Below, in pieces: positions 1 through 57,251 of a stretch of DNA of 57,251 nucleotides; the stretch's first letter is position 1; each line of letters starts with the position of its first letter. The notes beneath the pieces are model-generated. The model did no database searches. It was not told the DNA's origin and was given only the letters and a program-made list of their open reading frames with translations. Both the position numbers and the translations under genes were made by a program. The stretch is from Sandaracinaceae bacterium (GTDB taxonomy: Bacteria > Myxococcota_A > Polyangia > Polyangiales > Sandaracinaceae), in assembly GCA_040218145.1 (NCBI GenBank), contig JAVJQK010000091.1, positions 1-57,251 of the forward strand, in the 5' to 3' direction.

Positions 1-132
1 CCTCGCCGGCGGGACAGCGCGCCCAGCGCGCCAGTCGCTCCTCCGAAATGCTTCAGCATTTCGTCGTCGGCCCGGCGCGCTGGACACGCCGTCGCGCTCG
101 GCGATGCATCGCGCGCATCTTCGCCGGACCCT

Positions 133-297
133 GCTAGAGAGTTGAACCGCTTACCGGACCGAGCATGCCGTTTCCCGCGTTTTCTGGGTAAGGCGCGACG
201 AGGGAGCGTGCCCTCAGCACGTGACCGAGGAAGCAACGCAGCCCAGGAATCGCGGGGGACGGCAGGCGACGGAAGGTAAGTGGATCAACTCTCTAGC
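133..297. repeat. Inverted repeat with 23-bp arms (MITE-like candidate)
   Basis: The left arm at 133-155 (begins GCTAGAGAGTTGA) is the reverse complement of the right arm at 275-297 (ends TCAACTCTCTAGC), with two mismatches over 23 bp. The interior is about 119 bp with no coding frame of its own. The ends do not extend further and I see no clear target-site duplication. It could be a miniature transposable element without a transposase, or the stem of a large RNA structure. The copy number in the genome would decide. Confidence 0.6.
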
Positions 298-336
298 TTT
301 GCCTGCCGAACGCGCGGGCACGGGCAGGGGCACGGG

Positions 337-362
337 AGCAGGTCGCTTTTCAGCGACCTGCT
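337..362 (+). promoter_or_regulatory. Perfect 11-bp palindrome with TTTC loop before the creatininase start
   Basis: Arms 337-347 and 352-362 are perfect reverse complements around TTTC. A -10-like TATGGT (362-367) follows at once and the ATG at 374 comes six bases later. If the mRNA is leaderless, this palindrome lies upstream of transcription start and would be a DNA operator. If transcription starts further left, it would be a hairpin beside the start codon or a terminator. Confidence 0.5.
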
Positions 363-373
363 ATGGTCCCGGC

Positions 374-1132
374 ATGTCACGTCTGCCGTTGAAGCTCGCC
401 GAGATGACCTTCGAGGAGGCCGAGCACGCCTCCGAGCTGGGCGCGGTGGGGCTCCTGCCGGCGGGCGCGACCGAGGCGCACGGGCCGCACCTGCCGCTCT
501 CGACGGATGTGGTCATCAGCGAGACCGCGGCCGTCCGCGCCGCCATGCAGCTCCGCCGGGCCAACGTGTCGGCGGTCGTCATGCCGCCGCTGGCGTACGC
601 GGTGACGGAGTTCGCGGCCGACTTCCGGGGCACCGTCTCCATCTCGCTCGAGACGGCGACCGCGCTGGTGCGGGACGTGATCCTCGGGGCGCACCGCGCC
701 GGGCTGAGCGGCGTCGTGATCTGCAACGCGCACCTCGAGCCCGGCAACCTGAAGGCGCTGAAGGACGGCGTCGCGCAGGCGAACGAGCGGGGAGGGCGCG
801 CGATCTTCCCGGACGTGACCCGCAAGCCGCACGCGCTCCGCCTCGGCGACGAGTTCAAGAGCGGCGCGTGCCACGCGGGCAGCTACGAGACGAGCCTCGT
901 GCTCGCCGCCGATCCGTTCCTGGTGCGGAGCGACATCGCGGAGGGGCTCGAGGCGAACCCCAGCTCGCTCTCGGTCGCCATCCGCGATGGCAAGAAGACT
1001 TTCCAGGAGGCGGGCGGCCCGCGCGCGTACTTCGGCTACCCCGCCGACGCCAGCGCGGCCGAGGGGGAGCTGCTCTACAAGGAGCTCGCCGACATCTTCG
1101 CGGAGGCGGCCCGCGAGCTCGGCGGCGCCTGA
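374..1132 (+). CDS. Creatininase-family amidohydrolase
   Basis: This is a 252-residue cytoplasmic metal-dependent amidohydrolase of the creatininase/MftE family, which hydrolyses cyclic or peptide amides using two metal ions. Visible ligands are E34 and H36 in GATEAHG, D45 in LSTD, and H120 and E122 in NAHLEP. These positions match the textbook creatininase numbering, which strongly supports the ATG at 374 over the upstream in-frame ATG at 221. The CHAGSYETS segment (about 170) is the usual family block. No creatine, mycofactocin or formamide-pathway gene is adjacent, so the substrate is unknown. A palindrome sits just upstream, and there is no good Shine-Dalgarno sequence. It converges on the acyl-CoA dehydrogenase at 1198. 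Confidence 0.88.
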   Translation: MSRLPLKLAEMTFEEAEHASELGAVGLLPAGATEAHGPHLPLSTDVVISETAAVRAAMQLRRANVSAVVMPPLAYAVTEFAADFRGTVSISLETATALVRDVILGAHRAGLSGVVICNAHLEPGNLKALKDGVAQANERGGRAIFPDVTRKPHALRLGDEFKSGACHAGSYETSLVLAADPFLVRSDIAEGLEANPSSLSVAIRDGKKTFQEAGGPRAYFGYPADASAAEGELLYKELADIFAEAARELGGA

Positions 1133-1146
1133 GCGGCGGACGCGCC

Positions 1147-1176
1147 GCTGACCCGATGAGCGCTCACCGGGTCAGC
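1147..1176. terminator. Hairpin between convergent genes
   Basis: Arms 1147-1155 (GCTGACCCG) and 1168-1176 (CGGGTCAGC) pair perfectly, with a further palindrome TGAGCGCTCA inside. It lies between the convergent ends of the creatininase (1132) and the acyl-CoA dehydrogenase (1198), so it could terminate both. There is no T-tract on either side. Confidence 0.5.
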
Positions 1177-1197
1177 GTCGAAGATCAGCGAAGTCTA

Positions 1198-2343
1198 TCA
1201 GCCGGCGTCGTCTTCGAACGTCGCCAGGCGCATGAAGCGGCGCACGTGCGCGTCCTCGTCGCCGAAGAGCGCGTTGAGCACCCGCATGCGCTTGAAGTAG
1301 AGGCTGATGTCGTGCTCGTCGGTCACGCCGATGCCGCCGTGGAGCTGCGTGCCCTGCGCGACGACGTCGAAGCCGTTCTGGGTGAGCTGCGCCTTGGCCG
1401 CGCTCACCGCGCGCTGACGCTCGCGCGCGTCCGACGAGTCGGCGAGCGCGTTCGCGAGGATGCTCGTCCCCTTGAGCAGCTCCACCTGGACGAACATGTC
1501 GACCGCGCGGTGCTGGAGCGCCTGGAAGATGCCGATCGGCACGTTGAACTGCTTGCGGGTCTTCAGGTATTCGACCGTCATCCAGAGCACCGCGTTGGCG
1601 AGGCCGAGCCCCTCGGCGCACGCGGCGGCGGCCCCCTTGTCGAGCACCCAGCTCAGGATCGGCGCGGCCTGGCCCTCCTCGCCGAGGAGCTGGCCCTCGG
1701 CGCCGTCGAGCAGCACCCGCGCCGCGCGGCCGCCGTCCATCGTCTTGACGGACTGGATGGTCAGGCCGCTCGCGCCCTTCGGCACGGCGAAGAGCGAGAC
1801 GCCGTCCGCCTCGCGGGCGCTCCCGCCGGTGCGCGCGCTGACGATCAGATGATCGGCCGCGTGCCCGTTGAGGACCCAGACCTTCTCGCCGCGGAGCACG
1901 TAGCCGCCCCCCGACTTCTCGGCCTTGGTCTCCACGTTGGAGATGTCGTAGCGGGCCTGCCGCTCCGACCACGCGAGCGCGAGCGAGCTCTCACCCTCGA
2001 CCATCGGGCCGAGCAGCTCCTTCTGCTGCGCCTCGCTGCCGCCGTGCACGAGGGCCATGCCGCCGAGGATCACGCTCGCGGTGTAGGGCTCGGGCACGAG
2101 GGTGCTGCCGAACTGCTCGAGCAGGATCGACGCGTCCGTCATCGTGCCGCCGAACCCGCCCACGCTCTCGGGCATGGGCAGGCCGAGCCAGCCGAGCTCG
2201 CCCATTTGTCGATAGACGGCGCGGTCGTAGCCGAGCTCGCTGTCGCGCAGCTTCCGCATGCGCTCGACGGGGCTGTCCTTCTTGACGAAGGAGGCCGCCG
2301 TCTCCTGGATCATCTTCTGGTCTTCGGTGAGCTGGAAGTCCAT
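1198..2343 (-). CDS. Acyl-CoA dehydrogenase (second of a tandem pair)
   Basis: A 381-residue FAD flavoprotein of the acyl-CoA dehydrogenase fold that would introduce the alpha-beta double bond into an acyl-CoA. The N-terminal helical domain begins MDFQLTEDQ, the middle beta domain holds LALAWSERQ, and the C-terminal helices include RKQFNVPIGIFQALQHR and the QLHGGIGVTDEHD block. The C-terminal segment where many homologues have the IYxGTxEI catalytic block reads NALFGDED instead. The start lies 10 nt after the stop of the partner gene upstream, so the two are probably co-transcribed. Such pairs in actinobacteria form alpha2-beta2 heterotetramers in which only one subunit carries the base; I infer the same here. 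The substrate is unknown. Confidence 0.9.
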   Translation of the reverse strand: MDFQLTEDQKMIQETAASFVKKDSPVERMRKLRDSELGYDRAVYRQMGELGWLGLPMPESVGGFGGTMTDASILLEQFGSTLVPEPYTASVILGGMALVHGGSEAQQKELLGPMVEGESSLALAWSERQARYDISNVETKAEKSGGGYVLRGEKVWVLNGHAADHLIVSARTGGSAREADGVSLFAVPKGASGLTIQSVKTMDGGRAARVLLDGAEGQLLGEEGQAAPILSWVLDKGAAAACAEGLGLANAVLWMTVEYLKTRKQFNVPIGIFQALQHRAVDMFVQVELLKGTSILANALADSSDARERQRAVSAAKAQLTQNGFDVVAQGTQLHGGIGVTDEHDISLYFKRMRVLNALFGDEDAHVRRFMRLATFEDDAG

Positions 2344-2353
2344 GGCGCGCCTC

Positions 2354-3550
2354 CTACTGCTTGGCCTTGCCGGGCTGGGGCAGCCCGAGGATCAGCTTCG
2401 CGATGATGTTCTTCTGGATCTCGTTCGAGCCGCCGTAGATGGTCGTGGCCCGGGTGTAGTTGAAGGTGCTGGGCACACCCTCCTCGTTGGGCGGCACGAC
2501 GCCGTCCTCGTTGAACCACGTCAAGGCGTTCTGCCCCATCGCCTCCATGGCCAGCTCCTGCGTCTTCTGCAGGATCTCGGAGCCGCGGAGCTTGAGGATG
2601 GAGCTCTCCGGGCCCGGCGCGTGGCCGAGCTGCGCGCCCGCGAGCGCGCGGAAGTTGGCCATCTTGAGCGCCTCGAGCTCGATCTCGAGCCGGGCCACCT
2701 TCGCGCGGAAGAGGTCGTCCTCGAGCAGCGGCTTGCCGCCGCGCAGGGTGTTCTTCGCGATGCGCTTGATGTGCCCGATCTCGCGCGTCGACTGCCCGAC
2801 GGCCGCGATCATCGTGCGCTCGTGGCCGAGCAACGCCTTGGCCATCGTCCAGCCCTGGTCGACCTTCCCGACCACGTTCTCCTTCGGCACCTTCACGTTG
2901 TCGAAGTAGGTGTCGCAGAAGGCGGGCGTGTGCCCGCTGGTGAGCATGGGTTTGACGTCGACGCCCTCGGACTTCAGGTCGATGAGCAGGAAGCTGATCC
3001 CCGCCTGCTTCTTCACCTCCTGGTTCGTGCGCACGAGGCAGAAGATCCAGTCGGCGTACTGCGCGTAGGTGGTCCAGGTCTTCTGCCCGTTGACGACGAA
3101 GTGGTCGCCCGCGTCCTCGGCCGTGGTGCGGAGCGAGGCGAGGTCGCTGCCCGCGTTCGGCTCCGAGTAGCCCTGGCACCAGACCTCCTCGCCGCTGAGG
3201 ATCTTCGGCAGGTAGCGCTGCTTCTGCGCGTCGGTGCCGAACTGGATGATGAGGGGGCCGACCATCACGAGCCCGAAGGGGCTCAGCTGCGGGGTGCCGG
3301 CCTTCTCGAGCTCCTCCGAGAAGATGAAGCGGTGCGCGGCGTCCCAGCCGGGGCCGCCCACCTCCTTGGGCCAGTGCGGGGCCACCCAGCCCTTGGCGTA
3401 GAGGATTTTGTGCCACTCCATGATCTCGGGCATGGAGAAGTTGCCGTCGACCTCGGCCTTGGCCGCGAGGTGAGGCGGAAGGGCGGACGCGATCCACGAG
3501 CGGACCTCCTCGCGGAAGGCCTCCTGCTCGGGCGTGAAAGAGAGATCCAT
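2354..3550 (-). CDS. Acyl-CoA dehydrogenase (first of a tandem pair)
   Basis: A 398-residue acyl-CoA dehydrogenase. The start is set at MDLSFTPEQEAFREEV, where homologues begin; an open frame reaches 29 residues further but looks non-coding. Visible blocks are WCQGYSEPNAGSDLASL (FAD/substrate domain), NGQKTWTTYAQYADW, and near the C-terminus TIYGGSNEIQKNIIAKLILGLP, the canonical block that its partner lacks. It would oxidise an acyl-CoA in fatty-acid, branched-chain or sterol side-chain degradation and pass electrons to an electron-transfer flavoprotein encoded elsewhere. It sits upstream of the second dehydrogenase with a 10-nt gap. Confidence 0.92.
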   Translation of the reverse strand: MDLSFTPEQEAFREEVRSWIASALPPHLAAKAEVDGNFSMPEIMEWHKILYAKGWVAPHWPKEVGGPGWDAAHRFIFSEELEKAGTPQLSPFGLVMVGPLIIQFGTDAQKQRYLPKILSGEEVWCQGYSEPNAGSDLASLRTTAEDAGDHFVVNGQKTWTTYAQYADWIFCLVRTNQEVKKQAGISFLLIDLKSEGVDVKPMLTSGHTPAFCDTYFDNVKVPKENVVGKVDQGWTMAKALLGHERTMIAAVGQSTREIGHIKRIAKNTLRGGKPLLEDDLFRAKVARLEIELEALKMANFRALAGAQLGHAPGPESSILKLRGSEILQKTQELAMEAMGQNALTWFNEDGVVPPNEEGVPSTFNYTRATTIYGGSNEIQKNIIAKLILGLPQPGKAKQ

Positions 3551-3647
3551 GTTGCTGCGCTCCCGTGCTTCGAATGCGCGAGGGATCGACCTCGCTGAAC
3601 CGCGGTTCACATACCACGACGTGGGCGCGGGCTCCACGGCATCCGGA

Positions 3648-4376
<729 letters not shown>

Positions 4377-4411
4377 GCGCGGACTCTAGCGCTGCGAGGT
4401 CGCGGCGGTAG

Positions 4412-5578
4412 TCACTCGAACACGACCTCCGCGGGGAAGGGCCGGGCGCCCTCGGGCCCCACGCCGAGCTGACCGCTCAGGTTCAGGCCCCAGCAGAAGA
4501 TCCGGTCTCCCAGCGTCAGCGCGCACGCGTGCCCCTGCCCCGTGCTCACCGCGGCCGCGTTGGGCAGGTCGAGCGGCTCCACCGGGGTCAGGTGGTCGTC
4601 CATCGTGCCGTCGCCCAGGCGGCCCGAGCCCCCGAAGCCCCAGCAGCGGACGCGCTGGTCGCCGCCGAGCAGGCACGCGTGGTTGTGGGGCCCGTAGGTG
4701 AGGGCGACGACCTCGGCCGGCAGCGCGGAGCCGGGGGTGGGGCGCGGCCGGTCGACCTCGCCGCCGTCGCCCACCTGGCCGTAGTCGTTGGCCCCCCAGC
4801 AGAGCGGGGCGCCGCCCCCGAGGAGCGCGCAGCTGGTGGCGCCGCCGGCGAAGATCGCGACCGCGTCGGCGGTGCCGGGCACGGGCTCCGGGCGCGCTCG
4901 ATTGGCCCCATCACCGTCCCCGAGCTCGCCGCGGCCGCTGCCGCCCCAGCACCAGACTCCGTCGTCGCGGAGCGCGCAGCTGTGGGACCCGCCGAGCGCG
5001 ATCGCCGACACCCCGTCGAGTACCGGGCGGCCGGCGGCGGGCACCCTGCGCATGTCCTCCACCCCGCTCTGACCGCGCGCGTTGTCTCCCCAGCAGAGCA
5101 CCTCGCCCAGCTCGGTGAGCGCGCAGGTGTGGAAGCCCCCCGCCGCGACGGCGGCGATGGGCGGGAGGGTCAGCCGCGTCGGCCGGTCCCGGTTCTCGTC
5201 GTCGCCCGTGCCGAGCGCGAGGTTGACGTTCGAGCCCCAGCAGAGGAGCTCGCCCTCCGCCGTGACGCCGCAGATGTGGGAGCTGCCCGCGGAGAGCTGC
5301 ACGAAGGCGGCGTCGGTCTGGACCTGGCGCGGGGCGAAGACCTCCCGCTCGCCGCCCCCGATCCCGAGCTGGCCGGACCCGTTGTGACCCCAGCAGAAGG
5401 TCCGACGGTCGAAGCCGATGGCGCAGGTGAAGAAGTGCCCGGACTCGATCCCGCGCCAGCGAGGGCGGACGACCGGCGCGCCGGCGTCGGGCGGAGGGAG
5501 CGCCGCGGCGCCGTGGCTCTCGTAGCAGGCGCTCAGCGAGAGACCGGCGAGGAGCAGCGCGAGCAGGGCGGGACGCAC
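4412..5578 (-). CDS. RCC1-repeat beta-propeller lipoprotein
   Basis: A 388-residue secreted protein with a GTG start (VRPALLALLLAG) followed by a lipoprotein signal peptide ending LSAC. Seven RCC1-type repeats follow, each with a first Cys in an H-x-CAL element and a second in CWG.N..GQLG, which predicts a seven-bladed propeller with one disulphide per blade. In eukaryotes RCC1 is a nuclear exchange factor, but bacterial secreted forms are generally surface proteins of unknown role, so no enzymatic function is claimed. The open frame extends far upstream but would overlap the neighbour in another frame. It lies 23 nt after the tail-anchored protein gene and may be in its operon. Confidence 0.85.
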   Translation of the reverse strand: MRPALLALLLAGLSLSACYESHGAAALPPPDAGAPVVRPRWRGIESGHFFTCAIGFDRRTFCWGHNGSGQLGIGGGEREVFAPRQVQTDAAFVQLSAGSSHICGVTAEGELLCWGSNVNLALGTGDDENRDRPTRLTLPPIAAVAAGGFHTCALTELGEVLCWGDNARGQSGVEDMRRVPAAGRPVLDGVSAIALGGSHSCALRDDGVWCWGGSGRGELGDGDGANRARPEPVPGTADAVAIFAGGATSCALLGGGAPLCWGANDYGQVGDGGEVDRPRPTPGSALPAEVVALTYGPHNHACLLGGDQRVRCWGFGGSGRLGDGTMDDHLTPVEPLDLPNAAAVSTGQGHACALTLGDRIFCWGLNLSGQLGVGPEGARPFPAEVVFE

Positions 5579-5601
5579 GCACGCAGCGTAGCGGGCCGCG
5601 C

Positions 5602-6204
5602 TCAGCGCATCAGGAAGAAGAGCGTGCCCAGCGCCGCGAGCAGGAACGCGGCCAGCGCCGTGAACCCGATCGCGACGCCGGCGGAGGACTTGGCCTCGGC
5701 CGGGCTCGCGGTCTGCGCGGGCTGGGGCGGCGGCGGGAAGCTGGGCGCCGGGCGCGGACGCGGGGCGTTGGAGCGCTGCTGGAACTCGAGGATCTGCTGC
5801 TCGAGGAGATCGTCCTGCACGGTGTCCTCGGCGTGGTCCTCCACCCCGCGAAAGAACCGGCCGACCTCGAGGGCGAGCACGTTCATGTTCCGGTCGCCGC
5901 GCAGGCTGACCATCGTGCCGTCCTTGCCCGGGAACCAGAGGGTGGGCTCGGACTCGAGCGGCGCCGGCTGCCCCGCCGTGCCCCCGGTCTTCTCCGGCCA
6001 GCCGCACTTCACGACCAGGTTCGGGTGCCGCCCCGACGCGGTCTGGTCTTCGGGCTTGGCGAGCTTGGCGCGCACGCCGATGCGGCCCAGCTCGTGCGCG
6101 AGCCGGCCGAGCCACACCTCGTCGGGGCCCTCGAGCGCCACCCAGAGCCGCGAGTCCTGGGCGATAGTGGGCATCTCGACCCAGTCATCGGAGCCATCGG
6201 TCAT
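5602..6204 (-). CDS. Tail-anchored protein of unknown function
   Basis: A 200-residue protein that I cannot assign. It starts at MTDGSDDW; an open frame continues upstream but is not protein-like. The N-terminal 125 residues form a globular domain with segments such as SRLWVALEGPDEVWLGRLAHELG and EPTLWFPGKDGT. A Pro-rich linker follows (about 145-170), then a single C-terminal hydrophobic segment ending FFLMR. The absence of a signal peptide and the C-terminal membrane helix suggest a cytoplasmic domain anchored to the inner membrane. The gene precedes the RCC1 lipoprotein. Confidence 0.75.
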   Translation of the reverse strand: MTDGSDDWVEMPTIAQDSRLWVALEGPDEVWLGRLAHELGRIGVRAKLAKPEDQTASGRHPNLVVKCGWPEKTGGTAGQPAPLESEPTLWFPGKDGTMVSLRGDRNMNVLALEVGRFFRGVEDHAEDTVQDDLLEQQILEFQQRSNAPRPRPAPSFPPPPQPAQTASPAEAKSSAGVAIGFTALAAFLLAALGTLFFLMR

Positions 6205-6297
6205 CCGGCTACGATACCAAAAGCCCGCCCGAACGCGCCGGAGGTTGGCGCGTTCGGTGGTATCTGTGGCGCGAAGTGGCGCCCGCCGAGGCAAGCC

Positions 6298-7713
6298 TCA
6301 GCGGTTGATGAGGTGCACGGCCTCGCCGAGCGCGTGCTTGAAGCTCTCCATCACCGCCTCGCCCAGGGTGGGGTGGGGGTGAATGGTCAGGTGCACGTCC
6401 TCCGCGAAGGCGCACATCTCGATGGCCAGCGACGCCTCGCTGATCAGGTCGCTCGCCTCGGGGCCGACGATGGCGACGCCGAGCACCTCGTGGGTCTCCG
6501 CGTCGACGATGGTCTTGACGAAGCCCTCGGTGTGACGCACCGCCATCGCGCGACCGCTCACGCTGAAGGGGAACTTGCCGACCTTGACGTTCTTCCCCTG
6601 CTCCTTCGCCTGCGTCTCGCTGAGGCCGACGGTGGCGATCTCCGGCTCGGTGAAGATGGCGGAGGGCATCGCGCGCCAGTCCACCGCCGCCTTGTGACCC
6701 GCGACCACCTCGGCGACGATCTCGCCCTCCTTGGTCGCCTTGTGCGCGAGGTACGGCGCGCCGATCACGTCGCCGATGGCGTAGACCCCCGAGACGTTCG
6801 TCTCGAGCTTCTCGTTCACCTGGATGTGACCGCGCTGGTCCATCTTCACGCCGAGGTCCTCGAGGCCGAGGTTCTTGCTGTTCGGCTTGAAGCCGACGGC
6901 CATGAGGACCTTGTTGGCCTCGATGTCGAAGCTCTTGCCGTCCTTGGTCGCGACGGTGACGGTCGCCTTGCCGTCCTTCTTGGTGATCTTCTCGACCTTG
7001 GCCTCGACGTGCACCTCGCCGCCGGTCTTCTCGAAGGCCTTCTGCACGACCCGGACGAGGTCCTTGTCCACGCCGGTCAGGATCTGCGGGAGCAGCTCCA
7101 CCACGACGACCTTCATGCCGAGCTTCTGGTAGACCATGCCCAGCTCGAGGCCGATCACGCCGCCGCCGACGACGACCATCGTGCCCTTCGCCTCGCGCAG
7201 GCTCACCGCCTCGCGCGCGCTGATGATGGTCTCACCGTCGATCTCCATGCCGGGGATCTGGATGACCTGCGCGCCGGTGGCGATGATGATGCCCTTGGTG
7301 GCCTCGTACGTCGTCTTGCCCCCGTCGGCGTCGGTGACCTCGACCTGGTTCTTGGCGACGAGCTTCGCGGTGCCCATCACCGAGTCGGCCTTGTTGGTCT
7401 TGAGCAGGCCCTGCACGCCGGTGGTCAGCTTCTTGACGATGCCCTCCTTCCAGTCCTGCAGCTTGTCGATGTCGATGGAGACGTCTCCGGTGGAGATGCC
7501 CATCGTGCCGACGCCCTCCTGCATGTCCTGGTAGGTGTTGGCCGCCGCGATGAGCGCCTTGGACGGGATGCAGCCCCAGTTGAGGCAGACGCCGCCGTAG
7601 TACTCCTTCTCGACCACCAGCGTCTTGACGCCGAGCTGGGCCAGGCGGATGCCCGCCGGGTAGCCGCCGGGACCGGCGCCGATGACGATCGCCTCGTAGC
7701 TCTTCTCAGCCAT
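6298..7713 (-). CDS. lpdA: Dihydrolipoyl dehydrogenase (E3)
   Basis: A 471-residue homodimeric flavoenzyme that reoxidises dihydrolipoamide on E2 or H protein with NAD. Visible features are the FAD-binding GAGPGGYPA (about 12-20), the redox disulphide C43/C48 in CLNWGCIPSK, the NAD-binding GGGVIGLELG, the second FAD block AIGDVIGAPYLAHKA, and the C-terminal active-site HPHPTLGE of the partner subunit. Length is typical. A Shine-Dalgarno AGGAGA precedes the ATG. The E1 alpha gene lies upstream on the same strand with a 90-nt gap, and LipB downstream modifies its substrate domains. E1 beta and E2 genes are not in the window. Confidence 0.96.
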   Translation of the reverse strand: MAEKSYEAIVIGAGPGGYPAGIRLAQLGVKTLVVEKEYYGGVCLNWGCIPSKALIAAANTYQDMQEGVGTMGISTGDVSIDIDKLQDWKEGIVKKLTTGVQGLLKTNKADSVMGTAKLVAKNQVEVTDADGGKTTYEATKGIIIATGAQVIQIPGMEIDGETIISAREAVSLREAKGTMVVVGGGVIGLELGMVYQKLGMKVVVVELLPQILTGVDKDLVRVVQKAFEKTGGEVHVEAKVEKITKKDGKATVTVATKDGKSFDIEANKVLMAVGFKPNSKNLGLEDLGVKMDQRGHIQVNEKLETNVSGVYAIGDVIGAPYLAHKATKEGEIVAEVVAGHKAAVDWRAMPSAIFTEPEIATVGLSETQAKEQGKNVKVGKFPFSVSGRAMAVRHTEGFVKTIVDAETHEVLGVAIVGPEASDLISEASLAIEMCAFAEDVHLTIHPHPTLGEAVMESFKHALGEAVHLINR

Positions 7714-7803
7714 GTGTCTCTCCTGAGCGTTTCGTAGGGCTCGCGGTGCGCCGCGGCCAGTGCTGTGGCCCTCTGAAGATCAGGGCCGCTCTTCGCCAAA
7801 GAA

Positions 7804-8907
7804 TCAGTGCCCGCGCGGGGCGCTCGGCAGCTTCGACAGCGCGCCTCGCTGCTCCTCCAGGTGCGCCGGCGTCTCGGCGTACACGTCGTCGAACAGGGTC
7901 TCGCGCGCGGGCACGCCGAGCTCCTCGACCTCGTCGATCGCGGCGCTGATCTCGCGCTCGAGATCCTCGACCAGGGCCTCCCGGCTCGCGTCGTCGAGCA
8001 GCTCCGCCTTGCGCAGGTACGCCTCGTAGCGGGTGATCGGGTCCTTCTTGGCCCAGGCGTCGACCTCGTCCTGGCTGCGGTAGCGCGTCGGGTCGTCGCT
8101 CGAGGAGTGGGGGCCCATGCGATAGGTGACGGCCTCGACGAAGGTCGGGCCCTCTCCCTTGCGCGCGCGGTCGGCCGCCTCCTTCACCGCGGAGTACACG
8201 GCGAGCACGTCGTTGCCGTCGACGCGGACGCCCGGTATGCCGTACGCCTTCGCCTTGACCGCGATGGTGGCCGACGCGGTCTGCTTGTCGGTCGGCACGC
8301 TGATGGACCAGTGGTTGTTCTGGCAGATCAGGACGACCGGCGCGCGGTCGTTGGCCGCGAAGGTCATCGAGGCGTGGAAGTCGGGTTGACTCGTCGCGCC
8401 GTCGCCCATGAAGCCGACCGCCACCGCGTCGTCGCCGCGCCGCTTGGCCGCCATGGCCGCGCCCACGGCCTGCGGGATCTGCGGCCCGATGCAGCTCGAC
8501 CAGGAGACCTGGTTCACGGCGCGCCCGCTCATGTGGCTGGGCATCTGCCGGCCCTTGAGCACGTCGCGCTGGTTGCCGTAGACCTGCGCCAGCCACGTGG
8601 AGAGCGGGAAGCCGCGACACAGCATGATCGCGCTCTCGCGCAGGGCGGGGAAGATCCAGTCCCGGTCCTCGAGGGCGAAGGCGGTGGCGATGGGGGTCGC
8701 CTCCTGCCCGGTGATCGTGCCGAAGAAGCCGACCTTGCCCTGCCGCTGCTTGCCGAGCATGCGCTCGTCGAGCCGGCGGATCTTCAGCAGCTCGCGGTGC
8801 ATCGCGCGGAGCGTCTCTTCCGGGAGAAACGGGTCCGTGTCGGGGTCGGCGGAGCCGTCGTCGCGGATCACGCGACGCAGGCCGAGGGTGGGGTCTTGGG
8901 CGTCCAT
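7804..8907 (-). CDS. bkdA: Branched-chain 2-oxoacid dehydrogenase E1 alpha subunit
   Basis: A 367-residue thiamine-diphosphate enzyme subunit that decarboxylates 2-oxo acids from Val, Leu and Ile and transfers the acyl group to E2-bound lipoate. The TPP motif starts GDGATSQPDFHASM and ends QNN. The phosphorylation-loop region PHSSSDDPTRYRSQDEV resembles the branched-chain enzyme more than pyruvate dehydrogenase E1 alpha, hence the call; a pyruvate-type complex is the alternative. The partner E1 beta and E2 are absent nearby, which is unusual for this family. A promoter-like TTGATC-16-TAGGAT lies 12 nt before the ATG. In myxobacteria this pathway supplies iso-branched fatty-acid primers, which is established knowledge. 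Confidence 0.85.
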   Translation of the reverse strand: MDAQDPTLGLRRVIRDDGSADPDTDPFLPEETLRAMHRELLKIRRLDERMLGKQRQGKVGFFGTITGQEATPIATAFALEDRDWIFPALRESAIMLCRGFPLSTWLAQVYGNQRDVLKGRQMPSHMSGRAVNQVSWSSCIGPQIPQAVGAAMAAKRRGDDAVAVGFMGDGATSQPDFHASMTFAANDRAPVVLICQNNHWSISVPTDKQTASATIAVKAKAYGIPGVRVDGNDVLAVYSAVKEAADRARKGEGPTFVEAVTYRMGPHSSSDDPTRYRSQDEVDAWAKKDPITRYEAYLRKAELLDDASREALVEDLEREISAAIDEVEELGVPARETLFDDVYAETPAHLEEQRGALSKLPSAPRGH

Positions 8908-8919
8908 GAAGGCGCGCGC

Positions 8920-8947
8920 ATCCTACCGTGAACCGACCGAGGATCAA
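8920..8947 (-). promoter_or_regulatory. Putative promoter of the E1 alpha gene
   Basis: Reading the minus strand, TTGATC (8947-8942), a 16-nt spacer and TAGGAT (8925-8920) precede the ATG by 12 nt. No Shine-Dalgarno sequence lies between, so transcription may start close to the start codon. Confidence 0.4.
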
Positions 8948-8970
8948 CACGCGCCGGCTCACGCCCACGT

Positions 8971-9000
8971 CACTCGACTCTCACTCGACTCTCACTCGAC
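8971..9000. repeat. 11-bp tandem repeat across a stop codon
   Basis: The unit CACTCGACTCT occurs twice perfectly (8971-8981, 8982-8992) and then for 8 more bases (8993-9000). It spans the stop codon of the propeller lipoprotein at 8992. Since 11 is not a multiple of 3, slippage here would change the C-terminus. Confidence 0.85.
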
Positions 9001-10938
9001 GATCGGCTCGCAGATGCCCGCGACCTCGATGTCGAACACGCGCGGCGCGGCCATGCGGTCGGTCGTCGACAGGCGCAGCTCCACCTGGAGGAACTGCCGG
9101 CTCGGGACGGGGCCAGGCGCCATGGTGAAGTCCGCCGGGTTGCCCTCGAAGGGCCCGATCCACTCCTCCGCCATGAGGCCGTCGCGGGTGTCCGCGCTCC
9201 GCGCCCAGACCGTCACCGAGGTACCGGCCGGGATCTCCGCCGTGTACCGCGCGCCCTGCCAGAGGTTGGTGCCGCTCGGGCAGCCCTCGAGCACGAAGTT
9301 GTAGCGGCCGCGCGGCTCGGCGAAGACGTTCAGCCCGAAGCCGATGAAGTCGCTGTAGGTGTAGGGGTGCAGGCCGACCTGATGCTCGGTCCACACCCCG
9401 GTGGCGGGGTCGAGCCGGGCCGCGATGTTGTTGGTGCGGCAGATGGCCCAGATGGAGTTGTCGAAGCTGACCCCGATGCCGATCGGCTGCCTGCCGCTCG
9501 GGATGACGTGCTCGGCCACGAAGCTCAGATCGCTCAGGCGGTACTGGCGCACGCGGTTGCTCACGCCGCCCGCGAAGGCGTCGCCGTCGTGGCTGAGCGC
9601 CGTCCAGAGGAAGGTCTCGTCGGCCGCGACGCCGCGCGGCGTGCCCGTGAAGGCCGCGCCGCCCGCGTCGATGCCCGTCCACTCGCCGCTCGAGTGCCGG
9701 TAGCGCCAGAGCGAAGGGTTGCACTGGTTGGCCATGAAGACGTCGCCGGCGCCGTCGACCGTGATGCCGTAGGGCACCGCGCACTCGCTGCCGGGCATGG
9801 CCGCGACCCGCGTGAACGTCATGGCGATGGGATCGATGAAGCCGAGCACGTCGCGGCGCGCGCCCGAGCGGTCCGCGGTCCAGATGCGGCCCGTCGAGTC
9901 GGCGACCATGCCGTACGGGCGGAAGTCGTCGACGGGCATGCAGGCGATGGTCGCGCCCGACGCGGGGTCCAGCCGGCAGGCCTGGCGCTCGTTGAAGAGC
10001 CCCACCCACACGTCCCCGACGAACGCGTCGGGCGGCGCGACCCCGATGGCGAGCGCGCGCGGCACGCCGTTGCCCGCCCCGACCGGGGTGGTCCAGAGGA
10101 TGCACTCGTCGTCGGGCCCGACGAACTCGGGCGTGCCCATCTCGATCATGCCGTTCGCGTTGAGGTCCCGGCTCGTCTCGATCATGCCGTTGCCGTTGCG
10201 GTCGACGCAGTCGGTCTCGCGGTTGGCGTACTTGGTGATGGTGCCCTGGTTGCCGAACGCGCGGTTGGCCACGTAGGCGTCGAAGTTCTGGTCGACCGCG
10301 GTGCGCGAGGGGCAGTTGCCCTGATTCGACCAGTTGCAGGCCTCGCTCCACGGGCGGGTCCCGGCGGGAGCCATCGCGTCGACCGTCGGGTACCGGGCGA
10401 CCTCCGCGCCGGTGCGCGAGTCGAGCTTGCTGACGGTGCCCTCGTCCATGTTCGCGACCCACACCGCGAAGGCCATGGCCATGTTCCGGCCGAGGGTGAG
10501 CGCGCCGTCGTCGTCGACGATCACGCCCTCGGCGTTGTCTTCGGTGGGCATCCAGCCGCCAGGGCCCGGGTGGCTCTCGGACGAGCAGCCGGGCGCGCAG
10601 TCGGCGCAGAGGGTGCTGATGCCCTCGTCGATGGTGCCGTCGCAGTCGTTGTCGATCTCGTCGCAGACCTCGTCGCCGCCGCGGCGCGGGTTGCTGTCGT
10701 CGCAGTCCTCCGTCGCGCAGCGGCCGTCGCCGTCCTCGTCGACGCAGTCGGGCGCGCCGGTGTCGGGCCCGGCGTCCACGGGGGCCGTACAGACGCCGTC
10801 CACGCAGAGGCCGCCGGCCTCGCAGTCGGCGTTGCTCTCGCACGGGCCGCCGCCGCCGATGGAGCCGCCGCAGTCGCAGCCGGCGGCGAAGATCAGCGCG
10901 GCGCCGAGGAGGAGCGTGAGGGTTCGGAGGTGAAGCAT
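8992..10938 (-). CDS. Lipoprotein with MopE-type metal-binding motif and beta-propeller
   Basis: A 648-residue protein starting MLHLRTLTLLLG; a second ATG five codons upstream (10953) is possible. The signal peptide ends at lipobox AAGC. Next come a Cys-rich stretch (CESNADCEAGGLCVDGVC) and one MopE-type motif (CDEIDNDCDGTIDEG, about 100), a proposed metal-binding element. The remaining roughly 500 residues repeat short blade-like units (RALAIGVAPPDAFVGDVWVG, RPYGMVADSTGRIWTADR, PYGITVDGAGDVFMANQ) like virginiamycin B lyase/NHL propellers. I claim no lyase activity. It is probably surface-exposed and may bind calcium or another cation. It is transcribed divergently from the lipoprotein at 11080. 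Confidence 0.82.
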   Translation of the reverse strand: MLHLRTLTLLLGAALIFAAGCDCGGSIGGGGPCESNADCEAGGLCVDGVCTAPVDAGPDTGAPDCVDEDGDGRCATEDCDDSNPRRGGDEVCDEIDNDCDGTIDEGISTLCADCAPGCSSESHPGPGGWMPTEDNAEGVIVDDDGALTLGRNMAMAFAVWVANMDEGTVSKLDSRTGAEVARYPTVDAMAPAGTRPWSEACNWSNQGNCPSRTAVDQNFDAYVANRAFGNQGTITKYANRETDCVDRNGNGMIETSRDLNANGMIEMGTPEFVGPDDECILWTTPVGAGNGVPRALAIGVAPPDAFVGDVWVGLFNERQACRLDPASGATIACMPVDDFRPYGMVADSTGRIWTADRSGARRDVLGFIDPIAMTFTRVAAMPGSECAVPYGITVDGAGDVFMANQCNPSLWRYRHSSGEWTGIDAGGAAFTGTPRGVAADETFLWTALSHDGDAFAGGVSNRVRQYRLSDLSFVAEHVIPSGRQPIGIGVSFDNSIWAICRTNNIAARLDPATGVWTEHQVGLHPYTYSDFIGFGLNVFAEPRGRYNFVLEGCPSGTNLWQGARYTAEIPAGTSVTVWARSADTRDGLMAEEWIGPFEGNPADFTMAPGPVPSRQFLQVELRLSTTDRMAAPRVFDIEVAGICEPIVE

Positions 10939-11079
10939 GGAGGAGGGCAGCATAGGCGAGTCTGACAGCGCGCAAAAGTCAGGCCGATCCCGATACGGGG
11001 CCGTCATCCTCCCGCCCGAGGTTCGATGACCCCAGCGCCCAAGGTCCCGCGGGGCTGGAGGGTCCGCGCTAGGCGCCGT

Positions 11080-11745
11080 ATGTTGATGGGGTCCGTGGTG
11101 AAGGTCGTCAGAAGTGTGGCAGCGCTCGTCTCCCTGGCGGTGCTGGGGAGCTGCGGGGGCACCTCGCTGTCTCCGCCCGCGTGGGCCCGGATGCTGCCCG
11201 ACGATCTGCCCTATCAGGGCGAGCTGGTCGTGCGCCCGGACGCGGAGGACCAGCCCACGCTCGAGCTCCGCATCCCCTGGGGCAACGCGGAGGCCTCGCT
11301 CGGCTACGGCGTGCTCCGGCTCTGGGCGCGGCCCGGCAGCGATCACGTGAGCGTCTCCGGCATCGTCGACGCGCCCGCCGCGCAGGCGCGCTGGGAGGGA
11401 TGCGAGGAGATCACGCTGCACGCCAGCGGCGGCACGCGACACATCCCGGGCGAGTACATCGGCCGGTCCCTCGCGCGGAGCGGGGTATACGAGGGGATGC
11501 GGGTCCGCACCGATCTGATCGCCATCCGCAAGCTCGCGCTCGCGCCGCACGTCGGAGCCACCTTCTGCGGGGACCGCTTCGTGCCCACGGCCGAGCAGCG
11601 CGCGACGCTCCGGCGCTTCGTCGAGTGGTTCGAGCACCTCGCCACGCCGAACCGCAGCTACGAGCTGCCGCACTACCGCGAGGTCGGCCCGCGGCCCGCG
11701 CTCCCGCTCGAGGACCCGGACGCCGGCGAGCCCTTCCAGGCCTGA
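11080..11745 (+). CDS. Lipoprotein of unknown function
   Basis: A 221-residue protein. I set the start at the ATG at 11080 (an ATG two codons on is equally possible), because the next 25 residues form a signal peptide ending VLGSC, a lipobox. The mature part contains two Cys (GCEEIT and TFCGDR) and no domain I recognise. The alternation of beta-like segments (ELVVRPDAEDQPTLELRIP) suggests a beta-sandwich. Its stop codon overlaps a palindrome TGACGTCA shared with the convergent gene at 11748. Confidence 0.75.
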   Translation: MLMGSVVKVVRSVAALVSLAVLGSCGGTSLSPPAWARMLPDDLPYQGELVVRPDAEDQPTLELRIPWGNAEASLGYGVLRLWARPGSDHVSVSGIVDAPAAQARWEGCEEITLHASGGTRHIPGEYIGRSLARSGVYEGMRVRTDLIAIRKLALAPHVGATFCGDRFVPTAEQRATLRRFVEWFEHLATPNRSYELPHYREVGPRPALPLEDPDAGEPFQA

Positions 11746-11747
11746 CG

Positions 11748-12941
11748 TCAGCGCACGGGGATGCCGTAGTCGGCGAGCAGCGCGCGGATGTCGGGGTCGG
11801 CGCGCTGCGCCTCGATGTGCGCGCGCAGGAGCGCCATCGAGGCCGCGGCCCGGGAGCCGCCCCAGCGGTGCAGGGCCGCGAGCACGGACATCTGCTCCGC
11901 GAGCGGCCAGCCGCGCATGGAGGTCATGAGCGCGTCGAGGCGAGGCGCCGCGGCGGCCTCGAGCCGGTAGACCTCCTCGCCGAGGACCAGCTCGTATCGG
12001 TGTCCGGGGACGAGCGCCGGGCCGTCGTAGTCGACCGCGCGCTCGCCCGTGCCGCGCCAGATGGTGCGCGGCTCGGGGTGGACCTGGCGCACCGTCACGG
12101 TGCGACCGCAGTCGGCGTCGCAGCGCCAGGCGATGTCCGGGAGGCGGGCGGACGCACCGGGGACGCCCTCTCCCACCCACACCCGGACCAGCCGGGCTTC
12201 GCTGGGGGCCGGGCTGAGCAGCGAGGTCTCGGGCGGCACGGCGCGCGGGGGATCGTGCGCGAGCATGGCCTCGATGCCCTGCGCCTCCGACGTGGCGACG
12301 ACGGCCTCGGGCTGCAGCGTGTACACGTCCGTCTCCGAGGGGCCGCTCAGCCGCGACGCGCGCTCCTTGACCAGCACCACCGCGCGGGCGCCCTCGCCGA
12401 GCCGGAGCGGCGTGCCCCGCGGGACGCGGAAGGGCACGGCGGGCGCCGGGCGATCTCCGAGGTGCACGTCGCCGTGGGTGAAGGTCACCAGCGCGGGCGG
12501 CGAGAAGGCGTCTCTCGGCGCGTAGCACGCGTGCCGCGCCCCCTCCGCGCGCCCCTCGGCGATGGCGTCGGCGGGCACCTCTCCGCACCGCGTGCCCTCC
12601 TCGCAGCGCACGCGATGGAGCGCGCCCGCGGTGGCTCCCGGTCCGTACGCGGCGCAGTCCTCGAGCGTCTGCGCGTCGACGCAGCGATCCTCGAACGAGG
12701 CGAGATCGCAGTCGCCGACGCGCTCGCCGACGCAGACCGCCTCGTCCTCGCCGTGCGGGACGCAGGTCGGCGTGAGCCCCTCGCACGGCTGGGTCTGCCA
12801 CTCGAGGCCGCCGTAGCGGTTGGGGGCGCAGCGCTCGAGGTCGCCCTCGTCGGTGCAGCGGGCGGCGTTCCGGGTGTCGCAGCGGGAGTCGTCGCAGCCG
12901 GCGAGGCAGAGCAGCGCGAGGGCGAAGCGGAGGCGAGGCAT
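11748..12941 (-). CDS. Lipoprotein with FecR-like domain
   Basis: A 397-residue lipoprotein starting MPRLRFALALLCLAGCDD, with the lipid Cys in LAGC; the open frame continues 65 residues upstream but is not protein-like. Residues about 20-130 are Cys-rich with spacing typical of secreted disulphide-stabilised domains. The middle (FTHGDVHLGDRPAPAVPFRVPRGTPLRLGEGARAVVLV) resembles the FecR beta domain that senses or structures periplasmic proteins. The C-terminal 100 residues are helical. No sigma factor or TonB receptor is nearby, so a role in iron signalling is not supported. Confidence 0.75.
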   Translation of the reverse strand: MPRLRFALALLCLAGCDDSRCDTRNAARCTDEGDLERCAPNRYGGLEWQTQPCEGLTPTCVPHGEDEAVCVGERVGDCDLASFEDRCVDAQTLEDCAAYGPGATAGALHRVRCEEGTRCGEVPADAIAEGRAEGARHACYAPRDAFSPPALVTFTHGDVHLGDRPAPAVPFRVPRGTPLRLGEGARAVVLVKERASRLSGPSETDVYTLQPEAVVATSEAQGIEAMLAHDPPRAVPPETSLLSPAPSEARLVRVWVGEGVPGASARLPDIAWRCDADCGRTVTVRQVHPEPRTIWRGTGERAVDYDGPALVPGHRYELVLGEEVYRLEAAAAPRLDALMTSMRGWPLAEQMSVLAALHRWGGSRAAASMALLRAHIEAQRADPDIRALLADYGIPVR

Positions 12942-13029
12942 CGCGGCGCAGTAGCCCGGCCGCCGCCACCGAGGCAAGCCGACGACGGGCAGGTAGCCTC
13001 CGCGCGGCGCGCGTGGCAAGTCAGCGCGC

Positions 13030-13548
13030 GTGAGGTGGTGGGTCATCGCGGCGCTGGCGTTCTCGTGCTTCGGGTGCACGGAGGCGCCGTCGGACGACTC
13101 CCCCTCGGGCGCCGTGCGGCTCTTCCTCGAGGCCATGGCCCGCGCGGAGCACGATCCCGCGGCGGTCGAGGAGGCCTACGCGCTGCTGGCCGAGGACAGC
13201 CGCCGCGCGCTCTCCGAACGCGCGCACCTGGCGAGCTCACTCGGCGGCCGGCCCCTCGAGCCGTGGGACATGATCGTGCGCGGGCGCTTCCGGCAGAGCT
13301 TCATCCCGGCCCGCGGCGGCCGCGGCATGCGCGAGACGATCGACGGCAACGCGGCGACGGTGATCGCGGAGAACGAGGAGGGAGACCGGCGCGCCGAGGT
13401 GCACCTGGTCCTCGAGGAGGAGGGCTGGCGCGTGATCCTCGACCTGCCGCCGGCGCGCGAGCGCCCTCGTCAGGAGGGTGCCGGCTCGGAGGCCGAGGGC
13501 GCGGAGGGCTCCGTCTCCGACGGCACCGGCTCCGAGCGCGGCCGCTAG
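13030..13548 (+). CDS. Small lipoprotein with DUF4878-like fold
   Basis: A 172-residue protein with a GTG start (MRWWVIAALAFSCFGC) giving a signal peptide with the lipid Cys in CFGC. The pattern SGAVRLFLEAMARAEHDPAAVEEAYALLAEDSRRAL, followed by a short beta region (RRAEVHLVLEEEGWRVILD), looks like the NTF2-like DUF4878 fold of small periplasmic lipoproteins. The C-terminal 30 residues are low-complexity (Gly, Ser, Glu). It overlaps the stop of the convergent metallophosphoesterase gene by four bases in a CTAG palindrome. Confidence 0.72.
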   Translation: MRWWVIAALAFSCFGCTEAPSDDSPSGAVRLFLEAMARAEHDPAAVEEAYALLAEDSRRALSERAHLASSLGGRPLEPWDMIVRGRFRQSFIPARGGRGMRETIDGNAATVIAENEEGDRRAEVHLVLEEEGWRVILDLPPARERPRQEGAGSEAEGAEGSVSDGTGSERGR

Positions 13549-15071
13549 GCCGCGGTGAGCACGGTCAGCGTGATCTCGGGCGGCGCGCCGACCCGGGCCG
13601 GCGGGCCCGCGGTGCCGAAGCCCCGGTTCACGTACAGATACGAGCCCTCTTCCCGATAGAGGCCCTCGACGTACGGCAGGACCAGCTCGGCGGGGCGGAC
13701 GCCGAGGTTCACCTGCCCCCCGTGGGTGTGGCCGCTGAGCTGGAGCGCCACCTGGCCGGCCGCCTCGGGGAAGTAGACCGGGTTGTGGCAGAGCAGCACC
13801 CGGGGGAGGTCGGGCGAGATCCCGGCCACGGCGCGCGCCAGGTCGGGACCCGGCCCGTCGCCGTTGCGCCGCGCCCAGACGTCGTCGACCCCGACGAGGG
13901 CCACGTGGCCCTCCGCGATCAGCCGGCTCTGGTTGCGCAGCACGGTCGCGCCGCCTTCGCGTGAGACGGAGAGCACGGCGTCCACGCCGGCGTAGTAGTC
14001 GTGGTTGCCCGGGATCACGACGACACCGTCGCGCGGGCCCAGCTCGGTGAACGCGCGCACCATGCGCCCCAGCCACGGGGCGTAGGCCGGGTCGTGGTCC
14101 AGCAGATCGCCCGTGAGCACGATCAGATCGGGCCGGGCCTCGCGCATCAACGCGACGGCCGAGCGCAGCTCCGGGTCCCCCACATAGGTCCCGAAGTGCA
14201 CGTCGCTGATCTGCGCGATGCGGTAGCCATCGAGGCGAGGAGAGAGGCCCGCGATCGGGACGGGGACACGAGTGATCTCGTAGTCGCGGCGACCGAAGAG
14301 GGCGCCGTAGCCCGCGCTGCCGAAGCCGACGCCGAGGGCGGCGCCGGTGAGCGAGCGGCGCAGGAGCTGGCGGCGGCCCAGGGAGCCGAGGGAAGGCCAG
14401 GCCCGGGGGTGGTCGGCGTCTGTCGCCGCCGCATCCGCTGCCGCGTCCGCATCCGATCCCGCGTCCGCATCCGCTGCCGCGTCCGATCCCGCATCCGCTG
14501 CCGCGTCCGATCCCGATCCCGATCCCGATCCCGATCCCGTTCCCGTTCCCGTTCCCATTCCCATTCCCGTTCCCGATCCCGATCCCGCGTCCGATCTGGT
14601 GCGAGGTCCGTCCGAGGCCGCGTTCGCCGCTCGCTCCGCCACCGCCGCCTTCGCCGCCAGCTTCGCCTCCGCCTCGCCCCCGCGGACCCAGGCTCGGACG
14701 CTGCGCGCGCCCAGGAAACCAAGATCCAGGACGCCGACCAGGACGGTCGAGATCCACACGCCCAGCAGCATGGTCGCGCCGACCGCGCCGAGCAGGGCGG
14801 CGACGCTCCGGGGGAGCATCGACTCGAAGCTGCGGGCCGCGATCATCAGGACGGGGCCGGCGAACAGGAGCGCGGCGAGGGCGCGCTTGCCGCGCCGGCC
14901 GAGGCCCATCGCGAAGGCGCTGCGGCGGTAGACGTACCAGGTGGTGACGCCCGCGAGCAGGAGCATCGCGAGCACGAAGAGGACCATGCGCAGCCAGAAA
15001 GGCACGACCGCACTCTGGTGACGGGGAGCGATGGCCGCAACGAACGTCCGGCCGTTCTCACGCTTCTTCAC
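13545..15071 (-). CDS. Membrane metallophosphoesterase with repeat-encoded linker
   Basis: A 508-residue protein with a GTG start (MKKRENGRTF); starts at residues 23 or 29 are also possible. About three hydrophobic helices occupy residues 23-112. An Ala-rich helix follows, then a Gly/Ser/Thr/Met and Ala/Asp linker at about 160-215 encoded by near-perfect hexanucleotide repeats. Next is a twin-arginine-like segment (GRRQLLRRSLTGAALGVG, about 230), then a calcineurin-like phosphoesterase domain: SDVHFG, TGDLLDHD, GNHDYY, LLCHNP and SGHTHGGQ supply all metal ligands. This matches YkuE-like membrane phosphoesterases acting on phospholipids or lipid A precursors outside the cytoplasm. The substrate is unproven. 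Confidence 0.85.
   Translation of the reverse strand: MKKRENGRTFVAAIAPRHQSAVVPFWLRMVLFVLAMLLLAGVTTWYVYRRSAFAMGLGRRGKRALAALLFAGPVLMIAARSFESMLPRSVAALLGAVGATMLLGVWISTVLVGVLDLGFLGARSVRAWVRGGEAEAKLAAKAAVAERAANAASDGPRTRSDAGSGSGTGMGMGTGTGTGSGSGSGSGSDAAADAGSDAAADADAGSDADAAADAAATDADHPRAWPSLGSLGRRQLLRRSLTGAALGVGFGSAGYGALFGRRDYEITRVPVPIAGLSPRLDGYRIAQISDVHFGTYVGDPELRSAVALMREARPDLIVLTGDLLDHDPAYAPWLGRMVRAFTELGPRDGVVVIPGNHDYYAGVDAVLSVSREGGATVLRNQSRLIAEGHVALVGVDDVWARRNGDGPGPDLARAVAGISPDLPRVLLCHNPVYFPEAAGQVALQLSGHTHGGQVNLGVRPAELVLPYVEGLYREEGSYLYVNRGFGTAGPPARVGAPPEITLTVLTAA
14428..14594. repeat. Hexanucleotide repeat tract inside the phosphoesterase gene
   Basis: About 28 six-base units such as CGATCC, CGTTCC, CATTCC and CGCGTCC-type variants, in phase. 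On the coding (minus) strand they give Gly-Ser, Gly-Thr, Gly-Met and Ala-Asp dipeptides. Identical variants are clustered in runs, the pattern expected from slippage. Because units are 6 bp, length changes keep the reading frame. Confidence 0.9.
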
Positions 15072-15112
15072 ACCGCTCTTCGCGCTCGGGCATCCTGGGC
15101 GGCGGAGGATCC

Positions 15113-15616
15113 ATGCAACTGCTCGAGGCGCTGACCACCTACTTCCGCGGAGAGCGCGGCATCGGCATGGCGCTCGTGCCGGTCGGCTTCGCGCTGCTCG
15201 CGCTGGCCTTCTACCTCTGGCGCACGCAGTCGGGCGGGTTCATGTGGGGCCTCGTCGCGCCGCTGATCGTGCTCGGGCTCGCGGGCGCGGCGGGCGGGGC
15301 GGGGCTGGTGATCCGCACCGACGCGCAGGTGGCCGAGCTGACGGCGCAGCACGCCGAGGATCCGGCCGCGATGGCGAGCGCCGAGGCGGAGCGCATGGAG
15401 AAGGTCAACGCGAATTGGCCTCGGCTGAAGATCGTGTGGCTGGTGCTCGCGGCCGCGGCGTTCACGCTCCTCTTCGTCGTGAAGAAGGACTGGGCGATGG
15501 GCCTCGGGCTCGCGCTCCTGCTCACCTCGACCCTCGGCATGTGGATCGACGTCTTCGCCGAGCGCCGCGCCGAGCCGTACACGCAGGCGCTGGAGCGAGC
15601 GCGGCAGGGCCCCTGA
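15113..15616 (+). CDS. Small inner-membrane protein of unknown function
   Basis: A 167-residue protein with four predicted membrane helices: about 19-37, 43-66, 104-122 and 128-144. Between helices 2 and 3 is a soluble, Ala/Glu-rich segment (AELTAQHAEDPAAMASAEAERMEKVN). I recognise no family. An AGGA-type Shine-Dalgarno (GGAGGATCC then ATG) supports the start. It is divergent from the metallophosphoesterase, and its stop codon TGA is separated by one base from that of the convergent MBL gene. Confidence 0.75.
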   Translation: MQLLEALTTYFRGERGIGMALVPVGFALLALAFYLWRTQSGGFMWGLVAPLIVLGLAGAAGGAGLVIRTDAQVAELTAQHAEDPAAMASAEAERMEKVNANWPRLKIVWLVLAAAAFTLLFVVKKDWAMGLGLALLLTSTLGMWIDVFAERRAEPYTQALERARQGP

Positions 15617-15617
15617 G

Positions 15618-16823
15618 TCAGCGGAGGCTGGCCGCCGCGCCGAGGTGAGACGCGATCACCGGGGCCTCGTCCACGGTCTGGAACGGGAGGGCGGGCCACC
15701 AGCGCGCGACCTCGGGGGGCGAGGCCGGGTCCACGCTCTCTCCCGGACGGGGGATGGCCACCCGCACGCCCTCCCGGGCCGCGGCGAGGCGCAGCCGCTC
15801 GGGCGGCTCGGTCCACGCGTGCAGGGCGAGATCGAACGTGCCCCAGTGCACGGGCAGCATGAGCCCGCCGCGCAGGGCGACGTGCGCGCGTACGGCCTGC
15901 TCCGGGCCGAGGTGCACGTCGCGCCAGAGCTGGTTGTAGGCGCCGACCTCGATCAGCGTCGCGTCGAAGGGCCCGAGCCGCTCGCCGATCTCCGCGAAGC
16001 CGTGGAAGTAGCCGGTGTCGCCGCTGAAGTAGACGCGGTGCTCCGGTCCGATCATCGCCCAGCTCGTCCAGAGCGTGGCGTCCTTGTCGAGGCCGGTGCG
16101 TCCGGAGAAGTGCCTCGCGGGCGTCGAGACCAGGCGCACGCCGTCCACCTCGACCTCGTCCCACCAGTCGAGCTCCGTGATGCGGTCGGGCGGCACGCCC
16201 CAGTACTCGAGGTGCGCGCCCACGCCGAGCGGCACGAAGTACCGCGGCGCCCGCGCCTCGAGCGCCTCGATGGTGGGCGTGTCGAGATGGTCGTAGTGGT
16301 CGTGGCTGATCACCACCGCGGTCAGCTCGGGCAGCTCCTCGAGCGGCAAGGGCGGCGCGTGGAAGCGCGCGGGGCCGAGCCAGCTCGAGGGGCTCGATCG
16401 CTCGCCCCACACGGGGTCGGTCAGGATCGTGCGCCCGTCGAGCTCGACGAGCATGGTCGAGTGACCCAGCCAGGTGATGCGGAGCCCGCTCGACGGCGGC
16501 TCGGCGAAGTCGGCGCGGGTGCGGCGCACGATGGGGGGCGGCGAGACCGGCGTCCGGTTCTCGCCGCCCTCGAGCCAGCGCGCGGTCGCCTCGACGAGCT
16601 CGGGCTCGACCATCGGCATCGGGTTGACGAAGCCCTCGCCCGCCCACCGCGGCGACGCCCTCATCCGGTCGAGCCGGGCGCCGCTCGCGCTCGTGCCCAT
16701 CGCGTTCCACGCGTCGGCGAGGAGCACCCCACCGACGAGCAGGAGCAGCGCGCCGAGCGCCCCGAGTCCGCGCAGGAGGCGTCGCCGCCAAGGTCGCTTC
16801 GTGTCGCTCACGCCCTCCTTCAT
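15618..16823 (-). CDS. MBL-fold metal-dependent hydrolase (NAPE-PLD/UlaG-like)
   Basis: A 401-residue protein. The N-terminal hydrophobic segment (about 13-33, GLGALGALLLLVGGVLLADAW) anchors or exports it. The metallo-beta-lactamase core follows: LGHSTMLVELDGRTILTDPVW, the metal motif HDHYDHLD, ARHFSGRTG, YFSGDTGYF and PVHWGTFDL. This arrangement, including the Asp-Pro-Val segment and the single-domain length, matches the NAPE-PLD/RomA-like branch, which acts on phosphodiesters or lactones. The real substrate cannot be told from sequence. It is convergent with the small membrane protein. Confidence 0.87.
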   Translation of the reverse strand: MKEGVSDTKRPWRRRLLRGLGALGALLLLVGGVLLADAWNAMGTSASGARLDRMRASPRWAGEGFVNPMPMVEPELVEATARWLEGGENRTPVSPPPIVRRTRADFAEPPSSGLRITWLGHSTMLVELDGRTILTDPVWGERSSPSSWLGPARFHAPPLPLEELPELTAVVISHDHYDHLDTPTIEALEARAPRYFVPLGVGAHLEYWGVPPDRITELDWWDEVEVDGVRLVSTPARHFSGRTGLDKDATLWTSWAMIGPEHRVYFSGDTGYFHGFAEIGERLGPFDATLIEVGAYNQLWRDVHLGPEQAVRAHVALRGGLMLPVHWGTFDLALHAWTEPPERLRLAAAREGVRVAIPRPGESVDPASPPEVARWWPALPFQTVDEAPVIASHLGAAASLR

Positions 16824-17018
16824 GCGCTCTTTCGGCCGGGCGGCAAGGCCGCTTCACAGTTCTTCGCGCCGCCCCGGCGCGGGAGATGGGCGTCGGCCTC
16901 TCGTGAGCACGCGGAGCTGCGTCACCACGCGAACGTCGCCGAGCGCGCGCCCGCTCCGGCCGAAATCAGGCCCGGGAGAGGGGAACGCGCGGCCGGCCAG
17001 CCGTATACACTCACCGGA

Positions 17019-18701
17019 GTGGAGCAGGCTCGCCGGGGGAGGCGTCCGTGGCGTGAGATAGGGCTTCAGAAGACCATCTCGTGGACGCTGATGTTCGGCA
17101 GCGCCGTCGCGGGACTGACCGCGGTGCTCGTGGCCACGGTGGACCCCGCCCAGCTCTTCGCGCCGAGCTACCTCGGGATGCTCCTGGTCTTCGGGGGGCT
17201 GCTGGTGCTGCGATTCGTGCGTGTCCCCTTCCGCGCTCGGGCGGTCGGCTTCGTGCTCGTGCTGCTGCTCGTCGCCACCCTCGCCCTGCTGAACTTCGGC
17301 GTCGCTCCCGCGCCGTTGCTCGCGCTCGCGCTGGCCACGATCGTCGCCGGCACCTTCCTCGGGCGCGGCGCGCTCGCGGTCACCGCCATCGCCGCGCCGC
17401 TGGCCATCCTCGTCAGCGGCTGGGTCTCGACGCGAGGGTGGGTGCGGCCGTCCAACCCGACCTTCGCGCCGATCGAGTGGCTCGACTGGGTGCGCGCCGC
17501 GTTCGAGTACGCGCTCGCCGGCGGCTCGGTCGCCGCCCTGCTGCTGCTCATCATCTACCAGCTGGAGCGCCACGAGATCGCGAGGGCGCGCGCCGAACGG
17601 CTCGAGGCGCTGGGTCGACTCGCTGGCGGCGTCGCGCACGACTTCAACAACTCCCTCCAGGTGATGTTCGTCTGGCAGGAGCTCCTCGCGAGTCACGACG
17701 ACGAGACCGTGCGGGAGGCGATGGAGGAGATCGGGGTGGCCGCCGAGCAAGCGAGTCGCCTGACGGCTCAGCTGCTCGCCTTCGGCAAACGAGACCTCTG
17801 GGCTCCCGTACCTCTGGCCCTCGGTGACGAGGTGGAGCGATGGGCGGTTGCGATCCGGCGCGTGCTGCCCGAGGACGTGAGGCTCGAGGTCTCGACCGAG
17901 GCGAACCCGGTGGTCGTGTGCGACCCGGGGCAGCTCGAGCAGATCTTGCTGAACCTCGTGGTGAACGCCCGCGACGCGCTCGGGGGCGCGGGGCGCATCG
18001 AGGTCTCGCTCGAGACGGTCGACGCGAGCGAGCTCCCCGACGCATCTGTCGGGGCGCGCGCCCACGCTGCCTACGCGGTCATGCGGGTGCGCGACGACGG
18101 CCCGGGCATGAGCGAGGAGGTGCGGAAGCGGGTCTTCGAGCCGTTCTTCTCGACGAAGGAGCAGCTCGGGACGGGCCTCGGCCTCTCCATCGTGCACTCC
18201 GCGGTGCAGCGCGCGGGAGGCTGGACGGACGTGGAGACCGAGCTCGAGCGCGGGACCACGTTCAGCGTCTATTTCCCGTGCGAAGACGATGCCTCGGTGC
18301 CTCTCCCGGCGGAGCGTCGGGACGAGCCCCTCCCCGCGGTCGAGCCCGGCGGCGTCGTGCTCCTGGCCGAGGACGAGGCGCCGATCCGACGCAACCTCTC
18401 CACCTTCCTTCGGGCGGAAGGCTATCGCGTCCTCGAGGCGGAGGACGGCGACCGCGCGATGACGCTCCTCGAGCTCCACGCGAGCGAGGTCGACGTCCTG
18501 TGCACCGACGGCGTGATGCCGGGGATCTCGACCGCGAGCCTGATCGCGCGCTTTCGAGAGCTGCGCCCGGAGGGCCGGGTCATCGTCAGCTCGGGTCACA
18601 TCGACGAGGAGCTCGTCCGCAGGCAGCTCACGACCGCCCAGCTGGAGCTCCTTCGCAAGCCCTTCACCCCTTCGCAGCTCCTCGCGCGGCTCCGCCGCTG
18701 A
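17019..18701 (+). CDS. Hybrid sensor histidine kinase with receiver domain
   Basis: A 560-residue inner-membrane protein with a likely GTG start at 17019; no upstream frame looks coding. Residues about 17-180 hold five or six membrane helices with little periplasmic loop, so it may sense a membrane or lipid-soluble signal. The dimerisation helix carries the phospho-acceptor H207 (GGVAHDFNN). The ATPase domain has LNLVVNARDAL, DDGPGM, FEPFFSTK and GTGLGLS. The C-terminal receiver has the acid pair in LLAEDE, the phospho-acceptor D497 (CTDGVMPG) and K547 (LRKPF). No response regulator with an output domain is adjacent, so it may feed a separate phosphotransfer protein. Confidence 0.9.
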   Translation: MEQARRGRRPWREIGLQKTISWTLMFGSAVAGLTAVLVATVDPAQLFAPSYLGMLLVFGGLLVLRFVRVPFRARAVGFVLVLLLVATLALLNFGVAPAPLLALALATIVAGTFLGRGALAVTAIAAPLAILVSGWVSTRGWVRPSNPTFAPIEWLDWVRAAFEYALAGGSVAALLLLIIYQLERHEIARARAERLEALGRLAGGVAHDFNNSLQVMFVWQELLASHDDETVREAMEEIGVAAEQASRLTAQLLAFGKRDLWAPVPLALGDEVERWAVAIRRVLPEDVRLEVSTEANPVVVCDPGQLEQILLNLVVNARDALGGAGRIEVSLETVDASELPDASVGARAHAAYAVMRVRDDGPGMSEEVRKRVFEPFFSTKEQLGTGLGLSIVHSAVQRAGGWTDVETELERGTTFSVYFPCEDDASVPLPAERRDEPLPAVEPGGVVLLAEDEAPIRRNLSTFLRAEGYRVLEAEDGDRAMTLLELHASEVDVLCTDGVMPGISTASLIARFRELRPEGRVIVSSGHIDEELVRRQLTTAQLELLRKPFTPSQLLARLRR

Positions 18702-18704
18702 CCT

Positions 18705-19097
18705 TCAGGCGCCCGGGTCCCAGAGCTCGCCGTCGGACCCGCAGCGGACGAGGAGCGTGATGCGCACCGTCGACGAGTCGTGGAACTCGTCGTGCTCGCC
18801 GTAGAGCGTGTCCTTCGTGCCCTCGCCGAGGGCGTTCCACCAGGAGTCGGAGGCCGCGATCTCGGTCTGATGCGCCTCCTGCCACGCCCTCGCCGCGCCG
18901 AACGCCTCCAGGCAGCCGTTGGCGCCTCCTGATGAGGCCGCGCCGAGGATGGCGTTCTGCTGCCCGGCCAGCGCGGCGCGCTCGGCGCCCTTGGCCCGCT
19001 CCTCGTCGCTCGGACCGCACCCGGTCAGCCACAGGCCCGAGAAGGCCAGCACCAGGGCGGCCGTGATCACGCGCAGCGAGTGTCCATTCGTCTTCAT
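18705..19097 (-). CDS. Small lipoprotein of unknown function
   Basis: A 130-residue protein with signal peptide MKTNGHSLRVITAALVLAFSGLWLTGC, lipobox LTGC. A good Shine-Dalgarno (GGAGGAA) lies before the ATG. The mature part is helical with two Cys (GCLEAF, VRCGSDG), no recognised domain, and a Trp-rich WWNALGEG segment. It is convergent with the hybrid kinase; only three bases separate the stops. Confidence 0.72.
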   Translation of the reverse strand: MKTNGHSLRVITAALVLAFSGLWLTGCGPSDEERAKGAERAALAGQQNAILGAASSGGANGCLEAFGAARAWQEAHQTEIAASDSWWNALGEGTKDTLYGEHDEFHDSSTVRITLLVRCGSDGELWDPGA

Positions 19098-19237
19098 CGT
19101 CGTTTCCTCCGGACGGGTCTACGAGACGAAGACACGGGCCTTCCTCCACGACGCCGAGGTGGCGCGAACGGCGGAGCTTCTGGCGTGATCTGTAGAACCC
19201 CGCGTAGGTCGGTTCGAGCCGCCTCGGGCCCCGAGCC

Positions 19238-19738
19238 TCAGTAAGCGCCCTCGCTGTAGATGAGCTCGTAGCTGTGGCTGTAGATCTCGACGATGTTCCC
19301 GAACGGATCTTCCATGTAGATCATCCGGTAGGGCTTCTCGCCCGGGTAGTAGTAGCGCGGCTTCTCCATGCGCCTCTTGCCGCCCGCGGCGACGATCCTC
19401 TCCGCGAGCTCCTCCACGTTCGGGTCCTGCACGCAGAAGTGGAAGACGCCGGTCTTCCAGTACTCGAAGTTGTCCTCGGGGTTCACCTGGTCGCGGAACT
19501 GGAACAGCTCGACCCCGATGCGGTCCCCGGTCGAGAGATGCGCGATGCGAAAGCGCTCCCAGCCCGGGCCGAAGACGTCCGTGCACATCTTGCCGATGGG
19601 GCTGTCGTCCTCGACGACGTCGGTCGGCTCCATGATCACGTACCAGCCCATCACGGACGCGTAGAACTCGACGGCCGCCTCGAGGTCCGGGACCGAGATG
19701 CCGATGTGCGAGAAGGTGCGGGGGTAGGGGGTGGTCAT
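19238..19738 (-). CDS. VOC-family (glyoxalase/dioxygenase fold) protein
   Basis: A 166-residue soluble protein with two beta-alpha-beta-beta-beta modules. Candidate metal ligands in order are His in TFSHIGISV, Glu in GVELFQF, His in VFHFCVQD and Glu in NIVEIYSH, as in glyoxalase I. The sequence DPFGNIVEIYSHSYELIYSEG is typical of the lactoylglutathione-lyase/dioxygenase branch. It lies 50 nt downstream of a DJ-1/PfpI-type gene on the same strand, so the two may act together on methylglyoxal or a related aldehyde. A dioxygenase activity is the main alternative. Confidence 0.82.
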   Translation of the reverse strand: MTTPYPRTFSHIGISVPDLEAAVEFYASVMGWYVIMEPTDVVEDDSPIGKMCTDVFGPGWERFRIAHLSTGDRIGVELFQFRDQVNPEDNFEYWKTGVFHFCVQDPNVEELAERIVAAGGKRRMEKPRYYYPGEKPYRMIYMEDPFGNIVEIYSHSYELIYSEGAY

Positions 19739-19788
19739 ATCGTGTTGTCCATGCCGCGTTGTCGATACCGAGGGTGTGAGGAGGGCGC

Positions 19789-20466
19789 TCAGAGCAGCTT
19801 CAACAGCTCTCGCGCCGCCTTCTCGGAGGAGGCCGGGTTCTGGCCGGTGACCAGCTTGCCGTCGACGACCACGTGCTCACCCCAGTCGTCACCCTTCTCG
19901 TAGCGCGCGCCCTTCTCCTTCAGCATGTCTTCCAGGAGGAAAGGCACGACGTCGGTGAGGCCGACCCCCTCCTCCTCGCCGTTGGTGAACCCGGTGACCC
20001 GCCGGCCCGCCACGAGCGGCTTCCCCTCGGGCGTCTCGGTGTGGCGGAAGATGGCGGGCGCGTGGCACACGGCGCCGATGGGCCGGTCGCTCCGCGCGAA
20101 GGTCTCGATGAGACGGCGGCTGTCCTCGCTCTCGGCGAGGTCCCACATCGGGCCGTGCCCGCCCGGATAGAAGACCGCGTCGAAGTCGTCCGGGTCGATC
20201 GCCGAGAGCTCGGTCGTGTTCGCCAGGGCCTCCTGCGCGCCGGCGTCGTCCTCGAGCCGACGCGTCGACTCGGTCTGCGCGTCCTCGGAGTCGCTCTTCG
20301 GGTCGAGCGGCGGCTGGCCGCCCGCGGGCGACGCGAGGGTGACGTCCATCCCCGCGTCGGTCAGCACGTAGTACGGCGCCGCGAACTCCTCGAGCCAGAA
20401 GCCGGTCTTGTCGCCGGTGTCACCCAGCTCGTCGTGGGAGGTGAGGATCATCAGAATCTTGGGCAC
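19789..20466 (-). CDS. DJ-1/PfpI-family protein (Hsp31-like)
   Basis: A 225-residue protein of the class I glutamine amidotransferase-like fold. The nucleophile elbow GAVCHAP gives C134 and H135; the conserved acid is one of E26/E27 in FWLEEFAAPYY; the GGHGPMWDL loop is intact. The TGFWLEE and ASPAGGQPPLDPKS segments mark the Hsp31/glyoxalase III subgroup, which hydrolyses methylglyoxal without glutathione or acts as a deglycase or chaperone. It starts at GTG with a GGAAGG Shine-Dalgarno. The VOC gene 50 nt downstream makes a detoxification pair plausible. Confidence 0.85.
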   Translation of the reverse strand: MPKILMILTSHDELGDTGDKTGFWLEEFAAPYYVLTDAGMDVTLASPAGGQPPLDPKSDSEDAQTESTRRLEDDAGAQEALANTTELSAIDPDDFDAVFYPGGHGPMWDLAESEDSRRLIETFARSDRPIGAVCHAPAIFRHTETPEGKPLVAGRRVTGFTNGEEEGVGLTDVVPFLLEDMLKEKGARYEKGDDWGEHVVVDGKLVTGQNPASSEKAARELLKLL

Positions 20467-20526
20467 GTCGCGTCCTTCCAGCGGCTCGGGTTACCCCGAC
20501 CCCATGAGCGCCGCGCGGAGCCTCAC

Positions 20527-20555
20527 AAGCGCCGTCCCAGGACGCGGCGGCGCTT
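20527..20555 (-). terminator. Hairpin after the Cys-repeat lipoprotein gene
   Basis: Arms AAGCGCCG (20527-20534) and CGGCGCTT (20548-20555) pair, with further pairing CGTCC/GGACG inside. It lies 42 nt downstream of the stop at 20597 on the minus strand. There is no T-tract, so termination is plausible but unproven. Confidence 0.4.
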
Positions 20556-20596
20556 CGAGGCGTGCGCGGCCCCAACGAGGCCGCCGCGACCGCCGC

Positions 20597-23296
20597 TCAG
20601 GGGTTGCCGTAGATGCCGCGGCAGTAGCCCAGCACCTCGCTCGGGAAGCCGGCGGTGAACTGCGAGGGGCCCTCGTGGTGGAAGTACCAGCGGTTGGTGT
20701 GGGGCGAGAACGTGATCGAGCACATGTCGCTCAGATCGGTGAACGGCCAGCGGTTCAGGACCGCGCCGCTCGGCACCTCGTAGCGGACGATGTCGCTGCG
20801 ATCGACGGCGATCATCGTGTCGCGCCCGCCGAAGAACTCCGTGATCCCCCAGTACGCCCAGGTCTCGCAAGCCTGGTGCGGCGGCGACGCCATGGCGCCG
20901 AGGTCGGTGACGGTGCCCCCGGGCAGCTCGATGCGCCACGCGTTCGCGCCGTCGTGCAGCAGGATGCGGTTCCACCCGCTGAACACGCCGACGTCGAAGG
21001 AGGGGAGCGTGATGGGCGCCGAGAGAGGCACCTCGCGCGCGGTCTGGAGGCCCGTGGCCGGGTCGAGCTCGATGAGGCGCGTCACGGTGCCGCCGAACGC
21101 GCCGATCGGGCCGCTCGGGGTGCCCATCACGTAGGCGATCCCGGTGCGGATGTCGCTGACGAGCCCCTCGTGCTGGATGCCGACGCCGCCCGAGCCGACG
21201 CCGCCCGTCAGGTCGAGCGCCCAGCGCCCGAGCCCCGAGTCCCCGGCCACGTAGACATGGCTGGACGAGACGGCCACGCCGCCGCGATCGTCGCCGGTCA
21301 AGGCCTCGTGATCGATCGCGCTGCACCCCGCGCGGCTCATCGAGGTGACCACGAATCGACCCCCGGTTGTGTCGTAGGTGGCCGGGCAGTAGCCGACGGT
21401 CTCGTTCGAGATGGAGATGAACTCGGACGTGGACTCGTGGTGGAAGTAGAAGCGGCCGTTGGCGAGGCTCGGCGCGAAGGAGCAGAGGTCCGAGAGATCC
21501 GCGTAGGACGCGACGGTGGCGACCACGCCTGTGGGCACCGTGACGCGCTGGAAGGTCGCGCGGTCCGCGTAGACCAGCCGCGTGGTCGGTCCGTCGGTCT
21601 CCGCGATGCCCCAGAACGCCCAGCTCTCGCACGTGGTGTGCGGGGGCATGGTCATCGCCCCGAGGTTCGTGACCGCGCCGGAGGGGAGGGCGACGCTCTG
21701 CACCGCGGACCCGTCGTAGATCACGATCCGGTCGTAGCCGCTGAAGAACCCGAGATCGAAGCCGGCGAGGTGGATGGGCGTCGACAGCGTCACGATCCCG
21801 CTCGAGGCGGCGGTGCCGTCGGCGTTCATGGGGATCAGCCGCGTGACCTGGCCGCCGGAGTAGGCCTGCTTGGGCCCGGCGCCGTCGGCGAGCAGATAGA
21901 CCGTTCCGTCGCGCGCGTTGCTCACCATCGCGTCGCGCCCGGCCCCGTCGAGGGTGGCCGAGGGCCGGAGCGCCGTGCCCGCCGTCAGGTCGAGGGCGTA
22001 GCGCGTCGTCGCGTCGTCTCCGGTGTAGAGCACCACCTGGTCGCTGACCGCGATGCCGCCGTGGTCGTCTCCGCTGAACAGATCGTGGTCCACCGTCACG
22101 CACGCGTTGGCGGTGAAGCTCGTGATCTGGAAGGTGGGGTTCGGAGACAGGCCCACGCACCGACCGGCCGTGCACACGTTGGAGGCGCAGTCGGCGTTCG
22201 TGGCGCACAGGAAGCCGGGCCCGCACGCCAGGCAGACCGAGCCGCCGCAGTCGACGTCCGACTCGTCCTGGTTCAGCAGGCCGTCGATGCAGCTGACGCA
22301 GGTGCCGCTGGCCGATGAGCACGAGCCCATGTCGCAGTCGCGATCCATCGCGCACGCCGCGCCCGCGCGGCAGCCGCCGCAGATGGCGCCGCCGCAGTCG
22401 ACGTCGGTCTCGTCCTGGTTCTGCACGCGGTCGTCGCACGACTCGCAGATCCCCGCGTTGCAGGAGCCGACGAGGCAGTCCGAGTCCATCAGGCACCGCT
22501 CGCCCGCCGGGCACGCGTCGCACAGGGCGCCCCCGCAGTCGACGTCCGTCTCCTCCGCGTTCTGCACGCGGTCGCTGCAAGACACGCAGCCCCCGTCGAA
22601 GCAGCGCTCGTTCTCGCAGTCCTGATCGATGCCGCACGAGAGCCCGTCCCGGCAGCCAGGGCAGACGGCGCCGCCGCAGTCGACCGACGTCTCGTCCTGG
22701 TTCTGCACCCCGTCGTTGCAGGCGGGCTCGGTGCACATCGACGCCGCGCAGATCAGGCTCACGCAGTCCGTCCGGTCGAGGCAGCGCTGGCCCCCGGAGC
22801 AGGCCGGGCAGAGATCGCCGCCGCAGTCGATGTCGGTCTCCGCGCCGTTGCGCGTGCCGTCCTCGCAGCTCGACGTCGAGCACGTGCCGCCGCGGCAGCG
22901 CCCGCTGAGACACTCGGCGTTCGCCGTGCACGGCTGGCCGCCGGGGCAGAGCCCGCAGTCGCCGCCGCAGTCGGTCCCGGTCTCGTCCCCGTTGGAGACG
23001 CCGTCGGAGCAGCTCGGCACCAGGCAGAAGCCGCGGCCGCAGACCCCGGACGCGCAGTCCTCGGGGCCGTTGCAGGTGGAGCCGTCCGCGCACGGAGGAC
23101 AGGAGCCGCCGCAGTCGACGCCGGACTCGTCTCCGTTGGGCACGCCGTCGGAGCAGGTCGCGCCTGGGCCGGTGTCCGCTGGGAGCGTCGAGCCGTCGCT
23201 TCCACCCGCGTCGGCGGGGATCGGCATCGACATCTGGTCGCACGCGGCGAGGGAGAGACAACAGAACGCGAAGAGCCCGAGATGGATCACACGCAC
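20597..23296 (-). CDS. Lipoprotein with seven Cys-rich repeats and a duplicated C-terminal domain
   Basis: An 899-residue protein. GTG at 23296 is the best start: GGAGG lies 8 nt upstream, and it gives the signal peptide [22 protein letters not shown] at 23314 would add six residues. Residues about 45-370 hold seven copies of a roughly 45-residue unit of form C-DGV-NGDET-DCGG-C-C...G-C....DC...C, each with about eight cysteines. Two homologous domains of about 260 residues follow, each with a GDD-GG-AVS start, an F-SG-(Y/W)-RI segment, a CE(S/T)WA(F/Y)WGI block and a closing FYFHHE or WYFHHE block. It is probably surface-anchored; the function is unknown. Confidence 0.85.
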
Positions 23297-23531
23297 GTTT
23301 GACGCCTCCGGCAATAGCCTTGTCGGTCGAAGGCTCCTCTCTAGCCCGAGTCGAGCCGGCGTACCAGTGGCCTTCGCCTGCGCGGTGGCCCTGGCTCAGG
23401 GCGGCACAGAGGCGTTCCTTCACGCTGTCATCCGGGGTTCGCAGGGGCGCGTGTCGAGTGGCGACCGGCGCTCGCCGCGAGGTCGCGGCACGGCCCGTGC
23501 GTAGCCCGGCGACGCGACCGGGCGTCCGGTC

Positions 23532-23546
23532 CGAGGAGGTCCCTTG
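23532..23546 (+). promoter_or_regulatory. Shine-Dalgarno deciding a TTG start
   Basis: CGAGGAGGT at 23532-23540 lies just before TTG 23544-23546. No ATG or GTG in this frame would keep the signal peptide that follows, so TTG is the best start for the outer-membrane lipoprotein. Confidence 0.6.
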
Positions 23547-24200
23547 TCCCGCACTCTCGCCTCGCGCGCCTGGCTCGGTCTGATCGCGGCCCTCGCCGGG
23601 GGCTGCGTCCCGATCGCGCTGCCGCCGTCGAAGGTCTCCATCACCGGCGGCGGCGCCGCCCAGACGCTCGAGCAGCCCGATCCCACGGCGGGATCCACGC
23701 AGGCGTCCTCCGCGGTCACCTTCCGCGCCGAGGTGGACCCGCTGCAGTTCTGGGATCCGCCGACCCGACCGATCGACGTCGGGGTGGGGCTGGTCCTCTC
23801 CGACTTCCCGGACGCGGAGAGAGCGGATGAAGCCCGGCTCGGCCCGAGCGTCGGCGCAGTCGCGCACTTGTGGGCAGAGCGACTCGGCGACGACGGGATC
23901 GCGCGCCTCTCGGTGGGCGGCAACCTCGACCTGCTCGCCTCGCTCGCCTCGGGCCTCGACGGGTTCGGCGTGGCCGGCGTGTTCGAGGCGGAGATCGGCA
24001 CCATGCCTCGCTCCGACTTCGGCGCGAGCGGCGATGAGGACGGCGTGTTCGTCGGCGGCGCGATCGGGTCGCTCACCGTCGCGCTCCGCGTGGAGGCGGC
24101 CTACCAGTACCTCGACGACGGCACCCACCGCTTCTTGCTCACGGCGGGCCTGCGCTTCCGCCTGCCGGCCATGCTCGGCGTGTTCATCTTCACCGAGTGA
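23544..24200 (+). CDS. Probable outer-membrane lipoprotein (beta-barrel-like)
   Basis: A 218-residue protein, TTG start, with signal peptide MSRTLASRAWLGLIAALAGGC and lipobox AGGC. After a short polar linker, alternating beta-like stretches (IDVGVGLVLSDF, ARLSVGGNLDLLASLASG, GVAGVFEAEIGTM, VFVGGAIGSLTVALRVEAAYQYL) end in LPAMLGVFIFTE. This resembles outer-membrane beta-structured proteins, although the C-terminal residue is not aromatic. No family is recognised. A hairpin follows between it and the convergent thiolase gene. Confidence 0.72.
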   Translation: MSRTLASRAWLGLIAALAGGCVPIALPPSKVSITGGGAAQTLEQPDPTAGSTQASSAVTFRAEVDPLQFWDPPTRPIDVGVGLVLSDFPDAERADEARLGPSVGAVAHLWAERLGDDGIARLSVGGNLDLLASLASGLDGFGVAGVFEAEIGTMPRSDFGASGDEDGVFVGGAIGSLTVALRVEAAYQYLDDGTHRFLLTAGLRFRLPAMLGVFIFTE

Positions 24201-24220
24201 GGGGCGGGCCGAATTGCGAA

Positions 24221-24246
24221 CGGGGCCACCATCGCTGGCGGCCCCG
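24221..24246. terminator. Bidirectional terminator-like hairpin
   Basis: CGGGGCC (24221-24227) pairs with GGCCCCG (24240-24246), with weaker pairs inside. It is placed midway between convergent gene ends at 24200 and 24268. Confidence 0.5.
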
Positions 24247-24267
24247 CTCTCGAGACGGCGTCTGCGC

Positions 24268-25431
24268 TCAGTCGCGGACGAACAGCCCGGCCGCGCCCAT
24301 GCCGCCGCCGATGCACATCGTGACGATGGCCCGCTTGCCGCCGCGGCGCTTCAGCTCGTGGAGCGCGGTGGCGGTGAGCTTGGCGCCGGTGCATCCGAGC
24401 GGGTGGCCGAGCGCGATGGCCCCGCCGTGCACGTTCAGCTTCTCGTCGGGGATGCCGAGCTGCCGCTTGCAGTACAGAGACTGCGACGCGAACGCCTCGT
24501 TCATCTCGACGAGATCGATGTCGTCGATGGTCAGCCCCGTCTTCTCGAGGAGCTTCTTCACCGCCGGCAGCGGGCCGATGCCCATGATCGACGGGTCGAC
24601 GCCCACGGTGACGAAGCGCTCGAAGGTGGCCAGCGGTGTCAGCCCCAGCTCCTTCGCCTTGGCGTCGCTCATCACGAGCGAGGCCGCGGCTCCGTCGCTG
24701 AGCGGCGAGGCGTTGCCCGCGGTGACGCTGCCCTTGACCGAGAACGCCGGCCGGAGCTGGCCGAGGCCCTCGAGCGTGGTCTGCGGCCGCGGGAGCTCGT
24801 CGACGGTGAAGTCGCTCTCCACGCGCTCGCCGTTCTTGTAGCGAATCGCCTTGACGGGGACGATCTCCTCCTGGAACGCGCCGGACTCGAGCGCCTTCTT
24901 GGCCTTCATCTGGCTCTCGAAGGCGAACTGGTCCTGGTCCTCGCGGCTGATCTCGAAGCGCGTGGCGACGTTCTCGGCCGTGATGCCCATGGGGGTGTAG
25001 ACGCTGGCGTACTTCTCCTGCGCCTCGGGCGAGGCGCTGAGCTTGTTGCCCGTCATCGGCACCATGGTCATGGACTCGACGCCGCCCGCGACCGCGACGT
25101 CGTGGCTGCCCATGAGGATGTGCCCCGCCGCGTTCGCGATGGCCTGCAGGCCGCTCGAACAGAAGCGGTTGATGGTGAACGCGCTCGTCTCCTCGGGGAG
25201 GCCCCCCAGGAAGCCGGCCACGCGCGCGATGTTGAGGCCCTGCTCGCCCTCCGGCATCGCGCAGCCGAGGACCACGTCCTCGACCAGCTCGGGCTTCACG
25301 CCCGGGTTGCGCGCCATGAGCCCGCGGATGACCTGCCCGGCCATCTCGTCGGGGCGGGTGTTCGCGAGCGAACCCTTGTGTGCCCGGCCCACCGCGGACC
25401 GGACCGCATCGATGATTACGACCTTCGTCAT
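24268..25431 (-). CDS. fadA: Acetyl-CoA C-acyltransferase (thiolase)
   Basis: A 387-residue thiolase that cleaves 3-oxoacyl-CoA with CoA to acetyl-CoA and a shortened acyl-CoA. The acyl-accepting nucleophile is C91 (RFCSSGLQA); H343 is in GHPLGCTG and the second cysteine C373 is in TMCIGGG, all intact. The N-terminus (VIIDAVRSAVGRAHKG) fits degradative thiolases. It begins 16 nt after the stop of the multifunctional fadN gene, with an AGGAGA Shine-Dalgarno in the gap, so the two form an operon and probably a trifunctional-like complex. Confidence 0.95.
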   Translation of the reverse strand: MTKVVIIDAVRSAVGRAHKGSLANTRPDEMAGQVIRGLMARNPGVKPELVEDVVLGCAMPEGEQGLNIARVAGFLGGLPEETSAFTINRFCSSGLQAIANAAGHILMGSHDVAVAGGVESMTMVPMTGNKLSASPEAQEKYASVYTPMGITAENVATRFEISREDQDQFAFESQMKAKKALESGAFQEEIVPVKAIRYKNGERVESDFTVDELPRPQTTLEGLGQLRPAFSVKGSVTAGNASPLSDGAAASLVMSDAKAKELGLTPLATFERFVTVGVDPSIMGIGPLPAVKKLLEKTGLTIDDIDLVEMNEAFASQSLYCKRQLGIPDEKLNVHGGAIALGHPLGCTGAKLTATALHELKRRGGKRAIVTMCIGGGMGAAGLFVRD

Positions 25432-25447
25432 GTCGGTGTCTCCTGGC

Positions 25448-27820
25448 TCAGTTCCGCAAGGGCTTGTTGGTGGTCAGCATGTGTTGCATGCGTTCGATGC
25501 TCTTCTGCTCGCCGCAGAGGCTCACGAACACCTCCTTCTCGAGGTCGAGCATCTCCTGCTCGGTGACCTCGTGGGTGGCGCCGCCGCGTCCGCCGCAGAG
25601 CACGACCGCGAGCTTCTTCGCGATGGTGCCGTCGTGCGGCGTCGCGTATCCGCCGGCCAGCAGCGTGTCGACCATCATCTCGAGGGTCGCGATGCCGCTG
25701 TCGCCGGGCAGCTTGTAGGCCCGCGGCGCGGGCGGGTGGTAGCCGCTCGTCGCCATGCCCACCGCCTTCTGCTTGGCCTCGTGGAGCTGTCGCGCGCGAT
25801 CGAAGCTCACGCCGTCGCTCCAGCGGAAGTAGCCCTTGTGCTGGGCCTCGACCGCGCTGGTCGCCACGCTCGCCATCGCGATGTTCTTGAAGACCTGCGT
25901 GACGGCGTCGTAGGTGTTGACGGTCATGCCCTCGGGGAAGCCCTCGAGCGCGCGCCAGAGCATGTTGAGGTTGCCCGCGCCGCCCGGGATGAGCCCGACG
26001 CCGACCTCGACCAGACCGGAGTAGGTCTCGGCCGCCGCCTGCACCGCGTCACACGCGAAGCAGAGCTCGAGCCCGCCGCCGAGCGTCATGCCGAAGGGCG
26101 CCGCCACGACCGGCACCTTCGCGTACTTCAGCCGCTGGGTCGCGCCCTGGTAGCGGTCGACCATCGTCTCGATGTCCGACCACTGCTTGTTCATCGACGC
26201 CATCACGACCGAGCCGAGGTTCGCCCCGACGCAGAAGTTCTGGCCCTCGTTGAAGACGACGATGCCCTGGAAGTTCTTCTCGGCCTCGTCGGCGGCCTTC
26301 CAGAGCGCGTCGATCGAGCCGGTGTCGATGGTGTTGTAGGGCGTGCTGAAAGAGACCCCGAGGATGCCGTCGCCGAGGTCGAAGCCCTTGCCGCCGTCGG
26401 TCTTGAACACCGGCGTCTTGCCGCTCGTCATCTGCGGCCAGGTGACGTTGCGCGGGTCCTCCTCGCGCGACACGTAGTCGCCCTTCTGGAGGTCGTAGAC
26501 CGCGCCGTCCTCGCGGTAGAAGCCGCTCGCGCCGGACGCCTTCATCTTCAGCACGGACTCGGGCAGCGCGACGCCGTCCTTCTGCATCCGCTCGACCGTC
26601 TCGGCGAAGCCGAGGGCGTCCCAGGTCTCGAACGGGCCGAGCTCCCAGTTGTAGCCCCACTTCATCGCGTCATCGATCGCGTCGACGTCGTCGGTGATCT
26701 CCCCGATCCGGCGCGCCGCGTAGGCGAGGCTCTTGCTGAGCACCTTCCACGCGAAGTCGCCGACCTTGCCCTCGGTCGCGACGAGCTTCTTCACGCGCGC
26801 CGCGGGGTCCGGGATCTTGCCGATGGCCTTGGCGGCCTTCTTGATGTCCGCGTCGCCGCCCTTGGGGCGGTACTCGAGGGTCTCGAGGTCGAGCGTCTCG
26901 ATGCCGGCCTTGGTCTTCTTGTAGAAGCCGCCGCGCGTCTTGTTGCCGAGGATCTTCTTCTCGACCATGCCCTCGATGAAGCTCGGGACCTCGAAGACGT
27001 CTCGCTCCTCGTCGTCGGGGAGGGACTCGACGCAGTTCTTGGCCACGTGCACGAAGGTGTCGAGGCCGACCAGATCCGCCGTGCGGAACGACGCGCTCTT
27101 GGGGTGACCCATCGGCGGGCCCGTGATGGCGTCGACGTCCTCGGGGAGCAAGCCGTCTTCCACCATCTGGTGGATGGTGGTCATCATCGAGTGCACGCCG
27201 ATGCGGTTGCCCACGAAGTTCGGCGTGTCCTTGCCGACCACGATGCCCTTGCCGAGCTCGTCGCGGCCGAACCGGGCCACGCGCTCCATCACCGCGGGAT
27301 CGGTGTCGGGCCCGGGCACGAGCTCGAGCAGCTTCATGTACCGGACGGGGTTGAAGAAGTGCATCACGAGGAAGTTCTTGCGGAACTGCTCGTCGCGCCC
27401 CTCGACCATGTCCTTGATGCGCAGGCCGCTCGTGTTCGAGGCGACGATGGTGTCGTCGTCGATGACCGCGTCGAGCTTCTCGAAGAAGCTGCGCTTGATG
27501 TCGAGCCGCTCGATGATGGCCTCGACGATGAGGTCGCAGCCCTCGAGCTTGGCGAGGTCGTCCTCGATGTTGCCGACCGAGACCAGTCGCGCGTTCGAGG
27601 GGTGAAAGAAGAGGGCGGGCTTGGACTTGATCGTCGCCTTCAGGTTCTCGGCGGCGATGCGGTTGCGGGCTCTCGGGTCGCTCTTCTCTTTGTCGCTCAG
27701 GTCCCGGGGGACGATGTCGAGCAAGAGCACTTCGAGCCCGGCGTTGGCCATGTGCGCGGCGATGCCGCTGCCCATGACGCCGGACCCGACGACACCCACG
27801 CGCCGGATCGGCTTGGTCAT
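25448..27820 (-). CDS. fadN: 3-hydroxyacyl-CoA dehydrogenase/enoyl-CoA hydratase (FadN type)
   Basis: A 790-residue bifunctional beta-oxidation enzyme. The domain order is dehydrogenase first (NAD-binding GVVGSGVMGSGIAAHMANAG, about 8-27; catalytic FVGNRIG region at about 200) and hydratase/isomerase last (NFCVGANLGSV and GMTLGGGLELCFACD, about 520-600). This is the reverse of E. coli FadB and matches FadN of Bacillus and many soil bacteria in length. It hydrates enoyl-CoA and oxidises the hydroxyacyl-CoA; the thiolase FadA completes the cycle. Upstream on its strand lies a 175-nt region with several stem-loops. Confidence 0.93.
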   Translation of the reverse strand: MTKPIRRVGVVGSGVMGSGIAAHMANAGLEVLLLDIVPRDLSDKEKSDPRARNRIAAENLKATIKSKPALFFHPSNARLVSVGNIEDDLAKLEGCDLIVEAIIERLDIKRSFFEKLDAVIDDDTIVASNTSGLRIKDMVEGRDEQFRKNFLVMHFFNPVRYMKLLELVPGPDTDPAVMERVARFGRDELGKGIVVGKDTPNFVGNRIGVHSMMTTIHQMVEDGLLPEDVDAITGPPMGHPKSASFRTADLVGLDTFVHVAKNCVESLPDDEERDVFEVPSFIEGMVEKKILGNKTRGGFYKKTKAGIETLDLETLEYRPKGGDADIKKAAKAIGKIPDPAARVKKLVATEGKVGDFAWKVLSKSLAYAARRIGEITDDVDAIDDAMKWGYNWELGPFETWDALGFAETVERMQKDGVALPESVLKMKASGASGFYREDGAVYDLQKGDYVSREEDPRNVTWPQMTSGKTPVFKTDGGKGFDLGDGILGVSFSTPYNTIDTGSIDALWKAADEAEKNFQGIVVFNEGQNFCVGANLGSVVMASMNKQWSDIETMVDRYQGATQRLKYAKVPVVAAPFGMTLGGGLELCFACDAVQAAAETYSGLVEVGVGLIPGGAGNLNMLWRALEGFPEGMTVNTYDAVTQVFKNIAMASVATSAVEAQHKGYFRWSDGVSFDRARQLHEAKQKAVGMATSGYHPPAPRAYKLPGDSGIATLEMMVDTLLAGGYATPHDGTIAKKLAVVLCGGRGGATHEVTEQEMLDLEKEVFVSLCGEQKSIERMQHMLTTNKPLRN

Positions 27821-27869
27821 CGAGGTCCTTCTCCCTGCGTCCGTGACGCTTCTCGTATGATGGCGGTGC

Positions 27870-27958
27870 GGTCCCAGCGGGAAGCTGGGCCGGAAAGGTT
27901 GGCGCCCGAAAGCCTCGGGGCGAACGGCTCCATCCGCAAGCCCCCGTACGGGGGGGCT
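27870..27958 (-). promoter_or_regulatory. Cluster of stem-loops upstream of fadN
   Basis: Three consecutive inverted repeats: CCCAGC/GCTGGG (27873-27878 and 27884-27889), CGCCCGA/TCGGGGCG (about 27903-27922) and CCCCCGTACGGGGG (27941-27954). They lie in the leader of fadN or after the small membrane-protein gene at 27996. They may be a terminator for the latter, a structured leader, or both. I could not match a known riboswitch. Confidence 0.35.
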
Positions 27959-27995
27959 GATGCGCGAAGGTCGGAGCCGGAGGGCCGCATCCGGA

Positions 27996-28229
27996 CTACT
28001 GGTTGACGTCCTCGTCGGCCGGCGCTTCGCCGTCGACGTTCGGCGCGTCCGCGGCTGCCTCTGCGGCCTCTTCGACCGGAGTCGGCTCGCCGGAGGACTG
28101 CCAGACCAGGAACACCGCGCTCACGATCAAGAGCGCGAGCCCCATCGCCGGGACCCACATGGGGGTGTCCGCGGCTTCGTCCCGAATTTCGGGGGGCTCA
28201 CCGGGACGGTCGTGATGCGCGTCTGCCAT
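27996..28229 (-). CDS. Small single-span membrane protein
   Basis: A 77-residue protein with a charged N-terminus (MADAHHDRPGEPPEIRDEAAD), one hydrophobic helix at about 24-43 (MWVPAMGLALLIVSAVFLVW) and an acidic, Ala/Pro-rich tail. It is below the size for a confident family call. Codon choice and the clean helix suggest it is real. Nothing links it to fadN downstream or to the lipase gene upstream beyond co-orientation. Confidence 0.6.
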   Translation of the reverse strand: MADAHHDRPGEPPEIRDEAADTPMWVPAMGLALLIVSAVFLVWQSSGEPTPVEEAAEAAADAPNVDGEAPADEDVNQ

Positions 28230-28287
28230 GGCGCGCGGACCCTACCAGAACCGCGGGCGGCGTCCAGGGGCGTCGGACACGCGCAGC

Positions 28288-29403
28288 TCAGAGGCTGCCG
28301 AGCTGGAAGCCGGCGATGCGCGCCCACACGTCGTAGAACGCCTCGGTGTCGAAGCCGCTCCCCGAGGGGAGCCAGTCGGTCGAGCCGTCGCCGTTGCCGT
28401 AGTGACCGACGAGGTCGAGGTGGTCGGCCTGCACCGCCGTGACCACCTCGCCCCAGGCCTGCGCGAGCGTGGGCACGATTCCGTCGTGCGCGCTGGTGGG
28501 CGGCACCTCCCCGAGCAGCTCGCGGATCCGCTCGGCCTGCTGGTCGTCGACCGTGATGTCGGTGCGGGTCTGCGACGCGAGCGCGCTGATCAGGATGTAC
28601 ACGAGGTAGGTCGCGTGCCCGTAGACGTCGTGTTTCAGGGAGCGGAGCTGGGAGAACGTCGGCTGGGGGGAGCGCGTCAGCACGCAGCCGTATCGGACCT
28701 TCTCCGGATCGCCGGTCGCCGCGTCGAGCAGGTCCGCGCCCTCCGGGGTGAGCTGGAAGACCAGCGCGGCGTCGCTCGAGATCTCTCGCAGCAGATCCAC
28801 GATCGCCTCGCGGCGCTCGTCCGAGAGGTCGTCCAGGAGCCGCTCGTAGAGCTCGTCGAGCACGGTGCCCTTCAGCCCGATGATGTCGTCGAAGTTCCGG
28901 AGCATGTCGCCGAGCTTGACGATCACGCCCACCGGGAGCCTGCCCCTCTCCAGGACCAGCGCCGCGAGCGCCGTGATGGCGCGCAGCATCGGTTGGCCGG
29001 CCGCGCTCGCGAAGAAGGTGGCGATGGGCGAGCCGCCGTGGGGGGTGCTCACCGTGACCAGCGAGGTCACCCGCTCCCGCAGCGCGCTCGGGTCCAACAC
29101 GTCGGCGCGCAGGCTCGCGCTCGGGGCGATGGCGAGGCGGCCGTCCAGCCCGCCGGTCGAGTGGCCCACGAGGTGGATCGGCCCCGACCCGTCCTCGGCC
29201 AGGTCTTCGAGCGCCTCGAGCACGCGCGCCGCGCGGTCGCGGATGGAGGCGGTGGGGAGGGTGCGCACCTCGCGCACGTCCACGGACTCCGACTCGGCCT
29301 CGTACGCGCGCCGGAGCGCGTCGCCGACGCCTTCGAAGTATCGCAGGTCCCCGACCGCTTCGAAGCCGAAGAAGCCGGAGATGAGGAGCACGCGGTGGGT
29401 CAC
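28288..29403 (-). CDS. Alpha/beta-hydrolase, lipase-like
   Basis: A 371-residue protein with a GTG start. The nucleophile elbow is LVGHSTGG (S82), the likely acid is D307 in SAHDGIVP and the histidine is near 328 (ADHLDLVGHYG). This arrangement, with the long helical lid region (about 120-230) and the STPHGGSP segment after the nucleophile, is typical of PGAP1-like or triacylglycerol lipases. There is no signal peptide, so it acts in the cytoplasm or is exported by other means. The substrate is unknown; the surrounding lipid-metabolism genes fit an ester of a lipid. Confidence 0.8.
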   Translation of the reverse strand: MTHRVLLISGFFGFEAVGDLRYFEGVGDALRRAYEAESESVDVREVRTLPTASIRDRAARVLEALEDLAEDGSGPIHLVGHSTGGLDGRLAIAPSASLRADVLDPSALRERVTSLVTVSTPHGGSPIATFFASAAGQPMLRAITALAALVLERGRLPVGVIVKLGDMLRNFDDIIGLKGTVLDELYERLLDDLSDERREAIVDLLREISSDAALVFQLTPEGADLLDAATGDPEKVRYGCVLTRSPQPTFSQLRSLKHDVYGHATYLVYILISALASQTRTDITVDDQQAERIRELLGEVPPTSAHDGIVPTLAQAWGEVVTAVQADHLDLVGHYGNGDGSTDWLPSGSGFDTEAFYDVWARIAGFQLGSL

Positions 29404-29454
29404 GCGTCTGGAGGTAGCCGCGGGCCCGTCCGAAGGAAGGCGCGCCCTCGGAAG

Positions 29455-30276
29455 TCAGCCCTCGTCTGGCCGCGCCAGGAGCGCGAGCAGCGGGTCGTGG
29501 AGGTGGCCGTTCGAGGCCACCGCGCCGCCGCCGTAGATCGTGTCCTCGCCGCCGACCGACGTGAGCCGCCCGCCCGCCTCCCGCACGATCACCGCCGCGG
29601 CGCAGATGTCCCAGGGCGCCACCCCCGGGTCGATCATCGCGTCGCAGCGCCCGAGCACCAGCTGTCGGTAGCCGTCGAAGTCCGCGAAGCCGCGCTGGGT
29701 GTACGTCTCCTGTCCCAGGCGCGGCAGCAGGTGCCCGAGCTGCAGATCGGTGAACTGGGAGAGCGCTCCGTGTGTGACCGTCGCCTCGGCGACGGTGTCG
29801 ATCTCGGAGACCGCGAGCGGCCGGCCGTTGCCGCGCGCTCCGTCGCCCTTGACCGCCACGTAGAGGTCGTCCGCGGCGGGCATGTAGGCGATGCCCACGA
29901 CCGGCTCTCCCTCGGCCTCGAGCCCCACCAGGATCGACCAGGTCGGGATCCCCCGGATGAACGCGCGGGTGCCGTCGATGGGGTCGACGACCCAGCGCAT
30001 GCCCGAGTTTTCGGGGCCCGACGCGCCGGTCTCCTCCCCCAGGAAGCCGGCCTCCGGATAGCGGGCGCGGAGGTGCTTCGAGAGCCGGCGCTCGACCGCC
30101 TCGTCGGCCTCGGTCACGGGGCTGCGGTCGGGCTTCTTCTTGGTCCGGTTGGCCACCCCCGCTCGGTAGAGCTTCATGGCCTCCTCGCCCGAGGCGAGCA
30201 CGGTGTCGATGAGCCCGACGAGGGCCTTTCGGCCTCCGATGCGGTCGAGATCGAACGCGGGATCCGAGTCGCTCAT
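29455..30276 (-). CDS. Inositol-monophosphatase-family phosphatase (HisN-like)
   Basis: A 273-residue Mg-dependent phosphatase. The start MSDSDPAFDL was chosen over a much longer non-coding extension. Metal ligands are visible in LGEETG (E81/E82), DPIDGTRAFIRG (D98, D101) and PWDICAAAVIVREAGG. The FIRGIPTW segment after the metal site resembles bifunctional histidinol-phosphate phosphatase HisN more than inositol phosphatases, but no other his gene is present. It is divergent from the cyclase gene, with a 100-nt shared upstream region. Confidence 0.83.
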   Translation of the reverse strand: MSDSDPAFDLDRIGGRKALVGLIDTVLASGEEAMKLYRAGVANRTKKKPDRSPVTEADEAVERRLSKHLRARYPEAGFLGEETGASGPENSGMRWVVDPIDGTRAFIRGIPTWSILVGLEAEGEPVVGIAYMPAADDLYVAVKGDGARGNGRPLAVSEIDTVAEATVTHGALSQFTDLQLGHLLPRLGQETYTQRGFADFDGYRQLVLGRCDAMIDPGVAPWDICAAAVIVREAGGRLTSVGGEDTIYGGGAVASNGHLHDPLLALLARPDEG

Positions 30277-30359
30277 GCGGCGAGGATGACCCCGACCGAC
30301 GCGTGAGGGAAGGGGGTGACGGGCGGTGACATTGATTCCCCCCCGCCACGCCCGGCCCG

Positions 30360-30365
30360 TATGAT
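30360..30365 (+). promoter_or_regulatory. -10-like TATGAT close to the cyclase start
   Basis: TATGAT lies 11 nt before the GTG at 30377, with no Shine-Dalgarno sequence between, consistent with a leaderless transcript. No good -35 is visible at the expected distance. Confidence 0.35.
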
Positions 30366-30376
30366 GCGCCTCCGCC

Positions 30377-33300
30377 GTGTTCGACGCGCACATCCCGATG
30401 GACCGCAGGTTCGCCCTCGCGGCTGGCGTCCCGCTCCCTGATCGGGCCGACGGCGCCGCGCTGTTCGCCGACATCTCCGGCTTCACGGGGCTGATGGAGC
30501 GGCAGGTCGAGCGCGCGGGCCGGCAGGGCGCCGAGGAGGTGGCGCGCATCCTCAGCCGCGTCTTCGACGCGCTGCTCCGGGAGCTCCATCGCTGCGGCGG
30601 GAGCGTCATCGGCTTCGCCGGGGACGCGATGACCTGCTGGCTGGACGACGCCGGGCCGGGCCCCGAGGGGCTCGCGGCGCTGCGCGCGAGCCACGTCGGG
30701 CTCGCGATGCAGCGCGCGCTGGCCGAGCTCGCGCTCGAAGAGCCGCTCGAGCTCAAGGTGTCCATCGCCAGCGGTCAGGTGCGGCGTTTCCTCGTCGGCG
30801 ACCCCGAGCACCTCCGGCTCGACGCGCTCGCGGGCGCCCCCCTCGAGCGCATGGCCGCGGGCGACGACGTGGCGCGTCCCGGGGACGTCGTGATCGACCG
30901 AGAGACGCGTGAGCGCCTCGGGGAGCGCGCGCGCACCGAGGCGCCGGGACGGGCCGAGCAGGGCGAAGGGCGCGCGCGCCTCGTCGGCCTCGAGGGCTCC
31001 TTCGTACCCACCCCCTGGGGCGCGCCGCCCCGGTTGACCGAGTCGGTCGCCGCGCCCTTCGTGCGGGCCGGGCTCCGCGAGCACGTCGCGATGGACCGGG
31101 CGCTGCTCGGTGACCTGCGTCTGGCGTGCCCGGTGTTCTGTCGCGCGGACGGGATCCGGTATGAAGACGAGGGCGCGGGCGAGGAGCTGGACGCGCTCGT
31201 CCGCTGGGCACAGTCGACGGCGGCGAGCTTCGGCGGGTCGGTCCACGAGCTGACGATCGGTGACAAGGGGACGTACCTCTATCTCGTCTTCGGCGCGCCG
31301 ACCTCGTTCCCCGACGACCCGCGGCGGGCGGTGGCCGCGGCGGCGGTGCTCGCCGCGTCTCCCCCGCCCGGCGTGCAGACGCAGCTCGGGGTGAGCCGGG
31401 GCCGTGTGTACGCGGGGATCTGCGGGGGAGAGTCGCGACACAGCTACGCCGTCATGGGCGCGGAGGTGAACGTCGCGGCGCGCCTGATGAGCCGCGCCGC
31501 GCCCGGGTGTGTCGTCGTCACCGAGCGCGTGCGCGCCCACACCGCGGGCACGCATCGCTACTCGCCGCTCGGCGAGGTCCCGCTCCGGGGGCACGCGCGA
31601 CCGCTGCCGCTCCATCGGCTCGAGGGGGAGCGCGAGCCCAGGCGCGCGACGGAGGCGGAGCGGCCCGTGGGGAGGGCGGCGGAGCTCGAGCGGGCCCACG
31701 GGCTGATCGACCAGGTGGGCTCGGGAGCGCGGCGGGTGTGCGTCATCGAAGGCGAGCCCGGCGTGGGCAAGTCGCTCCTCGCGAACGCGGTCGTGCGTGA
31801 CGCGGTGGAGCGCGGGTTCGCGCCGGTGGTGGGCGCCGCGGAGAGCGTCACCATGTCGACCGCGTGGCGCGCGTGGCGTCCGGCGCTGATCGAGATCTTC
31901 GAGGTCCGAGACGTGCTCCGCGACCGCGGCGCGCTCCGCGGCCGCGTGCTGGAGCGGATGGATCGCTGGGGCGGCGAGGCGCTCACGGCGCGCGCCCCGC
32001 TGCTCAACGCTCTGTTGCCGCTCGGTCTCGAGGACACGGAGCTGACCCGCTACATGAGCGAGGGGGTCCGCGGCGACAACACCCTCGAGCTGCTCCTGCA
32101 GCTCGTGGAGGCGCGTCGCGCCAGAGAGCAGCCCTTGCTGCTGGTGCTCGACGACGCGCACTGGGCCGACGCGTCTTCGTGGCGACTCCTGGAGCGCTGC
32201 GCCGACGAGCTGGAGCGCGCGCTGATCCTCGTGATCACGCGCCCGCTCGACGCGCGCGACCGGGCGATGATCCCCGGCTCGTGTCTGGAGCTGCTCGCGG
32301 ACCCTTCCACGGCGCGCATCTCGCTCGGGAGCCTCGACGGCGACGCGGGCCGGCGGCTGATCGGGCAGACGCTGGGCGCGTCCGACGTGCCGGACGAGCT
32401 CGTTCGCTACGTCGAGGCGCAGACCCAGGGGCACCCGTTCTTCACCGTCGAGCTGACGCGCGCGCTGCGCGACGCGGGCCTCGTGAAGGTCAACGGCGTC
32501 ACGCGCCTGAGCGGCCCGCTCGAGGGCGCCGACTTCCCCGACTCGATCGAGGGCGTCATCACGAGCCGCATCGATCGGCTGGCCCCCGCGCACCAGCAGG
32601 TGATCAAGGTGGCGGCGGTGGTGGGGCGGCGCTTCGAGGTGCAGGTGGTCGAGGCGGCGCTGCCCGACGGAACCGCGCGCGCGTCGTCGGCCGAGGCCTT
32701 GGCGCGGATGGAAGAGCTGCAGCTGACGCATCCGTCGCGCGCGACGAGCGAGGACGAGGCGTGGGAGTTCCGCCAGGTGATCACCCAGCAGGTCGCGTAC
32801 GAGCGGCTCCTCTTCGCCCAGCGGAGAGACCTGCACCGCACCCTCGCGCGCTTCTACGAGGCCCGTCACGCCGAGGACCTCTCCGGGCAATACGCGCTCC
32901 TCGCGCACCACTACGAGCGCGCCGAGGACGCCCAGCGCGCGGTCGACTACCTGGAGCGCGCGGGGCACCAGGCCCTGGAGCTCGGCGCCTTCCGGGAGTG
33001 CGTGCGCTTCTTCGAGCGCGCCGAGGCGCTGGCGGGGGGCGGCCTGGATCGCAGGCGCTACGCGCGGTGGCAGTTCAGCGTGTCGCGCGCCTGGTACCGC
33101 ATGGGGGACCTGCGCGAGAGCCGCGAGGCGGCGGAGCGCGCCGTGGCGATCCTCGATCGACCGATCCCGAGCGGGGCCCGGCTGGTCGCCGCCATCGCCG
33201 ACGAATTCGCGCGCCAGGTCCGCCACCGCTGGTTCCCGGCGAGCTACTACGACACCGCGTCGGACGAGGAGCGCGAGGACCTGCGCAGCGCCGTGCGGCT

Positions 33301-34288
33301 CTACATGAACCTCTCCGAGGTCTACTACCTCGCGAGCCTGCCGGGGCCGAGCCTGTACAGCGCCGTTCGACTGGTCAACGTCGCGGAGCGGGCGGGGCCC
33401 TCCGAGGTCCTGGTCGAGGCCTACGGGGTCGTCTCGATCATCGCGGGCCTGGTCGGGCGCCACGGCTGGGCCGATCTCTACGCGCGCCGCGCGCGCGAGC
33501 TGGCCGAGCACATCGACACGCCCACGGCGCGCGCGAGCATCCGGCACCAGTCGAGCCTCTACCACGCGGCGATCGGCGCCTTCGACCGCGTGCGCGAGGA
33601 CGAGCGAGAGGCCTCGGCCATCTATCGGCGCCTGGGCGACATCGGGCGGCTGCGTGACGCGCTGGGGCTGCTGGGGACGAGCGAGTACCTGGCCGGGCGC
33701 GACGACGAGGCGCGCCGGGTGCTGACCGAGCTGCTCGAGACGCAGCGTGGTGACGAGGTCTTCGTGCAGAAGATCTGGGGCGCTGGCTGGCTGGGCGCGC
33801 TCGCGCTCCGGCGCGGTGACCTCGCGGAGGCGGAGCAGTTCCTCAAGCAGTCGGTCAAGCTGCTCGACTCCAACACCGTCGGGCTCATGGAGATCCCCGT
33901 GCTCGGTATGCTCGCGCTCACCGCGCACCGCCTCGGCGAAGACGGCGAGGCGCGGACGCTCGCTGCGCGCACGCTCGGCCTGATCGACGAGACCAAGGGG
34001 CGCCCGAGCGGCCACATCGCGCTCGACGGCTACGTCGCGATCGCGGAGCTCTACCGAACGTGGGGCGAGGTGGAGAAGGCGGCCCACGCGGCGAAGCTGC
34101 TCCGCGTGTTCGCCAAGGCGTTCCCCATCGGCGAGCCGGCCGAGGCGATTCACAGCGGTCTCCTCGCGAGGCGCGCCGGCCGCAAGCGCGCCGCGAAGAA
34201 GGCGTGGACCCGAGGCCTGCGCGCCGCGGAGCGGCTGGGGATGGCGCACGAACGCGCGGAGCTCGAGCGGCTGTTGTCGGAGGTGTGA
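30377..34288 (+). CDS. Soluble-adenylyl-cyclase-like protein: two cyclase domains, ATPase and TPR-like tail
   Basis: A 1303-residue cytoplasmic protein, GTG start, with the layout of eukaryotic soluble adenylyl cyclase. Cyclase domain 1 (about 25-175) carries both metal-binding aspartates, D32 in FADISGFT and D83 in FAGDAM. Cyclase domain 2 (about 245-390) carries K297 in GDKGT and the N365/R369 pair in VNVAARLM. Together they would form one ATP site; the position that contacts adenine by a Thr or Asp in known enzymes reads Ala358 (SYAVMG). The STAND-like ATPase has Walker A GEPGVGKS (459-466) and Walker B LLLVLDDAHW (587-596). From about 830 to the end are helical TPR-like repeats. Its stop overlaps the next start by one base. 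Confidence 0.88.
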   Translation: MFDAHIPMDRRFALAAGVPLPDRADGAALFADISGFTGLMERQVERAGRQGAEEVARILSRVFDALLRELHRCGGSVIGFAGDAMTCWLDDAGPGPEGLAALRASHVGLAMQRALAELALEEPLELKVSIASGQVRRFLVGDPEHLRLDALAGAPLERMAAGDDVARPGDVVIDRETRERLGERARTEAPGRAEQGEGRARLVGLEGSFVPTPWGAPPRLTESVAAPFVRAGLREHVAMDRALLGDLRLACPVFCRADGIRYEDEGAGEELDALVRWAQSTAASFGGSVHELTIGDKGTYLYLVFGAPTSFPDDPRRAVAAAAVLAASPPPGVQTQLGVSRGRVYAGICGGESRHSYAVMGAEVNVAARLMSRAAPGCVVVTERVRAHTAGTHRYSPLGEVPLRGHARPLPLHRLEGEREPRRATEAERPVGRAAELERAHGLIDQVGSGARRVCVIEGEPGVGKSLLANAVVRDAVERGFAPVVGAAESVTMSTAWRAWRPALIEIFEVRDVLRDRGALRGRVLERMDRWGGEALTARAPLLNALLPLGLEDTELTRYMSEGVRGDNTLELLLQLVEARRAREQPLLLVLDDAHWADASSWRLLERCADELERALILVITRPLDARDRAMIPGSCLELLADPSTARISLGSLDGDAGRRLIGQTLGASDVPDELVRYVEAQTQGHPFFTVELTRALRDAGLVKVNGVTRLSGPLEGADFPDSIEGVITSRIDRLAPAHQQVIKVAAVVGRRFEVQVVEAALPDGTARASSAEALARMEELQLTHPSRATSEDEAWEFRQVITQQVAYERLLFAQRRDLHRTLARFYEARHAEDLSGQYALLAHHYERAEDAQRAVDYLERAGHQALELGAFRECVRFFERAEALAGGGLDRRRYARWQFSVSRAWYRMGDLRESREAAERAVAILDRPIPSGARLVAAIADEFARQVRHRWFPASYYDTASDEEREDLRSAVRLYMNLSEVYYLASLPGPSLYSAVRLVNVAERAGPSEVLVEAYGVVSIIAGLVGRHGWADLYARRARELAEHIDTPTARASIRHQSSLYHAAIGAFDRVREDEREASAIYRRLGDIGRLRDALGLLGTSEYLAGRDDEARRVLTELLETQRGDEVFVQKIWGAGWLGALALRRGDLAEAEQFLKQSVKLLDSNTVGLMEIPVLGMLALTAHRLGEDGEARTLAARTLGLIDETKGRPSGHIALDGYVAIAELYRTWGEVEKAAHAAKLLRVFAKAFPIGEPAEAIHSGLLARRAGRKRAAKKAWTRGLRAAERLGMAHERAELERLLSEV

Positions 34289-35055
34289 TGGGCTGGGACT
34301 TCCCGCGAGAGATCCACACGATGAAGGAGTCGATCGAGGTCCTCGACGACCTGATCGGCTGGGGCCAGCGGGAGGAGAGCCCCATCGGCTACTTCGCCGC
34401 GCTCTATCGCAAGGTCGGCTGGGCCATCGAAGCCGCGCTGCAGGCGGGGAAATTCGAGCACCCCGACACGCTCGTGAAGCTCGACGTGGTGTTCTTCAAT
34501 CGCTACCTCGAAGCCCTCCATCTCTGGCACACCGGAGAGGGGGCGAGCGCGCCCTGGCAGATCGCGTTCGACGCGACGCGGGACGAGAAGCTCATCGTGC
34601 TCCAGCACCTCTCGATGGCGATGAACGCGCACATCGATCTGGACCTCGGCGTGGCGACCGCGGACGTGGTGCCCGAAGAAGACTTGCTCGCGTTTCGCAA
34701 GGACTTCGACACGATGAACGCGGTCCTCGCCTCGCTCATGCACGACGTCGAGAACGACATGGGGCTCATCTTCGCCCTGTTGAAGCCCATCAACTGTCTC
34801 TTCGGCCCCGAGGAAGACGGCATCCTCGATCTGTCGATGGACGAGGTGCGGGCGCGCGCGTGGGCCAACTGCCTGCGCCTCTCGCGGCTCGAAGGCGAGG
34901 CGCGCGCCGAGGCGATCGAACGCCTGGCGGCCAGCACGGCCACGCTCTCGTGCATCATCCGCGATCCGGGTCCCTTGGGGAGCCTGGCCGTGCAATGGAT
35001 CCGGCGACGCGAATCCGGTGACGTCGCCCAGAAGATCGAGGACCTGACGAAATGA
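34288..35055 (+). CDS. DUF5995-family protein
   Basis: A 255-residue helical protein, start ATG at 34288 overlapping the stop of the cyclase gene (TGATG), so translation is coupled. Segments SPIGYFAALYRKVGWAIEAAL, VKLDVVFFNRYLEALHLW and LSMAMNAHIDLDLG match the DUF5995 family, whose members often neighbour flavin-dependent amine-oxidase-like enzymes. The conserved His in MNAHIDLDLG may bind a metal or ligand, but no activity is established. No signal peptide or membrane helix. The downstream oxidoreductase start overlaps its stop by four bases (ATGA). Confidence 0.78.
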   Translation: MGWDFPREIHTMKESIEVLDDLIGWGQREESPIGYFAALYRKVGWAIEAALQAGKFEHPDTLVKLDVVFFNRYLEALHLWHTGEGASAPWQIAFDATRDEKLIVLQHLSMAMNAHIDLDLGVATADVVPEEDLLAFRKDFDTMNAVLASLMHDVENDMGLIFALLKPINCLFGPEEDGILDLSMDEVRARAWANCLRLSRLEGEARAEAIERLAASTATLSCIIRDPGPLGSLAVQWIRRRESGDVAQKIEDLTK

Positions 35056-37385
35056 GCAAGCGACGCATCGCGATCCTCGGGAGCGGCCAGGCCGCGCTCA
35101 CCGCGGCGACCCAGATGACCGATCCCCGCAACCCGGCGGCGAAGGACCTCGAGCTGACCGTCTATCAGCTCGGGTGGCGGCTCGGAGGGAAGGGCGCGGC
35201 GGGGCGCAACGTCGACCCCGCGGGGAAGTATCGGGTCGAGGAGCACGGGCTCCACAACTGGTTCGGCTTCTACGACAACTCCTTCCGGCAGATCCGCGAC
35301 GTGTACGGCGAGCTGAGCCGGCCTCCGGACGCGCCGCTCGCGAGCTGGAAGGAGGCGTTCATCCCGGAGTGGGAGGCGGTCTTCGTCGAGCGCGTGAAGG
35401 GCCGGCAGACGTTCTGGAAGATCGAGAACCCCATCAACGCCGAGGAGCCGGGCAGCGGCGGGCTGCTCCTGCCGCTCTGGGAGTACGTGCTGATGGGGCT
35501 CGAGATGATCTCGGGGCACCACCTCGCGCTGACCGGGGTGTCGCTCCGGGGGATCGAGCTCTCCGCCCCCACGCGTGATCTCGTCGAGCGGGTGCGCAAG
35601 CTCGGCGTGAGCGTGGGCGCGCCGAGCGACCCGGCGCACGGCATCCTGAAGCTGGCGCACGCTCTGGCGCGGCAGTCGCTGAAGCACGTCGACAACCCCC
35701 ACGCGGCCGAGCACGAGGCGCACGCGGAGGGCTCCATCTTCTCCCGCGCCGTGCACGCGCTGACGGACGAGGTCGAGAAGGTCGTCGAGGATCTCGTCGG
35801 CGCGGTGGTCGGCCCGGTGGTGCAGCTCGTGCTGGAGCTCCTCCGCGCCTACATGTGGACGATGTGGGAGGTCCTGAAGGACGAGCTGGACGACGACGAC
35901 GTCCGCCGCTTCTGGATCATGGCCAACTTCGTCTACGCGATCGTGGTGGGATGTATTCGGGATGGCGTGTTGACGCACGGCTTCACCGTGATCAACGACG
36001 TGAACTTCCGGGACTGGGTCGCGAAGCACGCCTACCCGGACGGCGGCCTCACGGTCGACTCCGTGATCATGCGCGCCGTGTACGACTCGTCCTTTGCGTA
36101 TGTCGACGGCGACAGCCGAGACGGCCCCGGCGGCGCGTTCCCGCCCAAGGCGCAGTACGAGGCGGGCACCGCTCTGCAGGGGATGGTCCGCGCGGCGCTC
36201 ACCTACAAGGGCGCCTTCGGCTACAAGTTCGCCGCCTCGACCGCCGACACCTGCTACGCGCCGATGTACGAGGTGTTGAAGAAGCGCGGCGTGAAGTTCC
36301 GCTTCTTCCACCGCGTGCTGGCATTGAAGCCCGGCGCGAGCGCGAGCGATCCCATCGGGGAGATCGAGCTCTACCGTCAGGTCGATCTCGCGGACGATCG
36401 GGACGAGTACGAGCCGCTCTTCGACGTGAAGGGCTTGCCCTGCTGGCCCTCCCAGCCTCTGTGGGACCAGCTCGAGGACGGCGCGGCGCTGCGGCAATCC
36501 GGGGTCGACTTCGAGCACCCGCAGCGCGAGCTGGATCCGTCGCGCAAGATCACGCTCAAGCTCGGGGAAGACTTCGACGACGTGGTGCTCGGCATCTCGG
36601 TCGCCGCGCTCCCGAACCTCTGCGGCGGTCTGTTCGAGTTGAGCGAGCGCTGGCGTCGGATGCGCGACCACGTGCGGACCACGCGCACGATGGCGCTGCA
36701 GCTCTGGTCGAAGAAGACCGCGTCGGAGATGGGCTGGCCGAACATGGGCCGGCCGATGACCTCCTTCAGCTACGACGAGGCGAACTACCTCAACGTGTGG
36801 GGCGACCTGAGCGATCTCGTCCCGATGGAGGGCTGGACGTCGACGCCGATCGCGTGGGACCGGGGAGGGCCACGGACGATCGACGAGGCGTGGCCTCAGA
36901 ACGTCGCCTACTTCACCACCGCGATGCTCGACGACCCCAAGGTGTCCCCTCACGAGCTCCATCAAGACTGGGCGAAGTGCCACGCCGAGGTCCGCGCGGT
37001 CGCGGTGAAGATGTGCGATCAGGCCCTGACGCGGATCTGGCCCTCCACGAACGTCGGCACCGAGGCCGAGCCCCGCTTCGACTGGTCGGTCCTCGTCGAC
37101 GCGCGCGAGCACGCCCCGTCCGGCCTGCTTCGCATCGACAGCCAGTACATCCGCGCGAACGTCTCGCCGACCGAGCGATACGTCTTGTCGGTTCCCGGGA
37201 GCACGAAGCATCGCCTGCAGGCGCACGACGACGCGGAGTTCCCGAACCTGTACCTCGCCGGCGACTGGACCTGGTGCGGCATCAACGCGGGCTGCATGGA
37301 GGCCGCGACGATGAGCGGCATGCTCTGCTCGCTCGCGGCGACGGGCTACCCGAAGCGAGACGCGATCATCGGCGTCGACTTCTGA
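35052..37385 (+). CDS. Large FAD-dependent oxidoreductase (amine-oxidase/phytoene-desaturase-like)
   Basis: A 777-residue flavoprotein. The N-terminal dinucleotide fold (IAILGSGQAALTAATQM) and the RLGGKGAAGR motif that follows it, plus the C-terminal FAD block (LYLAGDWTWCGINAGCMEAATMSG), place it in the family of phytoene desaturases, hydroxysqualene dehydroxylase and amine oxidases. The residue that usually binds the ribose of FAD (Glu) reads Gln in VYQLGWRLGG. It is much longer than usual (about 450-550), with an insertion at about 170-320. The ATG overlaps the stop of the DUF5995 gene, so the three genes are one transcriptional unit. The substrate is unknown, perhaps a polyprenoid or lipid. 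Confidence 0.82.
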   Translation: MSKRRIAILGSGQAALTAATQMTDPRNPAAKDLELTVYQLGWRLGGKGAAGRNVDPAGKYRVEEHGLHNWFGFYDNSFRQIRDVYGELSRPPDAPLASWKEAFIPEWEAVFVERVKGRQTFWKIENPINAEEPGSGGLLLPLWEYVLMGLEMISGHHLALTGVSLRGIELSAPTRDLVERVRKLGVSVGAPSDPAHGILKLAHALARQSLKHVDNPHAAEHEAHAEGSIFSRAVHALTDEVEKVVEDLVGAVVGPVVQLVLELLRAYMWTMWEVLKDELDDDDVRRFWIMANFVYAIVVGCIRDGVLTHGFTVINDVNFRDWVAKHAYPDGGLTVDSVIMRAVYDSSFAYVDGDSRDGPGGAFPPKAQYEAGTALQGMVRAALTYKGAFGYKFAASTADTCYAPMYEVLKKRGVKFRFFHRVLALKPGASASDPIGEIELYRQVDLADDRDEYEPLFDVKGLPCWPSQPLWDQLEDGAALRQSGVDFEHPQRELDPSRKITLKLGEDFDDVVLGISVAALPNLCGGLFELSERWRRMRDHVRTTRTMALQLWSKKTASEMGWPNMGRPMTSFSYDEANYLNVWGDLSDLVPMEGWTSTPIAWDRGGPRTIDEAWPQNVAYFTTAMLDDPKVSPHELHQDWAKCHAEVRAVAVKMCDQALTRIWPSTNVGTEAEPRFDWSVLVDAREHAPSGLLRIDSQYIRANVSPTERYVLSVPGSTKHRLQAHDDAEFPNLYLAGDWTWCGINAGCMEAATMSGMLCSLAATGYPKRDAIIGVDF

Positions 37386-37391
37386 GTCGCG

Positions 37392-39884
37392 TCACTCCCC
37401 GATGGTCGGCGTCGCGCCCGCGAGCGCCTGGAGCAGGAAGCGCAGCGCGTCGCCGCGGGTCTGCGGCTGCTCGGTCAGAACGTGATGCCCGTCGCGACCC
37501 GTCTCCGGCTCGTATTGCCGCAGCCCCACGGTGTAGTCGGTCATCTCGACCGTCACGTTCCCGCTCACCGGAGGGGGCAGGGCGTCGCCGAGGCCGATGT
37601 CGACCAGCTCCGGGCTGACCTGGGGCAGGCTCGCGCTGCGGGCGAAGGCGGCCATCGTGCGCTCGGTGCTGAAGCTGTCGCCGAGGCCGAAGGTCATCAT
37701 CACGTGCCGGCCGCGCATGTCGATCGGCTCGCGGTGGTAGTGGCGGCCGTAGTTCACCGCGTCGACCGGCTCATAGAGCATCTGGATCAGGGCCAGCGCC
37801 GGGTGGTTGGCGCCCGCGGTGAGGTTGCCGTCACGGTCGGGGTCGAGCAGCGCGAGAGGCACCGCCCGCGCGATGTTCACGGGCCGGGTCTTCGTCAGCA
37901 GCGACTCCGTCAGGTCGCCGCCGAGCCCGCTCAGGAGCACGGCCAGCACGCCCGGCTCGTAGGGCACCATCAGCGAGGCGTGGCTCGCGCCCTGGCTGTG
38001 CCCGAGGATCGCGAAGCGCGCGGGATCGAAGCGCACGTCGAAGTCCGTGGGCGCCTCGGCGGCCGGGAGCACGTAGCCCTCCGCCCAGTAGACGAGCGCG
38101 AGCAGATCCGCGGCGCCCTGGAGGAAGTTGTCGCGCGCCGCGCGGGGGTTGGCGAAGTTGAACACCAGGCCGTCGGGGTCGCGGGTCGACGCGCCGCGGC
38201 GGCTGCCGTGCTGCGGCATGTCGATGGCGACCGTCACCGCGTTCGCGGGGCCGGCGCCGCCGTCCGCGGTGGCCAGGTCCTCCGCGAAGCCGTTGCCGAT
38301 CGGCGCGGTGAAGGCGCCCCCCGTGCCGTGCGCCCAGAAGAGGACGGGGAAGCCCTCCGCCGGGGCCGCGGGCACCTTCGGGACGGTCATCACCATGCAC
38401 ACGTCTTCGCTGCGCGCGACGACGGGGGCGCCCGAGGCGTCGTACTCGATGCCGCCGCCGTCCTCCGGCGTCTCGAAGGGTGGGGTTCCTTGCTGGAACT
38501 GCGGCAGCGCGACGCGGGCGTGGATCTCCCAGTACGCGCTGCTCTCGGGGCCACACGCGCGCAGCCCTCCGTCATCGCAAGGGCTGGCGACGCCATCGGC
38601 GCAGACCGTCACGTCGCTCAGCGCGGGCGCGGGCCCACCGCGGATCACGTTGCGGAGCGCGGGCACCGCGTCGGTCGCGGTCTGGGTCGTGAACACCGCC
38701 GCGTTGAGGACGTCGCCCACCGCGGGCGTCTCCGCCTGGGCCAACCAGTCGCGCAGCAGCTGATAGCGATCCCACGCCGTGTCCAGTGGGGCCCCCGTCG
38801 GCGCGGTGTCGCCGAGCAGCGCCTCGAGATCGGGCGACGGCTCGAAGGGGACATTGCCGCTCGCCGCGTCCGTCCGGATGCCGTCCAGCAGGATCAACGC
38901 GTAGGTCGTGCCCGGGCGCAGCGGCGCGCCGTGGCCACGGCGCACGGAGAGCCAGTTCGGGCAGATGTAGCGGGTGATCGGCCCCGCGGTCGTGAGCCAG
39001 CCGCGGCCGAGATCCCGCCCGAACTCCGGCGAGCCGGGCGTGAGGTCGACGAGCCGCACGCGGTCGCCGTTCACGTCGCCCCACTCGTAGGGGCGCGAGA
39101 AGCGGAAGAAGACGACCGGGTTGGTGGCGAAGCCGTCCAGGTCCTGCTCGGCCGCCGCGATGGTGCGCCCGAGCACGTCCACCGGGAGCGCGGTGGCGGG
39201 GCGCGGGTGGCCCGTCAGATCGAGGCCCGTCGCGGTGCGGCGCACGTCGTTGGGGAAGGGCAGCCGGTAGAAATCGCCGTCGGTCTCGTCGCCGCGCGGC
39301 ACCTCGAAGTACGCGCGGGGCGGATCGGCGGCGTCCTCGACGCAGTCCGCGCCGGTCCACGGGGGCAAGAGCGGCGGACGGCCCGCGCCGGCGTCGCCGC
39401 TCCCGATGGCCGGGTTCTGGCAGGTGCGCGCGCCTCCGTCGCCGACCACGCACGCGAGCCCGGCGAGGCAGTCGACGTCGCTGCCGCAGGGATCGGAGAG
39501 GTCGCCGTCGCCCGCGGCCCGGCACCGGTAGCCGAAGCCCTCGACGGTGCAGAGGAGGCCCTGCTGGCAGTCAGCCGTGCTCTGGCAGCCGTCCCCGTCC
39601 GCGCCGTCGCCCGCCGCCTCGCAGACGCGACGAGGCCCGCAGAAGAGCCCGTCCATGCAGTCGCCGCTCAGGACGCAGACGGAGCCCTCCACGCCCGTGC
39701 CCGATGGAGCGCAGCGGTTGGTGTCGTCGCAGACGAGGCCCGAGCGGCAGCCCGTGTCGGTGAAGCAGGGGTCACCGACGCCGCCGTTGCGTGGCCCCGC
39801 GTCCACGTCGCCGGAGTCGAAGAAGTCGCAGGAGCAGCCGGCGCTCAGGAGCACCGCCGCGGTCACCGAAAGCCAAGCGCGCAT
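37392..39884 (-). CDS. Cys-rich lipoprotein with alpha/beta-hydrolase domain
   Basis: An 830-residue protein with signal MRAWLSVTAAVLLSAGC. The N-terminal region (about 35-150) holds four Cys-rich units (CxxDTGCRSGLVCDDTNRC type). From about 170 to 450 it resembles the N-terminal domain of secreted lipases (YFEVPRGDETDGDFYRLPFPND, and PLRPGTTYALILLDG with Ig-like spacing). The hydrolase core has an oxyanion region WAHGTGGAF, the nucleophile S630 in GHSQGAS, a likely acid D736 (FGLGDSF) and H800 or H801 (GRDGHH). A lipid esterase exposed at the cell surface is likely. Strong Shine-Dalgarno GGAGGAGA before the ATG. Confidence 0.82.
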   Translation of the reverse strand: MRAWLSVTAAVLLSAGCSCDFFDSGDVDAGPRNGGVGDPCFTDTGCRSGLVCDDTNRCAPSGTGVEGSVCVLSGDCMDGLFCGPRRVCEAAGDGADGDGCQSTADCQQGLLCTVEGFGYRCRAAGDGDLSDPCGSDVDCLAGLACVVGDGGARTCQNPAIGSGDAGAGRPPLLPPWTGADCVEDAADPPRAYFEVPRGDETDGDFYRLPFPNDVRRTATGLDLTGHPRPATALPVDVLGRTIAAAEQDLDGFATNPVVFFRFSRPYEWGDVNGDRVRLVDLTPGSPEFGRDLGRGWLTTAGPITRYICPNWLSVRRGHGAPLRPGTTYALILLDGIRTDAASGNVPFEPSPDLEALLGDTAPTGAPLDTAWDRYQLLRDWLAQAETPAVGDVLNAAVFTTQTATDAVPALRNVIRGGPAPALSDVTVCADGVASPCDDGGLRACGPESSAYWEIHARVALPQFQQGTPPFETPEDGGGIEYDASGAPVVARSEDVCMVMTVPKVPAAPAEGFPVLFWAHGTGGAFTAPIGNGFAEDLATADGGAGPANAVTVAIDMPQHGSRRGASTRDPDGLVFNFANPRAARDNFLQGAADLLALVYWAEGYVLPAAEAPTDFDVRFDPARFAILGHSQGASHASLMVPYEPGVLAVLLSGLGGDLTESLLTKTRPVNIARAVPLALLDPDRDGNLTAGANHPALALIQMLYEPVDAVNYGRHYHREPIDMRGRHVMMTFGLGDSFSTERTMAAFARSASLPQVSPELVDIGLGDALPPPVSGNVTVEMTDYTVGLRQYEPETGRDGHHVLTEQPQTRGDALRFLLQALAGATPTIGE

Positions 39885-40004
39885 CGTCCGTCTCCTCCAA
39901 GTCGAGCGAATTCACCTTACCGGAAGCGCGCGCCACTTTCCCGACGGCTCTCCGCGCCGCGCACTTTCTTGACCGTGGAGCCCGTTCCGTGGCTTGGAGT
40001 GGGT

Positions 40005-41210
40005 GTGCGGTTGTCCCACATCATGCCATACGCCCTCCTCCTGCTCGCGGCCCCGGCCTCGGCCGATCCCGCGGAGCGAGGCGACGCGCATCGCCACGAC
40101 TACTCGCGCTTCAGCGACGGCCCGCGCAACGTGCCGACCCCGCGGGGGGCGTCGCTCCAGCGCGCCCAGGCGCTGGGGCTCGGCACGCGCGAGGCGGCGT
40201 CGCAGCTGATGCACGGCCAGCCCGAGGCCGCGTGGCTGCGCGCCGCCGGGTGGCGCGAGAGCCCGGACCGTCTCCTCTGGCCGGTCGACGACGGCAATTA
40301 CGTGCGTGGCTTCGGTTTCGTGCGCACCACGCGCCCGGACCTCCGTCACGACGGGGTCGACATCTCCGCGCCGGTGGGCACGGTCGTGCGCGCCGCGGCA
40401 GACGGCATCGTCGCCTACTCCGACAACGGCATCCGCGGCTACGGCAACTGCGTCATCCTCCTTCACCCGAACGGCTGGGTGACCCTCTACGCGCACAACT
40501 CGCGCACCACGGTGCAGCCCGGGTGGCGGGTGCGGCGCGGCGAGCGCATCGCCCTGGTCGGCTCGACCGGCATCTCCCGCGGCCCGCACGTGCACTTCGA
40601 GCTGATCGACGGCGGCCGGCCCACCGACCCGCTCGCCCTCTTCGACGGTGGCCCGGCGTTCGTGCGGCGGGTGGCGGAGCGCGCGTTCGCGGCCGGGCGC
40701 GTGCCCGAGCCCGACGACGTCGGCCCCGCGGATCGTCCGACGCCCGCGCCCCTCGCCGACGCGCAGCCGGTCGCCTCGCCCACCGTCGATCGCCGGGCCC
40801 TCGTGCGCCGCCTGCTCCGCTTCGCGCCGACCGAGGCGCTCCGCGAGGAGGCGGGCGGGCGCATCTTCTCCAACCTCCTGTGGCCGGTCCGCGGCGGCTC
40901 GCTCGCCTCGCACGATCGGCGGCGGGCGCGCATCGAGGCCGAAGACGGCGCCGCGGTGCGCGCGGCGGCGGATGGGCAGGTCGTCTACGTGGGCCGCCTC
41001 GGCCGCCGCGGCCAGAGCGTCGTGATGCTGCACCGCATGGGCTGGGTGACGGTCTACGCGGGCGTCGGCGAGGTGCACGTCGAGCCCGGGCAGCGCGTGG
41101 AGCGCGGCGCGTGGATCGCAGCGACCGAGGGAGCGCTGGCGTTCGAGCTCCGCGTCGACGGCCGCAGGACCGATCCCCACGACCTGCTGGTCCAGGTGCC
41201 CTCCGACTGA
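40005..41210 (+). CDS. M23-type protein with one intact and one degenerate LytM domain
   Basis: A 401-residue secreted protein. GTG 40005 gives signal peptide MRLSHIMPYALLLLAAPASA; ATG 40023 is the alternative. The first LytM domain (about 100-210) has a full zinc set: H and D in RHDGVDISAP, and HxH in PHVHFE, with YAHNS. The second (about 285-395) has the same fold (AVRAAADGQVVYVG, VVMLHRMGWVTVYAG), but the zinc positions read ARIEAED and ALAFEL, so it cannot bind zinc in the usual way. It would cleave peptidoglycan cross-bridges or regulate an amidase; the second domain may be a binding module. Confidence 0.87.
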   Translation: MRLSHIMPYALLLLAAPASADPAERGDAHRHDYSRFSDGPRNVPTPRGASLQRAQALGLGTREAASQLMHGQPEAAWLRAAGWRESPDRLLWPVDDGNYVRGFGFVRTTRPDLRHDGVDISAPVGTVVRAAADGIVAYSDNGIRGYGNCVILLHPNGWVTLYAHNSRTTVQPGWRVRRGERIALVGSTGISRGPHVHFELIDGGRPTDPLALFDGGPAFVRRVAERAFAAGRVPEPDDVGPADRPTPAPLADAQPVASPTVDRRALVRRLLRFAPTEALREEAGGRIFSNLLWPVRGGSLASHDRRRARIEAEDGAAVRAAADGQVVYVGRLGRRGQSVVMLHRMGWVTVYAGVGEVHVEPGQRVERGAWIAATEGALAFELRVDGRRTDPHDLLVQVPSD

Positions 41211-41232
41211 CGCCTCCGATTGACGGCTCCGA

Positions 41233-41262
41233 TTGACCGGGCCGCGCTCCTTCGCGCACAGT
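41233..41262 (+). promoter_or_regulatory. Putative promoter of the acyltransferase gene
   Basis: TTGACC (41233-41238), an 18-nt spacer and CACAGT (41257-41262) end 6 nt before the ATG at 41269, with no Shine-Dalgarno sequence in between. Confidence 0.45.
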
Positions 41263-41268
41263 CCGGCC

Positions 41269-42201
41269 ATGCCCCTCGGCGACGTGCCCGTCCCCTTCGC
41301 CAGCCGCGGCTGGCAGAAGAAGCAGGAGGCCGAGAGCCGGCTCGAGAAGCTCGTCGCGCGCTTCGGCGATCGCATGGTGCGCTTCAGCGAGGACGCGCTC
41401 GGCGAGGAGCTCGACGCCCGGATCGCGCGCATCCAGATGCACCCCAACGAGGCGGGCTTCGATCCCTTCGGCTTCGACCCGGGGACCGCGCGCTACGCCC
41501 TCGCGCTCGCCGCCTTCCTGCACCGCTTCTACTTCCGCACGGAGGTCTTCGGCGTGGAGCACGTGCCGGAGGGCAGGGTGCTGATCATCGCCAACCACTC
41601 GGGGCAGATCCCGATGGACGGCCTCATCATCGGCACCTCGCTCATGCTCGACGCGGAGCCGCCTCGCTTCCCGCGCTCGATGGTGGAGCGCTGGTCGGCG
41701 GAGCTGCCCTTCGTCAGCGTGTTCTTCCCGCGCTGCGGCCAGGTGGTCGGCTCCCCCGACAACGCGCGCCGGCTGTTGCAGAACGACGAGGCGCTGGTGG
41801 TCTTCCCGGAGGGCACGCGCGGGATCAGCAAGACCTTCGACAAGCGCTACCAGCTCGTCGACTTCGGCCTCGGCTTCATGCGCCTGGCGCTCGAGACCGG
41901 CACGCCGATCGTCCCCGTGTCGGTCGTGGGCGGAGAGGAGCAGCTCATCAGCGTCGCCGACTTCAAGGGCGTGGCCAGGCTCTTCGGCATGCCCTCGTTC
42001 CCCATCATCCCGCAGCTCTTCCTCGGGATGCCGTTCCCGCTCCCCACCCGCTATCGGCTGCGGTTCGGGCCCCCGATGCGCTTCGACGGCGACCCGGACG
42101 ACGACGACGCGGTCATCGGCGAGAAGGTCGCCGAGGTCCGGGCGAACATCCAGCGCATGGTCGATCGGGGCCTGGAGGAGCGGCGCTCGATCTTCTGGTG
42201 A
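41269..42201 (+). CDS. Lysophospholipid/glycerol acyltransferase (PlsC-like)
   Basis: A 310-residue protein starting MPLGDVPVPFAS; an open frame starts 12 codons earlier. The catalytic NHSGQIPMDG block has the histidine and aspartate six residues apart, not the usual four, a form seen in a subset of this superfamily. The glycerol-phosphate site is FPEGTRGISK. Weakly hydrophobic stretches around LALAAFLHRFYF and FGLGFMRLALETG suggest membrane association. It would transfer an acyl group to a lysophospholipid, glycolipid or ornithine lipid. The acceptor cannot be told. Confidence 0.85.
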   Translation: MPLGDVPVPFASRGWQKKQEAESRLEKLVARFGDRMVRFSEDALGEELDARIARIQMHPNEAGFDPFGFDPGTARYALALAAFLHRFYFRTEVFGVEHVPEGRVLIIANHSGQIPMDGLIIGTSLMLDAEPPRFPRSMVERWSAELPFVSVFFPRCGQVVGSPDNARRLLQNDEALVVFPEGTRGISKTFDKRYQLVDFGLGFMRLALETGTPIVPVSVVGGEEQLISVADFKGVARLFGMPSFPIIPQLFLGMPFPLPTRYRLRFGPPMRFDGDPDDDDAVIGEKVAEVRANIQRMVDRGLEERRSIFW

Positions 42202-42305
42202 GCCGCCGCGGCCGGCCCCGCGGACGCCGCGCGTCGAGAGGAGCGGTGACGTTCTTCAACGGACGGCTTGACGGGAGACGGTCCGCGGGCTTCTGTACGG
42301 CCGTC

Positions 42306-43277
42306 ATGCGCCCGTTTGTCTCCCTCAGCCTCTGTCTGATCCTGGCCGCCTGCGGTGGGGATCAGGACCAGCGCACCACGCCCGACGAGACGGGCGACCT
42401 CGAGGTCACCGCCGGCAGCGGCCGGACCGCGACGATGCCCCCGGGCCTCGACGACAGCCGCTGGCGCTGGGTCGAGGCGCACTGCACGGAGGGCCCGCTC
42501 GACCTGCTCGCCCGCGGCTACGCGGCGCACGTGCGGGTCCATCAGCGCGGCGAGAACCAGCTCCTGCTCGTGCACGACCAGCAGTTCGCGACCGAGAGCT
42601 GCGAGCACACCGTCGTCCAGCAGGCGACCCTGCCCGAGGGCGGCGGCGAGAGCTGGCTCATGGAGGAGGTGGTCCGCGTGGCCGTCCCCTCCACCGACGC
42701 GTGCTACGGCCGCCCGGAGGAGAACCGCCCCGGCGACGTGCGCATGACCGACGGTCGCCTCGAGGTCCTCGTGCAGCGCTCCCAGTGGTGCAACGGCCTC
42801 GAGGTCCGCATGGTCTACGAGCGCGCGGCCCAGGAGCTGCTCGCGGAGGACGAGATCGTGCGTCGCTACGTCGCCCACTTCATGCGCGGCGACGCCGACG
42901 CGGTGGCGGAGCTCTTCGCGCAGTCGGGGGCGCTCCTCGAGCCCTTCACCCGGACCGAGACCGGGGACCCCTACCGTCACGAGGGCCGCAACCGGGTCCA
43001 GCGCTGGTTCGAGGAGAGCTTCACGACCGCGCCGTGGCGCGCGATGAAGATCGCCGAGATCGAGGAGGGCGAGGCCTCGGGAGGCGCCACGCAGCGCGTC
43101 GTGACCTGGGAGTACATGGATCCGCGCCTCACCGAGCCCATGACCGGCCGGAGCCGCTTCACGATCGCGGCGGGCGAGATCTTCGAGCTCCAGATCGAGC
43201 TGACCAGCGAGCCCAGCCTGCGCGAGCCGGCCGAGGGCGAGGCGGCCGAGGGCGAAGAAGAGGCGACGGAAACCTGA
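42306..43277 (+). CDS. Lipoprotein with C-terminal SnoaL-like domain
   Basis: A 323-residue lipoprotein with signal MRPFVSLSLCLILAAC (lipobox LAAC). Residues about 55-180 form a Cys-containing beta domain (RWRWVEAHCTEG, SCEHTVVQQ, TDACYGR, SQWCNGLEV), probably with two disulphides. From about 195 the segment VRRYVAHFMRGDADAVAELFAQSGALLEPF, followed by RNRVQRWFEESF and RVVTWEYMD, matches the NTF2/SnoaL fold. The tail is acidic and low-complexity. A secreted ligand-binding protein is likely; activity unknown. Confidence 0.75.
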   Translation: MRPFVSLSLCLILAACGGDQDQRTTPDETGDLEVTAGSGRTATMPPGLDDSRWRWVEAHCTEGPLDLLARGYAAHVRVHQRGENQLLLVHDQQFATESCEHTVVQQATLPEGGGESWLMEEVVRVAVPSTDACYGRPEENRPGDVRMTDGRLEVLVQRSQWCNGLEVRMVYERAAQELLAEDEIVRRYVAHFMRGDADAVAELFAQSGALLEPFTRTETGDPYRHEGRNRVQRWFEESFTTAPWRAMKIAEIEEGEASGGATQRVVTWEYMDPRLTEPMTGRSRFTIAAGEIFELQIELTSEPSLREPAEGEAAEGEEEATET

Positions 43278-43279
43278 GC

Positions 43280-43309
43280 TTGCGTTTCGCCGTGCGCCGT
43301 CGGGATACT
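43280..43309 (+). promoter_or_regulatory. Putative promoter of the SDR gene
   Basis: TTGCGT (43280-43285), an 18-nt spacer and GATACT (43304-43309) end 8 nt before the GTG at 43318. Confidence 0.4.
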
Positions 43310-43317
43310 CGGGGTCC

Positions 43318-44502
43318 GTGAGCGACTCCCGTCGGCGACGCCCCTCCGCGCGACGCGGCAAGAAGCCGCCCGCGGATTCGTCCGCCGACGAGACGGCGAA
43401 GCCGGAGCCCGCCCCGAAGAAGCCCAAGCGCTCGGGGTCCGGCGGCGAGCGCCCCTCCGCGAGGCGCAAGCGGGCCGTGAGCCCGGCGACGGTCCCGCCC
43501 CCCGCTGCGCCGCAGCCCGTGAAGCGTCCGAGCGCGACGCGCCGACCCGCCGCCAGCCGTGACCCGCACGCGCAGGCTCGCGAGGGCGCCGTGCTCGTGA
43601 CGGGGATCTGCGGTCGGCTCGGCAAGCTCCTCGCGCGCAGGCTCCACCGCAACGATCGGGTGGTGGGCATCGATCGGCGCGAGTTCCGCGGGCGTCCGAA
43701 GGACATCGTGCATCACCAGATCGATCTCCGGCGCAAGAAGACGCGCGACGTCTTCCGCGCCGGCGACATCCGCGCGGTGGTGCACCTCGGGATCATGCAC
43801 GACCTCCGCGCGAGCGCGAAGGTGCACCACGCATGGAACGTGGTCGCGTTCCAGAAGCTCCTCGACGCGCTCATCCAGTACGACATCCCGAAGCTGGTGG
43901 TGCTCTCGAGCGCGAACGTCTACGGGCCCAGCCCCGACAACCCGCAGTTCCTCACCGAGGAGGCGCCGCTGCTCGGGGCGCAGCACTTCAGCGCGATCCG
44001 CGATCTCGTCGAGGTGGACATGCTCGCCCAGAGCTTCTTCTGGCGGCATCCCGACACCGAGACGGTGGTGCTCCGGCCGTGCCACATCCTCGGCGGCGTG
44101 CACAACGCGCCCAGCAATTACCTGCGCCTCGAGCGCCCGGTCTCCCTGATGGGCTTCGACCCGATGGTGCAGGTGATGCACGAGCGCGACGTGGTCTCGG
44201 CCATCCAGCTGGCGCTCGCGCCCGGGGTGCGCGGGATCTTCAACCTGAAGGGCCCCGGCGAGGTCCCCATGAGCCGGGTGTTCAAGATCCTCGGGCGGCG
44301 CCCGCGCGCGGTCCCCGCGAGCATGGCGCAGCTCGTGCTCGACCGCATGTGGCGCTACCGGATGACCTCGTTCCCGACGCCGGAGCTCGATCACATCCGC
44401 TACGTCTGCATGGTGGACGACACGCGGGCGCGCGAGGTGCTGGGGTTCGAGCCGAGGTTCGGTCTCGAGGAGACCGTGCGGGCCGTCGAGCTCGACGCCT
44501 GA
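43318..44502 (+). CDS. Atypical NAD-dependent epimerase/SDR with basic N-terminal tail
   Basis: A 394-residue protein, GTG start. The first 80 residues are disordered and rich in Lys, Arg, Pro and Ala (KKPKRSG, RRKRAV), which could contact nucleic acid or membrane. The Rossmann domain begins GAVLVTGICGRLGKLLARR with the usual glycines and an acidic VVGID. SSANVYGP and the C-terminal substrate region (RPCHILGG, VMHERDVVSAIQLAL) fit extended SDRs. Where the catalytic YxxxK should be, the sequence reads HFSAIRDLVE, so the Tyr and Lys are replaced by Phe and Arg. It may bind NAD without normal catalysis. The Ser/Thr kinase gene follows 53 nt later. Confidence 0.8.
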   Translation: MSDSRRRRPSARRGKKPPADSSADETAKPEPAPKKPKRSGSGGERPSARRKRAVSPATVPPPAAPQPVKRPSATRRPAASRDPHAQAREGAVLVTGICGRLGKLLARRLHRNDRVVGIDRREFRGRPKDIVHHQIDLRRKKTRDVFRAGDIRAVVHLGIMHDLRASAKVHHAWNVVAFQKLLDALIQYDIPKLVVLSSANVYGPSPDNPQFLTEEAPLLGAQHFSAIRDLVEVDMLAQSFFWRHPDTETVVLRPCHILGGVHNAPSNYLRLERPVSLMGFDPMVQVMHERDVVSAIQLALAPGVRGIFNLKGPGEVPMSRVFKILGRRPRAVPASMAQLVLDRMWRYRMTSFPTPELDHIRYVCMVDDTRAREVLGFEPRFGLEETVRAVELDA

Positions 44503-44517
44503 TCTCCGCCCGCGGAC

Positions 44518-44546
44518 TTCCCACGCCCCCGTGCGCGGCTCATGAT
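44518..44546 (+). promoter_or_regulatory. Putative promoter of the Ser/Thr kinase gene
   Basis: TTCCCA (44518-44523), a 17-nt spacer and CATGAT (44541-44546) end 9 nt before the GTG chosen as start at 44556. Confidence 0.38.
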
Positions 44547-44555
44547 GAGCGGGTC

Positions 44556-45548
44556 GTGGGGGAGCCGACCGGGGAACAGGCGCTGGGGCCGAGCGCGGGG
44601 CCGAGGCCGCGGGAGGAGCGCGAGACGCTCTCGTCCGACCCGACCTCGATGCCGCCGTCGGCCCGCGCCGAGATGGGCGGCGATCCGCTCGTGGGGCAGC
44701 TGGTCGACGCCCGGTATCACGTCGGCCCCGTGCTCGCCGACGGCGGCATGGGCACGGTCTACGAGGCGCTCGACGTCCACGCGGACGCGCGCGTGGCGCT
44801 CAAGACCCTGCAGCCTCGGTTCAGCGAGCGTCCGCGGGTCGTCCAGCGCTTCGAGCGGGAGGCGCAGGCGCTCGAGGCGGCCCGGAGCCCACACGTCGTC
44901 GACGTCATCGCTCACGGGCGCCTCGCGGACGCGCGCCCCTACTACGTGATGGAGCGGCTCGACGGGGAGCCGCTGTCGGACGTCATCGAGCGGACCGCGG
45001 CGCCGCTCGAGCCGCGCCGGGTGGTCCGGCTCGGCGTGCAGATCGCGCGAGGGCTCACCCACGCTCACGACCTCGGCATCGTGCACCGCGACCTGAAGCC
45101 GGAGAACATCTTCCTGTGCGACGCGGTCGCCGACGCGCCCCACGTGAAGCTCCTCGACTTCGGCCTCGCCAAGGCGGTGGACGGGTCGACGGACGTGGCC
45201 AAGGCGGGAGAGCTGCTGGGCACGCCGAGCTACATGGCCCCCGAGCAGATCCGCGGCGACCGGGTCGACGGCCGCACGGACATCTACGCGTTCGGCGTGA
45301 TGCTCTACGAGATGCTGACGGGGAGGGTGCCGTTCGAGGGCGACGCCGCGGTGGACGTGATGGTGGCGCACGTGGAGCAGATCCCGACGCTCCCCTCCCA
45401 GCTCGACCCGCCGATCCAGCTCCCCGTGATGCTCGAGTGGATCGCGATGTGCTGCCTCTACAAGCAGCCGGAGCGCCGCTTCCAGAGCACCCACGAGCTC
45501 CTCGACGAGCTTTCCAACGCGGCGCGGCTCTATCGCGTCCAGGTCTGA
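44556..45548 (+). CDS. Soluble Ser/Thr protein kinase
   Basis: A 330-residue Hanks-type kinase with no membrane helix or sensor domain. GTG 44556 is favoured by promoter spacing; ATG 44649 would remove a 31-residue acidic leader. Catalytic elements are all present: Gly-rich loop LADGGMGTVYEA, lysine in RVALKTLQ, HRDLKPENIF, the metal-binding DFG in LLDFGLAKA, and GTPSYMAPEQ and GRTDIYAFGVML. The C-lobe ends CCLYKQPERRFQSTHELLDEL. Short soluble kinases of this kind are common in myxobacteria and act in phosphorylation cascades. Its targets are unknown; the lipoprotein gene 20 nt downstream may be co-transcribed. Confidence 0.9.
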   Translation: MGEPTGEQALGPSAGPRPREERETLSSDPTSMPPSARAEMGGDPLVGQLVDARYHVGPVLADGGMGTVYEALDVHADARVALKTLQPRFSERPRVVQRFEREAQALEAARSPHVVDVIAHGRLADARPYYVMERLDGEPLSDVIERTAAPLEPRRVVRLGVQIARGLTHAHDLGIVHRDLKPENIFLCDAVADAPHVKLLDFGLAKAVDGSTDVAKAGELLGTPSYMAPEQIRGDRVDGRTDIYAFGVMLYEMLTGRVPFEGDAAVDVMVAHVEQIPTLPSQLDPPIQLPVMLEWIAMCCLYKQPERRFQSTHELLDELSNAARLYRVQV

Positions 45549-45568
45549 GAGCTGTCACCCTGAAGGGC

Positions 45569-46630
45569 ATGCGCTGGCTCGCCATCGCCCTGTTGTTCGT
45601 GGCCTGCGACGGATCCCCCGCGCCGGGCGAAGGCGGCGTCAGCCCGGGGCGCGACGCGGGCCCGCCCGGCGTCCCCGTGCCTCGCTCGGGGCTGCCCGTG
45701 GGCGCCGACGACGCGCTGCGGCTCGGCCCGGGCGCCGACCTCGACGTGGCGAGCGCGCTGACCCAGGACGCGACCGGCCGCGTCACCCTGATCTTCGAGA
45801 GCTTCGACGAGGCGTTCACCCGCGGCGAGCTCTGGTCGACCGACTCCGCGGACGGGTCGGCCTTTCGCGTGGCGCGCCCGATCGGCTTCACCGAGCACCC
45901 CTTCGAGGCGTCGCCGTCCTTCGTCGGCGGCTCGCTCTACTTCGCGGGGGCCGACGATCTCTCGAGCCCGCCGACCCTCTACCGTGGCCAGGTCGGCGCC
46001 CCCTCCGCGCTGCCATCCGTGGAAGGCCTCGAGTCCCTGCTCTCCTGGCCGAAGCTCTACGAGGCGGGCGAGCGGGTCGCGCTCGCGTTCCGCGACGGCG
46101 CGAGCCTGCCCCGCGTCGCGCTCGGCGCGGACCCCGCGAGCCTCGGCCCGCCGCGCGCGATCGGCGAGCAGCCCGCGGCGATGGTGACCCTCGGCGTCTT
46201 CGGATCCGGCGCGCTCGCGGCGACCTACCAGCACCCCGTCGGCGGCGAGCCGATGGTCTCCTTCGTGGTGCGCTCCGAGGACGGCGAGAGCTGGAGCGCG
46301 CCAGCCCGCGTCACCGAGGCGAGCCCCAACGTGCACGACACGACGCTCGTCGGCCGCGAGGACGGGGCGCTCGATCTCTACTACGCCTACCCGGCGAGCG
46401 CATCGGGGTTTGCTCTGTTCAGGCGTCGCCTCGCCGAGGACGGCGCGCTCGGCGCCGAGGAGCGCGTGACGGCGGACGCGCTCGGCGAGACGACGAAGCC
46501 GGAGGGCCTGCGCCTCGCGAGCGGGGACGTGCTGATCGCGACGGCGGTGATCACCGCGCGCGGATCCGGCGGCGAGCCGACCCGTCAGGAGATGACGCTG
46601 ATCCGGCTCTCGTCGGAGGCGCCCGAGTGA
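45569..46630 (+). CDS. Lipoprotein with sialidase-like beta-propeller features
   Basis: A 353-residue lipoprotein starting MRWLAIALLFVACDG (lipobox FVAC). Weakly repeated segments such as GRVTLIFESFDEAFTRGELWSTDSADGSAF, GSLYFAGADDL and MVSFVVRSEDGESWSAPARV have the S/T-x-D-G-x-x-W form of BNR or Asp-box beta-propellers. I see no catalytic residues of a sialidase, so it is a structural or ligand-binding propeller at best. It starts 20 nt after the kinase gene. Confidence 0.72.
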   Translation: MRWLAIALLFVACDGSPAPGEGGVSPGRDAGPPGVPVPRSGLPVGADDALRLGPGADLDVASALTQDATGRVTLIFESFDEAFTRGELWSTDSADGSAFRVARPIGFTEHPFEASPSFVGGSLYFAGADDLSSPPTLYRGQVGAPSALPSVEGLESLLSWPKLYEAGERVALAFRDGASLPRVALGADPASLGPPRAIGEQPAAMVTLGVFGSGALAATYQHPVGGEPMVSFVVRSEDGESWSAPARVTEASPNVHDTTLVGREDGALDLYYAYPASASGFALFRRRLAEDGALGAEERVTADALGETTKPEGLRLASGDVLIATAVITARGSGGEPTRQEMTLIRLSSEAPE

Positions 46631-46634
46631 TCGG

Positions 46635-52046
<5,412 letters not shown>

Positions 52047-52111
52047 CGCAGTGAGGTTACATCGCGCCGCGCCGCCTTCAATGGGGATCCGCCCGACCCC
52101 CGACGTAGTGA

Positions 52112-52139
52112 CGCCCCCCTCGGAGATCCGAGGGGGGCG
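52112..52139 (-). terminator. Perfect 13-bp stem-loop after the Cys-rich lipoprotein gene
   Basis: CGCCCCCCTCGGA (52112-52124) and its exact complement (52127-52139) flank two bases. It lies between the stop at 52186 and the start of the giant gene at 52046, both minus strand. It would end the first transcript, though no T-tract follows. Confidence 0.6.
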
Positions 52140-52185
52140 CCTGTCGAGCGTGGTTGGTGTTTGGAGGAGTCAGTCCAAGATCGTC

Positions 52186-53250
52186 TCAGCGGCGGTTGCG
52201 ACAGACGGCGTCGAGGCAGTCCTCGGCCGCACCGCAGTCGTCCGCGACCCGGCACTCGGGCATCAGCTCGTTGGTCGCGTTGCAGAGGTACTCACCGCTG
52301 CCGGTGTCCTCGCGGCACTCCGGCACCTGGGAGTCGAAGCGGCGGCACTCTTCGTTGGTCATCGTCGGGCAGGGCGTCCGGCAGACGCCGTCCCGGCAGA
52401 CGCGGCCCGAGCGGCAGTCCGAGTCCATCGTGCAGAAGGGCTCCGGCTCCCAGTCGGGGCGGCAGAACCGGTCGGCCGCGCAGTACTCGTCCATCCCGCA
52501 GACCGACGCCGTGGCGCAGTCGTCGAGGCAGCGGCCACCGACGCAGTGCTCACCCACACCGCACTGGGTGGAGCGGGTGCACTCGGTCGGGTTGGCGCGG
52601 CAGAAGCCGCCCTGGCAGCTCTGTCCGTCGCCGCAGTCGGTGTCCGCGGTGCAGACCCCCGTGCAGTGGTTGTTCAGGCAGACCGTGCCCGGCGCGCACT
52701 CGCGGTCGAACTGGCACGTGTCGTCCCGGTTCGTGCAGGCGCCCTCGATGCAGACCTGGTCTGCGCTGCAGTCCGCCTCGGTGCGGCAGGCGCCGTCGTC
52801 GCGGGGGACGCAGGTGTCGCGGAAGTCGCACCAGAAGCCGGTGTCGCAGTCGCCGTCGGCGGCGCAGGTCCCCGACGGGGCGCACTCACCGGCCATGCAG
52901 TAGTCGCCGGCCGCGCAGTCGCCGTGGGTGCGGCAGGAGCGGTCGGGCGGGGTGACGCAGAGGCCTCCTTCGCACAGCATGCCCGCGAGGCATTCGCTGG
53001 CGTCGGCGCAGCGCTCGCCGGACTGGCAGCTGCCGCCCTCACAGATCTCGCCCGGATCGCAGTCGGCGTCCTCGGCGCACGTGGGGCCAGGGGGAAGACA
53101 ACGGCCGCGGACGCACGACTCGGACGACGGACAGTCCCCGTCGTCGTCGCACATGAGCGGCGGGTCGTCGCCTCCGGTGTAGATGGGACAGCCGTAGAGA
53201 AGGGCTGACATCGGGATCGCGACTGCGAGGGCGCGCAGAATGTTCTTCAT
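52186..53250 (-). CDS. Cys-rich lipoprotein with repeated disulphide knots
   Basis: A 354-residue lipoprotein, start MKNILRALAV with lipobox LYGC; an ATG six codons upstream is possible. The mature protein consists almost entirely of some 14 Cys-rich units of about 20-25 residues of form C--D-DC--GE-C-GG-C, for instance CAEDADCDPGEICEGGSC. Each probably forms a small disulphide knot like the Dickkopf/EGF-like segments in other myxobacterial surface proteins. No enzymatic domain is visible. It precedes the giant Cys-rich gene and is separated from it by a strong hairpin. Confidence 0.82.
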   Translation of the reverse strand: MKNILRALAVAIPMSALLYGCPIYTGGDDPPLMCDDDGDCPSSESCVRGRCLPPGPTCAEDADCDPGEICEGGSCQSGERCADASECLAGMLCEGGLCVTPPDRSCRTHGDCAAGDYCMAGECAPSGTCAADGDCDTGFWCDFRDTCVPRDDGACRTEADCSADQVCIEGACTNRDDTCQFDRECAPGTVCLNNHCTGVCTADTDCGDGQSCQGGFCRANPTECTRSTQCGVGEHCVGGRCLDDCATASVCGMDEYCAADRFCRPDWEPEPFCTMDSDCRSGRVCRDGVCRTPCPTMTNEECRRFDSQVPECREDTGSGEYLCNATNELMPECRVADDCGAAEDCLDAVCRNRR

Positions 53251-53357
53251 CGGGCTCGACTCCTCCATGCGGATGGCCGCACCAAGACTACTGCCAGGAC
53301 CATGCCAGGGGACGCTAGGCGGGTACGGAGAGGGATCACGTTCGAGATCGCCCCGAT

Positions 53358-53373
53358 TGTAAACGCGTGTTCA
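53358..53373 (-). promoter_or_regulatory. Imperfect palindrome upstream of the Cys-rich lipoprotein gene
   Basis: TGTAAACGCGTGTTCA is an imperfect 16-bp palindrome centred on CGCG. On the minus strand it contains TTTACA, followed 17 nt later by CGTGAT, a weak promoter-like pair. It may be an operator. Confidence 0.3.
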
Positions 53374-53416
53374 CGCCGCGACCGGGACGGAGCGAGGACG
53401 CGCTTTCACGCGTCGA

Positions 53417-54298
53417 TCACCGGGCCGCCACCGCCGCGGCCTCTTCGCGGCCCACGAAGTGGGGCAGAGGATCCCGCGGTCGTCCGTCGCGCCGCCACTC
53501 GAAGTGGAGGTGGTCGCCGTGCGCGAGCCCCGTGTGGCCGACCTCGCCGATGACCTGTCCGCGCCGCACGCGCTGGCCGGCGAAGACGTGGGTCGCCTGG
53601 CAGTGGGCGTAGAGCGACACGCTGCCGTCGGGGTGGAGGAGCACGACCGAGTTCCCGTAGCCGCGCATGCCGTTGTAGCTGTAGAGCACGAGCCCGTCGT
53701 TGACCGCGCGGATGGCGCTGCCCGCCTCGGCCCCGATGTCGACGCCGCGATGCAGCCGCCGACGACGCCCGCGTCGGAGCCGTCCACGGCGCCCTCGGCG
53801 GAGCTCGCGGTGGCGTCCGAAGCCTCGCCAGAGCCGACCGTCGGGCACGGGCCAGAGCAGCCCGGGGCCCATCTCGCCCTCCACCGCCTCGGCCCATTCG
53901 TCCTCGGGCGGCCCGTTCAGCGCCAGCCGGCCGACGCGGCGCTCGTCGTCGAGCCCGAGCCGGAGGGCGCGCGCGGCGGCGGGGCCGAAGGCCTCGGGGA
54001 CGCGCCTCGGCCCGTCACACACCACGCGGCCGTGGTAGCGCTGGCACTGCCGCCCGCGGCTCTCGCGCCACCGCGTCGGGAGCGGCGTCTCGATGGTGCG
54101 GTCCTCGGGCTCCGCCGCGACCAGCTCCTCCACGTCGCCGCCGGCGGAGGCGTCGCACTCGGAGGCGCTCGCTTCGGTCTCCGGATCCTCTCGCGTCACC
54201 TCGGCCTGGTCGGCCCCCGCGGGAGGGGAGTCGATCGCCAGGGTGGCGGACGCCACACAGAGCGCGAGGAGCGCGCGGAGCGGGAGAGAGCGGGGCAC
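53417..54298 (-). CDS. M23 peptidase (LytM domain)
   Basis: A 293-residue secreted protein with a GTG start (MPRSLPLRALLALCVASATLA), cleaved near AGADQ. The central region (about 40-160) is acidic then Arg-rich. The LytM domain (about 175-285) has intact zinc ligands: H and D in LHRGVDIGAEAG, and the HxH of DHLHFEW, with YAHCQATH. It should cleave peptidoglycan cross-bridges. Its closest relative in the window is the first LytM domain of the protein at 40005. Confidence 0.88.
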   Translation of the reverse strand: MPRSLPLRALLALCVASATLAIDSPPAGADQAEVTREDPETEASASECDASAGGDVEELVAAEPEDRTIETPLPTRWRESRGRQCQRYHGRVVCDGPRRVPEAFGPAAARALRLGLDDERRVGRLALNGPPEDEWAEAVEGEMGPGLLWPVPDGRLWRGFGRHRELRRGRRGRLRRGRRRRLHRGVDIGAEAGSAIRAVNDGLVLYSYNGMRGYGNSVVLLHPDGSVSLYAHCQATHVFAGQRVRRGQVIGEVGHTGLAHGDHLHFEWRRDGRPRDPLPHFVGREEAAAVAAR

Positions 54299-54344
54299 GA
54301 GCAGCCAACGAGGCTGCCACGACGCTGGACGCGTGACCAGTCGG

Positions 54345-54854
54345 TCAGCGGATCTCGGTCTTCGCGAGCGCGCCGCTCTGGCGCAGCGCCTCGTAGAGCA
54401 CGACCGTCACCGCGTTGGACAGGTTGAGCGAGCGGACCCCGCCCGCGGTCGGGATGCCCCACACCCGCGGCTCGCGCTCGAGCAGGCTCGGCGGCAGGCC
54501 CACCGACTCCTTGCCGAACACCAGCGCGTCCCCGGGGCGGAAGTCGGCCTCGAGGTAGCTCCGCTCCGCGTTCGCGCTGAAGAGGTGCAGCCGTGCGTCC
54601 GGGTGGTCGGCGCGAAACGCGGGGAGGTCCGCGTGTCGGTGCAGATCGAGGAGCGGCCAGTAGTCCAGCCCCGCGCGCCGCACCGCGTGCTCCGAGATGT
54701 CGAAGCCCAGCTCGCCCACCAGATGCAGCGCGCTGCCCGTCCCGACGCAGGTCCGCGCCACCGCGCCCGTGTTCGGGGGGATCTCCGGCTCGACGAGGAC
54801 CACCCGGAAGGGCACCTCGAGCGGCGGGAACCTGAGCTTGGGTCCTTCCGGCAC
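54345..54854 (-). CDS. trmL: tRNA (cytidine(34)-2'-O)-methyltransferase TrmL
   Basis: A 169-residue SPOUT methyltransferase that 2'-O-methylates the wobble base of leucine tRNAs. The three motifs are all present: VEPEIPPNTGAVART (N-terminal), VFGKESVGLP and RSLNLSNAV (knot). RRAGLDYWPL is a TrmL signature. GTG at 54854 gives an N-terminal extension of about 14 residues over E. coli TrmL; a CATGGT -10-like box 6 nt upstream supports it, while an internal GTG (VPFRVVLVEPE) is possible. It is divergent from the outer-membrane protein gene. Confidence 0.9.
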   Translation of the reverse strand: MPEGPKLRFPPLEVPFRVVLVEPEIPPNTGAVARTCVGTGSALHLVGELGFDISEHAVRRAGLDYWPLLDLHRHADLPAFRADHPDARLHLFSANAERSYLEADFRPGDALVFGKESVGLPPSLLEREPRVWGIPTAGGVRSLNLSNAVTVVLYEALRQSGALAKTEIR

Positions 54855-54860
54855 GGCGGG

Positions 54861-54889
54861 ACCATGCCGCGCGCGTTCGTCCTCGCCAA
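54861..54889 (-). promoter_or_regulatory. Putative promoter of trmL
   Basis: On the minus strand, TTGGCG (54889-54884), a 17-nt spacer and CATGGT (54866-54861) end 6 nt before the GTG. The arrangement CATGGTCCCGCC-GTG resembles TATGGTCCCGGC-ATG at the creatininase gene. Confidence 0.45.
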
Positions 54890-54901
54890 GCCGCCGACTC
54901 C

Positions 54902-54931
54902 TTGACGGAAATCAGCGCCGAGCGGTAGCGT
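54902..54931 (+). promoter_or_regulatory. Putative promoter of the outer-membrane protein gene
   Basis: TTGACG (54902-54907), an 18-nt spacer and TAGCGT (54926-54931) lie 20 nt before TTG 54952. Confidence 0.4.
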
Positions 54932-54951
54932 CGGGGTCGGAGACGCTTGCC

Positions 54952-56016
54952 TTGAACCGCCTACCGCCGAGCGCGCTCGTTTTCGCGGCCGCACTGTCGA
55001 CCGCCACGCTGACGATGATCCCGGCGACGGCCGCGGCGCAGGACATGAACATCGCCGCCTCGCGCCTGCGCGCCTCCGGCGTCGACACGGGCTCCGGCTG
55101 CACCACCCAGACGGACCCGATGGACGGGCGCTTCGCCATGGATCGCGCGGCGTGGTGTCGGGTCATGACGCAATTCGCGGGCTCGATGATCCCGCCGATG
55201 CTCACCCCCGCCGGCACCCGCGGCGTGCGCGGCATCTACGTCGGCTTCGAGAGCTGGCTGACCGGCATCGACAACGACGACGGCAACGCGGTGGGCGACG
55301 CCTGGTTCCGCGCCGTCGAGGGCGACGGAATGGGCTCCACCGACCGCAGCCGCTTCGCCGACTCCGTGCTCGCGTGGGGCCGGATGAACGTGCGAAAGGG
55401 GCTCCCCTTCGGGTTCGAGCTGGGCACGAACGTCGGCTACCTCGCCAACACCAGCTACTGGACGCTCGGCCTCGAGATCCGCTGGGCCCTCTGGGAGGGC
55501 TTCCGGGAAGAGGTGGGCTGGATCCCGGACCTCGCGGTGCGCGGCTCGGTGCAGACCTTGATGGGCGACGGCGAGTTCAACGTCACCGTGCCGAGCATCG
55601 ACCTCGTGCTGAGCGAGCCCTTCGTGGTCGGCAACTCGGTCGAGATCACCCCCTCGCTCTACGGCCAGGTGGCGTTCGTGTTCGTCGACAGCGAGCTGGT
55701 CGACATCACGCCCGAGACCGACACGTTCACCGACTGCATGCCGAACCCGGCGACCCCGCCGCGCGACGACCCGAGCTTCGGTGTGCCGCCCTATTGCACC
55801 GCGGGCGGCGCGCAGCTGAACGACAACGTCGTCTTCCCGTCGCTCCGCTCCACTCGGGTGCGCGTCGGCGGCGGCCTCCAGATCCGCTACGAGTGGTTCA
55901 CCCTGCTCGGCTCGTTCATGTTCGACGCGGCCAAGCCCGGCGACCTCGACGGCGACCTGCCGAGCGACCTCCCGCGCCAGTGGTCGGTGGCCTTCGGCGC
56001 CGGCCTCACGCTCTGA
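54952..56016 (+). CDS. Probable outer-membrane beta-barrel protein
   Basis: A 354-residue secreted protein, TTG start (MNRLPPSALVFAAALSTATLTMIPATAAAQ), cleaved near AAAQD. The mature chain alternates polar and hydrophobic residues in amphipathic strands (GIYVGFESWLTGID, GFELGTNVGYLANTSYWTLGLEIRWALW, DLAVRGSVQTLMG, EITPSLYGQVAFVF, VRVGGGLQIRYEWFTLLGSFMFD) and ends VAFGAGLTL, typical of outer-membrane barrels. Two loops carry paired Cys (GCTTQTD, DRAAWCR; FTDCMPN, PPYCTAG). No family is recognised. No Shine-Dalgarno sequence stands out. The repeat tract begins about 110 nt after the stop. Confidence 0.78.
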   Translation: MNRLPPSALVFAAALSTATLTMIPATAAAQDMNIAASRLRASGVDTGSGCTTQTDPMDGRFAMDRAAWCRVMTQFAGSMIPPMLTPAGTRGVRGIYVGFESWLTGIDNDDGNAVGDAWFRAVEGDGMGSTDRSRFADSVLAWGRMNVRKGLPFGFELGTNVGYLANTSYWTLGLEIRWALWEGFREEVGWIPDLAVRGSVQTLMGDGEFNVTVPSIDLVLSEPFVVGNSVEITPSLYGQVAFVFVDSELVDITPETDTFTDCMPNPATPPRDDPSFGVPPYCTAGGAQLNDNVVFPSLRSTRVRVGGGLQIRYEWFTLLGSFMFDAAKPGDLDGDLPSDLPRQWSVAFGAGLTL

Positions 56017-56126
56017 GGGGCACCGCCGAGCGCGCCTCGTAGACGCGGCGCATGTGTTGCCGCGCGGGGCCGCGACCGCAGCGCGCGCTCGCGCGACCGC
56101 CAGGCGACCGAGCCCGCCCCCGCGTT

Positions 56127-56650
56127 CAAGTCCGCCTCCGCGTCCGCTTCGGCGACCGAGTCCGCCTCCTCGACCGAGTCCGCCTCGGCGACCGAGTCCG
56201 CCTCGGCGACCGAGTCCGCCTCGGCGACCGAGTCCGCCTCCGCCTCCGAGTCCGCCTCCGAGTCCGCCTCCGAGTCCGCCTCCGAGTCCGCACCCGAGTC
56301 CGCCTCCGAGTCCGCCTCCGAGTCCGCACCCGTTGCCGAGCCCGTTCCTGCGCCCGCTCCCGAGTCCGCTCCCGGGTCCGCTCCCGCCTCCGAGTCCGCC
56401 TCGGAGTCCGCCTCCGAGTCCGCCTCGGAGTCCGCCTCCGCCTCCGCGACCGAGTCCGCCTCGGAGTCCGCCTCCGCGACCGAGTCCGCCTCCGAGTCCG
56501 CCTCCGCCTCCGCGACCGAGTCCGCCTCCGAGTCCGCTGCCGAGTTCGCTCCCGCTCCCGAATCCGCTCCCGCCTCCGCTCCCAAACCGCTGCCGAGTCC
56601 GCTGCCGAGTCCGCTGCCGAGTCCGCTTCAGATCCGAGTTCGAGCCGAGT
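56127..56650. repeat. Hexanucleotide/12-bp repeat tract
   Basis: About 87 units of the form GCCTCC, GAGTCC, GCGACC, GCCTCG, GAGTCC and variants, often paired as a 12-mer GAGTCCGCCTCC. On the minus strand this reads as Glu-Ala-Asp-Ser repeats, on the plus strand as Arg-Val-Arg-Leu or Pro-Pro-Arg-Pro repeats. Unit size and base pattern resemble the tract inside the metallophosphoesterase gene. Expression is unproven. Confidence 0.9.
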
Positions 56651-56760
56651 CGTCTGTCGTCTGCCAACGCGGCTCGTTGGGCGATATGGATCACCGCAAG
56701 GTGAATGGCACTTCGTCCTCCGCCATCGACGGTGCCGGACGCGTGCGGGCGAGTAAAGGA

Positions 56761-56860
56761 GGCCTACGGCCCCAGCCTTACGGCTGGCTTCGGGCCCTAC
56801 GGGCCCTCGTCCTTGACTAGCCCACCCGCGCCCTGCGGCGGGCGGGGTGAGGACGAAGGG
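56761..56860. repeat. Array of four stem-loops
   Basis: Hairpins GGCC-TAC-GGCC (56761-56771), CAGCC-TTAC-GGCTG (56773-56786) and GGGCCC-TAC-GGGCCC (56792-56806) share the core CCTACGG or CCTTACGG. A fourth stem pairs 56804-56813 with 56850-56860 around a GC-rich inner stem. The array could be a structured RNA, a terminator cluster or a REP-like element. Confidence 0.65.
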
Positions 56861-56901
56861 TGTCAGGTCGACATCTGGGTCGCCTCAGAGCGGATGAGCC
56901 C

Positions 56902-57228
56902 ATGCTCCGAATCACCGAAGAGTCGATCGTTTGGCTGCGCTCGATGAAGCCGATCTGGGAAGAGGTCGCGAAGCACGACAAGAACCTGGCTCGGCAGATG
57001 CGGGACAGCGCGGCGAGCGTGGTGGGGAACCTGGCCGAGGGCGAGAAGCGGGTCGGCGGACATGAGCGCGAGCGGTTCGGTACGGCCTACGGCTCGGCGG
57101 GCGAGACCCGCGTGTGGCTGCTCTCCGCGGCGGCGCTGGGGTACGTGAGCGACGAGGCGGTCGAAGGGCCTGCGGACTGGGCGGACAAGGCGCGCGCGAC
57201 GATGTGGAAGTTGATGCATCGCGGGTGA
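56902..57228 (+). CDS. Four-helix-bundle protein (23S rRNA IVP-type family)
   Basis: A 108-residue helical protein. ATG 56902 (MLRITEESIVWLRSMKP) is chosen over an upstream frame beginning at 56860. The pattern KNLARQMRDSAASVVGNLAEGEKRVGGHERERFGTAYGSAGETRVWLLSAAALGYVSDEA matches the four-helix-bundle family of intervening-sequence-encoded proteins, with NLAEG and the YGSAGETR element. In several bacteria members lie inside rRNA intervening sequences, but others are free-standing; no rRNA is visible here. The function is unknown. The gene ends 23 bases before the window edge. Confidence 0.85.
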   Translation: MLRITEESIVWLRSMKPIWEEVAKHDKNLARQMRDSAASVVGNLAEGEKRVGGHERERFGTAYGSAGETRVWLLSAAALGYVSDEAVEGPADWADKARATMWKLMHRG

Positions 57229-57251
57229 GCCAAGCGAGGGTGGCTCCGGCT

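Follow-up and report, generated by a model that had tools for sequence, protein, structure and literature searches.

Olfactomedin domains are extracellular five-bladed propellers of about 250 residues. According to PMC4488277 they have 21 strands, and the last blade takes in the N-terminal strands E-1 and E-2 together with the C-terminal strand E-21; PMC4488277 and PMC6719662 place an N-to-C disulfide and a central calcium in some members only. TraA of Myxococcus is described in PMC6372800 as a surface receptor whose cysteine-rich repeats are proposed to form a stalk displaying the recognition domain, which makes it the myxobacterial precedent for a head carried in this way. Here we analysed one gene of a Sandaracinaceae bacterium, lying in a stretch of 57,251 nucleotides (contig JAVJQK010000091.1) that we call the window. 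Its product resembles TraA in outline and differs in arrangement: TraA has an N-terminal head related to PA14 and a MYXO-CTERM end, whereas the window protein has a presumed N-terminal lipid anchor and predicted propeller heads at the C-terminus. We consider it probable that this is a surface lipoprotein in which two tandem propeller heads are displayed on a disulfide-rich stalk for binding.

Layout of the window protein

The frame at 20597-23296 (- strand) is open and encodes 899 amino acids plus a stop. It starts with a GTG at 23296, with GGAGG at 23309-23305, 8 nt upstream; a TTG at 23314, six codons upstream of the GTG, is an alternative start. The following features were located, with the basis of each in brackets.

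23305..23309, - strand: probable ribosome-binding site GGAGG (read in the sequence, 8 nt before the GTG)
23243..23296, - strand: signal peptide, residues 1-18, with the lipobox LAA-C at its end (sequence reading, lipobox rule)
23240..23242, - strand: Cys19, presumed lipidated (sequence reading)
22157..23155, - strand: stalk of seven eight-cysteine units, residues 48-380 (cysteine pattern and same-genome stalks)
21365..22135, - strand: propeller domain D1, residues 388-644 (self-alignment, model, relatives)
20600..21364, - strand: propeller domain D2, residues 645-899, the protein's C-terminus (self-alignment, tandem model, relatives)
21434..21451, - strand: FYFHHE of D1, residues 616-621, in the second strand of the last blade (sequence, D1 model)
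20672..20689, - strand: WYFHHE of D2, residues 870-875 (sequence, tandem model)

The initial annotation described a lipoprotein with seven eight-cysteine units and a duplicated C-terminal domain, and this layout was borne out. By the lipobox rule for lipoprotein signal peptides, the N-terminus, read by eye, is that of a bacterial lipoprotein (LSLAAC, residues 14-19). The residue after the presumed lipidated Cys19 is Asp, which in enterobacteria favours the inner membrane. Each of the seven units has exactly eight cysteines. D1 (257 residues) and D2 (255 residues) were identical at 103 of 254 columns in blastp (41%, E 5e-66); their Smith-Waterman score was 506, whereas 500 shuffles reached 61 at most, confirming the internal duplication. 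The four blocks named as shared (GDD-GG-AVS, F-SG-RI, CE-WA-WGI, YFHHE) all occur in both domains and in order, the last within the FYFHHE and WYFHHE motifs listed above.

Two long open frames in other phases, 20523-24128 (-) and 20408-22318 (+), overlap the gene, as is usual at high G+C. Nine neighbouring frames were compared with Pfam; four matched (DJ-1/PfpI, glyoxalase, thiolase, and 3-hydroxyacyl-CoA dehydrogenase with enoyl-CoA hydratase), five did not, and none gave a lead.

The stalk recurs in the same genome with other C-termini. Five further proteins (L124-L128) have stalks 59-65% identical to this one and no propeller. Their C-terminal parts differ by eye, two of them having an inserted stretch in common, and gave no Pfam family over the cut-off. 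When the whole protein was searched against its own genome by tblastn, only the gene itself matched beyond residue 381, and a D1 search of that genome found D1 and D2 only. The five proteins seem to be a paralogue family swapping heads, in which this myxobacterium would have kept one stalk and changed its cargo. The genome also encodes a longer protein of DCGG units (L130:6292-9051, - strand) in which residues 716-755 partially match Fibrinogen_C (E 4e-6, over the cut-off); it also has sub-threshold DUF4215 units.

Sequence-family searches

The absence of a named family, claimed from the sequence alone, held in all three family libraries. In Pfam the whole window protein matched nothing at E up to 1, STIG1-like PF04885 included, and in NCBIfam nothing over the cut-off. 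Twenty domains searched singly gave isolated Pfam names only, the best being DUF4394 (PF14339) at E 0.088 in one of the 20, short of its curated cut-off; the best E values were 0.077 in PHROGs and 0.0007 in NCBIfam, the latter below the cut-off. Neither the window protein nor 20 relatives matched olfactomedin PF02191 at E up to 1, and none of them matched the SdiA-regulated profile PF06977. Several candidates were rejected as chance: the sortase signal TIGR03065 (E 0.0007-0.002; below the cut-off, internal and in one of 20 members), S-layer proteins in profile searches of PDB sequences (E 0.008-0.09 and 0.002-0.06; confined to positions 3-115 of a profile of 249-250 positions), and kinesin and other PDB sequences near E 1.

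In genome searches, one genome out of 38 had DUF4394, and six out of 57, including that of the window, had PF06977. The own-genome PF06977 match is partial (L120, C41:104364-104732, E 2e-6) and belongs to the family of the best structural neighbour described below. The olfactomedin family had no match in 57 genomes, a result that is uninformative because the controls gave nothing either. For the terms searched in the open-access literature, none of the titles and abstract beginnings listed describes the domain family.

A predicted beta-propeller fold

The initial annotation gave the fold as unknown. Structure prediction gives a confident beta-propeller: the AlphaFold2 model of D1, built on an alignment of 103 rows (D1, D2 and 101 domains from other loci), is all-beta with 21 strands (pLDDT 94.8, pTM 0.93), and its structural neighbours are propellers. 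Twenty of the 21 strands can be arranged as five sets of four when the N-terminal strand 2-7 is assigned to the last blade, leaving out the short strand 13-16. From this grouping the predicted propeller probably has five blades, with the reservation that NHL domains, which are six-bladed, score about as high as olfactomedin. Blade repeats were not significant in a self-comparison of the profile, where the best off-diagonal match (129-162 against 179-212) had a probability of 3.7%. In a tandem model D2 showed the same strand order (20 strands, pLDDT 87.6); its pTM was 0.57 and the mutual orientation of the two heads is not fixed.

The best neighbour in VIA-align was YjiK of the SdiA-regulated family (3qqz, Z 13.4, 213 residues aligned, 4.0 A), a likeness in structure that stops at 10% identity and lacks a Pfam match. 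Olfactomedin (4d77, Z 11.6, 207 aligned, 3.6 A, spanning residues 1-255), NHL domains (Z 11.5) and glutaminyl cyclase (3mbr, Z 11.5, 204 aligned, 4.2 A) were tied near 11.5. In Foldseek, all 50 PDB matches listed had TM-scores below 0.5; most of these, like most of those listed by VIA-align, we take to be proteins with propeller domains. Propeller-like proteins appeared again among viral models, at TM 0.52 at most in the 50 matches listed. Absence from the aligner's list excludes no unlisted family, five-bladed glycosidases for example. The initial annotation had set its reading against a confident match to a known propeller or adhesion domain: at the level of fold there is such a match, and at the level of the sequence family there is none. 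The domain is a propeller fold without a solved relative close enough to lend it a family name.

Olfactomedin nevertheless appears to be the best functional parallel, being extracellular, with closing strands and an optional N-to-C bond and calcium. Compared with the description in PMC4488277, D1 would share the size and the five-bladed form, the blades here coming from strand grouping, and strands 2-7, 13-16 and 245-255 would be the counterparts of E-1, E-2 and E-21. Correspondence of conserved residues lies outside the likeness, and the window domain is bacterial. Common descent with olfactomedin, which would make the domain a genuine bacterial member of that family, is highly improbable: the structural match is full-length, N- and C-terminal strands close the last blade and the putative N-to-C disulfide is missing in some lineages, but the PF02191 searches were negative, structural alignments have 4-12% identity, and YjiK scores higher with NHL domains and glutaminyl cyclase equal.

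Cysteines and conserved acids

Cysteines at D1 positions 12, 169, 218 and 250 were counted in the 103 rows: all four were present in 57 and none in 38, with only 12 and 250 in 3, only 250 in 3, and only 169 and 218 in 2. In 28 rows not selected by motif, all four were present in 19 and only 12 and 250 in 9. Because these cysteines co-occur, we infer a Cys12-Cys250 bond and a second bond, Cys169-Cys218; the second would be unlike olfactomedin.

Motifs at positions 170-179 and 230-239 served as search patterns, which biases conservation there in the 103-row set, so conservation is quoted from the 28-row set (window D1 and D2 included, two fragments of fewer than 200 residues and duplicate copies dropped). 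E179, R197 and R228 were conserved in 28/28 domains, E245 in 27/28, D23, D216 and E234 in 26/28, D68 and E170 in 25/28, and D24 in 22/28. The proposal of a metal or ligand site at FHHE was weakened: its first His is kept in 18 of the 28 domains, its second in 14 and its Glu in 26, and since both histidines vary it is a poor candidate for a metal site. Apart from that one conserved Glu, the motif amounts mainly to a strand. A better candidate for a site is the group of conserved acids that lie at the inner strand, or shortly ahead of it, in four blades and that, judging from the strand positions in the model, would face the channel.

Five-bladed glycosidases and propeller-type glutaminyl cyclases are propeller enzymes with catalytic acids, and the acids conserved here could be catalytic in the same way. 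The near-invariance of several of them in the 28 domains fits an enzyme, as does the presence of glutaminyl cyclases among the best structural neighbours. We nevertheless rate this reading as quite unlikely, given that the Pfam names found among 20 members are at chance level, that one relative (L085) already has a protease domain, and that as many as eight copies share a single frame of 3759 residues, which would suit binding better than catalysis.

Architectures of relatives

Single-domain relatives, whose existence the initial annotation had left to be checked, exist and are common, and tandem and array forms occur too. Twenty relatives were scanned for partner domains, and all except L092 had at least one Pfam match over the cut-off. 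Partners include Ig, Calx-beta, cadherin-like, PKD, CUB, DUF11, Reelin subrepeat, subtilase, RTX and T9SS sorting-tail domains; 19 of the 20 carry at least one partner of a type that we take to be typical for extracellular proteins. Five of the 20 are myxobacterial or deltaproteobacterial. Three of these (L040, L052, L065) have cysteine-rich regions matching STIG1-like PF04885, a profile to which the window protein itself has no match, and the other two (L076, L114) have PKD domains instead.

With groups taken from record titles and three frames with fewer than 100 residues left set aside, the part outside the propeller was at least 5% Cys in 39 of 46 myxobacterial or deltaproteobacterial frames (the other seven lacking a Cys-rich remainder) versus none of 30 others. 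Adjacent propellers in the former group are 3-4 residues apart in 11 of 13 pairs, the other two being spaced by 10 and 12. In other records the spacing is 93-97 residues in 14 of 18 pairs, some of these 14 counted twice because L094 and L100 overlap on one contig, and 209-529 in four; one gap in these other records (L046) contains an Ig domain by Pfam. L100 and L094 lie on the verrucomicrobial contig JAUIGV010000027.1, where eight propellers recur in the frame of 3759 residues with a regular period of about 344 residues. A lipobox pattern run over the relatives (38/67) was set aside as noisy, with matches inside cysteine units.

The domain occurs on very different surface proteins in several other phyla and probably acts as an interchangeable binding head. 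It could instead be a structural cap or spacer with no ligand, its conservation serving folding and its acids pairing with R197 and R228 in salt bridges. The joint near-invariance of two Arg and several acids would fit this, and the arrays in a verrucomicrobial protein, with their regular gaps of 93-94 residues, resemble rod building. Among 68 frames closed at the 3' end, however, 35 have the domain as the very C-terminus (tail of at most 15 residues), as expected for a head, and we think a cap or spacer unlikely.

Proposed mode of action

The most likely function, in our reading, is that of a binding head displayed on a stalk. The N-terminal lipid would anchor the protein in a membrane, presumably the outer one, and the seven eight-cysteine units, from their pattern and the analogy with TraA, may form a stiff spacer. 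At the free end would stand the two propellers, predicted in fold and probably five-bladed, joined by a four-residue linker. In each, N-terminal strands would complete the last blade and close the propeller; most myxobacterial copies would have the putative Cys12-Cys250 bond as a further closure, alongside the putative second bond. In the model, D23/D24, D68, E170 and D216 lie at the innermost strand, or immediately ahead of it, in four of the five blades. Together with E179, R197, R228, E234 and E245 they probably line one mouth of the channel and may hold an ion or ligand there, so that the propellers would act in binding or recognition and not as enzymes. Should the heads bind surface ligands, lipoproteins of this kind would be candidate myxobacterial adhesion or recognition molecules other than TraA.

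Spread among genomes

Of 38 genomes of relatives searched with D1, 6 have the domain; of 377 genomes from the phylum searched with the 103-row profile, 10 have it. Both counts include the window's own genome. Seven candidates were scored per genome in the profile search, making its copies per genome lower bounds. Genomes bearing the domain had one to nine matches, fragments included. In a pattern search of species genomes, 134 stretches matched and 95 encode a relative; the best 80 of these 95, representing 78 loci, were kept. The same kind of search in viral contigs gave 88 pattern stretches and no relatives. Record titles name Myxococcota, other deltaproteobacteria, Verrucomicrobiota, Planctomycetota and Bacteroidota, with one record each from a cyanobacterium (Mojavia pulchra), Anaerolineae, Hydrogenedens and an unspecified proteobacterium. 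A fold and a phylogenetic spread are now assigned to a surface domain that lies outside three family libraries.

Tentatively, and with rather more doubt than confidence, these domains could be seen as an uncatalogued family of bacterial propeller recognition heads, olfactomedin-like in action and passed between phyla. Each lineage would supply its own stalk (cysteine units in myxobacteria, Ig or cadherin-like domains in Verrucomicrobiota and Planctomycetota, T9SS-sorted proteins in Bacteroidota), and an ion-dependent acidic binding centre would be shared.

Window D1 clusters in the tree with the D1 of a Sandaracinus MAG (97/90), as window D2 does with the D2 of that MAG (98/96). Because each domain groups with its counterpart, the D1/D2 duplication is older than the split between the window and the Sandaracinus MAG. 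A record titled Sandaracinaceae MED-G138 (L038) carries a D1 identical to that of the window.

A few record labels look doubtful. Propeller loci L063, L071 and L085 come from MAG records that bear the name Klebsiella pneumoniae or Akkermansia muciniphila, and the Klebsiella label of L063 is probably wrong, because its copy groups with a Limisphaerales copy (100/99). L114, from a Myxococcota MAG, and L115, from a Hydrogenedens record, are similar in length and domain order and group together in the tree (100/100), a likeness that may reflect transfer or a mislabelled bin.
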